Positions 1 through 64,000 of a stretch of 64,000 nucleotides of DNA are shown in pieces. The translations under genes were made by a program, and so were the position numbers. Numbering within the stretch: the first letter of the stretch is position 1; every line of letters begins with the position of its first letter. Location of the stretch: the NCBI RefSeq assembly GCF_003097355.1, contig NZ_PYUI01000002.1, positions 248,001-312,000 on the forward strand, in the 5' to 3' direction. This DNA is from Arthrobacter sp. H-02-3 (GTDB lineage Bacteria; Actinomycetota; Actinomycetes; Actinomycetales; Micrococcaceae). Below the pieces are notes generated by a model. That model was given only the letters and a program-made list of their open reading frames with translations. It did no database searches and was not told the origin of the DNA.

Positions 1-938
1 AGATCCTGCGCCGCCACAACGCCGGCGAGCTCACCGTGGACATCGTCACGGACCAGACCTCCGCACACGATCCCCTGAGCTACCTGCCCGAGGGCATCAC
101 GGTCGAGGAATGGCACCGCGAGGCCGCGGCGGACCCGGAAGGCTTCACGAAGAAGGCCCAGGCTTCCATGGCCAAGCACGTCCAGGCCATGGTCGAGTTC
201 CAGGATGCCGGCGCCGAGGTCTTCGACTACGGCAACTCCATCCGCGACGAGGCCCGCAAGGGCGGCTACAACCGCGCGTTTGAGTTCCCCGGCTTCGTCC
301 CGGCCTACATCCGCCCGCTGTTCTGCGAAGGCCTCGGCCCGTTCCGCTGGGTTGCCCTTTCCGGCGACCCCGAGGACATCGCGGTCACGGACAAGGCCAT
401 CAAGGAGCTCTTCCCCGAGAACAAGCACCTGCACCGCTGGATCGACGCCGCCGGTGAGCGCGTCGAATTCGAAGGCCTCCCGGCCCGCATCTGCTGGCTC
501 GGCTACGGCGAACGCGCCAAGGCCGGCCTGCTGTTCAACCAACTCGTCAAGGAAGGCAAGGTCAAGGCCCCCATCGTGATCGGCCGCGACCACCTCGACT
601 CCGGCTCCGTCGCCTCCCCGTACCGCGAAACCGAGGCCATGGCCGACGGCTCCGACGCGATCGCCGACTGGCCGCTGCTCAACGCACTGCTCAACACCGC
701 CTCCGGCGCCACGTGGGTCTCCATCCACCACGGCGGCGGCGTCGGCATCGGCCGCTCCATCCACGCCGGTCAGGTCTCCGTCGCCGACGGCACCGACCTC
801 GCCGCGGAAAAGCTCGCGCGCCTCCTCACCAACGACCCCGGTATGGGCGTCATCCGCCACGCCGACGCCGGCTACGACCGCGCCCTCGAGGTCGCCAAGG
901 AACGCGGCGTCCGCATCCCCATGACCGAGTCCCGCTAA
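1..938 (+). CDS. hutU: urocanate hydratase, 3' part (5' end outside window)
   Basis: Cytosolic urocanase converts urocanate to imidazolone propionate, the second step of histidine degradation. The reading frame is open from base 3, upstream of any start, so the gene begins before the window; about 312 C-terminal residues are present against roughly 550-560 for the whole enzyme. Typical urocanase segments are visible: [18 protein letters not shown], the [15 protein letters not shown] stretch, [19 protein letters not shown] and the glycine-rich NAD-site segment [17 protein letters not shown] near the C-terminus. hutH follows on the same strand after 116 bases that contain a strong palindrome, so the two genes may not be fully co-transcribed. 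The family assignment is firm. Confidence 0.96.
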
Positions 939-951
939 CCCAGCCGCTAAA

Positions 952-1017
952 CCCGTCGATTGCTCCGTAAATGCCGTTCTGAGCCTTGAAAAGGGCAGAT
1001 GCGGAGCAATCGACGGG
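952..1017. repeat. palindromic intergenic element, family A copy 1
   Basis: Two perfect 16-base arms (952-967 and 1002-1017) flank a partly paired centre and form a long stem-loop between hutU and hutH. The arm core TCGATTGCTCC followed by RTAA recurs in the arms of the element at 23501-23558, so this looks like a dispersed repeat and not just a private terminator. It has no T tract. It could attenuate transcription from hutU into hutH or be a small non-autonomous palindromic repeat. Confidence 0.75.
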
Positions 1018-1054
1018 GGAACTTGGCTCAACCATCAGATTTAGGTAGATTTCA

Positions 1055-2647
1055 ATGACTCTCACAACCCACGAACCGCTCACCGTTACCCTCGGCTCCA
1101 GCGGCGTCACGCCCGAGGACGTCGTCGCCGTCGCCCGACACGACGCCAAGGTGACCATCTCGCAGGAAGCCCTGGACACCGTCGCCAAGGTCCGCGCCCA
1201 CATCGACGACCTCGCCCACAGCGAGGTCCCGGCGTACGGCATCTCCACCGGGTTCGGCGCGCTGGCCAACCGGCACATCCCCAACGAGCTGCGCACCCAG
1301 CTGCAGAAGTCGCTGATCCGCAGCCACGCCGCCGGCATGGGCCCGGCCGTGGAACGCGAAGTGGTCCGCGGCATCATGTTCCTGCGCGCCAAGACCCTCG
1401 CCTCCGGCCGCACTGGCGTCCGCCCCGTGGTCCTGCAGACCATGGTGGATGTCTTGAACGCCGGCATCACCCCGGTGGTCCGCGAATTCGGCTCGCTCGG
1501 CTGCTCCGGCGACCTCGCGCCGCTGTCCCACTGCGCCCTGGTCCTGATGGGCGAAGGCGAAGCGATGGGCCCCGATGGCGAGCTGTACGGCGCCAAGGGC
1601 GCGCGCCCCGTCGCCGAGCTCCTCGCCGCCCACGGCATTGAACCCGTCACCCTGGCCGAGAAGGAGGGTCTGGCGCTCGTCAACGGTACCGAGGGCATGC
1701 TGGGCATGCTGCTGATGGCCATCGCGGACATCCGCCAGCTGCTCACGACGGCGGACATCACCGCTGCGCTCAGCGTTGAGGCGCTGCTCGGCACGGACCA
1801 GGTGTTCCTGCCCGAGCTGCACGCCGCGCTCCGGCCGCACCCGGGTCAGGCCGCCTCCGCGGACAACATGCTCCGGGTCCTGTCCGACTCGCCGATCGTG
1901 GCCTCGCACCGGATCAACGACACCAAGGTCCAGGACGCCTACTCGCTGCGCTGCGCACCCCAAGTGGCCGGCGCCGTCCGCGACACGGTTGACCACGCAG
2001 CCCTGGTCGCCTCCCGCGAACTGGCCGCCGCGATCGACAACCCGGTGGTCCTGCCCGACGGCCGCGTCAGCTCCAACGGCAATTTCCACGGCGCCCCGGT
2101 GGCCTACGTGCTGGACTTCCTGGCCATCGCCGTCGCGGACCTGAGCTCCATTGCCGAGCGCCGGACCGACCGGATGCTGGACCCGGCACGCTCGCACGGA
2201 CTGCCGGCCTTCCTCGCCTCGGACCCCGGCGTCGACTCGGGCCTCATGATCGCCCAGTACACCCAGGCCGGCCTGGTGTCGGACAACAAGCGCCTGGCCG
2301 TCCCGGCGTCGGTGGACTCGATCCCGAGCTCGGCGATGCAGGAGGACCACGTCTCCATGGGGTGGCACGCGGCCCGCAAGCTCCGCCGCGCCGTCGAGAA
2401 CCTGCGCCGCGTTCTGGCGATCGAACTCGTGACCTCGGCCCGGGCGCTGGACATCCGCACCCAGGTCTCCGGCGGCGAACTGACGCCGGGCCCCGCGGGC
2501 ACTGCCGTGATTGCCGCGCTGCGCGACGTCGTCGACGGTCCCGGCACCGACAGGTTCCTGTCGCCGGAGCTCGAAGCGGCGGACGCCCTGGTGGCGTCGG
2601 GTGCGGTCCGGGCGGCGGCCGAATCGGCTGTTGGAAATCTCGCCTGA
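1055..2647 (+). CDS. hutH: histidine ammonia-lyase
   Basis: Deaminates L-histidine to trans-urocanate in the cytosol, the first step of histidine use. The 530 residues match the usual family length of about 510-530. Visible are the catalytic tyrosine segment YGISTGFG (Tyr61) and the MIO-cofactor loop GSLGCSGDLAPLSH with the self-cyclising tripeptide Cys150-Ser151-Gly152. The best-known enzymes carry Ala-Ser-Gly here; the serine and glycine needed for MIO formation are kept. The ATG at 1055 follows a weak TAGGTAG ribosome site. It lies downstream of hutU, but hutG sits 1.8 kb further on the opposite strand, so the pathway is split over at least two transcripts. Confidence 0.97.
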   Translation: MTLTTHEPLTVTLGSSGVTPEDVVAVARHDAKVTISQEALDTVAKVRAHIDDLAHSEVPAYGISTGFGALANRHIPNELRTQLQKSLIRSHAAGMGPAVEREVVRGIMFLRAKTLASGRTGVRPVVLQTMVDVLNAGITPVVREFGSLGCSGDLAPLSHCALVLMGEGEAMGPDGELYGAKGARPVAELLAAHGIEPVTLAEKEGLALVNGTEGMLGMLLMAIADIRQLLTTADITAALSVEALLGTDQVFLPELHAALRPHPGQAASADNMLRVLSDSPIVASHRINDTKVQDAYSLRCAPQVAGAVRDTVDHAALVASRELAAAIDNPVVLPDGRVSSNGNFHGAPVAYVLDFLAIAVADLSSIAERRTDRMLDPARSHGLPAFLASDPGVDSGLMIAQYTQAGLVSDNKRLAVPASVDSIPSSAMQEDHVSMGWHAARKLRRAVENLRRVLAIELVTSARALDIRTQVSGGELTPGPAGTAVIAALRDVVDGPGTDRFLSPELEAADALVASGAVRAAAESAVGNLA

Positions 2648-2798
2648 GAAGAAACAAAGTGCACTGCAGTTGAACATTTCCCGGCGCCCCCGAAATCTTT
2701 GGCGACACGGCCAGCGGGGGCCCGGGAACTGTAGTACAAATGGAAGTCCACACCAACGAAGTTGTGGCAAAGAACACATACAAAGGGGTAGAAGTTCA

Positions 2799-3035
2799 AT
2801 GAAAGCACGCGGCACGGTACTGTCCAGACGCCTTGCATCCGCAGCCACGGTTTCCGACTGGAGCGGCCTCCGGGTCGGCGAACGGGTCGAAATCGTCAAG
2901 CACGCACAGGTCATTGCGGCGGGTGAGGTTGAAGAAGTCTCACTGAGCGGCAACGTCCTCTGGCTGGTCCCCGCCGGGCCGTCCGAGACGCAGCTCTTCC
3001 TGCAGTCCGACGGCGTCCAGGTGCGCCGCGTCTAA
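2799..3035 (+). CDS. small conserved-looking hypothetical protein, 78 aa
   Basis: I do not recognise the family. The ATG at 2799 is chosen because an AAAGGGG ribosome site lies just upstream and the longer open frame runs back into hutH. The product has a basic N-terminus (MKARGTVLSRR), then a compact beta-rich part with alternating charged and hydrophobic residues (VGERVEIVKH, GEVEEVSLSGNVLWLVP, ETQLFLQSDGVQVRR), compatible with a small SH3-like barrel; no membrane segment or signal peptide. The upstream 150 bases are AT-richer and probably hold its own promoter, so it appears to be a separate unit. A strong hairpin follows at once. Confidence 0.7.
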   Translation: MKARGTVLSRRLASAATVSDWSGLRVGERVEIVKHAQVIAAGEVEEVSLSGNVLWLVPAGPSETQLFLQSDGVQVRRV

Positions 3036-3043
3036 CTCGCACG

Positions 3044-3105
3044 AGAAAGTCCCCGCCCTTCCCCGGCTCCGCACTGCGCGGTCCGGGAAGGGACGGGGAC
3101 TTTCT
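3044..3105 (+). terminator. long hairpin, probable terminator
   Basis: Nine bases after the 78-aa gene, arms 3044-3066 (AGAAAGTCCCCG start) and 3083-3105 pair over about 22 bases with a single bulged base. There is no T tract, as is common for actinobacterial terminators. The cupin gene converges from the right, so it may act in both directions. Confidence 0.7.
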
Positions 3106-3206
3106 GCGTTCGGGGTGGCGTTCCGGGAGGGCGTTCGACGGCCCCGGCACGGCCGGGACCGGACGCTGTCAGGCCCCGATGCGGCCGGCTCTGCCCCCGG
3201 CCGCGG

Positions 3207-3743
3207 CTAGCGCGCCGCAAATGGCGGCGGTCCCAACAGCACGATGCCGCCGTTCCTGCGGGCCGACTCCTGTACCTTGCTGAAGTCCATGGGGCCCGCC
3301 GGGGCGGAACCGTCCGCCGAGCCGCCGGACGAACCATCGGCAGAGTCGTCGGGGGAGAGTGGCGTGCTCGCATCCCAGTAGAAGGCCTCGCAGCAGCCGG
3401 GCGTGTGCAGGCAGAGCATCCGCGCGGAGTCGGACACCACCATGAACGCGTGGGGAACTCCCCGCGGCGCCACGGCGAGGCCGCCGGCGCCGATCCGGTG
3501 CTCCTCGCCGTCGACGTGCATGAGGATCTCGCCCTCGAGGATGAACATCGTCTCGTCCGAATCGGGGTGGCTGTGCAGCGGAGTCATCTTGCTGCCGGCC
3601 ATCTGGTCCTCGAAGAGCAGGAACGCCCCGCCGGTCTCCCCGGCCCTGGCTTTCCAGGTGTGAACTCCTCCACCGAAGAACCAGCGGCGCTCGCCCTGTC
3701 CTTTTGACCGGATGATGGTTGTCTGGCTGCTGACCGCTTCCAT
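3207..3743 (-). CDS. cupin-domain protein (quercetinase-like)
   Basis: A 178-residue single-cupin protein. The metal-binding motif is clear: PLHSHPDSDETMFILEGE gives His57, His59 and Glu64, with the second-motif histidine at His98 in PRGVPHAF. The C-terminal 50 residues are a Ser/Gly/Ala-rich tail (DDSADGSSGGSADGSAPAG) followed by a short conserved-looking end. Substrate unknown; such monocupins include dioxygenases, isomerases and sensors. The ATG at 3743 is preferred over an in-frame start at 3789 because the longer version would run through the shared operator. It is divergent from the TetR gene at 3814 and probably controlled by it. Confidence 0.85.
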   Translation of the reverse strand: MEAVSSQTTIIRSKGQGERRWFFGGGVHTWKARAGETGGAFLLFEDQMAGSKMTPLHSHPDSDETMFILEGEILMHVDGEEHRIGAGGLAVAPRGVPHAFMVVSDSARMLCLHTPGCCEAFYWDASTPLSPDDSADGSSGGSADGSAPAGPMDFSKVQESARRNGGIVLLGPPPFAAR

Positions 3744-3776
3744 GGGATCGCCTCTTCGGGATCGCTTCTGAGCAAG

Positions 3777-3798
3777 TTATGGGACTCATGTCCCATAA
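3777..3798. promoter_or_regulatory. perfect inverted repeat, likely TetR operator
   Basis: TTATGGGAC-TCAT-GTCCCATAA is a perfect 9-base inverted repeat around a 4-base centre, in the 70-base gap between the divergent cupin and TetR genes. Size, symmetry and position fit an autoregulatory TetR operator that represses both genes. Binding is inferred. Confidence 0.75.
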
Positions 3799-3813
3799 AA
3801 AGACTGGAGTACC

Positions 3814-4446
3814 ATGAATTCCATGTCAACCCCCTACAAGGACGCAGGCCGGACGGGCCAGAAGCGCCGCACGTTCGAGGCTCTGGTAGCGGCCGCCCGC
3901 GAGGCGGTGGCGGCGGGGGAAGCCCCGACAGTTGATGGCACAGCCGCAGCGGCCGGCGTCGCCCGGAGCACGGCCTACCGGTACTTCCCGAGCCAGCGCG
4001 AGCTCCTCGCCGCGGCCCACCCGGAAACGGTCCGGCAGTCCCTGCTGCCGGCGGACGCCCCCGAGGACCCCGCGGAGCGGCTGGACGCCGTGGTGCTGGA
4101 GTTCACCAGTCTGATCGTCAACACGGAGGCGCAGCAGCGCACCATGCTCAGGCTGTCCCTGGAACGCGACCCGGCGGAGCCGGCGCAGGCTCTGCCGCTG
4201 CGGCAAGGCCGGGCGATCGCCTGGATCGAGGAAGCGCTCGCTCCGCTCCAAGGGACGTTGTCAGGTCCCGGGATCCGGGCGCTGGCCCTGGCCGTGCGCA
4301 GCGCGATCGGCATTGAGGCCCTCGTCTGGCTGACGGACATCGGGGGACTCTCACGGGAGCAGGCCATGGAGTCGATGCGCTGGTCCGCGCAGGCACTTCT
4401 CCGGCAGGCCCTCGTGTCCGGGCCCCCGCCGGCGGCTGCCGGCTGA
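3814..4446 (+). CDS. TetR/AcrR-family transcriptional regulator
   Basis: A 210-residue regulator of normal TetR length. The N-terminal helix-turn-helix is at about residues 20-65, with the recognition part AAAAGVARSTAYRYFPSQREL (YRYF is the family hallmark). The C-terminal ligand-binding half is helical and unremarkable. An ATG at 3814 follows a GGAG ribosome site; a second in-frame ATG lies at 3823. It is divergent from the cupin gene and faces a perfect operator, so local autoregulation plus cupin control is likely. Its stop is only 3 bases from the stop of convergent hutG. The ligand is unknown. Confidence 0.9.
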   Translation: MNSMSTPYKDAGRTGQKRRTFEALVAAAREAVAAGEAPTVDGTAAAAGVARSTAYRYFPSQRELLAAAHPETVRQSLLPADAPEDPAERLDAVVLEFTSLIVNTEAQQRTMLRLSLERDPAEPAQALPLRQGRAIAWIEEALAPLQGTLSGPGIRALALAVRSAIGIEALVWLTDIGGLSREQAMESMRWSAQALLRQALVSGPPPAAAG

Positions 4447-4449
4447 CGC

Positions 4450-5412
4450 CTACCCCAGCAGCGTGTTGACCAGCCGGGCGGCCACCTTCGCGGTGCGGGC
4501 GTCGATGTCAAACTCGGGGTTCAGTTCGGCGACATCCAGGTGCAGGAGCTTCCCGCTCGCCGCGACCTGCCGGCACACGGCACTGATCACCGGAAGCGGC
4601 ACCCCGTACGCGGCCGGGGCGCTCACCCCGGGGGCCACCGAGGCCGGCAGCACGTCCAGATCGATCGTGAGGTACAGCGCGTCCACCTGCGCCAGGAACG
4701 CCGCCACAAACGCCTGGGCGGCCCCCGCCGAGCAGTCCTCGTCCAGCAGGTAGTCCACGCCGAGTTCCGCGGCGGTCCGGAACAGCGCCCGGGTGTTGTT
4801 CGGCTCGGAAATGCCGACGACGGCGTAGCGCAGTTCGCGGCCGGCGGCGGCTTCCGCGCGGGCCATCTGCAGGAACGGCGTGCCGGAACTGGGCACGGCC
4901 TCGTCACGGAGGTCGAAGTGGGCATCGAGGTTCAGCACGCCCACTCTCAGGCCCCCGCGTACGGCGGACGAACCGGCGACGCCGAGGTAGCTGGCGAACG
5001 CGGTTTCGTGGCCGCCGCCCAGAACGACCGGAAGCTGCCCGGCATCGATGAGCCGGGAGATGGCCTGCCCGGCGCGTGCCTGCCCGGTCTCCAGGGACTC
5101 ATCGCGCACGGTGACGTCGCCGGCGTCGAGCACGTCCCGGTTGAGGTGGAAGGCGAGCGGACCCAGGGCGGCCCTGATGGCGGCGGGAGCGGCCGCGGCG
5201 CCGGTGCGGCCCTTGTTGCGACGCACGCCCTCATCGCTGCCGAAGCCGAGGATGACGGCGGGCCGGGTCCGGGAGGAGTCCGTGGCCGGGTTTGCGGACG
5301 GGGTGTAGGGGGCCACGGCCTGCCACCAGCGCCGGTGCTCGGCGCCGTCGCCATCGAACCGTCCGGTCCAGGGCTGCGGCGGGACATCAACAGTGAGCGC
5401 AGAAGAATCCAT
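4450..5412 (-). CDS. hutG: formimidoylglutamase (ureohydrolase family)
   Basis: A manganese enzyme that hydrolyses N-formimidoyl-L-glutamate to glutamate and formamide, the last step of one histidine route. The 320 residues carry the three metal motifs of the arginase/agmatinase fold: GGGHETAFA, NLDAHFDLR (DxHxD) and TIDLDVLPAS (DxD). Arginase or agmatinase is a formal alternative, but the nearby hutU and hutH and the NLDAHFDLR motif favour HutG. It is transcribed opposite to hutUH and separated from them by the cupin/TetR pair, an unusual split of the pathway. The ribosome site GAGGTGAG precedes the ATG. Confidence 0.9.
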   Translation of the reverse strand: MDSSALTVDVPPQPWTGRFDGDGAEHRRWWQAVAPYTPSANPATDSSRTRPAVILGFGSDEGVRRNKGRTGAAAAPAAIRAALGPLAFHLNRDVLDAGDVTVRDESLETGQARAGQAISRLIDAGQLPVVLGGGHETAFASYLGVAGSSAVRGGLRVGVLNLDAHFDLRDEAVPSSGTPFLQMARAEAAAGRELRYAVVGISEPNNTRALFRTAAELGVDYLLDEDCSAGAAQAFVAAFLAQVDALYLTIDLDVLPASVAPGVSAPAAYGVPLPVISAVCRQVAASGKLLHLDVAELNPEFDIDARTAKVAARLVNTLLG

Positions 5413-5522
5413 GGTTCTAGCTCACCTCAGCCGGCACCCGAACACCAGCCGCTGCGCGCCGGGACTGTCCGGAATCCCGGAAACTCCACCCGCCGGGGCC
5501 AAACGGCGGCGGCCAAACAACA

Positions 5523-5587
5523 GCGCCGAGCTAGCGTTTCGCGGCAATGTTTTCGAAAAACACTGCCGCGAAATGTCAGCTCGGCGC
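5523..5587. repeat. palindromic intergenic element, family C
   Basis: Arms starting GCGCCGAGCT (5523) and ending AGCTCGGCGC (5587) pair over about 31 bases with a four-base internal mismatch; the inner parts TTTCGCGGCA and TGCCGCGAAA are perfect. The tip is AT-rich. It lies just downstream of the purine permease gene on the minus strand and could end that transcript before hutG. It shares no sequence with the family A or B palindromes. Confidence 0.7.
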
Positions 5588-5607
5588 ATGGAAAAGGCGG
5601 AGGGACC

Positions 5608-7050
5608 CTAGTGGATGCCGAGGGCCGCCTCGATCGGGCCGATCGCGAAGAACAGCGTGAACGCGGCAGCCACAACCCACATGAGCGGGTGCACCTCGCG
5701 GGCCCGGCCCTGGAACAGGCGGATCAGCACGAAGGTGATGAAGCCCGCGCCCAGGCCGTTGGCGATCGAGTAGGTGAACGGCATGAGGGTGAAGGTCAGG
5801 AACGCCGGAATCGCGATGCCCAAGTCCTGCCAGTCGATCTTGCCAACCTGCGAGACCATCATGAAGCCGACGATCACGAGGGCCGGGGCCACGGCCTCGA
5901 ATGGCACGAGGTTGATCAGCGGCGTGAAGAACATGGCCACGAGGAACAGCAGGCCCGTGACGATGGATGCCAGGCCGGTGCGGGCGCCTTCGCCGATGCC
6001 GGCGCCGGATTCGACGTAGATCTGGTTCGAGGAGACGGAAGCGCCGCCGCCGATGATCGCGCCGAGGGCGTCCACCTGCAGCACACGGTCAACGTTGGGG
6101 ATGTTGCCGTTCTTGTCGATCGTGCCGGCCTCGGTGGCCAGGCCCACCATGGTGCCCATGGCATCGAAGAAGATGCTGAGCAGGATCACGAAGGCCAGCA
6201 GGGTGGCGGCGACGAAGCCGAGGTGCTCAAAGGCGCCGAACGGGTTGGCTTTGCCGATCAGGGACAGGTCCGGGGCGGCCCACTCGGAGAACTTGGGCGC
6301 CACGAGGGACCAGCCCTGCGGGTTGTGGGTCTTGCCGTCGAAGCTGGGACCAATGTGCAGGGTGGATTCCAGGATCACGGACAGGATGGTCGAGGCGACG
6401 ATGCCGATCAGGATGGCGCCCTTGACCTTGCGCACCACCAGGGCGATGGTCAGGATCAGGCCGAAGACGAACACGAAGGTGGGCCAGCCCAGCAGCTTGC
6501 CGTCGAAGCCCAGGCCGACCGGAACGGTGGTGCCGGCGACATCCGGGATGCGGCGCACGAAGCCCGCATTGACAAGGCCGATCAGGGCGATGAAGAGGCC
6601 GATGCCGACCACGATCGCGGTCTTCAGCCCGTCGGGGACGGCCTTGAACACGGCCGTCCGGAAGCCGGTGAGGACCAGGATCAGCATGGTGATGCCGGAG
6701 AGCATCACCAGGCCCATCATGTCCGGCCAGGACAGCCCGGGGTTGGTGGCCACCGTGACGGCGACGAACGCGTTGACGCCGAGTCCGGTTGCCAGGGCAA
6801 AGGGATGCTTGGCCCACGCGCCCATGAGGATCGTGAGGATGCCGGCCACGAAGGCGGTGGTTGCGGCGACCGCGGGGAAGCCGAGCGTCGTGCCTGTCGA
6901 GTCGGGCCCGGAGAGGATCAGCGGGTTTAGCACCACGATGTAGCTCATGGCGAAGAACGTGGCGAACCCTCCGCGGATCTCGCGCGAGAAGTTCGACCCC
7001 CGCTCGGAAATCTTGAAATACCGGTCGAGTGCAGAGCCCTGCTTGAGCAT
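5608..7050 (-). CDS. NCS2-family purine permease (guanine/hypoxanthine type)
   Basis: A 480-residue inner-membrane permease of the AzgA/PbuG branch of the nucleobase-cation symporter-2 family. It starts FKISERGSNFSREIRGGFATFF followed by MSYIVVLNP, the characteristic N-terminus of this branch, and contains 12 or more hydrophobic helices and the motif ATEAGTIDKNGNIPNVDRVL before the NQIYVESGAGIGEGARTG segment. It should import guanine, hypoxanthine or adenine with protons. The ATG at 7050 has a GGAGG ribosome site 5-6 bases upstream. It is divergent from the copC-like gene and followed by a palindrome. Substrate choice within the branch cannot be read from the sequence. Confidence 0.92.
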   Translation of the reverse strand: MLKQGSALDRYFKISERGSNFSREIRGGFATFFAMSYIVVLNPLILSGPDSTGTTLGFPAVAATTAFVAGILTILMGAWAKHPFALATGLGVNAFVAVTVATNPGLSWPDMMGLVMLSGITMLILVLTGFRTAVFKAVPDGLKTAIVVGIGLFIALIGLVNAGFVRRIPDVAGTTVPVGLGFDGKLLGWPTFVFVFGLILTIALVVRKVKGAILIGIVASTILSVILESTLHIGPSFDGKTHNPQGWSLVAPKFSEWAAPDLSLIGKANPFGAFEHLGFVAATLLAFVILLSIFFDAMGTMVGLATEAGTIDKNGNIPNVDRVLQVDALGAIIGGGASVSSNQIYVESGAGIGEGARTGLASIVTGLLFLVAMFFTPLINLVPFEAVAPALVIVGFMMVSQVGKIDWQDLGIAIPAFLTFTLMPFTYSIANGLGAGFITFVLIRLFQGRAREVHPLMWVVAAAFTLFFAIGPIEAALGIH

Positions 7051-7159
7051 TAGTCCTCCGGGAGTGATGGGTGTTGCCTAAATCCTATTGGGAGCCCCGC
7101 GGCCAACCCTTTGTTTTCGCCTAGTCTGTAAGGAAGACAACACTAGGAGTAGCCTGCCC

Positions 7160-7777
7160 ATGCGCCCTGTCCGACACCTTTTGAGTGCCCTGCTGGGCGC
7201 CGTCGTCTTTGCGGCCGTCCTGCTGGGAGCCGTCGGCCCGGCGTCGGCGCACGATACCGCGGAGTCCACGAGCCCGGCCTCCGGAGCCACCGTGGCCACA
7301 CCTCCGGACAAGGTCTCCGTCACGTTCAACCACAATCCGCTGGCCCTGGGCTCGGAGATCCTGGTCAACGACGCCACGGGCGCCAACTGGGCGGACGGTT
7401 CCGTGGAGATCGTGGACAACGTCGCTTCACAGAAACTAAAGTCCGGCGCCCCTGCAGGGCTTTACACCGTGCGGTGGCGGGTGGCCAGCTCCGACGGCCA
7501 CCCGATCGAGGGCAGCTTCACATTCACCGCCACCGCCGCCGCATCGGGCACGACGGCGGCTTCCGCAGTCCCAACGATGGGCACCGCCCAGCCGGGCGCA
7601 ACGCAGGCGCCGGCCCCGGTGCCGGATGCATCGCAGCCGTTTCCCTGGAGCGTCATGGGCTTCGTCGCGGTGGGGGTCGGCATCCTGGTGGCCCTGGGCC
7701 TGATGGCCAAACGCCGCCTCACCCCGGACGCGGACAGCGAAACCGCCGACGACTCAGGCAGCGACGCCGACAGCTGA
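7160..7777 (+). CDS. CopC-domain copper-binding secreted protein with C-terminal anchor
   Basis: A 205-residue exported protein. A signal peptide (MRPVRHLLSALLGAVVFAA...) ends at PASA, which would leave His as the first mature residue (HDTAESTSP), as in CopC proteins where that histidine ligates copper. The CopC fold covers about residues 33-130, with the conserved end WRVASSDGHPIEGSFTF. A Thr/Ala/Pro linker leads to one transmembrane helix (VMGFVAVGVGILVALGLMA) and an acidic tail. The start at 7160 is chosen because TAGGAGT sits 10 bases upstream; a longer frame from 7088 would put non-signal sequence first. It probably handles Cu(II) at the membrane surface. No copD partner is adjacent. Confidence 0.88.
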   Translation: MRPVRHLLSALLGAVVFAAVLLGAVGPASAHDTAESTSPASGATVATPPDKVSVTFNHNPLALGSEILVNDATGANWADGSVEIVDNVASQKLKSGAPAGLYTVRWRVASSDGHPIEGSFTFTATAAASGTTAASAVPTMGTAQPGATQAPAPVPDASQPFPWSVMGFVAVGVGILVALGLMAKRRLTPDADSETADDSGSDADS

Positions 7778-7783
7778 ACCAAA

Positions 7784-7850
7784 AGCAACGCGGGATCAGT
7801 TATGACCCACCCGGCGCCCTCTGATAGGCCATAACTGACCCCGCGTTGCT
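7784..7850. terminator. palindromic element, family B; bidirectional terminator
   Basis: Arms 7784-7804 and 7830-7850 (AGCAACGCGG start) match at 20 of 21 positions around a 25-base loop. The element sits exactly between the convergent copC-like and FAD-protein genes and touches the latter's stop codon, so it can end both transcripts. Confidence 0.75.
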
Positions 7851-8487
7851 AAGCGGGAGCCGCCAGGGCGAAGCCGCCCGGCAGGAGCGTGGGGAGGCCA
7901 TCCGGGTAGACCTTGGCGGAGATCGCCTGCCCCACCACCTTGGCCTGGCGCAGGACCTCCTTGGGCGTGGGGGTAATGAGTTCGCCGACCCCCACGAGGT
8001 ACATCCCGAGGGCATGCATCGCCGCCATGAGGTTCTGTCCGGCCGCCATGCCGAGTTGCGAGAGCATGCGGCGCAGCTGGCTGTGGGCGCAGCGGGTCAG
8101 GACGAGGTGGTCGGCCAGGAGGACACCGCCGGGGGTCTGGACTGCCCACTGTTCGGTGGGGGCCCCGTCGGCCCCGGCCTCAAGGTGGTCCAGCTGCAGG
8201 GCCCGGATGTTGTTCCGCACATCGAGCTTGTGGCTTGCCGCGTAATTGCGCAGGTGCCGCAGGATTTCGTTGCGCTCCTTCAGGCTCGCGGCATCCGCCG
8301 CGTCGCAGCGCTGGAGCGAGGAGGTGTTGGCCGGATGGCCGGACCCCAGAAGGTCCAGCCCGTCCACAATGATGGACGCGACGCCGCGGCGCTGGAGCTC
8401 GCTGGCCACAGCCAGCCCGGACAGACCCGTCCCGATGACTACGGCCGTAGTCCGCTCAATCCCGCCGTACAAAGGCATGCTCGACAC
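7849..8487 (-). CDS. short FAD/NAD(P)-binding Rossmann protein
   Basis: About 212 residues. A dinucleotide-binding motif GTGLSGLAVASELQRRG lies right at the N-terminus, followed by VDG at the end of beta-2, typical of thioredoxin-reductase-like flavoproteins. The rest (NNIRALQLDH, TPGGVLLADHLVL) resembles the FAD half of such enzymes, but the protein lacks the second nucleotide-binding domain and any CxxC pair, so it is much shorter than the usual 300+ residues. I take the GTG at 8487 as start: AGGAGG lies 9 bases upstream, while the longer frame to 8610 would begin with non-homologous-looking sequence. Function unknown; a regulatory or partner-dependent flavoprotein is possible. Confidence 0.65.
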   Translation of the reverse strand: MSSMPLYGGIERTTAVVIGTGLSGLAVASELQRRGVASIIVDGLDLLGSGHPANTSSLQRCDAADAASLKERNEILRHLRNYAASHKLDVRNNIRALQLDHLEAGADGAPTEQWAVQTPGGVLLADHLVLTRCAHSQLRRMLSQLGMAAGQNLMAAMHALGMYLVGVGELITPTPKEVLRQAKVVGQAISAKVYPDGLPTLLPGGFALAAPA

Positions 8488-8510
8488 TGCAGGGTTCCTC
8501 CTCGAAATGG

Positions 8511-8607
8511 TGCCAGTCGCGGGGTGAAACCCCGGACGCTGACCGAAACCTGGTTCCGGCCGCAGCAACCCCAGTAGCTGCGTTCTGTAATGCCGGTCTC
8601 GGTTCAG
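8511..8607 (-). promoter_or_regulatory. possible structured RNA leader upstream of the FAD-protein gene
   Basis: The 472-base gap 8488-8959 between two divergent genes holds nested complementary segments: 8539-8550 with 8595-8607 (about 12 pairs, one bulge) enclosing a hairpin 8561-8566/8577-8582, and next to it a CGGGG-TGAAA-CCCCG hairpin at 8520-8534. On the minus strand these would be a leader starting about 25 bases before the ribosome site of the FAD-protein gene. I could not match it to a known riboswitch class. The rest of the gap, 8608-8959, should hold the promoter of the stress-protein gene; I see nothing else in it. Confidence 0.3.
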
Positions 8608-8959
8608 CAACGCCTCGAAGGATACCCAAGATTCGCGCCGATGGATAGGGGAGGTAGGACATTGGCCGAAGTCCCGGATTTTCGCGGATTCCGGGCTGGC
8701 CGTCGTGGGGATCCGGCCCCGAATGCCCGGGAAACCGGGCCGGGAAACAGCGTGTTAACTCTGCGTAAATCCTTCGGCCGAGGGCCGCCGGACCCGCCCG
8801 GACGGCCGTCTTGTGTGTTCGAAATTAAGGGGGAATAGTGAGGAAAATCAGGGGTTCCTGGGCGCAGATTCGGGGCCGCCTCGCCGGTGAACGCCGGGCG
8901 CCGGTACTTCTGGCAGAATAGCCGCAACATCAGGCAAGAATCGCGAGGAGGCGGACCCT

Positions 8960-9997
8960 ATGGGCCGTGAACAGGTGCATCCGGACCCGGCAGGGGAGAC
9001 CGGCGGCGAGCAGGCGCCTCCGCATGGCATCGTGGTGGGCGTGGATGGCTCGGACCACAGCCACTGTGCCCTCGTGTGGGCAGCCCGCGAGGCCGAGCGC
9101 CGTCGCCGCCCGCTGCACATCGTGACCGCCTATTCGGTTCCGATTTTTGCCGCATCCGGGCTCGACGGCGGCTACGCCACCGTGGACGACTCCGTGATCC
9201 GCGAAGGCGCCGAAGCCATCCTCAAGCACGCCCTGGACAAGGTGGCCGGCTACAACATCGACGTCGACGCGTCCGTGGAGAACGGCGATGCCTCCGGCGT
9301 ACTGCTGGACATCAGCGAAACGGCAGAACTTCTGGTGTTCGGAACCCGCGGCCGCGGCGGCTTTGTTGGCCGGCTGCTCGGCTCTGTCAGCAGCGCTCTG
9401 CCCGCCCACGCCAAGTGCCCTACCGTCACCGTGCCGCTGATCTGCGCGGACCGCCTGGGTGAAATCACTGACGACAAGCACGTCCTGGCCGAACGGGCGA
9501 AGTCAGGCCACCAGCCTGTCGAGAACGTCGTGGTGGCCGGCGTCGACGGCTCCGACCAGGCCCGCATCGCGGTGCTGGAGGCCGCAGCCCAGGCCGAACG
9601 GCTCTCCGCCCGGCTGCGGCTGGTGTGCGCCGTGCCGCAGTACACCGGCTCACTGGCCTGGGTGCCCACCCCGATGGATCGCGATGCCTTGTTCGCGGAC
9701 ATCAAGGTCCAGCTTGACGCCGGCGTGGCCTGGGTGCGGAGCCACTTCCCCGGCCTGGAGGTCGAGACCCAGCTCGTGGACGGTTCTCCCGTCGACATTC
9801 TCGTGGGCGCCAGCCGGCACGTGGAACTGGTGGTGCTCGGCACCCGCGGCCGCGGCGGCTTCGCCGGAATGCTGCTGGGCTCCACAACCGACGGCGTCCT
9901 CCACCACGCCAAGGGACCGGTCATGGTGGTGCCGGACCGCGACGACCCCCGGCTGGCGGACAGAGCCAGCTTCGGCCCGATGCTCGGCGACTCCTAA
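8960..9997 (+). CDS. tandem-domain universal stress protein
   Basis: A 345-residue cytosolic protein made of two UspA domains (about residues 23-160 and 180-325). Each begins with a GVDGS strand (VVGVDGSDHS and VAGVDGSDQA) and ends with the ATP-binding glycine motif, GTRGRGGFVGRLLGS and GTRGRGGFAGMLLGS, so both domains look nucleotide-binding. Such double-domain proteins are common in actinobacteria and respond to hypoxia, starvation or redox stress. The ATG at 8960 has AGGAGG 8 bases upstream. The phosphotransferase-like gene follows after 43 bases, so the two are probably co-transcribed. Confidence 0.93.
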   Translation: MGREQVHPDPAGETGGEQAPPHGIVVGVDGSDHSHCALVWAAREAERRRRPLHIVTAYSVPIFAASGLDGGYATVDDSVIREGAEAILKHALDKVAGYNIDVDASVENGDASGVLLDISETAELLVFGTRGRGGFVGRLLGSVSSALPAHAKCPTVTVPLICADRLGEITDDKHVLAERAKSGHQPVENVVVAGVDGSDQARIAVLEAAAQAERLSARLRLVCAVPQYTGSLAWVPTPMDRDALFADIKVQLDAGVAWVRSHFPGLEVETQLVDGSPVDILVGASRHVELVVLGTRGRGGFAGMLLGSTTDGVLHHAKGPVMVVPDRDDPRLADRASFGPMLGDS

Positions 9998-10040
9998 CCG
10001 CCTGAGGCTACGGGCTCGACGCCGGAAGGACGGTCCGCAC

Positions 10041-12779
10041 ATGGAACACCCCCGGAGGCCGGACCCGTCCGAAGACGCGGTCATGGCCCAGGACGCGCCG
10101 GTCCTGGCCTTGGAACGCCTTGGCCAGGACATGCTGGCCGAGGCCGGCGGCAAGGCAGCCAACCTGGGCGAGCTGGCCCGGGCAGGCCTGCCCGTTCCCG
10201 CCGGCTTCTGTCTGACAACCCGGGCCTATCTGGACGCCACGGCCTCCGCGGCGCTGGCGGACGTGCACCATGCCATCGCCGCAACCGCCCCCGATGACCT
10301 GGCCGGACTGGCGTTGCTCGCCGCAAAGGCCCGGGCACTAGTGCTCGACGCCGCCGTCCCGGCCGGCATCGATGCCGCCGTGCGGGCCGCCTATGCGGCG
10401 CTGGGCGACGATACGGCGGTCGCGGTGCGGTCCTCCGCGACCGCCGAGGACCTGCCCTTTGCCAGTTTCGCCGGCCAGCAGGACACGTTCCTGAATGTGG
10501 TCGGCGCGGATGCCGTGCTGTCCGCCGTCCGGCAGTGCTGGGCCTCGCTGTGGACCGACCGCGCGGTGACGTACCGGGCGGTGCAGGGAATCAGCCCGTC
10601 CGCTGTGTCTCTCGCGGTGGTGGTCCAGCGCATGGTGGACGCGGCCGTGGCGGGGGTGCTCTTCTCGGCCAACCCGGTCACCGGGCGACGGCACGAAGCG
10701 GTCATCGACGCCAGCCCGGGGCTGGGGGAGGCCGTGGTGTCCGGGGCCGTCAACCCGGACCACTTCGTGATCGACGGTGCCACGGGAACGATCCTGGAGC
10801 GGCGGATCGGGGACAAAGGACTGCTCATCCGGCCCCTCCCCGGCGGCGGAACCGAGCGGGTGGTCCAGCCGGGAGCCGGGTCCGGGCCAAGCCTGAACGA
10901 TGCCCAGCTGGCCGCGCTGGAACTCCTGGGCCGCCGTGCGGAGGTGCATTTCGGCTCGCCGCAGGACCTCGAATGGGCCATCGGCCGCGACGGTGCTGTG
11001 TGGCTAACCCAGTCCAGGCCCATCACCACGCTCTATCCGATGCCGGACAAGCCGCCGACCGGGCCGGGGCCGCGCGTCTATCTGTGCTTTAGCCTGGCCC
11101 AGGGCCTGACCCGGCCGCTGACGCCGATGGGCCTCGCCGGCATCCGGCTGATTGCATCCTCCGTGGCGGAGGCGGCGCATTTCCCGGTGCCGGTGCCCCG
11201 GGACGGGCCCTCGCCCTACGCGGAGGCCGGACAACGCATCTTCTTCGACCTCACTCCCGTGGTCCGGAGCAAGGCCGGGCGCGCGTTCGTCCCCCGGGTC
11301 TTCGACATCATGGAGGCGCGGTCGGCGGTTGTGCTGCGCCAGCTCTTCGCCGATCCCAGGTTCTCCGTCGTCACCAGCTCGCCGTGGCGGCTCCTGCGCC
11401 GCGTCGCCCCGGTAGCGGCGCGGGCGAGAGTGCCGGAGACCCTGGTCCGCGGGCTGCTCCGGCCCGAGGACGCGCTGCGCCGGGCCGACCGTGTGGGCGA
11501 ACAGCTCAGGGCTGCCCTCACAGTGCCCGCCGCCGCCACGGCTGCGCAGCGACTGGACCACGTTGAGCGGATCCTCGGCCGAAGCGTCTTTCCGGTGGTT
11601 CCCGCCCTCATGCCTCTGCCCGCGCTCGGGTTCGCGCTGCTGGCCGCGGCCGGGAAACTCGCGGGAAGCCCGGGGAACGGGGCACTGCAGGACGTCCTGC
11701 GGGGCCTGCCCAACAATGTGACCACCGAAATGGACCTCGACCTGTGGGCGCTGGCTGCCGCCATTCGGAAGGACCCCGCAGCGGCGGAGGTGTTCGGCTG
11801 GACCGCACTGCCCGAGCTGGCACGGCGCTACCGGACAGGGGAGCTTCCCGGCGTCGTGCAGTCCGGGCTCTCCGGCTTCCTGAGCCGGTACGGCCACCGG
11901 GCCGTGGCGGAAATCGACCTCGGCATGCCCCGCTGGTCTGACGACCCGACCCACATCCTCGGCGTCCTGGCCAACTATCTGCGCGTGGACGACCCGGCCC
12001 TCGCCCCGGACCGGCAATTCGAGAAGGCGGCGGGGGAGGCGGACGCGCAGGTGGAGCGGCTTGTGGCTGCGGCGAAGCAGCGCAGCCGCTTGCGTGGAGC
12101 GCTTGTCCGGGCCGCGCTGAGACGGACCCGGATGTTCGCCGGGTTGCGTGAACTGCCCAAGTACCACCTCGTGGAGGCGCTCGGCGCTGTCCGGCAGCAA
12201 CTCGCGGCGGTGGGGGCCGAACTCGCCGCAGCGGGGACCATCGACGCGGCGGACGATATCTTCTTCCTCGACCTGGGCGAGGCGCACGCGGGCCTGGGCG
12301 GCGCCGCGCTGCGCGGGATCGTGCAGCAGCGCCGGGAGGCGTACGTGGCCGAATTGGGCCGGCGGCACATTCCGCGCGTGCTGCTTTCCGATGGCACCGA
12401 GCCCGAAGCCGTGCAGTCCGACGCCGGCGGCCGGGCTACCGGGGACGCGGACCGATCGGCGGGGGTGCTCTCCGGGACGCCTGCCTCGGCCGGGACCGTC
12501 AGCGCCCGGGCCCGCGTAATCTTGGACCCGCAGGGCGCGCATCTGGAACCGGGCGAGATCCTCGTGGCGCCGTCCACGGATCCCGGCTGGACGCCGCTGT
12601 TCCTGACGGCCGGCGGCCTCGTGATGGAAATGGGCGGCCCCAACTCCCACGGCGCTGTCGTCGCGCGGGAATACGGCATCCCCGCGGTGGTGGGCGTACC
12701 CGACGCGACATCTCGGATCGCCACGGGCGACGACATCACGGTCGACGGCGCCGCCGGCACCGTAACGCCGTCACAGTAG
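10041..12779 (+). CDS. rifampicin-phosphotransferase-like / PEP-synthase-related protein
   Basis: A 912-residue protein with the ATP-grasp nucleotide domain of PEP synthases at the N-terminus (GGKAANLGELARAGLPVPAGF; VRSSATAEDLPFASFAGQQDT; LGEAVVSGAVNPD), a long unfamiliar middle (about 330-790), and the swivelling phosphohistidine domain at the very C-terminus (GGPNSHGAVVAREYGIPAV, His870). The PEP/pyruvate-binding TIM barrel that follows the histidine domain in true PEP synthase is absent. This order, ATP domain, substrate domain, His domain, is that of rifampicin phosphotransferase, which moves the beta-phosphate of ATP onto its target. The real substrate is unproven. The start at 10041 has GGAAGGA upstream; a second ATG lies at 10083. 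Confidence 0.8.
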   Translation: MEHPRRPDPSEDAVMAQDAPVLALERLGQDMLAEAGGKAANLGELARAGLPVPAGFCLTTRAYLDATASAALADVHHAIAATAPDDLAGLALLAAKARALVLDAAVPAGIDAAVRAAYAALGDDTAVAVRSSATAEDLPFASFAGQQDTFLNVVGADAVLSAVRQCWASLWTDRAVTYRAVQGISPSAVSLAVVVQRMVDAAVAGVLFSANPVTGRRHEAVIDASPGLGEAVVSGAVNPDHFVIDGATGTILERRIGDKGLLIRPLPGGGTERVVQPGAGSGPSLNDAQLAALELLGRRAEVHFGSPQDLEWAIGRDGAVWLTQSRPITTLYPMPDKPPTGPGPRVYLCFSLAQGLTRPLTPMGLAGIRLIASSVAEAAHFPVPVPRDGPSPYAEAGQRIFFDLTPVVRSKAGRAFVPRVFDIMEARSAVVLRQLFADPRFSVVTSSPWRLLRRVAPVAARARVPETLVRGLLRPEDALRRADRVGEQLRAALTVPAAATAAQRLDHVERILGRSVFPVVPALMPLPALGFALLAAAGKLAGSPGNGALQDVLRGLPNNVTTEMDLDLWALAAAIRKDPAAAEVFGWTALPELARRYRTGELPGVVQSGLSGFLSRYGHRAVAEIDLGMPRWSDDPTHILGVLANYLRVDDPALAPDRQFEKAAGEADAQVERLVAAAKQRSRLRGALVRAALRRTRMFAGLRELPKYHLVEALGAVRQQLAAVGAELAAAGTIDAADDIFFLDLGEAHAGLGGAALRGIVQQRREAYVAELGRRHIPRVLLSDGTEPEAVQSDAGGRATGDADRSAGVLSGTPASAGTVSARARVILDPQGAHLEPGEILVAPSTDPGWTPLFLTAGGLVMEMGGPNSHGAVVAREYGIPAVVGVPDATSRIATGDDITVDGAAGTVTPSQ

Positions 12780-12801
12780 CGCTGCTCGCTACAGTGGGGC
12801 C

Positions 12802-13608
12802 ATGAGCGAAGCACGCGGTTCGGAGGGCCAGCATCCCGGGGCAAGCGGGATGCCCGGCACGGGCGCCCCGGTAGCCGAAACCCCGGCGCCGGAAGCCCCT
12901 GCGCCCGAAACCCCCGGGCCGGAGGCGCGCGCCCCGGAAGCTCCCGGCCGGCTCCGGTCCCTGGACGGCGATGCATGGCTGCCGGCGTGGCTCGTGGAGC
13001 ATCCGCTGACGGCCGGCTGGGCGTGGGCCGGGTTCTGGGCGGCCCTGATTGTGGCCGACGAGTTCCTGGACCTGGCCGGCTGGTCTTGGTATGTGCTGGT
13101 GGGCATGGCCGCGCTGCCGACCCTGCTGGCCAGCATCGCGTTGCTGCACGCGACCCCGCGCCGGTACCTGAAGCCGCGCCGGGACTCCGTGCTGGGCCAC
13201 TTCTTTGTCCGCTTCCTCGCCTTGATTGCCGCGTTCCTCGTGTGGGGCGTGTCCGTGGTCATGAGCGCCTCGATCTCAACGACCCTTCAGTCGCTCGTCG
13301 GCGCGTCCGAACGCGAGGTCACCGCGGTGGGCTTCAACCTCCTGCTGGCCGCGATCCCGCTGGTGGTCTCGGTACTGTGGCTGGCCTTCATCATCCGCTG
13401 TGCCTGGTTCCTGCGGCGGCTCCGGGGCTGGAAACAAGCCCCGGGATCCGGCACCGTGCCCAAGAAGTTCCTTCGCGACAGGCCGCGGCTGAAGCGGGTG
13501 GTGGTGGGCCTCGCCCATCCCGGGCTGCTGCTCGTGGCCGGCCTTGGCACCTCGGTGCTCGCGTTCCTGCTCGGCGCCGTCGAGCTGACCATCAACGTGC
13601 TGAAGTAG
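12802..13608 (+). CDS. integral membrane protein of unknown function
   Basis: A 268-residue protein I do not recognise. The first 55 residues are a low-complexity Ala/Pro/Glu/Gly stretch (repeats of PAPEAPAPETPGPEA type), then about five hydrophobic helices (for example WAWAGFWAALIVADEFLDLAGW, FVRFLALIAAFLVWGVSVVM, LLLAAIPLVVSVLWLAFII, LLLVAGLGTSVLAFLLGAVEL) with a basic loop before the last one. No enzyme motif is visible. It starts 22 bases after the phosphotransferase-like gene on the same strand and may belong to its transcript. Confidence 0.75.
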   Translation: MSEARGSEGQHPGASGMPGTGAPVAETPAPEAPAPETPGPEARAPEAPGRLRSLDGDAWLPAWLVEHPLTAGWAWAGFWAALIVADEFLDLAGWSWYVLVGMAALPTLLASIALLHATPRRYLKPRRDSVLGHFFVRFLALIAAFLVWGVSVVMSASISTTLQSLVGASEREVTAVGFNLLLAAIPLVVSVLWLAFIIRCAWFLRRLRGWKQAPGSGTVPKKFLRDRPRLKRVVVGLAHPGLLLVAGLGTSVLAFLLGAVELTINVLK

Positions 13609-13645
13609 GACACCGCGCGGCCGGGGCCAGGCGTACTGTTGATGT

Positions 13646-13723
13646 ATGAGCTGCACTGCTGGAGCACGCGTTCTTCAGACGCGGAATTGTGAATCACTTC
13701 TTTTTGGGGCGCGGTCACGATGA
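13646..13723 (+). CDS. possible leaderless 25-aa upstream ORF
   Basis: An ATG at 13646 opens a 25-codon frame (MSCTAGARVLQTRNCESLLF...) whose TGA overlaps the ATG of the next gene as ATGA. A -10-like TACTGT at 13634-13639 would place transcription start at or next to this ATG, which would make it a leaderless message, common in actinobacteria. There is no ribosome site for the ORF itself. It could couple translation into the LolA-like gene or sense an amino acid (two cysteines). Only position and frame support it. Confidence 0.25.
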   Translation: MSCTAGARVLQTRNCESLLFGARSR

Positions 13724-14796
13724 CCCGCAAGTGGCTGCGGTGGCTGCCCGCCGTTGCCGTTCCCGCCGTCATCGCCGCCGGTGCGCTGGCCGGATCCCTG
13801 CCCGCCAGCGCCGGGGACCCGCTGCCGCCCAAGACGCCCGAACAGGTGCTGCAGCTGATCGCCCAGCACAGCGAGCCCGCCCTCTCCGGAACCCTGGAAC
13901 AGTCCTCGGAGCTGGGCCTTCCCGAACTCCCCAAGACCGGCCCCGGCACGGATTCTTCAAGCACCGCCTGGCTCGAACTGCTGACCGGTCCGCACACCGC
14001 GCGCGTCTATCGCGACGGCCCGGACCACGCCCGCATCCAGGTGATGGACCAGCTGGCCGAACGGAACGCCGTCCGCAACGGCAACGACGTGTGGTTCTAC
14101 AACTCCAAGGACAACACGGCCTCCCACGTCCAGCTCCCGGCCGACGCCGGCCGCGCCCACAACAGCGGCAAGGACGCCACGGCCACCCCGGACCAGCTCG
14201 CCGCAATGTTCTTGGCCAAGATCGACCCCAGTACTGACGTCACGGTGGGCGCCGACGTCCAGGTGGCCGGCCGGCCCGCATACAACCTGGTGCTCACGCC
14301 GAAGTCCGACGCGACCCTGGTCTCGTCCATCGCAGTTGCCGTGGACGGCCAGACCGGCCTGCCGCTGGGCGTTGAGGTCAAAGCCCGCGGACAGGCGGAT
14401 CCCGCCTTCCGCGTGGCCTACACGAGCCTGACCCTTGCGGCCCCCGACGCGTCCGTCTTCGCGTTCAGCCCGCCGCCGGGCGCCACGGTCAAGGAGATCC
14501 CGGTCCCGGAACACAAGCACGGCACTGACTCCGAAAAGGGGACGCCCCCGGCCAAGGACAGCGCACGCAAGCCGGCCGTCACCGGGTCCGGCTGGGACGC
14601 GGTGGTTGAGTTCCCGGCGGGAACGCAGAAGCCGACGTCGGACGCGGCGGCACCGCTCCAACAGCTCACCGTCCCGGTCCGGGGCGGCCGGCTCCTGTCC
14701 ACCGCGCTGGTGAACGTCCTGATGCTCGACGACGGGCGGATCTTTGCCGGCTCGGTGCCTGTGGAGCGGCTCCAGGCCGCTGCCGCGCAGAAGTGA
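13720..14796 (+). CDS. secreted LolA/RseB-like protein
   Basis: A 358-residue exported protein with a signal peptide (MTRKWLRWLPAVAVPAVIAAGALA, cleavage near PASAG). The mature part resembles the LolA/LolB/RseB lipoprotein-binding fold used in actinobacteria: ALSGTLEQSSELGLPELP, HTARVYRDGPDHARIQVMD, NDVWFYNSKDNTASHVQLP, GRPAYNLVLTPKSDATLV, and PLGVEVKARGQADPAFRVAYTSL in turn. It lies directly before an ABC exporter and probably works with it at the membrane, or modulates an anti-sigma factor as RseB does. Its own ribosome site is weak, and a tiny ORF overlaps its start. The C-terminal 100 residues contain a charged linker and a further small domain. Confidence 0.75.
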   Translation: MTRKWLRWLPAVAVPAVIAAGALAGSLPASAGDPLPPKTPEQVLQLIAQHSEPALSGTLEQSSELGLPELPKTGPGTDSSSTAWLELLTGPHTARVYRDGPDHARIQVMDQLAERNAVRNGNDVWFYNSKDNTASHVQLPADAGRAHNSGKDATATPDQLAAMFLAKIDPSTDVTVGADVQVAGRPAYNLVLTPKSDATLVSSIAVAVDGQTGLPLGVEVKARGQADPAFRVAYTSLTLAAPDASVFAFSPPPGATVKEIPVPEHKHGTDSEKGTPPAKDSARKPAVTGSGWDAVVEFPAGTQKPTSDAAAPLQQLTVPVRGGRLLSTALVNVLMLDDGRIFAGSVPVERLQAAAAQK

Positions 14797-14836
14797 ATAC
14801 CGGCCCGGTTTCCGGGGACCTGCCGGTGACGGCCGC

Positions 14837-15889
14837 GTGAGCGCCGCCGGGCCGGCGGCCGAGCTGCGAACCGAGCTGAGCATTGAGACCAGGGGTCTGA
14901 CCAAGCGGTTCGGCCATCAACTGGCAGTCGACGATGTCGATCTCGCCGTGCCGAAAGGCGCCGTCTTCGGCTTCCTGGGCCCCAACGGCTCGGGGAAGAC
15001 CACCACCATCAGGCTCCTGCTGGGCTTGGCCTCGGCCACCGGCGGCTCCATGCGCGTCCTGGGCGAGGAGATGCCCGGGAAACTCAATGGCGTGCTGCCC
15101 CGGGTCGGAGCACTTGTCGAGGGGCCGGCCTTCTACCCCTTCCTCTCCGGCTCCGCCAACCTGCACCGCATGGACGCCGCGGATCCCTACGGTCAGGCCG
15201 CCACGCGGCGGGCCCGGGTCCAGTCGGCCCTGGACCGGGTGGGCCTGACGCACGCCGCGGACAAGAAGGTCCGCGCCTATTCACTGGGCATGAAGCAGCG
15301 GCTGGGGATCGCCAACGCCCTGCTGGCGCCGCGGGACCTTCTGGTGCTGGACGAACCCACCAACGGACTGGATCCCCAGGGCACCCGGGAAGTGCGCAGC
15401 CTGGTGCGTTCGCTCGCGGCCGACGGCGCCACGGTGTTCGTCTCCAGCCACCTGCTCGCCGAAGTGGAACAGATCTGCACACATGCGGCCATCATGAGCG
15501 CGGGCCGCCTAGTGGCGCAGGGAACCCTGGCGGAGCTGCGCCGGGCGGGACAGGCGCGGATCCGCGTGCTGACGCCGGACCCCGGCACCGCGGCGCAGGT
15601 GCTGGCCGGCCTGGGTCTGGCTGCCACGGTGAGTCCCGACGGCGCCGCGTCCGCGGGGCCCGACGCGGTCCTTTTCGCGCCGCTGCCTGCACCGGCGGCA
15701 GCGCCGGCCCCGGCGGCCCGGGAGACGGCAGGGGCCGTGGACGCGGGGCAGCAAGCCGTGGAACCCGAAGCCGTGGTGGCCGCCCTGGTGGCAGCGGGGG
15801 TCCGGGTCCGCGGCTTCGCGACCGAACAGGTCAGCCTGGAGGACCGATTCGTGGCGTTGACGGGGGAGGGGTTCGACGTTGTCCAGTAA
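14837..15889 (+). CDS. ABC transporter ATP-binding protein
   Basis: About 350 residues. All ABC motifs are present: Walker A GPNGSGKTTT, signature YSLGMKQRLGIANALL, Walker B LLVLDEPTNGLDPQG and the switch histidine in VFVSSHLLAEVEQI. After the nucleotide domain (about 15-235) comes an Ala/Pro-rich extension to the end, longer than in most ABC-2 ATPases. I favour the GTG at 14837; an ATG at 14744 would overlap the preceding gene by 50 bases and give a non-homologous N-terminus. The permease gene overlaps its 3' end by 11 bases, which makes the pair a single exporter. Substrate unknown. Confidence 0.88.
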   Translation: MSAAGPAAELRTELSIETRGLTKRFGHQLAVDDVDLAVPKGAVFGFLGPNGSGKTTTIRLLLGLASATGGSMRVLGEEMPGKLNGVLPRVGALVEGPAFYPFLSGSANLHRMDAADPYGQAATRRARVQSALDRVGLTHAADKKVRAYSLGMKQRLGIANALLAPRDLLVLDEPTNGLDPQGTREVRSLVRSLAADGATVFVSSHLLAEVEQICTHAAIMSAGRLVAQGTLAELRRAGQARIRVLTPDPGTAAQVLAGLGLAATVSPDGAASAGPDAVLFAPLPAPAAAPAPAARETAGAVDAGQQAVEPEAVVAALVAAGVRVRGFATEQVSLEDRFVALTGEGFDVVQ

Positions 15890-16826
15890 CGGCTCATCCG
15901 CGGGCGGCCCGTCGGGGGCCCCATCAGGCAGCCCGGCCGGCAGCCCCAGCAGAGCGGCCGGTGACGCCGCCACCGACGTTACGGCGGCGAGCCTGCCGGG
16001 CCGACGCCGGTCCGTGACCGGCGGCCTGCTGGCCTCTGAACTCGGCTTGCTGTTCCGCCGCCGCAGGACGTGGGCCATGCTGTGCGCGCTGGCGGCCATC
16101 CCCATCCTGATTGCCGTGGCAGTGCGGGTCTCCTCGGCCGTGCCGGCCGGCCGGGGGCCCGCCTTCCTGGACAGGATCACCCAGAACGGCCTATTCGTAG
16201 GCGTCACGGCGATGGTGGTCTCCGTTCCGCTGTTCCTGCCGCTGACTGTCGGCGTGGTGGCCGGAGACACGATCGCCGGCGAGGCCGGGCAGGGAACCCT
16301 CAGGTATCTGCTGGTGGCTCCGGCCGGGCGGGTCCGCCTGTTGCTCATCAAATATGCCGGGGCGGCACTGTTCGTGGTCGTTGCCCCGCTCGTCGTGGCA
16401 CTGGTCGGAGCAGGCATCGGCGCGGCGCTCTTCCCCGTGGGACCCGTGACCCTGCTCTCCGGCGACACGATCGGTACCGGCGAGGCCATGGTCCGGCTGC
16501 TGCTGATCGCCGCCTATCTGGCGGTTTCGCTGCTGGGCTTGTCCGCGATCGGATTGTTCATCTCCACCCTGACGGACGTTCCCGTCGGGGCCATGGCGGC
16601 TACCGTGGTGCTCTCGGTCGTTGCGCAGGTCCTGGACGCGCTGCCGCAACTTGAGTGGTTGCATCCCTGGTTGTTCAGCCACTACTGGCTGGACTTTGGC
16701 GATCTCCTCCGCCAGCCGCTCTCCTGGGACTCCTTCGCCGCCAACGCCGTCCTGCAGGCCGGCTACGTCGCCGTATTCGGTGCGCTGGCCTACGGCCGGT
16801 TCATCACCAAGGACGTGCTCTCCTAG
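15879..16826 (+). CDS. ABC-2 type permease
   Basis: A 315-residue membrane protein with a Gly/Ser/Pro-rich N-terminal 35 residues and six hydrophobic segments, consistent with the ABC-2 exporter fold. It starts with TTG inside the 3' end of the ATPase gene; a strong GGGAGGGG ribosome site about 6 bases upstream and the 11-base overlap point to translational coupling. The helix MLCALAAIPILIAVAVRV follows a basic stretch (LLFRRRRTWA), as in NatB- and bacitracin-exporter-like permeases. The LolA-like gene, ATPase and permease form one transcription unit. Confidence 0.87.
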   Translation: MSSNGSSAGGPSGAPSGSPAGSPSRAAGDAATDVTAASLPGRRRSVTGGLLASELGLLFRRRRTWAMLCALAAIPILIAVAVRVSSAVPAGRGPAFLDRITQNGLFVGVTAMVVSVPLFLPLTVGVVAGDTIAGEAGQGTLRYLLVAPAGRVRLLLIKYAGAALFVVVAPLVVALVGAGIGAALFPVGPVTLLSGDTIGTGEAMVRLLLIAAYLAVSLLGLSAIGLFISTLTDVPVGAMAATVVLSVVAQVLDALPQLEWLHPWLFSHYWLDFGDLLRQPLSWDSFAANAVLQAGYVAVFGALAYGRFITKDVLS

Positions 16827-16929
16827 CTCCGGGACCAGGCCCTCGCGTCTCAAAACCCGGCGCCCAGGGGCGTGGCCCCACGAGCGGGACCAACCGAAGG
16901 GCCCGGCTAGCGGGACCTAGTAGCGGCTC

Positions 16930-18399
16930 TCAGTAGCGGGCCGCGTAGCCATAGAGCTGCATCCCGGACATGGCGGCCACATCGGTGACGGTGATGCCGG
17001 CGTCGGGATTGAGGGCCTGGACCACGCGGCCGCCGCCGAGGTAGATGGCCACATGGTAGAACCCCGGAGGTGAACCCCAGACGAGCAAGTCGCCGGGACG
17101 GGCCTGGGAGAGCGGTACGTGGACAGGGGCCTGCGCGAACTGCTGGGAGGCCGTGCGCGGCAGATACTTGCCGGCCGCGGCGAATGCATTCTGCACCAGG
17201 CCCGAGCAGTCAAACCCGTAGGCACCGGTTCCGCCGTACTGGTAGAAGTACGGCGATCCGGTCTTGCCAAGCGCCACCGAAATGGCCGTCTGGTTTGACC
17301 CGCCGGCAATCGGCGCGGGAACCGGGACCGGCGCCGGGACGGGCACAGGATCCGGAACGGGTACCGGTGCCGGTGCCTGAACGGGCTCCGGAGCAGGAAC
17401 AGGAGCAGGAGCGGGCTCCGGGGCGGCAGCGGGCGGCACCTCGACCGGGGCTGGGGCCGGCGCGGCTGGCTGCGGGGCGGCCGAACCGCCTCCTCCCGGT
17501 GATGCCGGGGCCGGCTGGGAACCTGAAGCAGGCTGGGAGCCGGTGCCCGGCTGCGGGGCGGAGCCGGCAGCGGCGGTCAGGGCCGCCAGCCGTTCCTGCT
17601 GGCGCTGCCGGTCGAGGGCGTCCACCCGGGCCGACTCCAGCGCCGCGGTGGTGTTCCTGAGGCTTGCCAGCTGGTCCACCAGGGCGGACCGCTGGGCTTT
17701 GGCATCTGCCACGGCCTGGCGCTGGGCAGCCGTCGCGCGGTCGGCGTCGGTCTTGCGGGCTTCCGCCGTCGTGGCCGCCTCGTCGGCGGCGCGGTTGGCA
17801 TCTGCCGCGGCCTCCGTCAACGACTGCGCGGCGGCGGCCGCGGTTTCCGCGGACTGGAAGGCCCGGGCGCGTCCGGCCGTCACGGCCTCCAGGGTGGCGG
17901 CATCTTCGAGCGCCTGCCCGGTGCCGCTGACAAAGCTGCTAAGGGCCGGATTCAGGCCGCCGTTGCGGTACAGATCGCCGGCCAGCTGGCCGACCTGCTT
18001 GCGGGCCTTGGCCTGTTCGGCCTCGGCGGCGGCAGCCCTGGCTGCTGCGACAGTTGCCGCGTCACGCCGGGTGGCGAGCTCCACGAGGGCCTCGCCGTAG
18101 GCGTTGTTCGCTTGCAGGGATGCGCCGAGGCTGGCTTCCTGGGCGGCCGAGGCATCGGCCAGGAGCCCGTCGATCCTGGTGACCTCCGCCGCCGTCGCGC
18201 TTTCACTGGACTTGGCGGCGGCAATCTCTTCCGGCGAGGGGATCTCCGGCGACGCCGGAACCCGGCCGGCGGCCGGCAGGGATCCGCGTGCCTGCGCAAG
18301 AGTCAGTGCAGAGGCCTGCGCCGGGAGCGCGAGCGTTCCAAGGAGGACGACGGCGGTGCACAGCACAGCCGTCTTGCGACCGGATCCGGTCCAGCTCAT
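16930..18399 (-). CDS. NlpC/P60-family peptidoglycan endopeptidase
   Basis: A secreted D,L-endopeptidase-type cell-wall hydrolase of about 489 residues. Order: signal peptide (KTAVLCTAVVLLGTLALPAQASA), an Ala-rich coiled-coil region (about 60-290), a Pro/Ala linker built from PVP/PAP units (about 300-375), and a C-terminal NlpC/P60 domain with catalytic Cys398 in YGFDCSGLVQNAF and His449 in GFYHVAIYLGGG, the third polar residue probably in ALNPDAG. This layout matches RipA-like hydrolases, where the coiled coil restrains the enzyme. The start at 18399 is chosen for its GCGAGG ribosome site; that site is itself locked in a perfect hairpin (see the leader entry), so translation is probably regulated. 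Confidence 0.92.
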   Translation of the reverse strand: MSWTGSGRKTAVLCTAVVLLGTLALPAQASALTLAQARGSLPAAGRVPASPEIPSPEEIAAAKSSESATAAEVTRIDGLLADASAAQEASLGASLQANNAYGEALVELATRRDAATVAAARAAAAEAEQAKARKQVGQLAGDLYRNGGLNPALSSFVSGTGQALEDAATLEAVTAGRARAFQSAETAAAAAQSLTEAAADANRAADEAATTAEARKTDADRATAAQRQAVADAKAQRSALVDQLASLRNTTAALESARVDALDRQRQQERLAALTAAAGSAPQPGTGSQPASGSQPAPASPGGGGSAAPQPAAPAPAPVEVPPAAAPEPAPAPVPAPEPVQAPAPVPVPDPVPVPAPVPVPAPIAGGSNQTAISVALGKTGSPYFYQYGGTGAYGFDCSGLVQNAFAAAGKYLPRTASQQFAQAPVHVPLSQARPGDLLVWGSPPGFYHVAIYLGGGRVVQALNPDAGITVTDVAAMSGMQLYGYAARY

Positions 18400-18404
18400 G
18401 GGCA

Positions 18405-18517
18405 AACCTCGCTGAAGTCTCAGGCTGGAATGAGCGAGGTTGGATTTGGCACGTGAAGAAGCCCCTCTGCGGATCACCCAGCAGGCATGAGGCTACGTGC
18501 CAAAGACCACTTTGGCA
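18405..18517 (-). promoter_or_regulatory. candidate riboswitch-like leader of the NlpC/P60 gene
   Basis: Read on the minus strand, the leader contains segment 1 TGCCAAAG (18510-18517), segment 2 CTTTGGCACGT (18495-18505) and segment 3 ACGTGCCAAA (18445-18454). Segment 2 can pair perfectly with segment 1 (8 pairs, 4-base loop) or with segment 3 (10 pairs), but not with both. Next to segment 3 lies AACCTCGCT (18433-18441), a perfect 9-base complement of AGCGAGGTT (18405-18413), which contains the ribosome site. This is the architecture of a translational switch. The c-di-AMP (ydaO) riboswitch often precedes such hydrolases in actinobacteria, but its conserved core is not clearly present. The rest of the gap, 18518-18729, shows nothing else I can support. 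Confidence 0.55.
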
Positions 18518-18729
18518 ACACGAGTCACACCAACAACATAAACAACATTGGTGTCATTTAGCCACGTTTGCGCGGGGTGTGTCCGGCCGGGGACAGGTTA
18601 TCGGCGGCGCGTCAGTCGGGCCCGGGGCAGCGCAGGGAGGAACGCATGCAGCAAACGGCGCCCGGGGCGGCGGCCGGACCAGCGGCCTGAACGCCAGCGG
18701 CCTGCCCCGGGTTAACGCGCTCCCGTCGC

Positions 18730-19650
18730 TTAGGCGTGCTGGTGCGCTTCGTGCTCCGAGTGGGTGGCGGGTTCCAGCTGGAAGGTGCAGTGTTCCGTGT
18801 CGAAGTGGGAGCCCAGGCAGGCGGTGAGCTTGTCCAAGACCCGGTCGGCGCCACGGGCGCCGAGCGCGGCGTCCTCCACCACCACGTGCGCGGAGAACAC
18901 GGGGACGCCCGAGGTGATGGTCCAGATGTGGATGTCGTGGACGGAGACCACGCCGTCCACCGCGAGGATGTGCTCGCGGATCATCTGGACGTCCACGCCC
19001 TTGGGGGTGGCCTCAAGGAGTACGTCCACAACGTCGCGCAGCAGGTGCCAGGCCCGCGGCAGGATCATGAGGGCAATGAGGATCGAGGCAATGGTGTCTG
19101 CCGCCTGGAATCCGGTGATCATGATGACCAGCGCTGCCGCGATGACGGCAAAGGATCCCAGCAGATCGCCCAGGACCTCCAGGTAGGCGCCGCGGACGTT
19201 GAGGCTTTCCTTCTGGGCGCCGCGCAGGATCAGCAGGGAGACCAGGTTGGCGACGGCGCCGAGGATCGCAGCGGACAGCATGACGTCGGTGTGGACCTCC
19301 GGGGCCGAGCCGAGCCGGCGGATCGCTTCCGTGAAGATCACCACCGAGATGACGATCAGGACCAGGGCGTTTGCCAGTGCGGCCAAGACCTCGGCGCGCT
19401 GGTATCCGTAAGTGCGAAGGTCGCTGGCGGGCCGGGTGGCGATCCATGCGGCCAGCAGGGCGATGAAGACGCCGGCGGCGTCGGAGAGCATGTGGCCGGC
19501 GTCAGCGAGCAGCGCCAGGGAGCCCGAGATGACGGCGCCAATGGTTTGCACGAGCACCACAGCGAGCGTGATGGCCAGGACGGCGATCAGGCGCTTCCGA
19601 TGTTTCCCGGTCGCGGTGATGCCGTGCGAGTGGCTGTGGTCGTGTCCCAT
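18730..19650 (-). CDS. cation diffusion facilitator (Zn/Co/Cd exporter)
   Basis: A 306-residue inner-membrane metal/proton antiporter of the CDF family (CzcD/ZitB type). It has a histidine-rich N-terminus (HDHSHSH at 3-9), six transmembrane helices with the helix-2 motif ALLADAGHMLSDAAGV and a helix-5 counterpart in GDLLGSFAVIAAA, and a cytoplasmic C-terminal domain (VDGVVSVHDIHIWTITSG) that dimerises and senses metal. The start at 19650 follows AGAGG and is only 10 bases from the stop of the upstream zincin gene, so it is the last gene of a three-gene operon. Metal specificity is probably zinc but is not proven. Confidence 0.93.
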   Translation of the reverse strand: MGHDHSHSHGITATGKHRKRLIAVLAITLAVVLVQTIGAVISGSLALLADAGHMLSDAAGVFIALLAAWIATRPASDLRTYGYQRAEVLAALANALVLIVISVVIFTEAIRRLGSAPEVHTDVMLSAAILGAVANLVSLLILRGAQKESLNVRGAYLEVLGDLLGSFAVIAAALVIMITGFQAADTIASILIALMILPRAWHLLRDVVDVLLEATPKGVDVQMIREHILAVDGVVSVHDIHIWTITSGVPVFSAHVVVEDAALGARGADRVLDKLTACLGSHFDTEHCTFQLEPATHSEHEAHQHA

Positions 19651-19660
19651 GCCTCTAAGG

Positions 19661-20104
19661 CTAGCCCCAGCCGAGCTCGTGCAGGCGTTCGTCGCTGATG
19701 CCGAAGTGGTGCGCGATCTCATGCACGACGGTCACGGTGACTTCCTCGATCACGTCCTCGCGGGATGCGCAGATCTCCAGGATGGGCTGGCGGTAGATCG
19801 TGATCCGGTCCGGCAGTGAGCCTGCGTCCCACCAGGAGTCCCGCTCGGTCAGGGGAACCCCCTCGTAGAGGCCCAGCAGCACGGTGTCCGGGTCCTCGCC
19901 GGGCTGCGGGGTGTAGTCGTCCTCGATGAAGATCGCGACATTGCTCATGGTATGTGCCAGTTCGGGCGGGATCCGGTCCAGGGCGTCGCTCACGGCGGCC
20001 TCGAAGTCGTCCTCGGACATCGGGAACGGGCCGCCTTCCGGACCGTCACCGTCGTCCCCGCCGTTTGGAATGATCGGCAGGCCGGGCGGCAGGGACGGGG
20101 TCAT
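19661..20104 (-). CDS. small metallopeptidase-family (minimal zincin) protein
   Basis: A 147-residue soluble protein with a complete zinc-protease signature near its end: His128-Glu129-x-x-His132-x-x-Gly135-x-x-Asp138 in VVHEIAHHFGISDERLHELGW. The N-terminal 30 residues are Gly/Asp/Pro-rich; the core contains FEAAVSDALDRIPPEL and TVLLGLYEGVPLTER, typical of the actinobacterial 'metallopeptidase family' of minimal zincins (formerly DUF1025). Its physiological substrate is unknown. It is the middle gene of a tight operon: 9 bases after the DMT transporter and 10 before the CDF exporter. A link to metal handling is possible but is only contextual. Confidence 0.88.
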   Translation of the reverse strand: MTPSLPPGLPIIPNGGDDGDGPEGGPFPMSEDDFEAAVSDALDRIPPELAHTMSNVAIFIEDDYTPQPGEDPDTVLLGLYEGVPLTERDSWWDAGSLPDRITIYRQPILEICASREDVIEEVTVTVVHEIAHHFGISDERLHELGWG

Positions 20105-20113
20105 GGGGAAACT

Positions 20114-21154
20114 CTAGCGGGACCGGCGCCGCGTCAGCCCCACGCCCACGAGGCAGATCACGCCGCCCACCAGGCCCCAGATGGTCGGAATCTCGCCCAG
20201 TACCAGCCAGGAGATCAGGATCGTGGTGCCCGGGACCAGATAAGTGGTGGCGGCGAGGCGTCCGGCGTCAATCAGGGACAGCGCGTAGGCCCAGGTGGTG
20301 AAGGCGATCGCGGTGGGGAAGATGCCCAGGTACACCAGTCCCAGCGTGGCCGGCAGGGAAGCGGCCTGCAGTTCACTGATCAGCTGGCCGCTGAAGGGCA
20401 GGCAGCAGATGGCGCCGACCATAATGCCGAACCACGTGGCCTGGGCGGCCGGGAACTTCCGGAGCACCGGTTTTTGCACGATCACGCTTACTGCGGCCAG
20501 CGCGGCCGCGAGCAGGCAGAGCAGCACGCCGGCCACGTCCGCCGTCGACCGCTGGCCGGAACCGAGGGCGATCACGGCCACGCCGCCGAAAGCGATCAGG
20601 CTGCCGATGATCAGCCAGCGCGGGAAGCCCTCTTTCAGGATCACACCGGCCATCACGGCGACCAGGATGGGGTTGACGTTGATCAGCAGGGCGGCCGTGC
20701 CGGCGTCGAGCATGTGCTCGGCGGCGTTGAGCGCCACGTTGTAGCCTCCGAACCACATGACGCCGTAGGCCAGGATGGGCCACCATTCGCGGCCCCGGGG
20801 CAGTCCCCTGAGCTTCGGCACCACCAGGAGGCCCAGTACGACGGCGGCGACGGCCAGCCGCCCGAGCGTCAGGGGGCCGGGGGAGAAGCTCGGGCCCACG
20901 GCCCGGATGCCCACGAAAGCGGAAGCCCACAGCACCACGGTGACGACGACGGCGGCGATGCCGAGCCTGCTGATCGGGGCTGGCTGGCCGGGGGTTCCGG
21001 GGCGGCGAGTGCCGGTCGGGCCCTTCGGCTGAACGGTGGCGGAGGTGACCGCCCGGACGGGGGCGGGGGTGACCGCCTGGTTGGGCACGTCGTGCGTGCC
21101 GGCCGGCTGGGTGTGGTCCGGACTGGGAGAGCCTGTTTCGGCGGTTGTTGCCAT
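20114..21154 (-). CDS. EamA-family (DMT superfamily) transporter
   Basis: A 346-residue membrane protein. An unstructured N-terminal 60 residues rich in Pro/Thr precede ten hydrophobic helices in two EamA repeats; the first repeat starts AAVVVTVVLWASAFVGIRAV and the second contains LAAALAAVSVIVQKPVL with the following GIMVGAICCLPFSGQL. Such proteins export amino acids or other metabolites. The long N-terminal extension is unusual, and a start closer to residue 60 is possible, but the ATG at 21154 is the only obvious upstream start. It is the first gene of the operon with the zincin and the CDF exporter. Confidence 0.88.
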   Translation of the reverse strand: MATTAETGSPSPDHTQPAGTHDVPNQAVTPAPVRAVTSATVQPKGPTGTRRPGTPGQPAPISRLGIAAVVVTVVLWASAFVGIRAVGPSFSPGPLTLGRLAVAAVVLGLLVVPKLRGLPRGREWWPILAYGVMWFGGYNVALNAAEHMLDAGTAALLINVNPILVAVMAGVILKEGFPRWLIIGSLIAFGGVAVIALGSGQRSTADVAGVLLCLLAAALAAVSVIVQKPVLRKFPAAQATWFGIMVGAICCLPFSGQLISELQAASLPATLGLVYLGIFPTAIAFTTWAYALSLIDAGRLAATTYLVPGTTILISWLVLGEIPTIWGLVGGVICLVGVGLTRRRSR

Positions 21155-21188
21155 GCTGCAAATCTAGCCTCTCGCCCCCGGCCTCAGC

Positions 21189-21225
21189 TGGCGGAAATCG
21201 GTCACGTCTAGACGGTTTTCCGCCA
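21189..21225. promoter_or_regulatory. nested inverted repeats upstream of the DMT transporter
   Basis: TGGCGGAAA (21189-21197) and TTTCCGCCA (21217-21225) are perfect inverse partners, and between them lies the perfect 10-base palindrome CGTCTAGACG (21205-21214). The element sits 35-70 bases before the transporter start and about 50 bases after the lysR-type gene's stop. It could be an operator for the transporter operon or a terminator for argP; position slightly favours an operator. Confidence 0.4.
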
Positions 21226-21276
21226 AACTTCTGCCACAGTGCCGCCAAGGTACATGGCCTGGGACGGCAGGCGGCT

Positions 21277-22158
21277 TCAGCGGAGGACGCGAGCCGCCGC
21301 CTGGACCGCGCCCGCGACCTCCGTCAGCGCCGCCGAGCCGCGCCGCCATTGCTGCCAGTAGAGGGCGACGTCCACATGCGCGCCGTGAGTGAGCGCCTCG
21401 AGTGTTCCGTTCCGGAGGTCTTCGCCGATTTCGATCTCCGGCATCATCCCCCAGCCCATGCCCCAACGGATGGCATCGCCAAACTCCTGGGCGGCCGGTA
21501 CGTAGTGCCGTGGTGCCTGGGGCGGTGTGCGGCTGAACCGGCGCAGCCAGCGGTCCTGCAGATCATCTTTGCGGTCGTAAACCAGGACGGGGGCCGTGGC
21601 AAGGGCCGCCGCGCTCACGCCGGAATCGAACCAGCGGCGGCTGAAGTCCGGCGCGCATACGGGCAGGTAGCGCATGATGCCGAGCTTGCGGGACGAGCAC
21701 CCGGGCACGGGCGTCGCCGTGGCCGTGATCGCGGCAGCCGCGGCGCCGGCGCGCAGGAGGTCCAGCGAGTGCTCCTGGTCCTCGCGCACGATCTCCAGCT
21801 GGATGTTGTCGCTGGCCGCCGCGAGACCGGCCAGCGCCCAAGTGTGCAAGGAATCGCTGTTGATCACCAGTGTCAGGCGCGTCCGCCCCGAGGGTTCCTC
21901 CGGCTGCAGCTCCTCGGCAAGGTCGGCCGACAGCAGCTCAAGCTGCCTCGCGAACCGCACCACAGCCTGGCCGGACTCCGTGAGACCGGCCGGCCGGGCC
22001 CGGGTCAGGACCGGCCTGCCGACGGCCGTCTCGAGGGCGCGGATCCGCTGGCTGACGGCCGAGGGCGTCACGGACAAGTGGGCGGCCGCGGCGTCAAAAC
22101 TTCCGTGAGTGACAATGGCGGCCAGCGTCCGGGCCTGTTCAGGGGAAATGTCGATCAT
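21277..22158 (-). CDS. lysG: LysR-family regulator, ArgP/LysG type
   Basis: A 293-residue LysR regulator. The N-terminal winged helix (ARTLAAIVTHGSFDAAAAHLS then TPSAVSQRIRALE) is followed by a periplasmic-binding-like effector domain with ArgP-type features (VGRPVLTRARPAGLTESGQ, VINSDSLHTWALAGL, GWGMMPEIEIGEDL). It is divergent from a lysE-type exporter, the classical arrangement in which the regulator senses intracellular basic amino acids and switches on the exporter. The 68-base gap holds both promoters. A symbol of argP would be equally fair. Confidence 0.92.
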   Translation of the reverse strand: MIDISPEQARTLAAIVTHGSFDAAAAHLSVTPSAVSQRIRALETAVGRPVLTRARPAGLTESGQAVVRFARQLELLSADLAEELQPEEPSGRTRLTLVINSDSLHTWALAGLAAASDNIQLEIVREDQEHSLDLLRAGAAAAAITATATPVPGCSSRKLGIMRYLPVCAPDFSRRWFDSGVSAAALATAPVLVYDRKDDLQDRWLRRFSRTPPQAPRHYVPAAQEFGDAIRWGMGWGMMPEIEIGEDLRNGTLEALTHGAHVDVALYWQQWRRGSAALTEVAGAVQAAARVLR

Positions 22159-22226
22159 TAGATCATCTTATGTTTGGGAAGAAACTTTAACTGGTTTCAT
22201 CCGAGCCGGACACCTACCGTGGAACG

Positions 22227-22829
22227 GTGATCCTTCCTCTGTTCTCCGGCCTCTCCGCCGGACTGTCCCTCATCGTTGCCATCGGCGCGCAGAACGCCTT
22301 TGTCCTCCGCCAAGGCATCCAGCGCTCGCACGTCGCCATGGTCGTGGCAGTCTGCGCAGCGTCGGACCTGGTCCTGATCCTGCTGGGCGTGGCGGGCATC
22401 GGCGTCCTCCTGGACCGGGCACCCGCCGCCCTCGTGGTGATCCGCTGGGCGGGCGCAGCGTTTCTTTTCGCCTACGGGGCGCTCGCGGCCCGGCGTGCGG
22501 TCCGGGGCGAACAGATGGACCACTCCGGAGACAGGCCGGGCGGCGCCCGGGGAGCCGTACTGGGCACCTGCCTGGCCTTCACGTGGCTGAACCCGCACGT
22601 CTACCTGGACACCGTGTTGCTGCTCGGGTCCCTCGCCGCGGCCCACGGCGAGTCCGGGCGCTGGTGGTTCGCTGCCGGGGCCGGACTCGGGAGCATCGCA
22701 TGGTTCACCGCACTGGGCGCGGGGGCCCGGTTCCTGGCGCCAGTGTTCCGGCGGCGGGCGGCATGGCGAGTGCTCGACGCGGGGATCGCCGTCGTGATGA
22801 TCACCCTCGCGGTGCTCCTACTGAGCTGA
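22227..22829 (+). CDS. lysE: LysE/ArgO-family amino acid exporter
   Basis: A 200-residue, six-helix inner-membrane exporter for L-lysine and/or L-arginine. The hallmark GAQNAFVLRQGIQRSH is present at residues 20-35, and the later helix pair FTWLNPHVYLDTVLLLGSLA is typical of LysE/ArgO. The GTG at 22227 lies just after a -10-like TACCGT (22215-22220) and has no ribosome site, so the message is probably leaderless. Control by the divergent LysG-type regulator is expected. No clear terminator follows, apart from a weak hairpin near 23000. Confidence 0.93.
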   Translation: MILPLFSGLSAGLSLIVAIGAQNAFVLRQGIQRSHVAMVVAVCAASDLVLILLGVAGIGVLLDRAPAALVVIRWAGAAFLFAYGALAARRAVRGEQMDHSGDRPGGARGAVLGTCLAFTWLNPHVYLDTVLLLGSLAAAHGESGRWWFAAGAGLGSIAWFTALGAGARFLAPVFRRRAAWRVLDAGIAVVMITLAVLLLS

Positions 22830-22998
22830 GCCGGGCCGCGCGCGTGAGCGGGCGGGCTTTCCCGCCAGGCGTTCCAAGGCGGACGGGCGGGCCGCGCGGC
22901 CCCCCGGCGATGGCCGTTCCTGGCCGATTTTGGATAAACCGGGGGTCTGCCCTTATAGTTTTATAGTCCAGTTCGGAGGAACCCGAAAGGACAAAAAC

Positions 22999-23022
22999 GA
23001 AAGGCTTCGGCCCTTAATTTTT
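22999..23022 (+). terminator. weak hairpin with T tract before the tRNA genes
   Basis: GAAAGGC-TTCG-GCCCTT followed by AATTTTT can form a short UUCG-capped hairpin with one unpaired C. It could be a terminator for lysE readthrough. The surrounding 22830-22998 contains AT-rich stretches (for example TTATAGTTTTATAG near 22950) that may be the tRNA promoter. Confidence 0.35.
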
Positions 23023-23053
23023 GCCCAGAAGTGTTCAACCGGATGGCGTCTTG

Positions 23054-23126
23054 GCCCCCATCGTCTAGCGGCCTAGGACACCGCCCTTTCACGGCGGCGG
23101 CACGGGTTCGAATCCCGTTGGGGGTA
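23054..23126 (+). tRNA. tRNA-Glu (UUC)
   Basis: A 73-base cloverleaf: acceptor GCCCCCA pairs with TGGGGGT, anticodon stem CCGCC/GGCGG around loop CTTTCAC with anticodon TTC, T arm CGGGTTCGAATCCCG. The discriminator is A and CCA is not encoded. It is the first of three tRNA genes in a row. Confidence 0.96.
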
Positions 23127-23241
23127 CGCAAGGAAGTGGTCAAACCGGATGAAAAAGTCTGGTAGGCTAAAGGCCTTGAAAAATTGCGGTAGCGATACCG
23201 CAGTGAGCAAGAAACACGCAGTACAAGCAGTAAACAAGCAA

Positions 23242-23315
23242 GGCCCTGTAGCGCAGTTGGTTAGCGCGCCGCCCTGTCACGGCGGAGGTCGCGGGTTCAA
23301 GTCCCGTCAGGGTCG
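23242..23315 (+). tRNA. tRNA-Asp (GUC)
   Basis: A 74-base cloverleaf: acceptor GGCCCTG/CAGGGTC (one G-U pair), anticodon stem CCGCC/GGCGG with loop CTGTCAC and anticodon GTC, T arm GCGGGTTCAAGTCCCGT, discriminator G as needed by AspRS. CCA is not encoded. Confidence 0.96.
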
Positions 23316-23363
23316 CTCTGATTGCCAGAAGAAATTCCGGCCGTCAAGGTGACATGTCACCTA

Positions 23364-23436
23364 GGCTCTGTAGCTCAGTTGGTAGAGCGTTCGACTGAAA
23401 ATCGAAAGGTCACCGGATCGACGCCGGTCGGAGCCA
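23364..23436 (+). tRNA. tRNA-Phe (GAA), T-loop variant
   Basis: A 73-base cloverleaf: acceptor GGCTCTG/CGGAGCC, D arm TAGCTCAGTTGGTAGAGC, anticodon stem TTCGA/TCGAA with loop CTGAAAA and anticodon GAA. The T arm is ACCGG-ATCGACG-CCGGT: the usual T54 is A here. Discriminator A; CCA not encoded. Confidence 0.95.
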
Positions 23437-23444
23437 CCACTGGG

Positions 23445-23482
23445 AAGCATCAGTTCTTTTAGAACTGGTGCTTTTCTTCTTT
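23445..23482 (+). terminator. intrinsic terminator of the tRNA cluster
   Basis: AAGCATCAGTTCT (23445-23457), a three-base loop and AGAACTGGTGCTT (23461-23473) form a 13-pair stem with one G-U pair, followed by TTCTTCTTT. A textbook rho-independent terminator directly after tRNA-Phe. Confidence 0.92.
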
Positions 23483-23500
23483 AACCCCACCTCACCCCAA

Positions 23501-23558
23501 TCGATTGCTCCATAACGGCCCTTCTGGCGGGTCAAAAGGGCCGTTATGGAGCAATCGA
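23501..23558. repeat. palindromic intergenic element, family A copy 2
   Basis: Two perfect 23-base arms (23501-23523, 23536-23558) with a 12-base loop. The outer arm TCGATTGCTCC-RTAA is the same as in the element at 952-1017, while the inner arm and loop differ. It lies right after the tRNA terminator, so termination is unlikely to be its only role. Confidence 0.8.
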
Positions 23559-23711
23559 CGCATGGGGCGGCGGGATGTCGACGGCGGGAGCCTGTTTGCG
23601 GGCCGTTCAGGCGGGCGGGCTAGACTCGCACGCTGGGGAAAGAACACCAAGGCCGCCGGCAGCCCTGTCCGGGCGGGCGGCGCAATCTCAACCGAAAAGT
23701 GATTCTGCAAC

Positions 23712-24170
23712 GTGACTTCGAAGAATATTGCCCGTCCTCTCGCCGCAACCGCCCTCCTCGCCGCCCTGGCCCGCACCGGCTGCTCGGCACCGCAGGCCGC
23801 AAGTGCGCCGTCGTCCGCCGCAGACACGGCCACTGCGCCCGCGTCCGCCACACCAAGCGCCACTGCCACGTCCGGACCCTTCGGCGGTTTCGCCAGCGCC
23901 GCCGAGGCGTGCACCAAGATTTCGGAGCAGGCCGCCGGCGCCACCCTCCTGCCGCTGTCGGCCGCCCAGGGCAAGACGGCGGAGCTGCAACAGTCCAAGG
24001 CGGAGCTGGCCGAGACCGCCGAGCGCGTTCCGGACAGCCTTAAGGCCGATTTCGCCAACCTCAAGGACGTGGCAATCGCCGGTGTCACCGACCAGACGGT
24101 GTTCTCCAGCGGAAAGCTCCAGGCCGCCATGGCGCCCGTGACCCAGTGGATCGCCACCAACTGTAAGTAG
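23712..24170 (+). CDS. putative secreted/lipoprotein, unknown function
   Basis: A 152-residue exported protein starting with GTG at 23712. A hydrophobic N-terminus (IARPLAATALLAALA) ends at a cysteine (ARTGCSAP), suggesting a lipoprotein, but the lipobox is poor because arginine occupies the -3 position where Leu/Val/Ile is usual. A Ser/Ala/Thr/Pro spacer follows to about residue 52, then a small helical domain (FASAAEACTKISEQAAGA, ELQQSKAELAETAERVP, SGKLQAAMAPVTQWIATNC) with two cysteines that could form a disulfide. No family recognised. It stands alone between the family A palindrome and the Asp23 cluster. Confidence 0.7.
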   Translation: MTSKNIARPLAATALLAALARTGCSAPQAASAPSSAADTATAPASATPSATATSGPFGGFASAAEACTKISEQAAGATLLPLSAAQGKTAELQQSKAELAETAERVPDSLKADFANLKDVAIAGVTDQTVFSSGKLQAAMAPVTQWIATNCK

Positions 24171-24320
24171 GCCCACCGGATCCGCCCTTGCCGCCGCGGT
24201 CGCCACGCACCTCCCAGTTCCGGCCCTCGCGGCGGCCGGGGGTAACCGGGCGCGGCAAGATTCCCCCGCACGGCCCAAGGCAGGGACTAGGGTTGTGTCA
24301 AAGAGAAGGGGGAGTGCTCC

Positions 24321-24848
24321 ATGGAATACCAAGATTCTCAGCCGGTGGCGGGTCGCATGGCCGGCCGGGCGCCCGGCCCGGCGCCCAGCCAAGCGCCCAG
24401 TCAAGTAGCCAGTCCTGTAGCCAGTCCTGTGGACGGGCTGCCCGCGCTGGCGGGCACCGGACGCACGGTCATTTCCGAAGCCGCCGTCGCCAAGGTCGCT
24501 GGCATCGCCGCCCGCGCGGTACCCGGTGTCTACTCACTGGGATCCGGACCGTCGCGGGCCCTCGGTGCCATTCGCGACGCCGTCGGCAGCGCCGATCACG
24601 GCGCGGGGGTCCGCGTCGAAGTCGGCGAAACGCAGGTCGCCGTGGACATCGACCTCGTCGCGGTCTACGGCACCCCCCTGCAGGCTCTCGCCGACCAGAT
24701 CCGGGCGGCCGTCTACTCCGCCGTGGAGGAACTGGTGGGGCTTGAAGTGATCGAGGTAAACATCGAGATCAACGACGTTTATGTGCCCGGTCCGGCCAAA
24801 CCGGCCGTCGCCGGCGAGGTCCGGCCGGTAAGGGAGGCAATCCAGTGA
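24321..24848 (+). CDS. Asp23/Gls24-family envelope stress protein
   Basis: A 175-residue cytosolic protein anchored at the envelope through partners. After a Pro/Ala/Gln-rich N-terminal 40 residues the Asp23 domain begins (GRTVISEAAVAKVAGIAARAVPGVY) and ends with IEVNIEINDVYV, the family signature. It starts after a good AGAAGGGGG ribosome site and heads five genes joined by 4-base overlaps (24321-26680), all apparently in one transcript. In Staphylococcus, Asp23 is tethered to the membrane by AmaP; the last gene here is AmaP-like. The promoter is probably around 24285-24295. Confidence 0.93.
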   Translation: MEYQDSQPVAGRMAGRAPGPAPSQAPSQVASPVASPVDGLPALAGTGRTVISEAAVAKVAGIAARAVPGVYSLGSGPSRALGAIRDAVGSADHGAGVRVEVGETQVAVDIDLVAVYGTPLQALADQIRAAVYSAVEELVGLEVIEVNIEINDVYVPGPAKPAVAGEVRPVREAIQ

Positions 24849-25036
24849 ATCTGACGGTTGTGGGAATCGCCATGGGCGCCTTCGTGGCCTTCATGTCCTT
24901 CCAGTTCGGAGCCTGGGGCTTCCTTGGCGCGCTCTTCTTCATGGGTATCGGCGCGCTGCTGGGCCGGGCCGCAGCGGGGAAACTGGACCTGCGCAGCGTG
25001 TTTGATGCCCTCACGGGCCGGCGTTCTTCCTCATGA
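24845..25036 (+). CDS. small DUF2273-like membrane protein
   Basis: A 63-residue protein with two hydrophobic segments (LTVVGIAMGAFVAFMSF and WGFLGALFFMGIGALLG) and a short basic tail, matching the small DUF2273 membrane proteins found next to Asp23 genes. It starts with a GTG overlapping the Asp23 stop (GTGA) and itself overlaps the next gene by 4 bases. Presumed role: a membrane partner or anchor of Asp23; not tested. Confidence 0.87.
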   Translation: MNLTVVGIAMGAFVAFMSFQFGAWGFLGALFFMGIGALLGRAAAGKLDLRSVFDALTGRRSSS

Positions 25037-25416
25037 GCATCACGGCTGGGGCGCCGATCCGCGGCGCCGCGGTGGCCGGGCACAACCGCATCAGCACCCA
25101 GGCCCTGACGAGCGTGGCGCGGGCGGCCGCGGGTGAGGCGCTCGGCGTACCGGCCCAGGGCGTGCGTGCCGAGTGGTCGGATGATGACGGGCTGCTGGCG
25201 CTCTCGCTGGTCACGCCGATCGGGATCCCGCCCCTCACCACGGTTCTCCGGGACCCCGCGCGCGTGGCCGGGTTCGGCGGCGCCATCTGGGACCGAGCCG
25301 TCGCCGCCAAGGCCGAAATCCTGCACCGGGTCACCGCGTTGACCGGGGCACAGCTGAGTCGGGTGGACATCCGCATCAGTGGGGCCACCGTACACGGGGG
25401 AGGGCGGGTGCGTTGA
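25033..25416 (+). CDS. Asp23-cluster protein, diverged Asp23-like domain
   Basis: A 127-residue soluble protein. Its layout (HNRISTQALTSVARAAAGEALGV at the start, SRVDIRISGATVH at the end) mirrors that of an Asp23 domain, with a strongly diverged middle (EWSDDDGLLALSLVTPIGIPPL). I read it as a second, degenerate Asp23-like subunit. ATGA overlap with the previous gene; the next gene begins with TTG within its stop (TTGA). Never seen by me outside such clusters; function unknown. Confidence 0.75.
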   Translation: MSITAGAPIRGAAVAGHNRISTQALTSVARAAAGEALGVPAQGVRAEWSDDDGLLALSLVTPIGIPPLTTVLRDPARVAGFGGAIWDRAVAAKAEILHRVTALTGAQLSRVDIRISGATVHGGGRVR

Positions 25417-26072
25417 GCCAGGATACCCGGGATGCCACTGTCGGCTCGGGCCCAAACGACGCCGGCGCGGTGACGGAGAGCGGAATGCCAGGCTCCGGTG
25501 CGGCCGGCATGGCACGGATCCTCAAACGGGAGACCCACTCATCGCGTGCCGTTGTCTCCGTGATGGCGGCCGCCCTGGTTATTGTGGTGTGCGGGTACGC
25601 GCTGCTTGAAACGGCGGTCCGTGCCTTCGGGCAACCACCGTGGCTCATAGATCCGCAGACCGCGGCCGAGCGTGCCGTCGCCCTCCCGGCCGGGATTCCG
25701 CCGCTCCTGCTCGGCGTCTCCGGCGCCGTGGTGGCCATGGCGGGCCTGTTCTTCTTCCTCAATGCCGTCCTGCCGGGACGCCGTGCGCGGCACCTTCTCG
25801 CAGACCGCCGGGCCGGCGTCGTAGTCGACGATGAAGTGATCGCGGCGGCCCTGGCACGCCGCGCGCGGCTGGCCGCCAACGTGACACAGGGCCAGGTGAT
25901 GGTGATCGTCTCGCGGAACCGGGTAGAGGTTAACGTCCGGCCCACCTCAGGTGTGCCGCTGCGCCCCGACGCCGTCCTTGAGGCCGTGCGGCGGGAGCTG
26001 CAGGACATGGGCCCCTCGCCCACTCCGGAAGTTCGGATCCACGTAGCCACGTCAGGGGTGGTGGGGGCATGA
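25413..26072 (+). CDS. DUF6286-like membrane protein of the Asp23 cluster
   Basis: A 219-residue protein with a Gly/Ala/Asp-rich cytosolic N-terminus (about 40 residues), two transmembrane helices (VVSVMAAALVIVVCGYALLE and LLLGVSGAVVAMAGLFFFLNAVL), and a soluble C-terminal domain (VDDEVIAAALARRARLAANV, RNRVEVNVRPTSGVPLRPD, VRIHVATSGVV) that resembles the AmaP/Asp23-type alpha-beta fold. Start is TTG overlapping the previous stop. Together with the following gene it gives the cluster two membrane proteins of similar topology. Confidence 0.78.
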   Translation: MSQDTRDATVGSGPNDAGAVTESGMPGSGAAGMARILKRETHSSRAVVSVMAAALVIVVCGYALLETAVRAFGQPPWLIDPQTAAERAVALPAGIPPLLLGVSGAVVAMAGLFFFLNAVLPGRRARHLLADRRAGVVVDDEVIAAALARRARLAANVTQGQVMVIVSRNRVEVNVRPTSGVPLRPDAVLEAVRRELQDMGPSPTPEVRIHVATSGVVGA

Positions 26073-26680
26073 ACAACACTCCCAGAGTCCTGAACCGCAT
26101 CCTGATCGGCATCCTCGGCATCAAGCTGCTCGCCATCGGCGTCCTGCTGATGCTGCTCGCGAGCGTCCCCGCCGTCGGCGTCTGGTGGCACGAGTGGGCG
26201 GGCGGCGTCTTGAAATACTGGCTCGACCTGTTCGAACGGACGCAGTTCCCCCGCCACCAGGGGAGCTGGCTGTGGTTTGCCATCTGCGGTGGGCTCGTAT
26301 TGGTGCTGGCCCTGATGGTCGCCTGGGTCGCCCAGCAGGGCAAAGGCCGGACCAGCCTGATCGCGGCCGAGGAGGACCCGGGCGGCGTCCCGGGCAATGT
26401 CGGGATCAGCGGCGGAGTGGCGGAACAGGCGCTCCGCGCGGCCCTCGCGGACCGGCCCGACCTGGCGGGAGTCACCGTTGCCGCCTACGAGATCCGGGGG
26501 GAACCTGCCCTGAAGATCCGGGTTGAGCCGCGCCAGGGCGTCGCGCCGCACGCGCTCGCCGCCGAAGTCTCCGCACTCGTGGAAGCGCTCGACGCCGTCA
26601 TCGGCAAGCGCACCCCGGTCCTGATCCATATCGGCTCGGGGACGCGGTCGCGGTTTGGCCGGGCCGAGCGCGTCCGATAA
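26069..26680 (+). CDS. amaP: AmaP-like Asp23 membrane anchor
   Basis: A 203-residue membrane protein: an N-terminal helix (ILIGILGIKLLAIGVLLMLLA), a loop with WWHEWAGGVLKYWLDLFERT, a second helix (WFAICGGLVLVLALMVAWV), then a cytosolic alpha-beta domain (EQALRAALADRPDLAGVTVAAYEI, ALKIRVEPRQGVAPHALAAEV). This is the topology of AmaP, which holds Asp23 at the membrane. Last gene of the operon, ATGA overlap with the previous one. The name follows topology and context more than sequence identity. Confidence 0.8.
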   Translation: MNNTPRVLNRILIGILGIKLLAIGVLLMLLASVPAVGVWWHEWAGGVLKYWLDLFERTQFPRHQGSWLWFAICGGLVLVLALMVAWVAQQGKGRTSLIAAEEDPGGVPGNVGISGGVAEQALRAALADRPDLAGVTVAAYEIRGEPALKIRVEPRQGVAPHALAAEVSALVEALDAVIGKRTPVLIHIGSGTRSRFGRAERVR

Positions 26681-26816
26681 GCCGCGGTGAAGTGGACGCA
26701 ACATACCCGGTAGGCGCTTGAACCGGGCGTGCCGGGCGGCCGAACCGGCGGGTCGGCCGCCCCCAGGGCCGGTGGCCCCAGCGGAACTACTAAGTCTCCT
26801 TTGTATTAAGGTTTCA

Positions 26817-26855
26817 TGTAAACGCTTGCATTCCCCGCAGACTGTTGATTACTGT
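26817..26855 (+). promoter_or_regulatory. LacI-type operator overlapping the sugar-operon promoter
   Basis: TGTAAACGCTTGCA (26817-26830) fits the LacI/GalR consensus TGnAAnCGnTTnCA at every fixed position. A plausible promoter overlaps it: -35 TTGCAT (26826-26831) and -10 TACTGT (26850-26855), spacer 18. A regulator bound here would block the -35. The likely ligand-responsive repressor is the LacI protein at 30530. Confidence 0.75.
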
Positions 26856-26916
26856 GATGGTCGACACACCAACTGCACGGCCGTTTTTACCGGTACTCAG
26901 CGAGGAGCACTCCAGT

Positions 26917-28203
26917 ATGAAAACCCGCAATTTCCTACTTCCCGTCGCCACAGCAGGCGTTTTGGCACTGACCCTTTCGGCCTGTGGCGGCGGAGGCGGC
27001 GGCAGTTCCAGCGGCGGCAGCGACGCTGCCTCGCAGGGCCTGGACGGGCGCGGTCCCATCACGTATGTCCAGGGCAAGGACAACAGCAACGTGGTCCGGC
27101 CACTGATCGAAAAGTGGAACGCCGCCCACCCGAATGAGAAGGTCACCTTCAAGGAGCAGACCGACCAGGCGGACCAGCAGCACGACGACCTCGTCCAGCA
27201 CTTCCAGGCCAAGGACGCCGGCTATGACGTTGCCAGCGTTGACGTTGTCTGGACCGCCGAGTTCGCGGCCAAGGGCTGGCTGCAGCCGCTCAAGGACAAG
27301 ATGGCGCTGGATACCTCGGCCATGCTGAAGCCGACCGTCGTCGCCGCGTCCTACAAGAACACGCTGTACGCGGCACCGGAATCTTCCGACGGCGGCATCC
27401 TGTACTACCGCAAGGACCTGGTTCCCACGCCCCCGAAGACCTGGGACGAGATGATGAGCATGTGCTCCATCGCCAAGGCCAACAACATGGGCTGCTACTC
27501 GGGCCAGTTCAAGAAGTACGAGGGGCTGACAGTCAACGCCTCCGAGGCGATCAACTCCGCCGGCGGGGCCGTGCTGGACGCGGACGGCAAGCCCAGCCTG
27601 CTCACCCCTGAGGCAAAGGCAGGTATGGCCAACCTGGCCAAGGCCTACGCCGACGGCAGCATCCCGAAGGAAGCCATCACCTTCCAGGAGGAAGAGAGCC
27701 GCCAGGCGTTCCAGGACGGCAAGCTGCTGTTCCTGCGCAACTGGCCCTACGTGTACAACCTGGCCACCACGGAAGGTTCATCCAAGGTCAAGGACGTCCT
27801 GGGCATGACCGCACTCCCGGGCAAGGACGGTCCGGGCGCCTCGTCCCTCGGCGGCCACAGCGCCGCGATCAGCGTCTACTCGAAGAACAAGGCCACGGCG
27901 CTGGACTTCCTGAAGTTCCTCACCACGGAAGAGACGCAGAAGTTCTTCGCCACGCAGGGTTCGCTCGCCCCGGTTCTCGGCGCGCTCTATGAAGACAAGG
28001 ACCTCGTCGCCAAGCTGCCGTACCTTCCGGTCCTGAAGACCTCGATCGAGAACGCCGTGCCGCGCCCGGTCACCCCGTTCTACCCGGCCGTCACCAAGGC
28101 CATCCAGGAAAACGCGTACTCGGCCATCAAGGGCGAGAAGACCGTAGACGCTGCCCTGTCCGACATGCAGAAGTCCATCGAGTCCGCTAGCGCGGGACAG
28201 TAG
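26917..28203 (+). CDS. sugar ABC transporter substrate-binding lipoprotein
   Basis: A 428-residue family-1 extracellular solute-binding protein, tethered by a clear lipobox (LTLSACG, Cys24) and a Gly/Ser linker. The sequence ITYVQGKDNSNVVRPLIEKWNAAHPNEKV and the later LFLRNWPYVYNLA and SKNKATALDFLKFLT are typical of CUT1 binders for maltose/trehalose-type oligosaccharides (LpqY/ThuE-like). The start at 26917 is supported by CGAGGAG 10 bases upstream; the longer frame from 26845 would destroy the signal peptide. It begins the operon and is preceded by a LacI-type operator. The exact sugar cannot be told. Confidence 0.92.
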   Translation: MKTRNFLLPVATAGVLALTLSACGGGGGGSSSGGSDAASQGLDGRGPITYVQGKDNSNVVRPLIEKWNAAHPNEKVTFKEQTDQADQQHDDLVQHFQAKDAGYDVASVDVVWTAEFAAKGWLQPLKDKMALDTSAMLKPTVVAASYKNTLYAAPESSDGGILYYRKDLVPTPPKTWDEMMSMCSIAKANNMGCYSGQFKKYEGLTVNASEAINSAGGAVLDADGKPSLLTPEAKAGMANLAKAYADGSIPKEAITFQEEESRQAFQDGKLLFLRNWPYVYNLATTEGSSKVKDVLGMTALPGKDGPGASSLGGHSAAISVYSKNKATALDFLKFLTTEETQKFFATQGSLAPVLGALYEDKDLVAKLPYLPVLKTSIENAVPRPVTPFYPAVTKAIQENAYSAIKGEKTVDAALSDMQKSIESASAGQ

Positions 28204-28210
28204 GTTCATC

Positions 28211-29248
28211 ATGGCAACTGAAGTAGGCCCGACGTCGGTCAAGGCACCGGCGTCGGGCGGTGCTCCGATCCACCACGCACCCAAGGGTGTGGGAGAGGAC
28301 AACCGCATCGCGACGCAGGGGCGCTGGGCCGCCTGGCTCCTGGCGCCGACCATCCTCGCATTGTCAGTGGTGATCGTGTACCCGATCATCACCGCCATTG
28401 TGATGTCTTTCCAGAAGGACGCTGGTCTGGACCCCGCCACGGGTCTCTTCGTAGAGGGTGGCCCGGCCGGCTTCTCGAATTACTACAACTGGATTTTCCA
28501 GCAGTGCCCTGCTCCGTCCGGCGGAACCGTCGACTGCCCGCCGGGAACCCTAGGTGCGCAGTTCTGGTCCGCCACCGCCACCACGTTCTTCTTCACCATC
28601 GTCACGGTGGCACTCGAGACCGTGCTCGGCTTCTGGATGGCCGTCATCATGGCACGGGCCTTCCGCGGCCGCAGCCTGGTCCGCGCAGCCGTCCTGGTGC
28701 CGTGGGCCATCCCCACCGCCGTTACGGCCAAGCTGTGGCTGTTCATCTTCGCCTTCGAAGGCATCGGCAACAAACTCTTCAACACGTCCATCCTGTGGAC
28801 CGGCAGCGAATGGCCGGCGAGGTGGGCCGTGATCATCGCCGACGTCTGGAAAACCACTCCCTTCATGGCGCTGCTGATTCTGGCCGGCCTGCAGATGATT
28901 CCCGCGGAAGTGTACGAGGCGGCCAAGGTCGACGGCGCCTCCGCCTGGCAGCGTTTCCGGATGATCACCCTGCCGCTGGTGAAGCCGGCGCTCATGGTGG
29001 CTATCCTGTTCCGCACCCTGGACGCGCTGCGCATGTTCGACCTCCCGTACATCCTGACGGGCGGAGCCAACAACACCACCACGCTGTCCATCCTGGTGAT
29101 CAACCAGATCAGGCAGGGCTTCAACGCGGCGGCGGCTTTGTCCACCATCACATTCATCATCATCTTTCTGGTGGCCTTCATCTTTGTACGCTTCCTCGGG
29201 GCGAACGTGGTGGAGCAGCAGACCGGCGCAGGTAAGGGGAAGAAATGA
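28211..29248 (+). CDS. sugar ABC transporter permease (MalF/SugA type)
   Basis: A 345-residue membrane protein with a 35-residue soluble N-terminus, six helices, and the EAA loop that contacts the ATPase (EVYEAAKVDGASAWQRFRMITLPLVKPAL). A loop between helices 1 and 2 carries two cysteines (QQCPAPSGGTVDCPPG) that could form an extracytoplasmic disulfide. It follows the binding protein by 7 bases and overlaps the next permease gene by 4 bases. No ATPase gene is in the cluster, so a shared MsiK-like ATPase is presumably used. Confidence 0.93.
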   Translation: MATEVGPTSVKAPASGGAPIHHAPKGVGEDNRIATQGRWAAWLLAPTILALSVVIVYPIITAIVMSFQKDAGLDPATGLFVEGGPAGFSNYYNWIFQQCPAPSGGTVDCPPGTLGAQFWSATATTFFFTIVTVALETVLGFWMAVIMARAFRGRSLVRAAVLVPWAIPTAVTAKLWLFIFAFEGIGNKLFNTSILWTGSEWPARWAVIIADVWKTTPFMALLILAGLQMIPAEVYEAAKVDGASAWQRFRMITLPLVKPALMVAILFRTLDALRMFDLPYILTGGANNTTTLSILVINQIRQGFNAAAALSTITFIIIFLVAFIFVRFLGANVVEQQTGAGKGKK

Positions 29249-30144
29249 CCGCCGCGACGACCGCCGCAACCGAGCTGCGCGCAGAGCAGGACCGGGGCCG
29301 GAAGACCGCGCAGAACCGCGAGAAGTGGGCCCAGGGACGGACCTACATCAGTGCGGTTGTGATCCTCATCTGGTGCCTGGCCCCGGCTTACTGGATGGTA
29401 GTGACGGCGTTCCGCGACGTCGGCTACACCTACGACACCTCGATCCTGCCCACCCACGTGACGCTGGACAACTTCAAGACCGCATTCGACACCTCGTTCG
29501 GCAACCACTTCGGCCAAGCCCTGCTCAACAGCTTGTTCATCGGTTCCGTCGTGACCGTGGTGTCGCTGCTGATCGGCGTGTTCGCCGCGTACGCGCTGGC
29601 ACGGCTGAACTTCAAGTTCAAGTACCTCGTGCTGGGCTTCATCCTGGGGGCCTCCATGTTCCCCGGCGTCGCTCTCATCACGCCGCTGTTCCAGCTCTTC
29701 ACCAACATCGGCTGGATGGGCACCTACCAGGCCCTGATCATCCCGAACATCTCGTTCGTGCTGCCGCTGACCGTCTACACCATGACGTCCTTCTTCCGGG
29801 AGATGCCGTGGGAGCTCGAGGAGTCGGCGAGGGTGGACGGCTGCACACAGGGGCAGGCCTTCCGGAAGGTCATCATGCCGCTGGCCGCGCCGGCGATCTT
29901 CACGACCGCCATCCTGGCGTTCATCTCCTCTTGGAATGAATTCCTGATCGCCAGCCAGCTCTCGAGCGACGCAACCCAGCCCGTTACTGTGGCCATCGCC
30001 AGCTTCGCCGGCGCCCAGCCCAACCAGATCCCGTACACCGCGATCATGGCGGCGGGCACCATCGTGACCATCCCCTTGGTCATCCTGGTGCTGGTGTTCC
30101 AGCGCAAGATCGTGGCCGGCCTGACCGCCGGCGCCGTCAAGTGA
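29245..30144 (+). CDS. sugar ABC transporter permease (MalG/SugB type)
   Basis: A 299-residue membrane protein with six helices and its EAA loop (ELEESARVDGCTQGQAFRKVIMPLAAPAI). A glycine-rich periplasmic part (VTAFRDVGYTYDTSILPTHVTLDNF) after helix 1 is typical of the MalG side of CUT1 importers. It overlaps the MalF-type gene by ATGA and the small membrane gene by GTGA, so the four genes are translationally linked. Confidence 0.93.
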   Translation: MTAATTAATELRAEQDRGRKTAQNREKWAQGRTYISAVVILIWCLAPAYWMVVTAFRDVGYTYDTSILPTHVTLDNFKTAFDTSFGNHFGQALLNSLFIGSVVTVVSLLIGVFAAYALARLNFKFKYLVLGFILGASMFPGVALITPLFQLFTNIGWMGTYQALIIPNISFVLPLTVYTMTSFFREMPWELEESARVDGCTQGQAFRKVIMPLAAPAIFTTAILAFISSWNEFLIASQLSSDATQPVTVAIASFAGAQPNQIPYTAIMAAGTIVTIPLVILVLVFQRKIVAGLTAGAVK

Positions 30145-30425
30145 GGATGGCCTCGAGTGAGGGCGGCGTCGTGACAGACGAGCAGAACCAGGGCCATGTG
30201 CCGGCATCGCGTCGAAAGGTGCGTTCCGGCGAGGACTTCGACATCATCATCGGGTTCCTCGGCTTCTGGGCCCTGGTTCTGCTGGTAGTCACCGTCTGGA
30301 TGGAGGTGACCGCCCAGGACGCCCTCGGCTGGGCCCTGGGCCTGCTCGTCGCACTGCTGGCCCTCTACGGGATGATCCGGCTGCGCCGGCGCCTGCCGCG
30401 CCGGACAGCCAGCAGGCGCGGCTAG
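30141..30425 (+). CDS. small two-helix membrane protein at the end of the sugar operon
   Basis: A 94-residue protein (GTG start overlapping the permease stop). A polar N-terminal 32 residues are followed by two helices (IIIGFLGFWALVLLVVTVWM and ALGWALGLLVALLALYGMI) and a very basic C-terminus (RLRRRLPRRTASRRG). I do not recognise it. Its tight coupling to the permeases suggests an accessory role in the transporter, or merely transcription with it. Confidence 0.72.
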   Translation: MRMASSEGGVVTDEQNQGHVPASRRKVRSGEDFDIIIGFLGFWALVLLVVTVWMEVTAQDALGWALGLLVALLALYGMIRLRRRLPRRTASRRG

Positions 30426-30529
30426 GCCGCGAGGCCAGCACTTTTATTCAACTGCCGCGGGGGAGGCGGGGCGCAGCACGTCTGCGGACAGCCGTCAGGG
30501 ATCCACGGACCGTCAGTAAGGGGACACAA

Positions 30530-31597
30530 GTGGCACGGGTAGAACGGGCGCAGCGCGGCGGCCACTCCGGCGTCAGCATCGAGGACGTCGCTGCCGCCGC
30601 CGGCGTCTCCACGGCTACGGTCTCCCGGGCCGTCCGCGGACTGCCCCGCGTTTCCCCGGCGACGCGGGAGAAGATCCTCGGCATCGCCGAATCCCTGGGC
30701 TATGTTGCCTCGTCCTCGGCGTCCGGCCTGGCGACAGGCCGGACCAAGACCATCGGTGTGCTGGCACCGTTCGTCAGCCGCTGGTTCTTCTCCAAGGCCA
30801 TCGAGGGCGCAGACCGCGAGCTGCACGCCCGCCAGTACAACCTCTCGCTCTTCAACCTCGGCGGCCACGGCAGCCACCGTGAGCGGCTCTTCAGCAAGAC
30901 CATGGTCTACAAACAGATCGACGCCCTGCTTGTCCTCTGTATGGCGCTCACCCATGAGGAAATCGAGCACCTGCAGAAGATCGATATCCCGCTCGTGGTC
31001 GTGGGCGGGCACGTCGAGGAATGCCCCTACATCGGCATCGACGACTACGCCGCTGCGGCCACCGCGGTCCGGCACCTGATCGGGCTCGGCCACACCGATA
31101 TCGCGCTCCTGCACGGCGACGACGAAACCGACCTCAACTTCGACGTCCCCCGGGTCCGGATCCAGGCCTTCCAGGACGTCATGCGCGAAGCGCGGCTGCC
31201 TGTTCGGCCGGAATGGGACGAGTGGGGGGACTTTACCGTTCGCAGCGGCCAGGAGGCGTTCCGGCGCCTGTGGGCCCGGAGCGGACCCAAGCCCACCGCA
31301 ATCTTCTGCGCCTCGGACGAGATGGCCATGGGCGTCATCTTCGAGGCCAACAAGGCCGGGGTGAAGGTGCCGGAGCAATTGTCCGTCATCGGCATCGACG
31401 ACCACGACTTCGCCGAGGCCATGGGGCTCACGACGGTGGGGCAGCAACCGGACGAACAGGCCGAACTCGCCACCAAGATGCTGCTGGACGAACTCGACGG
31501 AATCGCCGGGGCCGTGCAGTCCACGGTCGCGCCGCACCGCCTGATCGTGCGGAGGACGACGGCGCCGCCGCACCGCCGGCCGGAGCCGTCCGCCTAG
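30530..31597 (+). CDS. LacI-family transcriptional regulator
   Basis: A 355-residue repressor. The N-terminal DNA-binding domain is intact (IEDVAAAAGVSTATVSRAV, hinge helix near SPATREKILGIAESLGYV), followed by the periplasmic-binding-like sugar domain (GVLAPFVSRWFFSKAIEGADREL, PTAIFCASDEMAMGVIFEA, LSVIGIDDHDFAEAMGLTTV). GTG start at 30530 with AAGGGGA upstream. It lies directly after the sugar ABC operon, and a perfect LacI-type box precedes that operon, so it almost certainly controls it. Its own 104-base upstream gap shows no matching box. Confidence 0.93.
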   Translation: MARVERAQRGGHSGVSIEDVAAAAGVSTATVSRAVRGLPRVSPATREKILGIAESLGYVASSSASGLATGRTKTIGVLAPFVSRWFFSKAIEGADRELHARQYNLSLFNLGGHGSHRERLFSKTMVYKQIDALLVLCMALTHEEIEHLQKIDIPLVVVGGHVEECPYIGIDDYAAAATAVRHLIGLGHTDIALLHGDDETDLNFDVPRVRIQAFQDVMREARLPVRPEWDEWGDFTVRSGQEAFRRLWARSGPKPTAIFCASDEMAMGVIFEANKAGVKVPEQLSVIGIDDHDFAEAMGLTTVGQQPDEQAELATKMLLDELDGIAGAVQSTVAPHRLIVRRTTAPPHRRPEPSA

Positions 31598-31629
31598 CGC
31601 CGTCTGCCTAGTGTTGTCCGCCTAGCGCC
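31588..31629 (+). repeat. 14-base tandem repeat spanning the lacI-type stop
   Basis: Three consecutive 14-base units of the form GTCYGCCTAGYGYY (31588-31601, 31602-31615, 31616-31629). The first contains the TAG stop of the LacI gene; since 14 is not a multiple of 3, the three units put TAG into all three frames. Probably a slippage product. Confidence 0.7.
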
Positions 31630-31656
31630 GGCCGGCACGGCGGCCGTCCCTCGGAT

Positions 31657-32574
31657 CTAGGACGCGCGGGCCAGTTGCCGGATCGGCACCCAGCGCGAGG
31701 CCAGCCGTCGGTAGGCCGCGGCGGCCCCGGTCATGTCGCCTTCCGCCAGGCACTCGATGCCCAAGCGCACGTCCAACGGCGAATCGTCCGGGTAGACCTT
31801 GTCGGCCACAGCGCCGTAATCGAGTTCCACGACGGAATCCGGGTGGAAGAGCTCAAGCCACTCCGTGAGCTGGGTCAGGTCCTCGAGCATGTCGAGATCG
31901 GGCGCGGCCATGGCCAGATGCGCCACCGCATAACTCACGCGCTCCAGCGCCTTGCCGATGCCGGCGCGGATACGGACCGTGACAATGTGACCCTCGGACT
32001 CCACGACGTCGGTGGGGTCCGATTCCTGGAAAAGGCAGAACCAGCTGAACGGGATACCCCACGTGGACGCCCGGGTGTGGACCCGGCTCACACCGTCGTG
32101 GGCCCGCACCTCATCAATGCGCTCCTGATGCTTGTCCCGCTGCTCCTCCGGAATCAGGAGCTGGGCCAGGGGCCCGTGGATGCCTTCCATCAGCGCATTG
32201 GCCGCCAGCCCCGCGCGCAGGACCAGCTGGCTGGGGCAATACAACAGCCGGTCGGCCTGGTCCGCCGTGGCCGTGCCGCTGCCGGACTCCGCGGCGTCGT
32301 GCGCTGCCCCGGCCGAGGCCTGCTTGGCCAGGGCCGGGACAACGCGCACGAGGTCGGTCCGGCCGGTGGGAAACGGATCCCCGTCGGGACGGGTGATCCG
32401 GCCCAGGGACGCCATCAGCTCGGCGTTCTCCACGGCGGCGCGCGATCCCTGCCCGGCGCCGGCTGCCCGCAGGGTTTCCTGCTGCTGCGCGGGGAATGCC
32501 TCGAGGGGCTCGTAGATCCGGAGCGCGGACGAGAACGGCAGTCCGGCCTGTCCGCGGTAGATGTTCCCCGTCAT
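31657..32574 (-). CDS. conserved hypothetical protein, ~305 aa
   Basis: A soluble 305-residue protein I cannot place. It begins MTGNIYRGQAGLPFSSALRIYEPLEAFPAQQQ and contains a helical middle with VHTRASTWGIPFSWFCLFQESDPTDV, a segment with RVSYAVAHLAMAAPDLDMLEDLTQLTEWLELFHP, and a C-terminal YGAVADKVYPDDSPLDVRLG. No signal peptide, membrane helix or catalytic motif is obvious. The ATG at 32574 is chosen over the longer frame to 32625 because the extension is very basic and not protein-like. The upstream gene on this strand is exonuclease III, 31 bases away, so the two may be co-transcribed. Confidence 0.75.
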   Translation of the reverse strand: MTGNIYRGQAGLPFSSALRIYEPLEAFPAQQQETLRAAGAGQGSRAAVENAELMASLGRITRPDGDPFPTGRTDLVRVVPALAKQASAGAAHDAAESGSGTATADQADRLLYCPSQLVLRAGLAANALMEGIHGPLAQLLIPEEQRDKHQERIDEVRAHDGVSRVHTRASTWGIPFSWFCLFQESDPTDVVESEGHIVTVRIRAGIGKALERVSYAVAHLAMAAPDLDMLEDLTQLTEWLELFHPDSVVELDYGAVADKVYPDDSPLDVRLGIECLAEGDMTGAAAAYRRLASRWVPIRQLARAS

Positions 32575-32605
32575 TGGATCACGACGCTTCCCTCGGCGGC
32601 AGCCA

Positions 32606-33412
32606 TCAGTCCGCCAGTTCCGCAATCACCGGGGCGTGGTCCGAGGCGCCCTTGCCCTTGCGTTCCTCGCGGTCGATCATCGCACCGGTCACCCGGGCTG
32701 CCAGCGCCGGGGAGGCCAGGATGAAATCGATCCGCATCCCTTCCTTTTTCGGGAAGCGGAGCTGCGTGTAATCCCAGTAGGTGTAGACGCCGGGCCCCGG
32801 GGCGTGCGGGCGGACCACGTCCTGGAAGCCCGCCTCCTCAAAAGCATGGAAGGCGGCGCGCTCGGGCTCGCTGACGTGGGTGAGGCCCTCGGAGCGGAAG
32901 TAGTCGATGTCCCAGACGTCCTCATCCAGGGGCGCAATATTGAAGTCGCCCATCAGCGCAATCTGTGCCTGGGGGTCGTCCTTGACCCAGGTTCCGGCAT
33001 GGTTTTTCAGTGTGTCCAGCCAGTTGAGCTTGTAGGGCATGTGTTCGTCGTCGAGGGCGCGCCCGTTGGGGACGTAGAGGCTCCAGACCCGGACGCCGCC
33101 GCAGGTGGCGCCGATGGCCCGGGCCTCCTGCACGGCGTCCTTGCCGTTCTTGCCGAACACCGGCTGGTCCAGGAAGGTGCGTTCGACGTCGTCGAGCCCC
33201 ACCCGGGAGGCAATGGCGACGCCGTTCCACTGGCTCAGGCCAAAGTGCGCCACCTCGTAGCCCAGGTTCTCGAAGAGCTCCCATGGGAAGTTCTCGTCCT
33301 TGCACTTCGTTTCCTGAATGGCCAGGACGTCACAGTCAGTGCGCTGAAGCCAAGCCTCCACGCGGTCGGCGCGGGCACGGAGCGAGTTCACATTCCAGGT
33401 AGCAATCTTCAC
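32606..33412 (-). CDS. xth: exodeoxyribonuclease III (AP endonuclease)
   Basis: A 268-residue DNA-repair nuclease of the ExoIII/EEP family, expected to cut at abasic sites and degrade 3' ends with Mg2+. All motifs are visible in order: WNVNSLRAR (Asn7), QETKCKDENFP (catalytic Glu34), YVPNGR, MGDFNIAP (Asp/Asn), RIDFILASP and the C-terminal SDHAPV with the catalytic His. Length matches E. coli Xth (268). Its start lies only about 130 bases from divergent mmsA; I saw no clear ribosome site, so the mRNA could have a short leader. Confidence 0.96.
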   Translation of the reverse strand: MKIATWNVNSLRARADRVEAWLQRTDCDVLAIQETKCKDENFPWELFENLGYEVAHFGLSQWNGVAIASRVGLDDVERTFLDQPVFGKNGKDAVQEARAIGATCGGVRVWSLYVPNGRALDDEHMPYKLNWLDTLKNHAGTWVKDDPQAQIALMGDFNIAPLDEDVWDIDYFRSEGLTHVSEPERAAFHAFEEAGFQDVVRPHAPGPGVYTYWDYTQLRFPKKEGMRIDFILASPALAARVTGAMIDREERKGKGASDHAPVIAELAD

Positions 33413-33470
33413 AGTCCCTAACTTACCGAACTTGGCCCGCGGACGAAGCGGCCGCCTCCCACCGGTCCTC

Positions 33471-33499
33471 TGGAAATTAGTAGGAAGTCCGAGTATATT
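33471..33499 (+). promoter_or_regulatory. probable promoter of the valine catabolic operon
   Basis: TGGAAA (33471-33476) and TATATT (33494-33499) with a 17-base spacer lie 45 bases before the mmsA start, in the gap between divergent xth and mmsA. A good AAAGGAG ribosome site follows at about 33527-33533. This is the best housekeeping-type promoter match I see in the window. Confidence 0.6.
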
Positions 33500-33544
33500 C
33501 GGCTGGAGAGATGATCTAGGTCACATGCAAAGGAGCATTCGGTC

Positions 33545-35043
<1,499 letters not shown>

Positions 35044-35044
<1 letters not shown>

Positions 35045-36117
35045 TGGTTGACCAGGGGGCCGACGAGACTGCCGACGTCCTGTTCGAGCGCCGCGGCCGC
35101 CTCGGCGTCGTGACGCTGAACCGACCCAAGGCCGTCAACGCGCTCACCGCCGGAATGGCTGCCGCGATGCTGGACCAGCTCACGGTCTGGGCCGAGGACG
35201 ACGCCGTCGCGGCGGTACTGGTCCGGGGCGCCGGCGACCGGGGCCTGTGCGCGGGCGGCGACATCGTGGCCATCTACCGGGACATGCTCGATGGCGGGGA
35301 CGCCACCCCGGACTTCTGGGCCGTCGAATACCGGCTGAACCTGCTCATCTCCGAGTACCCCAAGCCCTACGTCGCCTTCATGGACGGGCTGGTCCTCGGC
35401 GGCGGGGTGGGCATCTCCGCGCACGGTTCGGTGCGGATCGTCACCGAACGCACCCGCTCGGGCATGCCGGAAACGACCATCGGGTTCGTGCCCGACGTCG
35501 GCGGCACCCTGCTGCTGTCCCGCGCACCGGGGGAGACCGGCACGCACACGGCCCTGACCGGCGCCCACCTGAGCGGGGCGGACGCGCTGTTCCTGGGCCT
35601 TGCAGACCACTTCGTGCCTTCGGCCCGGCTGCCGGAGCTGGCGGCGGCGCTCGAAACCGAACCGGCGGACGCCGTCGTCGCACGGTTCGCCGAACCGGCT
35701 CCGCAGTCTGTTCTCGCCGGACAGCGCGGGTGGATCGACGCCTGCTACTCCAGTGACGACGCCGGGGAGATCGTTCGCCGACTGCGCACTATTGGGGGAG
35801 AAGCAGCCGCCGAGGCCGCGGACACGATTACAGCCAAATCACCGACGGCCGTGAAAGTGGCGCTGGCATCCCTGCGCCGGGTCCGCGGGCTGACCCTGGC
35901 GGAGGCCCTGGAACAGGAGTACCGGGTGGGCCTGCGGTTCCTTGCCGGCCCCGACTTCCGCGAGGGCATCCGGGCGCAGGTGGTGGACAAGGACCGCACG
36001 CCACACTGGCAGCCCGCCACCCTCGCAGACGTGACGAACGAGGACGTCGAGTCCTATTTTGCGCCGCTGGGCGACCGTGAACTGAAGCTCTCTTCAAAGG
36101 AGAAGAACAATGCCTGA
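35044..36117 (+). CDS. 3-hydroxyisobutyryl-CoA hydrolase (crotonase fold)
   Basis: A 357-residue enzyme that releases 3-hydroxyisobutyrate from its CoA ester in valine degradation. The crotonase core is clear: RPKAVNALTAGM, the oxyanion loop GLCAGGDIVAIYRD, and the second loop MDGLVLGGGVGIS, then the acid-base segment MPETTIGFVPDVGGT. The length and the C-terminal extension to FREGIRAQVVDKDRTPHW distinguish HIBCH from enoyl-CoA hydratases of about 260 residues. The start overlaps the mmsA stop; the end overlaps mmsB by 8 bases. Confidence 0.93.
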
Positions 36118-37051
36118 GACCACACCACGGGAAGGCCGCATCGCTTTCCTCGGGCTCGGCCACATGGGCGGCCCGATGGCCGTTAACCTGGTCAAGGCCG
36201 GTTACGGCGTGACCGGGTTCGACGTCGTCCCGGCGGCCCTGGACGCCGCCCGGGAACACGGCATTCCGACCGCCGGGACGGCCGTCGAGGCCGCGGCGGG
36301 GGCCGCCGTCGTGCTGACCATGCTGCCCAGCGGGCAGCACCTGCTCGACGCCTACCGGGGCACCGGCGGCCAGCCCGGTCTGCTGGAGGCCGCGGCGCCG
36401 GGCACCATGTTCCTTGACTGCTCCACCATTAACGTGGACGAGGCCCGCGAGGCCGCGGAGCTCGCGGTCGCGGCCGGGCACCACGCCGTCGACGCCCCCG
36501 TCTCCGGAGGCGTGGTGGGCGCCGAGGCCGGCACGCTCACGTTCATGGTCGGTGCCCTCCCTGAAGATTTCGAGGCCGTCAAGCCGCTGCTGGACGTCAT
36601 GGGCAAGCGTGTGGTCCACTGCGGCGGGCACGGTGCCGGCCAGGCGGCCAAGATCTGCAACAACATGATCCTGGGCGTCTCGATGATCGCTGTCAGCGAG
36701 GCCTTTGTGCTGGGCGAGAAGCTCGGGCTGACCCATCAGGCGCTGTTCGACGTCGCCTCCGCAGCCTCGGGACAGTGCTGGGCGCTGACCACCAATTGCC
36801 CCGTGCCGGGGCCGGTCCCGACGAGCCCCGCCAACCGGGACTACCAGCCCGGATTCGCGGGGGCACTGATGGCCAAGGACCTCAAACTGGCGCTCAACGC
36901 GCTCCAGAGCACCGGCGTCGCGGCCCGCCTGGGTCCGCTCGCCTCCGAAATTTACGATACCTTTGCCGCGGAGGGCGGTGCCGGGCGGGACTTCTCCGGC
37001 ATCATCACCGACATCCGCGACAAATCAGAATCCGGCGCGTCCGGGCACTAG
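36110..37051 (+). CDS. mmsB: 3-hydroxyisobutyrate dehydrogenase
   Basis: A 313-residue NAD-dependent beta-hydroxyacid dehydrogenase oxidising 3-hydroxyisobutyrate to methylmalonate semialdehyde, the substrate of MmsA. N-terminal Rossmann motif [19 protein letters not shown], substrate motif [18 protein letters not shown], and catalytic lysine in [15 protein letters not shown] are all present; the C-terminal helices include [14 protein letters not shown]. The start has AAAGGAG upstream and overlaps the hydrolase gene by 8 bases. Length is slightly above the usual 290-300. Confidence 0.95.
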
Positions 37052-37127
37052 TCCCGGGCGGCAGCAGCATCTGGAGCCAGACAGGCTCAGGGCCACGCAG
37101 GCTCAGAACCAGCTAAGGGGAACACGC

Positions 37128-37907
37128 ATGACGGAACAGTACGCGAACATCCTGGTGGAGCGCCGCGGCCGCGTGGGCCTCGTGACGCTCAACCGGCCGG
37201 AGGCCCTGAACGCCCTCAACAAGGCCACGATGGACGAGCTCGTGAAGGCCGTCACCGCGATGGACAAGGACCCGGACGTGGGAGCGGTGGTGGTGACCGG
37301 CTCCGCCAAGGCCTTCGCCGCCGGCGCGGACATCAAGGAAATGCAGTCCAAGGGCTACATGGACATGTACGCGGCGGACTGGTTCCGCGGCTGGGAGGAC
37401 TTCACCCGGCTCCGCATCCCCGTGGTCGCGGCCGTGTCCGGGTTCGCCCTCGGCGGCGGCTGTGAACTGGCCATGATGTGCGATTTCATCATCGCCGGGG
37501 ACAACGCCAAGTTCGGCCAGCCGGAAATCAACCTCGGCGTCCTCCCGGGCATGGGCGGCTCGCAGCGCCTCACCCGCGCGGTGGGCAAATCCAAAGCGAT
37601 GGACATGATCCTGACCGGGCGGTTCATGGGCGCCGAGGAAGCCGAACGTGCCGGACTGGTGTCCCGGGTGGTCCCGGCCGCCGACGTCGTCGAGGAGGCC
37701 CTGAAGGCCGCCACGGTGATCGCCTCCAAGTCCAAGCCCGTGGCGATGGTGGCCAAGGAAGCCGTGAACGCGGCCTTCGAGACCGGCCTGGCCCAGGGCG
37801 TGCTGTTCGAGCGGCGCGTGTTCCACTCGCTGTTCGCCACCGAGGACCAGAAAGAGGGCATGGCGGCCTTCACTGAGAAGCGGCAGCCGGAGTTCAACCA
37901 CCGCTAA
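37128..37907 (+). CDS. echA: enoyl-CoA hydratase
   Basis: A 259-residue crotonase-family hydratase, probably acting on methacrylyl-CoA in the valine pathway. Signature segments: [15 protein letters not shown], oxyanion loop [14 protein letters not shown], the second loop [18 protein letters not shown], and the catalytic-glutamate region [20 protein letters not shown] (both conserved glutamates are present). The start at 37128 follows TAAGGGG; the longer frame from 36963 is a shadow of mmsB. The 76-base gap from mmsB and its own ribosome site still allow one operon. Confidence 0.94.
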
Positions 37908-37927
37908 GCGCTGGCAGGAAGGCACGC

Positions 37928-38511
37928 ATGAACACCGGATTCCTGGGAGTCGGTCCGTCCCCGGACGAGGTCCGGGCCCTCGTGCCGGGCGATGCGCTGG
38001 TCCCCGCCCCGGACGTGGTGATGGACCGAGCCTTCGACCTGCCAGCCCCGCCCGAGACCGTCTGGCCGTGGATCGTCCAGCTGGGCAAGGAACGTTCCGG
38101 CTGGTACCTGCCCGGCTGGGCGGAAGCGCTGATCCCCGCCAGGCGCAGGGCCCTCCGGACCGTTGACCCGGAGCTGCAGGACCTCAGCGTGGGAGACGTC
38201 ATTGCCGACTGGGGCGGCCCCGGGGCCACCTTCGAGATTGTGGCCGTGGACCCGCCACAGGTCCTGGTGCACCGTTCGCAACGCGGCGCGCTGGCAGTCA
38301 GCTGGGCGATCGTGCTGCGGCCGGCGCCGGGCATTGGACCGCAGCCGAGTGACGGTCCGGGCGCCCGGACCGGGACCCGGGTACATCTCCGGCTCCGGCT
38401 CGCCGGGGTAAACGCCGCCGTTTCGTGAAAATTGGCGGCGGCCTGTTCGACCTCCTGACCATAGCCGGACTCGCAGCCGGGCTGCGGGAGCGGCTGCGCA
38501 TCATCAGGTGA
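37928..38511 (+). pseudogene. SRPBCC-like protein gene with a frameshift near its 3' end
   Basis: The first 157 codons encode a polyketide-cyclase/SRPBCC-like protein (AFDLPAPPETVWPWIVQLGKE, SGWYLPGWAEALIP, GATFEIVAVDPPQVLVHRS, GTRVHLRLRLAG). Just after RLAG the frame runs through GGGG (38405-38408) to a TGA at 38426, but the -1 frame continues in the same style (KRRRFVKIGGGLFDLLTIAGLAAGLRERL) to a TGA at 38509. One missing G in the homopolymer would explain it. It may be a sequencing error, a real deletion, or programmed slippage. The last bases overlap the end of the convergent P450 gene. An AGGAAGG ribosome site precedes the ATG. Confidence 0.72.
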
Positions 38512-41500
38512 AGATGTCGGCCACGTACCTGCCGTGGGTGCGTTCGACCTCATCCATCCACGCCTCGGCGTCCGCCAGGGAGGCACCGGTGGCCTCACGG
38601 TAGATCTGCACGCACGTCTCGCGCACCTGCGGCGCCATGTGCTTGCCGTCGCCGCAGACGTAGACCGTGGCGCCCTGCTTGACCAGCTCGACGACGTCTG
38701 CCCGGTCGGCCCAGAGCCGGTCCTGGACGTATTTCATGCCGTCTTCGGGTGCGGTGGAAAAGACCGGCCGGAGGTCCAGGTTAGCTTCGTCCGCCCACGC
38801 CGCAAGTTCGTCGTGATACAGGAAATCCGTGTCCGGGGCGCGGCAGCCGAAGAACAGCAGGGCGGGCGCCGGCGCCGAACCGTCGGCCTGGGCCCGCAGC
38901 GCCCGGTCCTGGATGAAGCCGCGGAACGGCGCCAGCCCTGTCCCGGCGCAGACCATGATGAGCGGGACCGCCAAGGATGGGGGCGGGTGGAAGGCCGCAT
39001 TCGAGGGACGGACGGTCACCGCGATCCGTGATCCCGGCCTGGCCTGGGCGAGATAGGTCGAGGAGGCGCCTTCGAAGACGCCTCGACCCGACCAGGCGGG
39101 CGCCTGGACGACGGCGAACGTCAGGGTCGCGTGGTCGGGGCTCCACAGCGGGGAAGAGGAAATGGAATACCGCCGGGGTGTCAGCTGGGTCAGCAGCTGC
39201 AGAAACGAGGTGAACGACAGCTGGCACGACGGATACGTTTCCAGCAGATCCAGGAGGGAGACGCGCTTGTCGAGGATCTCGGCCGCATGGCGCTCGCGGT
39301 CCTGTGCCAGGGCCTCAAGTTCCCTGCGGTGTGCCGGATCCGCCGCGACATCGGCCAGGTCCTCGAGCTGCGTGCGCGTGGCCGGGACCGCCAGCTCGAC
39401 GTAGCTGCTCAGCAGTTCGCCCACGGCCACAGGCGCGCCGGTGGGCAGGAACGTGTCGCCGCGCTCCATGCTCAACAGGACATGCGAGTCGTAGTCGAGG
39501 TTGAAGCGGGCCAGGGCGCGCTGGACGAGTCCGCTGGGATTCAGCGGCAGCACGGCCAGATAGTCACCGGTCCGGTAGCTCATCCCTTCGGGCAAAGCGA
39601 TCTCGACATGCCGCTTGGACCGGGCGCCGGGCTTGGCCAGATCGACCAGCTCCCGGTTGGCGACGACGGTGCCGAGGGCGAGGCCGTTCTGGCGCAGCAG
39701 CGGGTCCCGGACGTTGCCCACGAACTGAAGTTCAAGCTGGGGCTGCGCGGCCGGTGGGCTGGTCCGCTGCCCGAGGGCGGCGTCGACGGCGGGCCAGAAT
39801 CCCGCATACCACTCGTCGAAATCGCCGAAGAAGTCGCCGCGGGCGTTGGCCTCGCCCCGGGGATAGACGCGCACGGCGCCGGCGGCCTCGAGCCGGGAAT
39901 CGACGGCCTTGGGCACCTGCTGGTACGTTCGCGCCCAGTCCTTGTTGCCGTTGCCGAAGACCGTGTACCGCACCCCGCTGAGGCCGCCCGGCGGTAGGCC
40001 TACGGTCCAGGCCAGGAATTTCCGGGCGTTGTCCGGCGGCTGCCCCTCGTAGGAGGAGGCCACGATCGCGACGAGCCCCTCCGTCGGCAGTCCGCCGGCT
40101 GCCTCGTCGAGCGGGCCGATGGTGGGGCTGTAGCCGCGCCGTCCGGCGTCGTTGGCAATGCGCTGGGCGAAGTCCTGGGAGGTGCCGGCGTTCGAACCGT
40201 AGAGCACCCGGATCGGGATGCCGTTGGGGGCGGCGCTCGGCGTTTCCGCCTGCCGGGCATGTTCGACGGCGGCATGGCTGGCGGCGTCGATCCGGACGTC
40301 CCGCCGGCGCACATGGATGAACAGCCCTTCAGGCTTCATCGTCAGCGTGTGCTTGATCTGCAGTTCATAGCCCGGGTCCGCCGGGGTGATATCGAAGCGC
40401 TGCAGGAGTTTGGCCAGGAACAGCATGGCCTCCTGCAGGGCAAAGCCCCGCCCGATGCAGGAGCGCTGCCCGTTGCCGAACGGTTTCCAGGCATTGGCCG
40501 GGATGGTCGCGGCCCGCTCGGGCGAGAACCGCTCCGGGTCGAAGACGGCGGCGTCCTCGCCCCACGCCGCCTTGTCCCGGTGCAGCCGCGGGAGCAGGAC
40601 CAGGATCGGCTGCCCCGCGGGGACTTCGTAGCGTCCGCCCAGCGTCGTGTCTTCGAACGGGGCCACGTTGAACGCGGGGGCGGTGGGCCAAAGCCGGAGG
40701 GTTTCCTTGAGGACCTGGTCCAGGTATCCCAGCCGGGGCAGGTGCTCGAACCTGGCGCTTTCGGTGCCCAGGACCTCATCCACCACGGCGTGCGCCTTGG
40801 CCAGGACTGCCGGATGCCGCATCAGCTCGTAGAGGGTGAAGGACAGCAGGCCGCTGGTGGTCTCATGGCCGGCGATGAGGAAGGTGACCATCTGGTAGCG
40901 GATGTTCTCATCGGACAGCCGCTCGCCGGTCACCGGGTCAGCGGCGTTGAGCATGGTGTCGAGGATATCCTCGCTGCCCGCAGGGCTGGGATTGCGCCGC
41001 CGGTCGCTGATCATCTGCTCGGCGACCTCGAACATTAGAGCATTGTCTTCCTCGAGCTGGTGCCGCCGGCGCAGCATGATCTTGTTCTGCACCGGGAGCC
41101 TGCGGGCCCGGTCCCCGGATTCGACCAGGGCACGGACCATGGCCCCGACGAAGGGATGCATCTCCTCCCGGTAGAGACTGTTGAACCGGTATTTGAACGA
41201 GCACAGGGCGATCGTGTCCAGCGTCAGGCGGGTGGTGTTGTCCGGAACATCGATCCGGGCCGTGGGGCCGAGCCGTTCCCACTTGAGCAGCAGCTGCTCG
41301 ACGATGTCGTCCATGCCCACGAACATCCGCTTCAGCGCCGCCGGTCCGAACGCCGGCATCAGGATCCGGTGCGCCTTTTGCCAGTTGGGCTCCCGTGTTT
41401 CCGCGGTGAACAGGCCATCGCCGGCGAATTGCCGCACCTCCCGGAGCGCGACGCCGAGCACCTTGCCAAAGCGGGATTCGTCGCACACTTCGTTGACGAG

Positions 41501-41677
41501 CTCCTGGGAGGAGAGAGCGATGATGCTGCGGTTGAAGAACTGGATGCGGACGATGGGGCCGTACTGCTCGGCCACCTCGACCAGCCCCAGAATGCCCTTG
41601 CTGGAGTCGATATCGGGCAAGTTGCCGACTACCGGCCGCGGGGGAGGCTGCGGTATGGGGACGGGAGCTGAAGGCAT
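38504..41677 (-). CDS. self-sufficient cytochrome P450/NADPH-P450 reductase (CYP102 family)
   Basis: A 1057-residue fusion like P450 BM3 (1049 aa): an N-terminal P450 domain (about 1-470), then FMN and FAD/NADPH reductase domains. Heme thiolate Cys407 lies in PFGNGQRSCIGRGFAL; I-helix AGHETTSG at 269-276; AGDGLFTAE carries the Phe90 matching BM3 Phe87. FMN site VLYGSNAGTSQDFAQR, FAD site RRYSISSSP, NADPH segment AGTGLAPFRGFIQDR. It should hydroxylate fatty acids or similar substrates. The BM3 carboxylate anchor Tyr51 appears to be Ala54 here, while an Arg remains at the Arg47 position. The start at 41677 follows AGGAGG. No BM3R1-like repressor is adjacent. Confidence 0.95.
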   Translation of the reverse strand: MPSAPVPIPQPPPRPVVGNLPDIDSSKGILGLVEVAEQYGPIVRIQFFNRSIIALSSQELVNEVCDESRFGKVLGVALREVRQFAGDGLFTAETREPNWQKAHRILMPAFGPAALKRMFVGMDDIVEQLLLKWERLGPTARIDVPDNTTRLTLDTIALCSFKYRFNSLYREEMHPFVGAMVRALVESGDRARRLPVQNKIMLRRRHQLEEDNALMFEVAEQMISDRRRNPSPAGSEDILDTMLNAADPVTGERLSDENIRYQMVTFLIAGHETTSGLLSFTLYELMRHPAVLAKAHAVVDEVLGTESARFEHLPRLGYLDQVLKETLRLWPTAPAFNVAPFEDTTLGGRYEVPAGQPILVLLPRLHRDKAAWGEDAAVFDPERFSPERAATIPANAWKPFGNGQRSCIGRGFALQEAMLFLAKLLQRFDITPADPGYELQIKHTLTMKPEGLFIHVRRRDVRIDAASHAAVEHARQAETPSAAPNGIPIRVLYGSNAGTSQDFAQRIANDAGRRGYSPTIGPLDEAAGGLPTEGLVAIVASSYEGQPPDNARKFLAWTVGLPPGGLSGVRYTVFGNGNKDWARTYQQVPKAVDSRLEAAGAVRVYPRGEANARGDFFGDFDEWYAGFWPAVDAALGQRTSPPAAQPQLELQFVGNVRDPLLRQNGLALGTVVANRELVDLAKPGARSKRHVEIALPEGMSYRTGDYLAVLPLNPSGLVQRALARFNLDYDSHVLLSMERGDTFLPTGAPVAVGELLSSYVELAVPATRTQLEDLADVAADPAHRRELEALAQDRERHAAEILDKRVSLLDLLETYPSCQLSFTSFLQLLTQLTPRRYSISSSPLWSPDHATLTFAVVQAPAWSGRGVFEGASSTYLAQARPGSRIAVTVRPSNAAFHPPPSLAVPLIMVCAGTGLAPFRGFIQDRALRAQADGSAPAPALLFFGCRAPDTDFLYHDELAAWADEANLDLRPVFSTAPEDGMKYVQDRLWADRADVVELVKQGATVYVCGDGKHMAPQVRETCVQIYREATGASLADAEAWMDEVERTHGRYVADIFT

Positions 41678-41739
41678 GGGCCCTCCTAAGCGGTCGCCGA
41701 TATGACGCTTGTGAGCACTGTTTCCTCTGGGATTCCTGC

Positions 41740-41759
41740 GGGACGGGACGGGACGGGAC
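41740..41759 (+). repeat. GGGAC x4 microsatellite
   Basis: Four consecutive GGGAC units in the 233-base gap between the CYP102 gene and lrp, 63-82 bases upstream of the P450 start. Variation in copy number could change promoter spacing; this is only a possibility. Confidence 0.6.
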
Positions 41760-41859
41760 CGGCCTGCCCGGATCCACGATACTCCGCTCAGATCCCGGGC
41801 AATAGGGGCGATAGGTCGGGACCGAGGTGTGGGCGATATGCCGACGCAACGGTCAGGGG

Positions 41860-41898
41860 CTTCACTTTTCATTGATGGAAATCGCAAAATAGTGAAGC
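41860..41898. promoter_or_regulatory. inverted repeat in front of the Lrp gene
   Basis: GCTTCACT (41860-41867) and AGTGAAGC (41891-41898) are perfect partners around a 23-base AT-rich spacer, ending 12 bases before the lrp ATG. Centre-to-centre about 31 bases, three helical turns, which suits an Lrp-type octamer or two dimers bound on one face. Likely autoregulation; also upstream of the divergent P450 gene. Confidence 0.5.
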
Positions 41899-41910
41899 TC
41901 GACGTACATT

Positions 41911-42348
41911 ATGACAATGACCGCCCTTGATGATCTTGACCGCCGGCTCCTTTCTGCCCTCCGTGAGGACGGCAGGGCCTCGGTGGCCAGTCTGGCGCGC
42001 CGGCTAGACGTTGCTCGGGCTACCGTCAACAGCCGGCTGGAGCGGCTTGTGGCATCCGGGACCATCGTCGGATTCACGGTCCGAGTCCGCGATGAACTCG
42101 ACCCGCTGGCGATCCGCGCCGTTGCCTTGATTGCTGTGGAAGGCAGGACGACAGACAGGGTTATCCGCCAGCTCAGGGGCTTTCCCGAGATCACGGCACT
42201 GCACACCACCAACGGAGGGTGGGACCTTGTTGCTGAGCTCCGCACCGAGAGTCTTGTCGAATTCGACCAAGTCCTGGGCCGGATCCGCGGCGTCGACGGC
42301 GTTGTCAACAGCGAAACGAGCCTCCTGCTGAGTTCCGTGCTGCGCTAG
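41911..42348 (+). CDS. Lrp/AsnC-family regulator
   Basis: A 145-residue regulator of standard length. The N-terminal HTH (LDDLDRRLLSALREDGRAS, then ARRLDVARATVNSRLERL) is followed by the RAM ligand-sensing domain (GFTVRVRDELDPLAIRAVAL, VIRQLRGFPEITALHTTNG, GWDLVAELRTESLVEFDQVL). No ribosome site precedes the ATG at 41911; TACATT at 41905-41910 could be a -10 for a leaderless start at the second ATG, 41917. It sits upstream of ornithine cyclodeaminase and CtlX and probably controls them in response to arginine, ornithine or a related amino acid. Confidence 0.92.
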   Translation: MTMTALDDLDRRLLSALREDGRASVASLARRLDVARATVNSRLERLVASGTIVGFTVRVRDELDPLAIRAVALIAVEGRTTDRVIRQLRGFPEITALHTTNGGWDLVAELRTESLVEFDQVLGRIRGVDGVVNSETSLLLSSVLR

Positions 42349-42351
42349 GGA

Positions 42352-42453
42352 TCACGGGGCCCAGAAGATCCAGCCAACAAAATATGCAACCAGCGTCGTC
42401 ATTATGATTAGTTGCACAACAAAAAGCTTGCTGTTTGGCAATTGAGACTGCAT
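42352..42453 (-). CDS. possible 33-aa single-helix membrane peptide
   Basis: Antisense to the gap between lrp and ocd lies a 33-codon frame: a short polar start (MQSQLPNSK), one hydrophobic helix (LFVVQLIIMTTLVAYFVG) and the end WIFWAP. An AGGA sequence 9 bases upstream can serve as ribosome site. Base composition is more AT-rich than the neighbours, as hydrophobic codons require. The hydrophobicity pattern is that of a real single-pass protein. It could be a small subunit or regulator of a transporter, or chance. Confidence 0.45.
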   Translation of the reverse strand: MQSQLPNSKLFVVQLIIMTTLVAYFVGWIFWAP

Positions 42454-42509
42454 ATCGCCGAATCCTAGAGTTGTGGCATCAGCAACTAACTAGAGAATGA
42501 GGAGGCGCG

Positions 42510-43541
42510 ATGACGCGCTTTGTCGATGTCCACAACATGGTGCGCTGGGCAGCCGGACGCGGACCGGAGACCATCATTTCCGGCATGATCGAGTACGTTG
42601 AGAACGACTTCCGGCGCTGGGAGTCGTTCGACAAGACGCCCCGGATCGCCAGCCACACGCCGTTCGGCGTCATCGAACTCATGCCCACGAGCGATCACGA
42701 GACCTATGGTTTCAAGTACGTCAACGGCCACCCGTCCAACCCCGCACGCGGTTTCCAGACCGTGACAGCGTTTGGCGTCCTGGCCGACGTCCACAACGGC
42801 TATCCCACGTTCCTCACCGAGATGACAGTCCTGACAGCGCTGCGCACCGCAGCGACGTCCGGCATGGTGGCCAAGAAGCTCGCCCGTGCCGGCTCGCGCG
42901 TCATGGCGATGATCGGCAGTGGAAGCCAGTCCGAGTTCCAGGCCCTCGCGTTCCGGAGTGCCCTGGGGATCTCCACACTCCGGGTATGGGACACGGATCC
43001 CGCCGCGCTCAAGAAGTTCGTGGCCAACATGGCGCCGCTGGGCTTCGACATCACAATCGCCGCATCCGCCGCGGATGCGGTGCGGGATGCCGATGTCATC
43101 ACTACGTGCACCGCGGACAAGGCCAACGCCACCATCCTCACGGCGGACCTGATTGAACCGGGCGTCCACATCAATGCCATCGGCGGGGACTGCCCCGGGA
43201 AGACCGAGCTTGAACCGGCGATCCTCGGACTCGGCGACGTGTTCGTCGAATACGCCCCCCAGACCCGGATCGAAGGGGAGATCCAGCACATGCCGGCCGA
43301 CTTCCGCGTCACGGAGTTCTGGCAGGTCCTGACCGACAAAGCACCCGGACGAACCGGCGATGCACAGGTCACCATCTTCGACTCGGTCGGCTTTGCCATT
43401 GAGGACTTTTCCGCCCTGCGGTTCGTGCGCGACGCCGTCGCCGGCACCGACTTCTTTGTGGAGATCGACCTCGTCGCCAGCCCGGAGGACCCGAAGAACC
43501 TGTTCGGCCTCGTGGGCGCCCTTTCCCCGGTTGGCTCGTAA
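42510..43541 (+). CDS. ornithine cyclodeaminase
   Basis: A 343-residue NAD-dependent enzyme of the OCD/mu-crystallin family, expected to turn L-ornithine into L-proline and ammonia. The N-terminal substrate part includes FGVIELMPTSDHETYGFKYVNGHP, and the NAD fold has MIGSGSQSEFQALAFRSALG; the catalytic aspartate segment HINAIGGDCPGKTEL is intact. Length is close to the Pseudomonas enzyme (about 350), longer than alanine-dehydrogenase-like members. A GAGGAGG ribosome site precedes the ATG. CtlX follows after 7 bases, so the pair is one operon under the upstream Lrp. Confidence 0.92.
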   Translation: MTRFVDVHNMVRWAAGRGPETIISGMIEYVENDFRRWESFDKTPRIASHTPFGVIELMPTSDHETYGFKYVNGHPSNPARGFQTVTAFGVLADVHNGYPTFLTEMTVLTALRTAATSGMVAKKLARAGSRVMAMIGSGSQSEFQALAFRSALGISTLRVWDTDPAALKKFVANMAPLGFDITIAASAADAVRDADVITTCTADKANATILTADLIEPGVHINAIGGDCPGKTELEPAILGLGDVFVEYAPQTRIEGEIQHMPADFRVTEFWQVLTDKAPGRTGDAQVTIFDSVGFAIEDFSALRFVRDAVAGTDFFVEIDLVASPEDPKNLFGLVGALSPVGS

Positions 43542-43548
43542 GCCTGCG

Positions 43549-44502
43549 ATGTCAGTTCAAGCCCCCTCCGCCGTCGTTCTCGTGAGGCCGCACAACTTCA
43601 TGCCAAACGAGGCGACGGCAGTGGACAATGCCTTCCAGACGGCCTTCCAGACGCAGGCTCACTCCGGGGACCGGCAAACGCTGGCCGCCGCCGCCCGTCA
43701 CGAGGTGACGGGGCTGGCCGCGGCGCTGGAGGCGGCCGGTGTCACGGTGCACCTCTTCGAGGACCATGACGAAACCCGCCCGGACAGTGTGTTCCCCAAC
43801 AACTGGCTCTCCACCCATGCGGGTGGCCGGATCGGGATCTTCCCGATGTACGCCCCCAACCGCCGGCACGAACGCCGCAGCGACATCCTGGACTTCCTGA
43901 AGACCCATTACCGGGTGCAGGACGTCATCGACTATTCCGGGCTGGAAATGGACAGCGTCTTCCTGGAGGGAACGGGAGCCATGGTCCTGGACCACGGCGC
44001 CCGTGTGGCCTATGCCGCACGTTCCCGCCGCGCCGATCCCGTGGCGCTGGAGCGGTTCTGTACGAACTTCGGCTATGAGCCCATGCTGTTCGACGCGGTC
44101 GACGTAAACGGCACTGCCGTCTATCACACGAACGTGATGATGACTGTGGCGACGGGCTTCGCAATGGTCGGAGCGGACCTGATCCCCTCGGCGGTGCGCC
44201 GGCGTGAGGTGATGGAACGGCTTGCCGCCGGGGGACGGAGGGTCATCGAGCTGAGCCCCTACCAGATCAGCAATTTCGCAGGCAACGCGATCGAGCTGCA
44301 AGGCGTCGAAGGCCGCGTGCTGGCGCTCTCCCGTCGGGCCCTGGGAACCCTGACGGCGGAGCAGAAGGCCGTCATCGAACGAAGCTGCACCCTCCTGCCC
44401 GTGGAGGTTCCCACGATCGAACTGGCCGGAGGGTCCGTGCGATGCATGATCGCCGGCATCCATCTCGACCGCAGGCCCGTCCCTGCCGGCGTCGGCGGCT
44501 GA
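43549..44502 (+). CDS. ctlX: CtlX-like citrulline/arginine-deiminase-fold hydrolase
   Basis: A 317-residue member of the guanidino-group-modifying (GME) superfamily. Visible: FMPNEATAVDNAFQ, the substrate motif SVFPNNWLSTHAGG, LEGTGAMVLDH, the histidine in AVYHTNVMMTVATGF, and the catalytic Cys299 in GGSVRCMIAGIHL. These fit CtlX, which acts on citrulline-type ureido substrates; dimethylargininase or arginine deiminase activity is possible. The start at 43549 is only 7 bases after the ocd stop. The pair would turn citrulline into ornithine and then proline. Confidence 0.88.
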   Translation: MSVQAPSAVVLVRPHNFMPNEATAVDNAFQTAFQTQAHSGDRQTLAAAARHEVTGLAAALEAAGVTVHLFEDHDETRPDSVFPNNWLSTHAGGRIGIFPMYAPNRRHERRSDILDFLKTHYRVQDVIDYSGLEMDSVFLEGTGAMVLDHGARVAYAARSRRADPVALERFCTNFGYEPMLFDAVDVNGTAVYHTNVMMTVATGFAMVGADLIPSAVRRREVMERLAAGGRRVIELSPYQISNFAGNAIELQGVEGRVLALSRRALGTLTAEQKAVIERSCTLLPVEVPTIELAGGSVRCMIAGIHLDRRPVPAGVGG

Positions 44503-44510
44503 CCGGTCCT

Positions 44511-45017
44511 CTAATCGCTGAAGTCCCCGGCGTTCCGGCGGAACGTGCCAAGGATCCGGATCAGCTGGTCCACGTCCTGGTCTGCGAAGCCCGAGCGGCC
44601 GAAGACCTCGGAGTTCAGCACCGCCGTCGCCTGTTTGGCCAGGGCGCGGCCCTCCGCGGTGAGCTCGATCAGCGTGGTCCGGCCGTCCGTCGGATGCGGG
44701 GAACGGACCACCAGTTCGGCATTCTCGAGCCGGTCCACGGCGTTGGTGACCGAGGTGGGGTGAACTTGAAGCAGCGCGCTCGCCTTATTCATGGGCAACG
44801 CGCCGCTGCGTGCGAAACTGAGCAATGCCAGCAGCTCATACCGTGCAAACGTGAGCCCGAACGGCTTGAGCACGGCTTCGATCCGGCCCAGCAGAATCTG
44901 CTGGGTCCGCATGATGGCGGTGATGGCCGCCATCGGGGCGGCGACGTCGGCCCAGCCGTGGCGCTCCCAGTTCAGCCGGGCGTCGGCGATCGGATCTCGG
45001 GGCAGCGGCGTTCCCAC
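44511..45017 (-). CDS. MarR-family regulator
   Basis: A 168-residue winged-helix regulator. Helices and wing are clear: LTFARYELLALLSFARSGALPMN, KASALLQVHPTSVTNAVDRLENA, and the wing VVRSPHPTDGRTTLIELTAEG. It begins 2 bases after the stop of the acyl-CoA synthetase gene on the same strand and is therefore its operon partner; it may sense an acyl- or aryl-CoA product. It could also control the divergent acyl-CoA dehydrogenase. Confidence 0.92.
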   Translation of the reverse strand: MGTPLPRDPIADARLNWERHGWADVAAPMAAITAIMRTQQILLGRIEAVLKPFGLTFARYELLALLSFARSGALPMNKASALLQVHPTSVTNAVDRLENAELVVRSPHPTDGRTTLIELTAEGRALAKQATAVLNSEVFGRSGFADQDVDQLIRILGTFRRNAGDFSD

Positions 45018-45019
45018 GG

Positions 45020-46759
45020 TCAGCTCTGCCCCTTGAGTCCCGGGAAATCGGCCTCGGAATACTCGATGCCCAGGCCCTCCGGAACGGGTCCGCCGCCGTG
45101 GCGCATTTCCTCGCTGTGGCGGAGCTCCACGCGCCGGATCTTGCCGGAGATGGTCTTCGGGAGTTCGGCGAACTCCAGGCGGCGGATCCGCTTGAACGGG
45201 GCCAGGTGTTCGCGGCAGTACCGCAGGATGTCCTCGGCGAGCTCCGGGCCGGGCTGGTGCCCGGCGGCCAGGACCACAAACGCCTTCGGCACGGACAGCT
45301 TGAGCGGGTCGGGGGACGGGACGACGGCGGCCTCCGCCACCGCCGGGTGCTCGATCAGCACGCTCTCCAGCTCGAACGGGGACAGCCGGTAGTCGGAGGA
45401 CTTGAAGACGTCGTCGCCCCGGCCCACATACGTGATGATGCCGCGCTCGTCCCGGCTGGCCATGTCGCCGGTGTGATAGTAGCCGTCGCGGAAAGCCTCC
45501 GCGGTCTTCTCCGGGTCGCCGTAGTAGGCCTTCATGAGCCCCACGGGGCGGGGGTCCAGACGCAGGCAGAGTTCGCCGTCGTCAGACTCCTCACCGGTGG
45601 CGGGGTCCACGAGCACGACGTCGTAGCCGGGCAGCGGCCTGCCCATGGCGCCGATCTTGATCGGCTGGCCCGGGGTGTTCGCGATCTGCACCGTCGATTC
45701 GGTCTGCCCGAAGCCGTCCCGGATGGTCTGGCCCCAGGCGCGGTGGACCTGGTCGATCACTTCGGCGTTGAGCGGTTCGCCGGCGGACACCACCTTGGTG
45801 GGCGGGTTCTTCAGCTGCGTGAGGTCGGCCTGGATGAGCATGCGCCAGACCGTGGGCGGGGCGCAGAAGCTCGTCACCGACTCGCGGTCCATCTGCTCCA
45901 TGAGGGCCTTGGCGTCGAAGCGCTCGTAGTTGTAGATGAACACGCAGGCCTCGGCGATCCAGGGCGTGAACACGTTGGACCAGGCGTGCTTTGCCCAGCC
46001 CGGGGAGGCGACGTTGAGGTGGACGTCGCCCGGCTCCATCCCGATCCAGAACATCGTGGAGAGGTGACCCACCGGGTAGGAGGTGTGCGTGTGCTCCACC
46101 AGCTTGGCCTTGGACGTGGTGCCGGAGGTGAAGTAGAGCAGGAGGGTCTCGTCGGCCAGGGTGGGGGCGTCCGGGGTGAAATCCTCACTGGCCGCGGCGG
46201 CGTCTGCGTACTGCAGCGCCGTGTCCTGTGGTCCGGCCGGTTCTGCGGCGGCGTCGGCGATTTCGATCAGCGTGTAGTCACCCGCGACGTCAACGAACTT
46301 GGCGATGTTGGCACTTCCGACGGCGGCCCAGGCCGCGCCGCCGCGCTCCACCCTGTCCTGGAGGTCCGCGGGCCCCATCAGGGTGGTGGTGGGGATCATG
46401 ACGATGCCCAGCTTGATGCCGGCCAGCATGAGTTCCCAGAGCTCCACCTGGTTGCCGAGCATGATGATCATCCGGTCCCCGCGCCGCACGCCCCGGCTCC
46501 GCAGCCAGTTGGCCACCTGGGAAGAGCGCCGGGAGAGGTCCGCGAAGCTGCGCCGCGTCGCTGATCCGTCCTGCTCGACAATCACTAGGGCCGGGTTGTC
46601 CGCCTTGGCCGGGTCTGCCGCGAGCTGGTCGAACCAGTCCAGCGCGAAGTTGAATTCCTCGAAGCGCGGCCACTGGAATTCGCTGCGGGCGGCCTCGTAG
46701 TCCCCGCGCAGGGCAAGCAGCCGGTCCCTGGCGGCCCGGAATTCCTCAGTTACGGTCAT
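45020..46759 (-). CDS. AMP-dependent acyl-CoA synthetase
   Basis: A 579-residue adenylate-forming enzyme that makes acyl-CoA from a carboxylic acid, ATP and CoA. Core motifs: P-loop LLYFTSGTTSKAKLVEHTH, the A5 region DGFGQTESTVQIANTPG, DGYYHTGDMASRDERGIITYVGRGDD, and the C-terminal lysine in LPKTISGKIRRVELR. It resembles medium-chain or aromatic acyl-CoA synthetases; the substrate cannot be fixed from the sequence. The start at 46759 follows AAAGGTG; the longer frame to 46813 lacks a ribosome site. Divergent from the acyl-CoA dehydrogenase and upstream of the MarR gene. Confidence 0.93.
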   Translation of the reverse strand: MTVTEEFRAARDRLLALRGDYEAARSEFQWPRFEEFNFALDWFDQLAADPAKADNPALVIVEQDGSATRRSFADLSRRSSQVANWLRSRGVRRGDRMIIMLGNQVELWELMLAGIKLGIVMIPTTTLMGPADLQDRVERGGAAWAAVGSANIAKFVDVAGDYTLIEIADAAAEPAGPQDTALQYADAAAASEDFTPDAPTLADETLLLYFTSGTTSKAKLVEHTHTSYPVGHLSTMFWIGMEPGDVHLNVASPGWAKHAWSNVFTPWIAEACVFIYNYERFDAKALMEQMDRESVTSFCAPPTVWRMLIQADLTQLKNPPTKVVSAGEPLNAEVIDQVHRAWGQTIRDGFGQTESTVQIANTPGQPIKIGAMGRPLPGYDVVLVDPATGEESDDGELCLRLDPRPVGLMKAYYGDPEKTAEAFRDGYYHTGDMASRDERGIITYVGRGDDVFKSSDYRLSPFELESVLIEHPAVAEAAVVPSPDPLKLSVPKAFVVLAAGHQPGPELAEDILRYCREHLAPFKRIRRLEFAELPKTISGKIRRVELRHSEEMRHGGGPVPEGLGIEYSEADFPGLKGQS

Positions 46760-46931
46760 GGTGCACCTTTCGAAGTTCGCTGGCGCAGCCGTTCCGGGCG
46801 GTCCGTGGCACAACGCCGTTGCCTGGGATCCCGCCAGGCCGCCGCGGCGCCCGCCTAGTGATCCCCGTCACTCTGCAATATACTAGGACATCCAAGGGTT
46901 TGGAAGAGCGGCGTCGCTCTGCTGGCGGCGC

Positions 46932-48227
46932 ATGACGAAGGGATGCGTGCCCGTGCAGTCACCAGGACGTGCCAACGGACAGTCGGCCACAGCCGAATCA
47001 GACACAGCCGAATCAGGCACAGCCGGATCAGCCCCAGCCGGAACGGTTGCGGCGGGCCCCGCGGCAGAGCCGCCGTTTCCCGACGCCGACCTCATGTACA
47101 TCGTGGACCTGCTGCCGCCGGACGAACAGCTCCGGTACCAGGAGGTCCGGGAATTCCTGCAGTCCCGGATCCGGGCGGCGTCGATCGGCTACTGGAACCG
47201 CGAGGAGTTCCCCTTCGGTCTGCTCGCGGAACTCGGGAAGTACGGCCTGGGCGGGTTGCAGACGGACGGCACGTCCAAGCTCTTCAAGGGCCTCATGTAC
47301 GTCGAGGTGGCCCGCGCCGACGTCTCGCTCTCGGCGCTCGTGGGCATCCACAACGAGCTGATTGTCGGCATGATCGATCAGCTTGGCTCCGAGGAGCAGA
47401 AGGCCCGCTGGCTTCCCGGCCTCACCGCCTTCACCCAGCTCGGGGCGTTCGCCCTGACCGAGCCGGACCATGGTTCGGACATCGCCGGCGGGCTGGAAAC
47501 CACGGCGCGGCTGGAGAACGGCGAGTGGGTCATCAACGGCGCCAAACGCTGGATCGGAGCCGGCACCATTGCGGACTTCGCCCTCGTCTGGGCCCGCGAC
47601 GTCGCCGACCAGCACATCAAGGGTTTCATCGTGGAAACGGACCGGCCCGGGTACACCGCCACGAAGATCGCCAACAAGATCGGCCTGCGCATCATGCAGA
47701 ACGCGGACATCGTCCTGGATGAGGTCCGCATCCCGGAAGCCAACCTGCTGCCGGGGGCCACCGACTTCTCCAAGGCCAACGAGCTTCTGCGTGATTCGCG
47801 CGCTTGGGTGGGCTGGCAGGGCGCCGGCATCCAGCTGGCCGCGTTCGACGTCGCGCGTTCTTATTCGCTGCAGCGCCGGCAGTTCGGCAAGGAGCTGGCC
47901 CGCTTCCAGCTCATCCAGCAGCAGCTCGCCGAGATCCTGGGCAACGCCACCGCCTCGCTGGCCCTGATGGCCCAGCTGGCGAGGATCCAGGAGGAGGGCA
48001 AGCTGGAGATGGTCCAGGCCGCCATGGCCAAGTCCACCACCACGCGGCTGGCGCGGGCCTCGGTGGCGATGGGCCGGTCGCTCATGGGCGGCAACGGGAT
48101 CAGCAGCGACTACGAGATGGGCAAGCTCTTTGGCGACGCCGAGATCCTGTACACCTACGAGGGCAGCTACGAGATCAATTCACTGATCGTGGCCCGGGCC
48201 GTGACCGGAAAGTCGGCCTTCGTTTAA
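46932..48227 (+). CDS. acyl-CoA dehydrogenase
   Basis: A 431-residue flavoprotein that oxidises an acyl-CoA. The FAD/substrate segments AFALTEPDHGSDIAG and WVINGAKRWIGAGTIADFALVW are present, and the catalytic glutamate lies in LYTYEGSYEINSLIVARAVTG. It resembles the glutaryl-CoA dehydrogenase branch. The first 40 residues are an Ala/Ser/Thr/Glu-rich extension encoded partly by a 15-base tandem repeat. The divergent acyl-CoA synthetase and MarR probably share its regulation. A TATACT (46879-46884) could be the -10. Confidence 0.93.
   Translation: MTKGCVPVQSPGRANGQSATAESDTAESGTAGSAPAGTVAAGPAAEPPFPDADLMYIVDLLPPDEQLRYQEVREFLQSRIRAASIGYWNREEFPFGLLAELGKYGLGGLQTDGTSKLFKGLMYVEVARADVSLSALVGIHNELIVGMIDQLGSEEQKARWLPGLTAFTQLGAFALTEPDHGSDIAGGLETTARLENGEWVINGAKRWIGAGTIADFALVWARDVADQHIKGFIVETDRPGYTATKIANKIGLRIMQNADIVLDEVRIPEANLLPGATDFSKANELLRDSRAWVGWQGAGIQLAAFDVARSYSLQRRQFGKELARFQLIQQQLAEILGNATASLALMAQLARIQEEGKLEMVQAAMAKSTTTRLARASVAMGRSLMGGNGISSDYEMGKLFGDAEILYTYEGSYEINSLIVARAVTGKSAFV
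46988..47041 (+). repeat. 15-base tandem repeat inside the dehydrogenase gene
   Basis: About 3.5 copies of CACAGCCGAATCAGR encode repeats of the type (D/G)TAES/G in the N-terminal extension. The 15-base period keeps the frame, so copy number can vary without breaking the gene. Confidence 0.75.
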
Positions 48228-48235
48228 GCGCTGAG

Positions 48236-50053
48236 CTAGGCGCGGAGTCCGCCCGGGCCGTCCCCGGCACGGGCGGTCCGGGTGGCGTGGCCGTAGCGTG
48301 AGGTGCGGTTGCGGCCGGCGTTTTTCGCCTCGTAGAGAGCCCGGTCCGCGCAGTCCAGGAGGGTCCCGGCCGCGGCGTCGCGCTGCTCGCAGACGCCGGC
48401 GGAGATCGTCAGGAAGCCGACGTCCCCGAACGGCTCGGACGCGATGGCCTCCCGGGCCCGTTCCGCCGCCTGCAGGGCCTCGGCGCCGTTCGTCTCCGGG
48501 AGCAGCCACACGAACTCTTCGCCGCCGAAGCGGGCCAGGATGTCCTGGCTCCGGGCGACCCTCCGGAGCCTCGCCGCGACCTCGGCCAGGACGACATCGC
48601 CCAAAAGGTGGCCGTAGGTGTCGTTGACCCTCTTGAAGTGGTCGATATCCAGGACGACCGCGCTCAGGCTGGTGCCGCGCGTCCCGGCCAGCGCAACCTG
48701 TTCGGCGAGGTGCCGTTCCAGGGCCCGCCGGTTGGGCAGGCCGCTCAGGGCATCCGTGGTGGCCTGCAGTTCGAGGTCGGTCCGTGCCTCCGAGTTTCCG
48801 ATGGCGATCTCGACGAGCTCCGCAAACTGGGCCAGCCGCGCCATCATGGCTTCCGTGACACCCGTGCGGGATTTCGAGGTCAGGGTCACCACGCCCCACA
48901 GGCTTCCCCCGACCCGGACCGGCGCCGCCGCCGCGGACTGGAAGCCGCCGGCGCGCATCTGCTCCGCCGCCGGTCCGCCCTCCGGCCCGTAAATAACGAG
49001 GGCAGGCTTGCCCGTCAACGCCACCCGGACGGTGGCCGACTCGTCAGTCGGGGCAAAGATGTGCCGGCGGCTCAGCGTCGGCGGGAGGGCGGGGGCCATG
49101 GCGACGATTTCCGCCGACGATGCACCCGTGAAACGGACGACGGCGGCGGAGTCCACATTGAACAGCTCAAGGACGATGGCCGCGACCCGCTCGGAGATGT
49201 CGGCGGGGGCGGCGTTGCGGGCGACAGCGGTCGCTATTTCGTGGAGGGCCTCCCAGACCTGCTGCTGCTGCAGGCGCTCGGTGACGTCAACCGCCACGAC
49301 CATGCCGGCCGTGGCCTCGTCGTCGGAGTACACCGGTCCGGCTTTGAGCCGGTAGGTGCGGTGGCCGATCTGACGGCTCCAGGAGACTTCCCGGCCGGCG
49401 AGGGCCGCACGGTAGCGCGGTTCGAGCTCGCTGGCGAGATCGCCCTTGAGCACGTCCTGGATGCGCCGGCCTTCCAGCTCCTCCGTGCGGTAGCCGAACG
49501 TCTCCAGTTCCTGCCCTTCGGCGATCAGGTACCGCAGATCGGCGTCGAAGAGGAGCACGAAGACACCGGGGACGCTGCGCGCCAGGGCCCGGTACCGGTC
49601 CATGTCCTGCTGCCTGCGCCGATCGGCCAGCACCCGCTCCGTGATGTCCGTGACCTGGACGAAAAACCCCTGTACCGCGCCGTCGTCCCGGGCATCGGGG
49701 GTGTACGTCACCTCGGTGAAGCGCGATTCGCCCGCGGCATCCACGAGGGTCCGGTCAAACTTCTGAGGCTCTCCCGCGAGCACGAGCTCGATGTGCGGCC
49801 GGTTCGCCTCGAAGACTGCCTCCCCGAGCACGTCGCCGATATGCATGCCGTACAACTGGCCGGGTTCAATGCCGAACCACGTGCCGTAGGCGTCGTTGGC
49901 CAGGCGGTTGCGGAGCTCCGTATCCCAGTAGCCCACCATGGCCGGGATTCCGTTGAGGACGGCCCGCAGTTGCGCCGGGATCTCCGGCAGCGGCGACGGG
50001 CCGGCATCGTCCCAGTTGAGCGGGCTGCGATTTGTCATTGCCCCAGTATCCAT
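48236..50053 (-). CDS. PAS-PAS-GAF-GGDEF diguanylate cyclase
   Basis: About 605 residues. Two PAS domains (about 30-150 with LRAVLNGIPAMVGYWDTEL, and 160-275 with YRALARSVPGVFVLLFDADLRYL), a GAF domain (about 290-430), then a GGDEF domain (445-600). The active site is intact as GGEEF at 510-514, and an inhibitory RxxD site (Arg501-Asp504) lies five residues before it, so c-di-GMP synthesis with product inhibition is expected. No EAL domain. The start is uncertain: 50053 or 50038. It lies 62 bases after kdpE copy 1 on the same strand and may be transcribed with it. Confidence 0.9.
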   Translation of the reverse strand: MDTGAMTNRSPLNWDDAGPSPLPEIPAQLRAVLNGIPAMVGYWDTELRNRLANDAYGTWFGIEPGQLYGMHIGDVLGEAVFEANRPHIELVLAGEPQKFDRTLVDAAGESRFTEVTYTPDARDDGAVQGFFVQVTDITERVLADRRRQQDMDRYRALARSVPGVFVLLFDADLRYLIAEGQELETFGYRTEELEGRRIQDVLKGDLASELEPRYRAALAGREVSWSRQIGHRTYRLKAGPVYSDDEATAGMVVAVDVTERLQQQQVWEALHEIATAVARNAAPADISERVAAIVLELFNVDSAAVVRFTGASSAEIVAMAPALPPTLSRRHIFAPTDESATVRVALTGKPALVIYGPEGGPAAEQMRAGGFQSAAAAPVRVGGSLWGVVTLTSKSRTGVTEAMMARLAQFAELVEIAIGNSEARTDLELQATTDALSGLPNRRALERHLAEQVALAGTRGTSLSAVVLDIDHFKRVNDTYGHLLGDVVLAEVAARLRRVARSQDILARFGGEEFVWLLPETNGAEALQAAERAREAIASEPFGDVGFLTISAGVCEQRDAAAGTLLDCADRALYEAKNAGRNRTSRYGHATRTARAGDGPGGLRA

Positions 50054-50115
50054 TGCCGGCCGCGGCATGCGAAAACTCAGCAGTCGCTCTGAGCAAGCAC
50101 AGCCAGGAAAAACTC

Positions 50116-50790
50116 TCAGGGCATGAACCGGTAGCCGATGCCGGCCTCGGTGAGCAGATGGCGCGGGTTGGCGGTGTCCGGTTCGAGTTTGCGCCGCAGC
50201 TGGGCCATGTAGACCCGGAGATAGTTGGTTTCCTTGGCATACGCCGGACCCCAGACCTCGGAGAGCAGCTGCTGCTGTGTGATGAGCTTTTCCGGGTTCC
50301 GGACCAGCACCTCCAGAATGTTCCATTCGGTGGGGGTCAGCCGCACATCCTGGCCGTCGCGGATGACACGGTGTTTGCCCAGGTCCACGGTGAAGGCCCC
50401 GGCGGTCACCACGGGTGCCTGCTCCTGGTCAACGCTGCGGCGCAGGAGGGCACGGATCCGGGCCAGCAGCTCGTCGAGGCCGAACGGCTTCGTGATGTAG
50501 TCGTCCGCGCCGGCGTCGAGCGCTTCCACTTTGTCCTCGGAGCCGTGGCGGGCTGAGAGCACCAGGATCGGGACCTGGCTCCAGGACCGGAGCTCCCGCA
50601 GGACTGTGGTGCCGTCGATGTCCGGCAGGCCGAGATCCAGGATGACCAGCGCCATGGGGTGCTGGGATGCGCTCAGCAGGGCAGAACGCCCGTCTGCCGC
50701 AGTGGTCACCGAGTAACCGTGGGCCTGCAGCGTGATTCGGAGTGCCCTCAGCAGGTGCGGGTCGTCATCGACCACCAGGACGGCGGTCAT
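50116..50790 (-). CDS. kdpE: KdpE-like response regulator, copy 1
   Basis: A 224-residue OmpR/PhoB-type regulator. The receiver domain has acidic pocket VDDD (8-10), phosphoacceptor Asp52 (ILDLGLPDIDG) and Lys101 (YITKPFG); the C-terminal winged helix includes DVRLTPTEWNILEVLVRN and ETNYLRVYMAQLRRKLEP. The start overlaps the kdpD copy 1 stop as ATGA. Roughly three quarters identical by eye to copy 2 at 53762. It should act on the kdp promoter together with its cognate KdpD; the existence of two pairs suggests divergence of signal or target. Confidence 0.93.
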   Translation of the reverse strand: MTAVLVVDDDPHLLRALRITLQAHGYSVTTAADGRSALLSASQHPMALVILDLGLPDIDGTTVLRELRSWSQVPILVLSARHGSEDKVEALDAGADDYITKPFGLDELLARIRALLRRSVDQEQAPVVTAGAFTVDLGKHRVIRDGQDVRLTPTEWNILEVLVRNPEKLITQQQLLSEVWGPAYAKETNYLRVYMAQLRRKLEPDTANPRHLLTEAGIGYRFMP

Positions 50791-53462
50791 CCGGCGTCCG
50801 GTCCAGGCCTGAGCGGCAGTGCATGGCGGCGCCCCACGGCCGACTGCGGCTCGAGCGGAGCCTGGGCGGGGCGTGCGTCGAACGGCACGCCCGTGGACAG
50901 GGGAAGCCGGATGACCATCGTCAAACCGCCACCTGGCGTCTCTTCCGCGGCCAGCGTTCCGCCCATTGCTTCGGTGAATCCTTTCGCCACGGCCAGGCCG
51001 AGTCCGATCCCGGTGGCCTGCGGCGTGTCATCGAGCCGCTGGAACGGACGGAACATCTCGACGACACTCTCCGCCGGGACGCCGCGACCATGATCGATGA
51101 TCCGCAGCTCGCCCGCAGGGTGCCCTTCGAGTGTCGCCGGGCTGAGGCCGCCGGCCGTCCCCACCAGGACAATATCTGAGTCCGGGGCGTATTTCACGGC
51201 GTTTTCGACGATGTTCGCAATGACACGTTCCAGCATTCCCGGGTCGGCGTCGATCTCCGGCATGTTGGCGGGCAGGTCCACCCGCACCCTGCCCGGAGGG
51301 ACGGCGCCGAGGGCTCCGGGGATCACTTCGAACCAGCGCACCGGTTTGAGGAGGGGATTGACGGCATCCGAGGTGAGCCGGGACATGTCCAGCAGATTCC
51401 CCACCAGGGCGTCCAGCCGGTCCGAGCACTCCTCGATGGTAGCCAGCAGCTCCTGCTCCTCTTCCGGGGTGTAGCGGAAGCCGTCGTGGCGCAGGCCGCC
51501 GACGGCGAGTTTGATCCCGGCCAGCGGGGTGCGCAGGTCGTGGGACACGGCGCGGAGAATGGAAGTGCGCATCGTGTTGCTCTCGGCCAGGCGCAGCATC
51601 TCCCGGCGGCTGACAACCAGCTGCTGGCGTTCAAGCTGGGCCGCCAAATGGACGCCGAAGGCCCCCAGGAGGCGCCGATCGCTTGCTGGCAGGATCCGTC
51701 CGTAAAGGACCAGCCGGGTGGCGGCATCGATCTCCTCGACGTTGTCGCCGGTGGCGGCGTCCCCCCGAGCGCTCTCGGCCGTAGCCGGGATCTCTCCAGC
51801 CGAGGCGAGCAGCCGCCACGGCCGGCCACTGGCCGTGCTTCCGGCGCCGTCCCCGGTGTCGGCCTCGCGGCTGAACAGGGCAGTGCCCCGGACTTGGAAA
51901 ACACCCAGCGCCTGCTCCAGCAGCGCCTGAACGGTGTCCTCCGACCCGGCGGCGCCGCGGGTCAGGTCACCCAGCGTCGTTGCCTCGGCACGGGCCCGCG
52001 CAGCCTCCTTCGAGCGGCGTGCCGAAAGGTCGACGACGACGGCGACGGCCGCCGAGACGCCCACGAACACCAGCAGGGCAAACAAGTTCTGCGGATCACT
52101 GATGGTTAAGTTGCCGACCGGCGGGGTGGAAAAGTAGTTGACCAGGAGGCTGCTCCACAGCGCGGCGAGGATCGCCGGCCATAGTCCGCCAACCAGGGCC
52201 ACCACGACGGAGCCGGTCAGTTGGACCAGCATCGCTGTGGCCACGTTGCGCTCCGGGTTCAGGGCCAGCAGCAGCAATTGCAGCAGCGCAGGCAACAGGA
52301 CCGCCAAGATCAGGCCTACTGCCACCCGAACCCGGCCGAGATCGCGGGGGTGCGGCACCCCCGTGCCCTGGCCGCCGAGGGGGTGCGAGACCATGTGGAC
52401 ATCGATGTCCCCGGAGCCCCGCACCACCCGCGTCCCCACCCCGCCACCCAAGAGACCGCCCACCACGCCCGCGAGGTTCTTGTGGCGCGAAATACCGACC
52501 ACGATCTGGGTGGCGTTGACGCTGCGGGCGAAGTCCAGCAGTGCGGCCGCCGGGTCTTCTCCGGATACGATATGGTAGCTGCCGCCCAGATCCTGGATCA
52601 GCCGCCGCTGCCGTTCGAGCGCCTGTGGTGACTCCGAAGCGACACCGTCGGCGGCGCGCACATGGACGGCCAGAAGGTCCCCGCCGCTGACCCTGGTCAG
52701 GATACGGGCCCCGCGGCGGATGAGTGCCTCGCCCTCAGGGCCTCCGGTCAGGCCCACCACGATGCGCTCGCGGGCTGGCCAGCTGGCTTCAATGCCCTGT
52801 TCGGCCCGGTATTTGGCCAGCCCTTCGTCCACCCTGTCGGCCAGCCACAGCAAAGCGAGCTCGCGCAGCGCGCCGAGGTTGCCCAGGCGGAAATAGTTGG
52901 ACAGGGCCGCGTCAATCTTATCGGCGGCGTAGATTTTTCCGTCGCTGAGACGCTGGCGCAGCAGTTCCGGCGGGATGTCGACCAGATCGATCTGGTCGGC
53001 GCGGCGCACGACGTCGTCCGGCACGGTTTCTGCCTGGCGGACGTCGGTGATGGCGCTGACGACGTCGCCCAGGGACGCCAGATGCTGGATGTTGACCGTT
53101 GACAGGACATTGATCCCGGCGTTGAGAAGTTCATCCACGTCCTGCCAACGCTTCTGGTTGCGGCTGCCCGGGACGTTGGAGTGGGCGTACTCGTCCACTA
53201 CCGCGGTCTTGGGGGCACGGGCCAGAACTGCGTCCAGGTCCATTTCCTCGAACTCCGCTCCCCGGTAGCGCAGCTGCCGGGGCGGAATGACCTCGAGGCC
53301 GGCCATGAGTGCCCTTGTGTCGGCGCGGCCGTGGTCGAGCGCGAACGCTACCGCCACATCTTCGCCTCGCTCGCTGAGTCGGTGGGCTTCCTCCAGCATC
53401 TCGTATGTCTTACCCACGCCGGGCGCGGCCCCCAGGAAGATCCGCAGCGTTCCACGTGCCAT
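50787..53462 (-). CDS. kdpD: KdpD-like sensor histidine kinase, copy 1
   Basis: An 891-residue potassium/osmotic sensor kinase. The N-terminal KdpD domain has Walker A GAAPGVGKT (11-19) and VVDEYAHSN (Walker B-like), then a universal-stress-type domain (about 230-370), four transmembrane helices (about 385-500), a GAF-like stretch (508-610) and a kinase core with phosphoacceptor His641 (SHDLRTPLAG), N box ANIVENAVKYAP and G boxes DHGRGVP and GIGLGLAVAKG. All kinase motifs are intact. Overlaps kdpE copy 1 by 4 bases. Its N-terminal 370 residues are over 90% identical by eye to copy 2, while the GAF-like part differs strongly. Confidence 0.94.
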   Translation of the reverse strand: MARGTLRIFLGAAPGVGKTYEMLEEAHRLSERGEDVAVAFALDHGRADTRALMAGLEVIPPRQLRYRGAEFEEMDLDAVLARAPKTAVVDEYAHSNVPGSRNQKRWQDVDELLNAGINVLSTVNIQHLASLGDVVSAITDVRQAETVPDDVVRRADQIDLVDIPPELLRQRLSDGKIYAADKIDAALSNYFRLGNLGALRELALLWLADRVDEGLAKYRAEQGIEASWPARERIVVGLTGGPEGEALIRRGARILTRVSGGDLLAVHVRAADGVASESPQALERQRRLIQDLGGSYHIVSGEDPAAALLDFARSVNATQIVVGISRHKNLAGVVGGLLGGGVGTRVVRGSGDIDVHMVSHPLGGQGTGVPHPRDLGRVRVAVGLILAVLLPALLQLLLLALNPERNVATAMLVQLTGSVVVALVGGLWPAILAALWSSLLVNYFSTPPVGNLTISDPQNLFALLVFVGVSAAVAVVVDLSARRSKEAARARAEATTLGDLTRGAAGSEDTVQALLEQALGVFQVRGTALFSREADTGDGAGSTASGRPWRLLASAGEIPATAESARGDAATGDNVEEIDAATRLVLYGRILPASDRRLLGAFGVHLAAQLERQQLVVSRREMLRLAESNTMRTSILRAVSHDLRTPLAGIKLAVGGLRHDGFRYTPEEEQELLATIEECSDRLDALVGNLLDMSRLTSDAVNPLLKPVRWFEVIPGALGAVPPGRVRVDLPANMPEIDADPGMLERVIANIVENAVKYAPDSDIVLVGTAGGLSPATLEGHPAGELRIIDHGRGVPAESVVEMFRPFQRLDDTPQATGIGLGLAVAKGFTEAMGGTLAAEETPGGGLTMVIRLPLSTGVPFDARPAQAPLEPQSAVGRRHALPLRPGPDAG

Positions 53463-53474
53463 GTCGTCATTCTG

Positions 53475-53573
53475 TCACTTGGATTGCGCCGGCTGCGACG
53501 GCAGTGCGGCCGCCGCCACAGCGAGGTTGAGTGCAGTCACGTTGACCGACGGCTGGACGAGCGACCAAATTGT
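53475..53573 (-). pseudogene. 3' remnant of a second kdpC
   Basis: Directly upstream of kdpD copy 1, 33 minus-strand codons read QPSVNVTALNLAVAAAAL and end in SK plus TGA, matching the C-terminus of intact KdpC (QPSVNVTALNVDLAAASPSK). An in-frame TGA lies just before the homology starts, and the rest of kdpC is missing. So kdpD copy 1 still has the 3' end of a kdpC gene at its left border, as in the intact kdpC-kdpD junction. The remaining gap, 53574-53761, has no recognisable coding trace and contains the duplication junction. Confidence 0.85.
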
Positions 53574-53761
53574 CGGTCACCGGCTTAGGAAAGCATGCCT
53601 GGCCGCAGCCCGCGTGCCCTTCGCTCAAGGGGCCGGGCGTAGCGACCGCTTCGCTGTCTCCCGTCGCCGCGGCGTGGATTCTTAGCCCATGCCCCCGCGG
53701 CGGCACCTTGGCACGACCGGGGAAAAAGACAGGTAGCGGCTACGCGGTCCCGGCGATCGGA

Positions 53762-54436
53762 TTAGGGCTGGAACCGGTATCCGATGCCGGCTTCGGTCAT
53801 GAAGTGGCGCGGGTTGCCGGGTTCTGGTTCGAGCTTGCGGCGGAGCTGGGCCATGTAGACGCGGAGGTAGTTGGCTTCCTTGGTGTAGGCGGCACCCCAG
53901 ATTTCGGTGAGGAGCTGGTGCTGGGTGATGAGTTTTTCGGGGTTCCGGACCAGGATTTCCAAGATGCCCCATTCCGTGGGGGTCAGGCGCACGTCCTTCC
54001 CGTTGCGGGTTACACGCCGCATGGCCAGGTCGACCGTGAAGGAGGCTGTTCTCACCACGGGCGCTTCGTCGGCTTGGATGCTCCGGCGTTGGACGGCGCG
54101 CAGCCGGGCCAGGAGCTCGTCCAGTCCGAAGGGTTTGGTGACGTAGTCGTCGGCTCCGGCGTCCAGTGCCTTGACCTTGTCGTCGGAGCCGTGCCGGGCG
54201 GAGAGCACCAGAACAGGGACACGGCTCCATTGCCGGAGCCGGGTGATGACCGTGGTGCCGTCGATGTCGGGCAGGCCCAGATCCAAGACGATGACGCCGA
54301 AGGGGTGCCGGGCCGCGCACTGGAGTGCGGATTCTCCGTCGTGGGCCGTCACGACGGTGTATCCGTGGGCGTGCAGGGTAATTTTGAGGGCTTTGAGGAT
54401 ATGGGGATCGTCGTCGACCACCAGCACGTCGTTCAC
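53762..54436 (-). CDS. kdpE: KdpE-like response regulator, copy 2
   Basis: A 224-residue OmpR-type regulator with the same residues as copy 1: VDDD pocket, phosphoacceptor Asp52 (VLDLGLPDIDG), Lys101 (YVTKPFG), and a winged helix with DVRLTPTEWGILEILVRN. The GTG start at 54436 overlaps the kdpD copy 2 stop (GTGA), the same coupling as ATGA in copy 1. This pair directly follows kdpC and is the likely ancestral partner of the transporter. The product is probably the main activator of the kdp promoter. Confidence 0.93.
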   Translation of the reverse strand: MNDVLVVDDDPHILKALKITLHAHGYTVVTAHDGESALQCAARHPFGVIVLDLGLPDIDGTTVITRLRQWSRVPVLVLSARHGSDDKVKALDAGADDYVTKPFGLDELLARLRAVQRRSIQADEAPVVRTASFTVDLAMRRVTRNGKDVRLTPTEWGILEILVRNPEKLITQHQLLTEIWGAAYTKEANYLRVYMAQLRRKLEPEPGNPRHFMTEAGIGYRFQP

Positions 54437-57081
54437 GGCGTGCCTTCCGTGCTGGACAGCGGCCTGGTGTGGTGCCGGCCCAGGAGTGCCGACTGGGCCT
54501 CGATCGGGGCCTGGGCGGCATCTTGGTCGAAAGCGGCGCCGGCGGAGAGTGGCAGGCGGATCACCATGGTCAGTCCGCCCCCTGGTGTTTCTTCCGCGGT
54601 CAGGTTTCCGCCCATCGCTTCTGTGAAGCCTTTGGCCACGGCCAGGCCGAGCCCGACGCCGGTGGCCTGCGGGATGTCGTCCAAGCGCTGGAAGGGCTGG
54701 AACATCCGGATGACGCTTTCTGCGGGGACGCCCTGGCCGTGGTCGATGATTCGTAGTTCTCCCGCGGGGCGGCCGTGCAGGGTTACGTGGCTGAGTCCGC
54801 CGGCAGCTCCGACGAGGACGATGTCGGAGTCGGGCGCGTATTTGACGGCGTTCTCCACGATGTTCGCGATGACGCGTTCGAGCATTCCGGCGTCGGCGTC
54901 GACTTCGGGCATGTTTCCCGGCAGCTCCACCCGCACTCTGCCGGCCGGGGTTCCGTGGAGGGCGGCCGGAATCACTTCGTACCAGCGCACCGGTTTGATG
55001 AGCGGGTTGACGGAATCGGAGGTGATCCGGGACATGTCCAGCAGGTTGCCCACCAGTGCGTCCAGCCGGTCGGAGCATTCGTCGATGGTGGCGAGCAGCT
55101 CTTGTTGCTCCTCGGGGGTGTAGTGGATGTCGGGCTGCCTGAGGCCTCCGACGGCCAGTTTGATGCCGGCCAAGGGCGTGCGGAGGTCGTGGGAGACGGC
55201 TCGGAGAATGGAGGTGCGCATGGTGTTGCTTTCGGCCAGCCGCACGACTTCGCGTCGACTGGCCGCCAGTTGCTGGCGTTCCAGTTGTGCGGCCAGATGC
55301 ACACCGAAGGCTCCGAGCAGCCGTCTGTCGCTGGCCGGCAGTGTCCGGCCGGAGAGCACGATTCGGGTGGTGGGGTCGATCTGTTCGATGTTTTCTGCAT
55401 CCTCCGGCGGAGCGGGAGGGATTGTGCCGGCCTCTGCAATGAGCCGCCAGCCGCTGCTCCCGCCAGCTCCTGTCCCGGTGTATCCGGTGGAGGTGTAGAG
55501 GGCAGCGCCGCTGACCTGGAACACGTCCAGGGCCTGTTCCAGGAGTCCTTTCAGGGTGTCCTCGGTGCGGGCGGCACCGCGGGTGAGGTCTCCCAGGGTG
55601 GCGGCTTCCGCGCGGGCGCGGGCGGCTTCTTTGGACCGGCGTGCAGAGAGGTCGACGACGACGGCGACGGCTGCGGAGACGCCGACGAAGACCAGCAGCG
55701 CAAGGAAGTTCTGCGGGTCGCTGATGGTCAGGGTGCCCACCGGGGGCGTGGAGAAGTAGTTGACCAGCAGGCTGCTCCAGAGGGCTGCGAGAACCGCCGG
55801 CCAGAGTCCGCCGACGAGGGCGACGGCGACGGATCCGGCGAGCTGGATCAGCGCCGCGGTCGCGACGTTTTGATCGGGGTTCAGGGAGAGCAGCATCTGG
55901 AGCAGCACAGGGAGCGCGACGGCCAGGATGAAGCCTGCCGCGACCCGGATGCGGCCAAGGTCCCGTTGCTGCCGCGGGCCGGCGCCGCGTCCGCCGAGTG
56001 GGTGGGAGACCATGTGGACGTCGATGTCGCCGGAATCCCGGACGACCCGGGTTCCGACGCCTCCGCCGAGCAGTGTTCCCAGCAGGCCGGCGAGCTTCTT
56101 GTGGCGGGAGATGCCGACGACGATCTGGGTGGCGTTGACGCCGCGGGCGAAGTCCAGGAGCGCGGCGGCGGGGTCCTCGCCGGTCACGACGTGGTAGCTG
56201 CCGCCCAAGTCCAGGATCAGGCGGCGCTGGGCCTCCAGCGCCTGTGGCGACTCCTCTGCGATACCGTCGGCAGCCCGGACGTGCACGGCCAGGAGGTCCC
56301 CGCCGTTGACCCGGTTGAGGATCCTGGCGCCGCGGCGGATGAGGACCTCCCCTTCGGGGCTGCCGGTCAGCCCGACAACGATCCGTTCCCGGGCCGGCCA
56401 GCTGGCTTCAATGCCCTGTTCGGCCCGGTACTTGGCCAGGCCTTCGTCCACGCGGTCGGCCAGCCACAGCAGGGCGAGCTCGCGCAGCGCGCTGAGGTTG
56501 CCCAGCCGGAAGTAGTTGGACAGGGCGGCATCGATCTTGTCCGCGGCGTAGATCTTCCCGTCGCCCAGACGCTGCCGGAGCAGTTCAGGCGGGATATCTA
56601 CCAGATCGATCTGGTCGGCCCGGCGCACCACATCGTCCGGCACCGTCTCCGCCTGCCGCACGTCGGTGATGGCACTGACGACGTCGCCCAGGGACGCCAG
56701 GTGCTGGATGTTGACCGTGGAGAGGACGTTGATGCCGGCATTGAGGAGTTCATCGACGTCCTGCCAGCGTTTCGTGTGGCGGCTGCCGGGGACGTTGGAG
56801 TGGGCATATTCGTCCACGACCGCTGTCTCGGGGGCGCGGGCCAGGACGGCGTCCAGGTCCATTTCCTCAAACTCCGCGCCCCGGTAGGGCAGGCGCCGGG
56901 GCGGAATGACTTCGAGCCCCTCCATTAGGGCTCTCGTGTCGGCCCGCCCGTGGTCCAAGGCGAACGCGACGACGACGTCCTCGCCGCGCCCGCCCAGCCG
57001 GTGCGCCTCTTCGAGCATCTCGTAGGTTTTGCCGACCCCGGGTGCGGCCCCCAGGAAGATCCGCAGCGTTCCGCGTGCCAC
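54433..57081 (-). CDS. kdpD: KdpD-like sensor histidine kinase, copy 2
   Basis: An 882-residue sensor with the same order as copy 1: Walker A GAAPGVGKT (11-19), universal-stress domain, four transmembrane helices, GAF-like segment, kinase core with His631 (SHDLRTPLAG), N box ANIVENAVKYAP and G boxes DHGQGVP and GVGLGLAVAKG. Nothing essential is missing. It starts 24 bases after kdpC, as expected for a kdpFABCDE operon. The differences from copy 1 concentrate in the GAF-like region and the C-terminal tail, so the two kinases may read different cytosolic cues. Confidence 0.95.
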   Translation of the reverse strand: MARGTLRIFLGAAPGVGKTYEMLEEAHRLGGRGEDVVVAFALDHGRADTRALMEGLEVIPPRRLPYRGAEFEEMDLDAVLARAPETAVVDEYAHSNVPGSRHTKRWQDVDELLNAGINVLSTVNIQHLASLGDVVSAITDVRQAETVPDDVVRRADQIDLVDIPPELLRQRLGDGKIYAADKIDAALSNYFRLGNLSALRELALLWLADRVDEGLAKYRAEQGIEASWPARERIVVGLTGSPEGEVLIRRGARILNRVNGGDLLAVHVRAADGIAEESPQALEAQRRLILDLGGSYHVVTGEDPAAALLDFARGVNATQIVVGISRHKKLAGLLGTLLGGGVGTRVVRDSGDIDVHMVSHPLGGRGAGPRQQRDLGRIRVAAGFILAVALPVLLQMLLSLNPDQNVATAALIQLAGSVAVALVGGLWPAVLAALWSSLLVNYFSTPPVGTLTISDPQNFLALLVFVGVSAAVAVVVDLSARRSKEAARARAEAATLGDLTRGAARTEDTLKGLLEQALDVFQVSGAALYTSTGYTGTGAGGSSGWRLIAEAGTIPPAPPEDAENIEQIDPTTRIVLSGRTLPASDRRLLGAFGVHLAAQLERQQLAASRREVVRLAESNTMRTSILRAVSHDLRTPLAGIKLAVGGLRQPDIHYTPEEQQELLATIDECSDRLDALVGNLLDMSRITSDSVNPLIKPVRWYEVIPAALHGTPAGRVRVELPGNMPEVDADAGMLERVIANIVENAVKYAPDSDIVLVGAAGGLSHVTLHGRPAGELRIIDHGQGVPAESVIRMFQPFQRLDDIPQATGVGLGLAVAKGFTEAMGGNLTAEETPGGGLTMVIRLPLSAGAAFDQDAAQAPIEAQSALLGRHHTRPLSSTEGTP

Positions 57082-57105
57082 CGGGCTATCCCTCCGCCTG
57101 GACTC

Positions 57106-57717
57106 TCACTTGGACGGGGACGCGGCGGCCAGATCAACGTTAAGGGCGGTCACGTTGACGGACGGCTGGCCCAGGAAGGCCGTCAGACCGCCGGTGGTGT
57201 GCTTGTTGACCAGGGACATCACGGTGTCTGCGCTCAGATGCCGGGCCGCGGCGACGCGGGGAACCTGCAGCTTCGCATACGCCGGGGAGATGTCCGGGTC
57301 CAGTCCCGAACCGCTGGCGGTTACCGCATCGGCGGGCACCTGTTGCTCGCTGATGCCTTCTGCGGAGGCGACGGCGGCCCGGTTGGCGGCGACGGCGTCG
57401 AGGAGTTTCGGATCGTTGGGGCCCAGGTTGGACGCCGAGGACGATGCCGGGTCCCATTTCACGGCCGAGGGCCGGGCGTGGAACCACTTGGGGTCCTGGG
57501 CTCCGGCGTCGTTGGCGGATGCCTGGGCGATCAGGGCGGACGCCGCCGGGGTGCCGGCGCTGTCTTTGATGATGGAGCCGTTGGCCTGGTACGGGGCGAT
57601 GAGCTGTCCGACGCCGAAGACGGCCAGGGGGTAGGCCACGCCGAGGACCAGGGTGGCGAAGAGCAAGAACCGGACGGCGGTGCCTGCCTGCCGGAGGTAG
57701 CCGGTGAGTGTGTTCAT
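57106..57717 (-). CDS. kdpC: K+-transporting ATPase subunit C
   Basis: A 203-residue single-pass subunit of the high-affinity KdpFABC potassium pump; it stabilises the complex and helps ATP binding. The N-terminal helix (TAVRFLLFATLVLGVAYPLAVFG) is followed by the periplasmic domain with family segments SIIKDSAGTPAASALIAQ, PKWFHARPSA, ASNLGPNDPKLLDAV and ASGSGLDPDISPAYA. The last 20 residues recur as the remnant at 53475. It lies between kdpB and kdpD copy 2. Confidence 0.96.
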   Translation of the reverse strand: MNTLTGYLRQAGTAVRFLLFATLVLGVAYPLAVFGVGQLIAPYQANGSIIKDSAGTPAASALIAQASANDAGAQDPKWFHARPSAVKWDPASSSASNLGPNDPKLLDAVAANRAAVASAEGISEQQVPADAVTASGSGLDPDISPAYAKLQVPRVAAARHLSADTVMSLVNKHTTGGLTAFLGQPSVNVTALNVDLAAASPSK

Positions 57718-57727
57718 GGGGATGTTC

Positions 57728-59854
57728 CTAGCCGATTCCGGGGATGAGGGAGATCATGAGGTCGATGATCTTGATGCCGATGAAGGGGGCGATGAGGCCG
57801 CCGAGCCCGTAGATCAGCAGGTTCCGCCCCAGTGCCTGGTTGGCGGAGACGGCACGGTATTTGACTCCGCGGAGGGCGAGCGGGACCAGCGCGATGATGA
57901 TCAGGGCGTTGAAGATCACCGCGGAGAGGATGGCCGAGGACGGGGTGGCGAGTCCCATGATGTTCAGCAGTCCCAGCCCCGGGAAGGCCGCGGTGAAGAG
58001 GGCGGGAACGATTGCGAAGTACTTGGCGACATCGTTGGCGACGGAGAAGGTGGTCAGGGCGCCGCGGGTGATGAGCAGTTGTTTGCCGATGCCGACGATG
58101 TTGATGAGCTTGGTGGGGTCGGAGTCGAGGTCCACCATGTTGGCGGCGTCTTTGGCGGCGGGGGTTCCGGAGTTCATGGCGACGCCGACGTCTGCCGCGG
58201 CCAGGGCCGGGGCGTCGTTGGTGCCGTCCCCGGTCATGGCCACGAGCCGCCCTGCGGCCTGCTCCTTCTTGATGACCGCGAGTTTGTCCTCCGGGGTTGC
58301 CTCGGCCAGGAAGTCATCGACCCCGGCCTCGGCGGCGATGGCCTTGGCAGTGATGGGGTTGTCGCCGGTGATCATCACGGTCCGGATGCCCATTTGCCGC
58401 AGTTCGGCGAAGCGGGCATGCATGCCGGGTTTGACGACGTCGGCGAGGTGGATGGTCCCCAGGACGTCGGCGCTGCCGTCCTTTCCCACCTGGGCGACGA
58501 GCAGGGGTGTGCCGCCCTGTGCCGAGATTTCCGTTACCCGGTGGTCGACTTCCGCGGGCGTATGGCCGCCGTATTCGGCAACGAAGGCCGCGACCGTGGA
58601 GGCGGCGCCTTTGCGGATCTGCCGGCCGTCAAGGTCCAGTCCGCTCATGCGGGTGGTGGCGCTGAAGGGGACCACGGCAAAATTGCCGGAGCTGCGTTCG
58701 AGGGTGGCCAGGTCGGACCCGGTGACGCCCTTGTCCGCGGCGAGGTCCACGATGGAGCGTCCCTCGGGGGTCTCGTCGGCCAGGCTGCAGACCCGGGCGG
58801 CCTCGATGAGTTGGGTCCTGTCCACATGATCGGCAGGGAAGAAATTGACGGCGCGGCGGTTGCCGTAGGTGATGGTTCCTGTCTTGTCCAGCAGGAGCGT
58901 GGTGATGTCTCCGGCGGTCTCCACGGCGCGGCCGGAGGTGGCCAGCACGTTGTGCTGGACCAAGCGGTCCATGCCGGCGATGCCGATCGCGGGGACGAGG
59001 GCCCCGATGGTGGTGGGGATCAGGCAGACCAGCAGGGCGACCAGCACGATGGGGGACGGGGTGGCGCCGGCGAGGGCGGCGAACGGGGCCAGGGACATGG
59101 TGACGGCCAGGAACACGATGGTCAGGGACACCAGCAGGACGTGGAGGGCGATTTCGTTGGGGGTCTTCTGCCGCACGGCGCCCTCGACGAGCTTGATCAT
59201 CCGGTCGATGAAGGTTTGGCCGGGCTCGGCGGTGATGCGGATGACGATCCGGTCCGAGAGGACCTTCGTGCCGCCGGTGACGGAGGAGCGGTCGCCGCCG
59301 GATTCGCGGATCACCGGGGCTGATTCGCCGGTGATGGTGGATTCGTCGACGCTGGCGAGGCCTTCGATGATTTCGCCGTCCGAGGGAATGACGTCCCCGG
59401 CCTCGCAGATGACGAGGTCGTTGAGCCGCAGCTCTGTCCCGGGAATGTCCTTCGTGGTGCCGTCGGGCTGCCGGAGCCGGGCCGTCACGCCTTTGCGGCT
59501 GGCGCGCAGGCTGTCGGCCTGGGCCTTGCCCCGGCCTTCGGCGATGGATTCGGACAGGGTTCCGAACAGGACGGTGAGCCACAGCCAGACGGTGACGGCG
59601 ATGCCGAACACCGACGGCCGGTACACCGAGATTGCGGTGCACAGGGCGGCCCCCACCAGCACGGTGAACATGACCGGGGAATGGATCATCTGCCGCGGGG
59701 AGAGTTTCCGGACCGCGAGGGGCAGTGCGGCGATGACGGACGTGAGCGTGAGTTTTGCCGGGGCTTTGGTGTGGTGTTTGTGCTCGCCGGGAGTGCCGAG
59801 GGGGTTGCCGTCGGCGTAGGTGGCGGCGGCGAGGTCCGTCTGGGACGGGGTCAT
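57728..59854 (-). CDS. kdpB: K+-transporting ATPase subunit B
   Basis: A 708-residue P-type ATPase, the energising subunit of KdpFABC. Actuator loop TGES (175-178), the [15 protein letters not shown] membrane motif and phosphorylation site DKTGT (Asp323) are intact, with [21 protein letters not shown] as the hinge. Length is normal (about 680-710). The start overlaps kdpA by 4 bases. All core residues for activity are there. Confidence 0.97.
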
Positions 59855-61518
59855 TTGAGGAGTCCTTCTGCGAGGGGTCCGAGGGCGAGGGCCGGGAAGT
59901 AGCTCAGGGCGGTCAGGATCACTGTTACGCCGAGCAGCAGGCCGCCGAACAGGAGGCCGTGGGTGGGAACGGTGCCGGCGGAGGCGGGAATCTTGCCCTG
60001 GCGGGCGAGGGAGCCGGCGAGGGCTAGGACCAGGACAATCGGGAGGAAGCGGCCCAGCAGCATCGCCAGGCCCATCATGACCGACAGGAATGGGCCGGAG
60101 GTGGTGATTCCGCCGAACGCGGAGCCGTTGTTGTTGGCCCCGGAGGTGAAGGCGTAGAGCACTTCGCTGAACTGGTGCGGGCCGGTGGCCGGGGCGTTGG
60201 CCATAGCGTCCGGGATCAGGACGGTGATGCCGGCCAGGGCCAGGACCACGGTCGGGGTGACCAGGATGTACATGGCGGCGAGCTTCATTTCCGTCGGGCC
60301 GATCTTCTTGCCCAGATACTCCGGGGTACGCCCGACCATCAGACCGGCGATGAACACGGAGATGATGGACAGGATCAGCAGCCCGTAGAGCCCGGACCCG
60401 GTTCCGCCTGGGGCGACTTCGCCGAGCATCATGTTCACCATGGCCACACCGCCGGCCAGCGGAGGCAGGGAATCATGGGCGACGTTGACGGCGCCGGTGG
60501 AGGTCAACGTGGTGGACGTGGCGAAGATCGCGCTCGGCACCGGACCAAAGCGCTGTTCAAAGCCTTCGCCCAGGCCACCGGCGGCGGCCGTCGCGGCGCC
60601 CTGACCGGACGCCACGGCCCAGCCCATCAGCGAAATCGAAGCCAGCCACAGGGTGCCCATCACCGCGGCGACCGTGTAGCCCTGCTTCTGGTCACCCACC
60701 ATCCGGCCGAAGGCGTAGGGCAGAGCCGAGGGGATGAGCAGGATCAGGAACACCTCGAAGAAGCTGATGAGGGCGTTGGGGTTCTCGAACGGGTGGGCGG
60801 AGTTGGCGTTGAAGTAGCCGCCGCCGTTGGTCCCGAGCTCCTTGATGGCTTCCTGGGACGCCACGGGGCCGCCGGGAATGCTCTGACTGATCCCGGCCGC
60901 CTGGTTGGTGACGTCGGTGGACCAGAAGTTCTGCACCACTCCGCCGAGGACCATCACCACTGCCGCGACGAACGCGATCGGCAGCAGGATCCGGAACGAC
61001 GTCCTGGCCAGGTCCACCCAGAAGTTGCCCAGCCGGTGCGTCCTGGTGCGGGCGATGCCGCGGATGAGGGCGACGACGACGACGATGCCGACGGCGGCGG
61101 AGAGGAAGTTCTGAACCGCGAGCAGACACATCTGCACGAAAATGCCGACGGTGGTCTCGGGGACGTAGGTCTGCCAGTTCGTGTTGGTCACGAAGGAAAT
61201 GGCGGTGTTCATGGCAATCCACGGGTCCACGCCGGGCAGGGATCCGCTGCCGGGCAGGACGCCCTGCAGCCGTTGCAGGCCGAACACGGCCAGGATGGAG
61301 ACGGCCGAGAACGCCAGGACGCTGCGCAGGTACACGGACCAGGTCTGGTCGGTGCCGGCGTCGATCCCGGCGAGCCGGTAGAAGAGCCGCTCGGGCCGGC
61401 TGGACGTCGTGCCCTCGAATACGCGGGCCAGGTAGATGCCGAAGGGTTTGTGCAGGGCTGCCAGGACGATGAGGAGTGCCGCCACCTGGATGACAAAGGA
61501 TGCAGTGTTGAAGGTCAT
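59851..61518 (-). CDS. kdpA: K+-transporting ATPase subunit A
   Basis: A 555-residue, roughly ten-helix potassium-selecting channel-like subunit. The selectivity-filter regions are seen as [50 protein letters not shown] and [14 protein letters not shown]. First large gene of the operon after kdpF; it overlaps kdpB by ATGA. A complete and normal gene. Confidence 0.97.
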
Positions 61519-61525
61519 GATCTGT

Positions 61526-61624
61526 TTACCACTTTTCCGGATGGATCAGGACCGCCAGCAGGTAACCGAAGAGACTTAGTCCGGCAATGAGCAGGACTAG
61601 CCACATGATCGCGTCGGCGCTCAT
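61526..61624 (-). CDS. kdpF: K+-transporting ATPase subunit F
   Basis: A 32-residue single-helix peptide, MSADAIMWLVLLIAGLSLFG onward with the typical end HPEKW. KdpF stabilises the KdpABC complex in the membrane. Its ATG overlaps the TGA of the 39-codon ORF before it (ATGA), and kdpA starts 7 bases after its stop. Too small for routine callers. Confidence 0.92.
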   Translation of the reverse strand: MSADAIMWLVLLIAGLSLFGYLLAVLIHPEKW

Positions 61625-61740
61625 CGTTCGCCCTCCGGCCGGTCCACGGCAGCGCCGACCATTCCGGCCAGGACGTGACCGATCCACATGACGAACCCCA
61701 TGGACACCATGAGGATTCCGATAACAGCCAGGTCGGCCAT
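61621..61740 (-). CDS. 39-aa membrane ORF preceding kdpF
   Basis: A 39-codon frame with one long hydrophobic stretch (AVIGILMVSMGFVMWIGHVL) and a polar tail (VDRPEGER). It has an AAGGAA ribosome site 6 bases upstream of its ATG and overlaps kdpF through ATGA, so it is the true first cistron of the kdp operon. A hairpin GCCCCG-TTTG-CGGGGC (61761-61776) lies just upstream. Short helical ORFs precede kdpF in other actinobacteria as far as I recall, but no function is established. Likely an extra small subunit, or a coupling ORF. Confidence 0.7.
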   Translation of the reverse strand: MADLAVIGILMVSMGFVMWIGHVLAGMVGAAVDRPEGER

Positions 61741-61826
61741 TGCAGGTTCCTTTCATCCGTGCCCCGTTTGCGGGGCTACTGACAGTCAACTCCTCTCCGG
61801 AGGCAAATAACCGGTTCCTGATGGTT

Positions 61827-61865
61827 TCTTAACGCCCGGAATACGGATCTTGACGCCGTCTTAAC
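61827..61865 (-). promoter_or_regulatory. probable KdpE-type binding region (direct repeats)
   Basis: Three copies of TCTT(A/G)AC at 61827-61833, 61848-61854 and 61859-61865 (on the minus strand GTTAAGA, GTCAAGA, GTTAAGA), with starts 21 and 11 bases apart, that is, on the same helical face. Direct repeats at 10-11 base period are typical OmpR/PhoB-family sites. They lie about 90-125 bases before the first kdp ORF. Confidence 0.6.
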
Positions 61866-62148
61866 GTGCGCGGAAATTCCTGACCGAACCCGCGTCCATG
61901 CTGCGCGTATCCGGCAGCAGGCCGGCGCCGGGCTTGTCGAAAGTTCTGTAGCCGAGCAGGTGGTTGCAGGGAACCGGCGCCAGGAGTGGTGATGACAGGG
62001 CCGGTCCACCGGCAATCGGTTCAGGGCAGAGGCGCGGGGTCATCCGGCTGACACCTGGAACGCGGGTGCGCCGGCATGTCGTCCAGCATGCTCACGTCGC
62101 GGAGACAGGGACTTCCGTGGCTTTATGACAGCAATGTCAGGCCTGCGC
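61866..62148. other. intergenic stretch between kdp promoter and APC permease
   Basis: Gap of about 280 bases. A 60-codon minus-strand frame (61861-62043, start MTPRLCPEPIAGGPALSSPL) has no recognisable features and overlaps the KdpE-type repeats, so I do not call it a gene. Several short GC palindromes (for example CCGGCGCCGG near 61923) are unremarkable. It probably contains the far upstream part of the kdp promoter and the end of the permease transcript. Confidence 0.4.
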
Positions 62149-63999
62149 TCAGCCGACGTGGACCCAGGGCCGTTTGGTGACATCCGGTTCTGCTTCGCGG
62201 AGCACTTCGCGGGTGACCGGGGCGATTTCGCCTTCGCCGAACGCGAGGAAGCGCAGCAGGTTTGTGACCGGGTTCCCTTCGGTCCAGCGGAAGTAGATGT
62301 GCGGCATCAGCCCGGTCACGTCCCGGATGTGCAGGAGCACCGAGGCGATGGTGTTCGGCACGACGGGTCCGTGGACTTCCAGAACATGGTACCCGTGCCG
62401 GGTCACACCGTGGACCTCCAAAGCCGTCTCAAAGTCGGACGAATCGTCCACGGTCACTTCCAGGAACAATGCCTGGTAGTCCACGGGCAGGTGGCTGACC
62501 TCGATCGCAGACGTCAGTTTGTCCCGGTACGCCTCGGCGCTGAGGCGCAGCGGTTCGTGGGCGATGATCGCTATGGGCCCTTCCAGGTTGGAGGACATGA
62601 ACTCCAGAGCCTGCCGGTCCATGTGGACATGGGTGGCATGGAGCTCGAAAGAACGCCGGATGCGCGAAAGCAGCGAAATTACGATGATGCCCACGATGAA
62701 GAACGCTGCGATCCGGATGCCTTCGGGGCGTTCAATGATGTTGGCCACTGTGGTGTATATGAAAACGACGGCGATGATGCCGAACCCGATGGTGCGTTTG
62801 CGCTGTTTCCCGCGCCGGGCGGACAGCGCCACGGCAACCGCGGCTGAGGTCATCAGGACCAGGACGCCGGTGGCGTAGGCGCCGCCCTGGGCGTCGACGT
62901 CGGCGTTGAATAGCCAGGTGATCAGAAACCCGACGGCGGTGAACACCAGGACCAGCGGCCGGACGGCCCGGGCCCACCCGGGGGCCATGCCGTAGCGGGG
63001 CAGGTAGCGGGGCACGAGGTTCAGGAGCCCGGCCATCGCGGAAGCGCCGGCGAACCAGAGGATGGCGATCGTGCTGATGTCGTAGACGGTGCCGAATCCG
63101 TTTCCCAGATATTCGTGGGCCAGGTAGGCCAGGGCGCGGCCGTTGGCCTGGCCGCCGGGCTGGAATTCCTGTGCCGGGATCAGGATCACCGTGGTGAAGC
63201 TGGTCGTGATGAGGAAGGCGCTCATGATGACGGCGGCGGTTGTCAGCAGCCGGCGGGCGCCCTCGATCCGGCCTACGGGCTTCTCTTCGGTGTCACCGGG
63301 GCGTCCTTGGATCTGTGGCATCACGGCCACGCCGGTTTCGAAGCCGGACAGGCCAAGGGCCAGCTTGGGGAAGACGAGCAGGGCGATCCCGACCACCATG
63401 AACGGGTTCCCGTGCGAGGTTGTCAGGGCGAGCCACCAGTTAGCCACGTCAATGGGGTGAGTGAATAATTCCAGGATGGTGGTGATCACGACCACGACAT
63501 TCAGGCTCAGATAGATGCCGACCAGGACGACCGCAACGCCGATCGCTTCTTTGAACCCGCGCAGGAAGACGGCACCCAACAGGGCGAGCAGGAAGAGCGT
63601 GACCGGCACGTTTTGCCCCTGCATCCAGCCCGGAACGAGGGGGTTCTGGATCGCGTGTGCGGTGGCGTCGGCGGCGGAGAGCGTCATGGTGATCATGAAG
63701 TCGGTGGCCGCGAACCCCAGCAGGACCAGCACGAACAACTTCCCGCCCCAGCGGGGCATCAGCCGTTCCAGCATGGCGATGGAGCCCTCGCCGCGGTGGC
63801 TCTCACCGGCAACCCGACGGTACACGGGCAGGGCGCCCAGCAGGGTGACAGCTACCAGGACCATGGTCGCCAGCGGCGAGATTACTCCCGCTGCCAGGGC
63901 TGCGATGGCCGGCTGGTAGCCCAGGGTGGAGAAGTAATCAACGCCGGTGAGGCACATGACCTGCCACCACGCATGCTTCTTCAGATGCGAGTCACTCAC
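62149..63999 (-). CDS. APC-superfamily permease, KUP/KimA-like (may extend past the edge)
   Basis: A 616-residue protein with about 12 transmembrane helices (residues 1-430) and a soluble C-terminal domain of about 180 residues ([46 protein letters not shown]). The N-terminus [20 protein letters not shown] is followed by [18 protein letters not shown], a helix-1 segment of the APC/KUP type, and the layout recalls KimA (YdaO), a potassium importer. The neighbouring kdp operon makes a potassium role attractive, but amino acids are not excluded. The GTG at 63999 is one base from the window end, so the true start may lie outside. Confidence 0.75.
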
Positions 64000-64000
64000 C

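Follow-up and report, generated by a model that had tools for sequence, protein, structure and literature searches.

A genus-wide conserved promoter and a candidate translational leader RNA upstream of an NlpC/P60 hydrolase gene of Arthrobacter

What is the function of the complementary segments that precede a gene for a secreted cell wall hydrolase in Arthrobacter, and do they belong to a riboswitch? The window, that is, the whole stretch of 64,000 nucleotides that was analysed, has the genomic context of Arthrobacter, and its named relatives are species of Arthrobacter, Pseudarthrobacter, and Paenarthrobacter. The initial annotation had read the segments as a translational switch in front of an NlpC/P60 hydrolase, possibly a diverged member of the c-di-AMP (ydaO) class or a class of its own. 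The identity of the gene 3' of the leader is borne out by its match to PF00877 (E 2.5e-20), and its product also matches a solved NlpC/P60 family protein (PDB 8idc chain E, 1.5e-11). The hydrolase is called RipC-like only, because its match to NCBIfam RipC (E 1e-18, 67.9 bits) falls below the family cut-off of 425 bits.

16930 to 18399, minus strand: gene of the RipC-like secreted NlpC/P60 hydrolase, start codon ATG at 18399

Two alternative coding assignments were rejected. An N-terminal extension from the listed GTG start at 18477 would place its first codon within a 5' UTR whose length is free to vary among relatives, and a short upstream open reading frame, MPAG* (ATG 18488), begins directly after the -10 element and is unconserved in relatives. 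Elsewhere in the window three tRNA genes are clustered at 23054-23436 on the plus strand.

The segments that had drawn attention to the locus are as follows.

18517-18510, minus strand: segment 1, TGCCAAAG, overlapped by the -35 element
18505-18495, minus strand: segment 2, CTTTGGCACGT, adjoining and overlapping the -10 element
18454-18445, minus strand: segment 3, ACGTGCCAAA
18441-18433, minus strand: segment 4, AACCTCGCT, identical with the anti-Shine-Dalgarno (anti-SD) strand of hairpin P3
18413-18405, minus strand: SD-bearing segment, AGCGAGGTT, identical with the 3' strand of P3

All five lie on the minus strand and are complementary as claimed. The 116-nt stretch that holds them has only three perfect complements of at least 7 bp (8, 10, and 9 bp), and such pairs averaged 0.36 in 2000 dinucleotide-preserving shuffles of the stretch (p = 0.0005 for summed length), so that chance is indeed an unlikely source. 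The overall fold energy of the region is ordinary (z -1.42; UTR alone, z +0.45). The segments are real, but they are not parts of one switch. Complementarity of at least 7 bp between segments 1 and 2 is found in 13 of 112 distinct leaders and between segments 2 and 3 in 5 of 112, and that of segments 1 and 2 is kept only in the nearest clade. Neither duplex co-evolves, the pairing within a genome being no better than that across clades (z +0.5 and +0.7, respectively). Segments 1 and 2 coincide with the -35 element, the spacer, and the -10 element of a promoter; because this DNA lies upstream of the likely transcript start, helices 1:2 and 2:3 should not form in the mRNA, from which both segments are likely absent. 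The three-segment switch is therefore not supported.

The promoter and the extent of the leader were delineated by comparison with relatives.

18512 to 18547, minus strand: operator-like box, TGTTGTTTA TGTTGTTGG TGTGACTCG TGTTGCCAA, four units repeated every 9 bp up to and into the -35 element
18513 to 18518, minus strand: -35 element TTGCCA, overlapping segment 1
18490 to 18495, minus strand: -10 element TAGCCT, overlapping and adjoining segment 2
18400 to 18484, minus strand: 5' UTR, with a putative start at about 18484-18482, about 7 nt past the -10 element

The strongest conservation in the aligned leaders is located upstream of the proposed RNA and comprises TGTTGTTTATGTTATTGATGTGAC, TTGCCA, 17-18 bp, and TAGCCT or TAACCT. 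Among 106 distinct relatives the -35 element is TTGCCA in 85, most of the others having TTGCTA or TTGCTT, and the -10 element is TAGCCT in 81 and TAACCT in 23; the spacer, unconserved in sequence, measures 17 bp in 89 and 18 bp in 17. The regular expressions by which leaders were collected partly impose these promoter letters; a looser first pass gave the identical spacing in 52 of 52. With hexamers 16-18 bp apart that are conserved across relatives, the element is, as judged from sequence comparison, a promoter of sigma-70 type conserved throughout the genus. One relative (L046, from genome G005) has its start codon 8 nt past the -10 element, no leader, and a similar orthologous signal peptide, and by this arrangement appears to be a natural leaderless version. 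The position of the -10 element and this leaderless relative place the likely transcript start near 18484-18482, and the free variation in UTR length among relatives marks the UTR as noncoding.

The operator-like box is kept in nearly all Arthrobacter relatives and is a candidate response-regulator site. A genome search that allowed up to 3 mismatches found it only once; further copies of the promoter were likewise not found in the genome, a looser pattern yielding no more matches than its reversed control. The units resemble the half sites of MtrA, a GTnAC-type direct repeat, but their period is 9 bp. Described MtrA sites are direct repeats of GTnAC-type half sites with a period of approximately 11 bp (PMC13189361, PMC10609481), the half sites being 5-7 bp and the spacers 4-6 bp long (PMC5650626, PMC13189361, PMC10609481). 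As in MtrA-controlled promoters of actinobacterial wall genes, GTnAy-like half-site repeats here adjoin the -35 element of a wall-hydrolase gene; MtrA is not assigned as the regulator, because the 9-bp repeat differs from the reported spacing. Upstream of the operator, a GACACGCC-like motif (GGACACACC, 18561-18580, minus strand) recurs at a similar distance in most relatives (cGACACRCC) and is possibly an additional regulator site.

Downstream of the promoter the following RNA elements were recognized.

18433 to 18441, minus strand: P3 anti-SD strand, AACCUCGCU, 9 bp perfect with 18413-18405
18405 to 18413, minus strand: P3 3' strand, AGCGAGGUU, which holds the SD GAGG (18410-18407)
18448 to 18463, minus strand: P2 hairpin, GGC (18463-18461) with GCC (18450-18448)
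18478 to 18482, minus strand: H1 5' strand, GCUGG, at or adjoining the mRNA 5' end
18424 to 18428, minus strand: H1 3' strand, CCAGC, within the P3 loop and nearly invariant
18464 to 18467, minus strand: GAGG, candidate anti-anti-SD, which can pair with CCUC (18439-18436)

The SD ends 7 nt before the ATG at 18399 and has a probability of 0.02 of being unpaired in the single-sequence ensemble. When the anti-SD and SD strands of 21 clade representatives were combined in cognate and non-cognate pairs, the cognate P3 duplexes were more stable than the cross-clade ones, only 102 of 5000 permutations being as good. The outer stem differs by clade, yet remains complementary (CAGA:UCUG, CAGGA:UCCUG, UCAA:UUGA), and in most clades complementarity at P3 outlasts the sequence change. 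Compensatory changes thus preserve the helix that contains the SD, the exception being one subclade (L012, L013, L016, L019, and L176) in which the anti-SD match is gone and P3 is lost or weak. A lock on the SD by P3 is well supported by this comparison, from which we infer its effect on translation. The view that a segment upstream of the NlpC/P60 gene pairs with its SD is therefore supported.

The P2 hairpin has only 3 bp in the window; in relatives it has 5-7 bp (GGCAC:GUGCC), with the compensatory variants GGCAU:AUGCC, GGCGC:GCGCC, AGCAC:GUGCU, and GGCAUG:CGUGCC across clades. Double changes arose independently at least three times. A covariance model trained on a single clade recovers the other clades. 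In the covariance-model alignment, which leans to the model, 89 cells carry double changes versus 19 in shuffles, and pair counts far exceed those of slid and shuffled controls. In the sequence-only alignment, 95% of the whole structure is paired, against 31-54% once it is slid. What has survived of the proposed translational switch is hence a conserved SD-locking hairpin within a structured leader that shows covariation, and not the three-segment switch.

A possible second state is suggested by H1. The helix GCUGG:CCAGC is the single one that RNAalifold proposed unaided from a sequence-only alignment of 40 leaders, and it is paired in 98% of the cells of the sequence-only alignment. Its cognate pairing was beaten or equalled by only 22 of 5000 permutations; covariation at H1 in the 40-sequence alignment was within the shuffle range (147 of 500). 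One leader (L021) carries the double change GCCGG:CCGGC, G-U pairs maintain H1 in several other lineages, and the A. globiformis clade re-wires the helix, with GGGCUGGGC facing GCCCCGCCC. The invariance of GCUGG may also be constrained by the promoter or by transcription initiation itself. GAGG (18467-18464) is conserved in the leader alignments, and its pairing with CCUC gave no co-evolution signal of its own (z +1.7). Duplexes of the competing rod surpass shuffles only slightly (mean z -0.8), and in many leaders the energies of P3 and the rod differ by no more than a few kcal/mol (-28.1 versus -26.0 here). H1 and P3 would either exclude one another or combine in a knot, and a toggle between two states is plausible.

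We therefore favor, with a probability of roughly 0.55 for the reading as a whole, a promoter with an operator-like box followed by a structured 5' UTR of approximately 90 nt that locks and so controls translation of the hydrolase, possibly as a toggle. In the resting fold, P3 would pair CCUCGC with the SD GCGAGG and exclude ribosomes. The anti-SD strand together with the loop that follows (CCUC...CCAGC) has its complement at the 5' end of the mRNA (GCUGG...GAGG), so that a competing rod around P2 would free the SD, or else the 5' end would knot with the P3 loop. Since its strands precede the SD in the transcript, the rod would assemble first and be displaced later; its displacement could be a built-in delay or the entry point for a protein, a small RNA, or a small molecule. 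Control would be layered, and hydrolase output would therefore be set by the promoter regulator first and by the translational lock second.

Regulation by promoter and operator only, with the UTR a passive leader whose hairpins lack a regulatory role, is the best placed of the alternatives, and we consider it unlikely. The box and the -35 and -10 elements do form the most conserved block, one relative lacks the UTR altogether, and the folding energy of the UTR is ordinary; furthermore, genera beyond Arthrobacter keep the promoter block with unrelated UTRs. In two of the same family (g26 and g28) the operator, the promoter, and the orthologous gene are kept and the unrelated leaders are approximately 60 and 180 nt long. 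The compensatory double changes of P2 and the clade-specific complementarity of P3 would, however, be unexpected in a passive leader. The leaders of these two genera (L214 and L215 of g28, L231 of g26) start with a TGCTGTGTGAATGC-like sequence and have a complementary GCATTCA downstream, which forms a local hairpin in g26 and in g28 lies at a distance of more than 100 nt.

Leaders that sequester the SD and have anti-anti-SD strands are a known kind, as are the H-type pseudoknot riboswitches preQ1-II and SAM-II. Like these, the present leader carries its SD on the 3' side of a helix, and a strand farther upstream could compete with this helix or form a knot with its loop. Doubtful, and somewhat less probable than a passive leader, is a new riboswitch class, confined to Arthrobacter in the wide sense, that would act on translation through a pseudoknot. 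The mRNA 5' end would be knotted into the P3 loop, and H1 and P3 together would make an H-type pseudoknot in which the SD is hidden; a small molecule would stabilise this fold, which would sense an envelope or metabolic signal. The strands do interleave (5' H1, 5' P3, 3' H1, 3' P3) with permissive loop lengths, and there are conserved unpaired letters, GCCYKA after CCAGC and GGNGANC. However, these short runs are the only ones, few unpaired positions being conserved, and the loops vary in length and sequence; the leader belongs to a single gene family in a single genus and has no Rfam match. Unlike preQ1-II and SAM-II, it shows no conserved ligand pocket, and its embedded hairpin is placed differently.

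Still less probable is a thermosensor or fixed brake, in which P3 would lower or temperature-gate translation without a switching partner. This would agree with P3 being the stable state in many leaders and with the anti-anti-SD pairing being free of co-evolution. Typical RNA thermometers, though, are mismatched stems, unlike P3, which is an uninterrupted GC-rich stem of 7-9 bp in many clades, and the near invariance of CCAGC within the loop of P3 would be left unexplained.

The initial switch of TGCCAAAG, CTTTGGCACGT, and ACGTGCCAAA, possibly as a diverged c-di-AMP riboswitch, is close to refuted: it has in its favor perfect complementarity in this genome and the control of actinobacterial NlpC/P60 genes by c-di-AMP riboswitches, as the initial annotation stated and a published report describes (PMC9960051), and against it the location of segments 1 and 2 in promoter DNA, the poor conservation and absent co-evolution of its helices, and the Rfam results. 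If there is a real switch, it would use the 5' end GCUGG...GAGG against CCUC...CCAGC and not segments 1-3.

The c-di-AMP model RF00379 gave no match at 18200-18900 even at E <= 10, where ydaO-like fragments had been claimed, and none in the whole window or in 20 relatives. As a positive control, five c-di-AMP riboswitches scored above the Rfam cut-off elsewhere in the same genome (L219-L223; G000 contigs 1, 10, 24, and 25), so the leader is placed outside a class that this genome does possess. One of the five (L221) precedes a secreted lytic-transglycosylase-like protein, as judged by eye. Assignment to any other Rfam family was likewise rejected: over the gathering score, only tRNAs matched in the window, and no leader matched there or in the 20 relatives. 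RF00379 (ydaO/yuaA) likewise occurs upstream of actinobacterial wall hydrolases, unlike which the locus and its relatives lack a match to the model.

A comparable system is the nlpC (cg2402) operon of C. glutamicum, whose promoter is under MtrA, GlxR, and EsrR and whose leader is a translational c-di-AMP riboswitch (PMC9960051). Both loci combine an NlpC/P60 wall hydrolase with a regulated promoter and a 5' UTR acting on translation, both suggested here by comparison. The Arthrobacter leader differs in being short and in lacking the c-di-AMP aptamer, and the box at its promoter is a candidate regulator site only.

When the genus was searched at the DNA level, the sequence of the window as query recovered the leader from 56 of 101 genomes, and a diverged query recovered it from 122 of 206. 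At the family level, covariance model R1 gave few weak matches, one of them outside the genus. In one genome (G031), near-identical copies (L019 and L056) lie at opposite ends of contig 1, probably an unclosed overlap of the circular chromosome. An earlier description was not found in the open literature, most subscription papers being outside the scope of that search. The best reading of this distribution is that of an uncatalogued translational leader apparently restricted to Arthrobacter.

The locus advises caution, since perfect complementarity within one genome may be promoter sequence. In summary, our results indicate that a wall hydrolase of a large soil genus is under a conserved promoter box and an uncatalogued leader RNA. 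If the toggle is true, this would be a compact system of 90 nt in which the 5' end of the mRNA itself is the anti-anti-SD.
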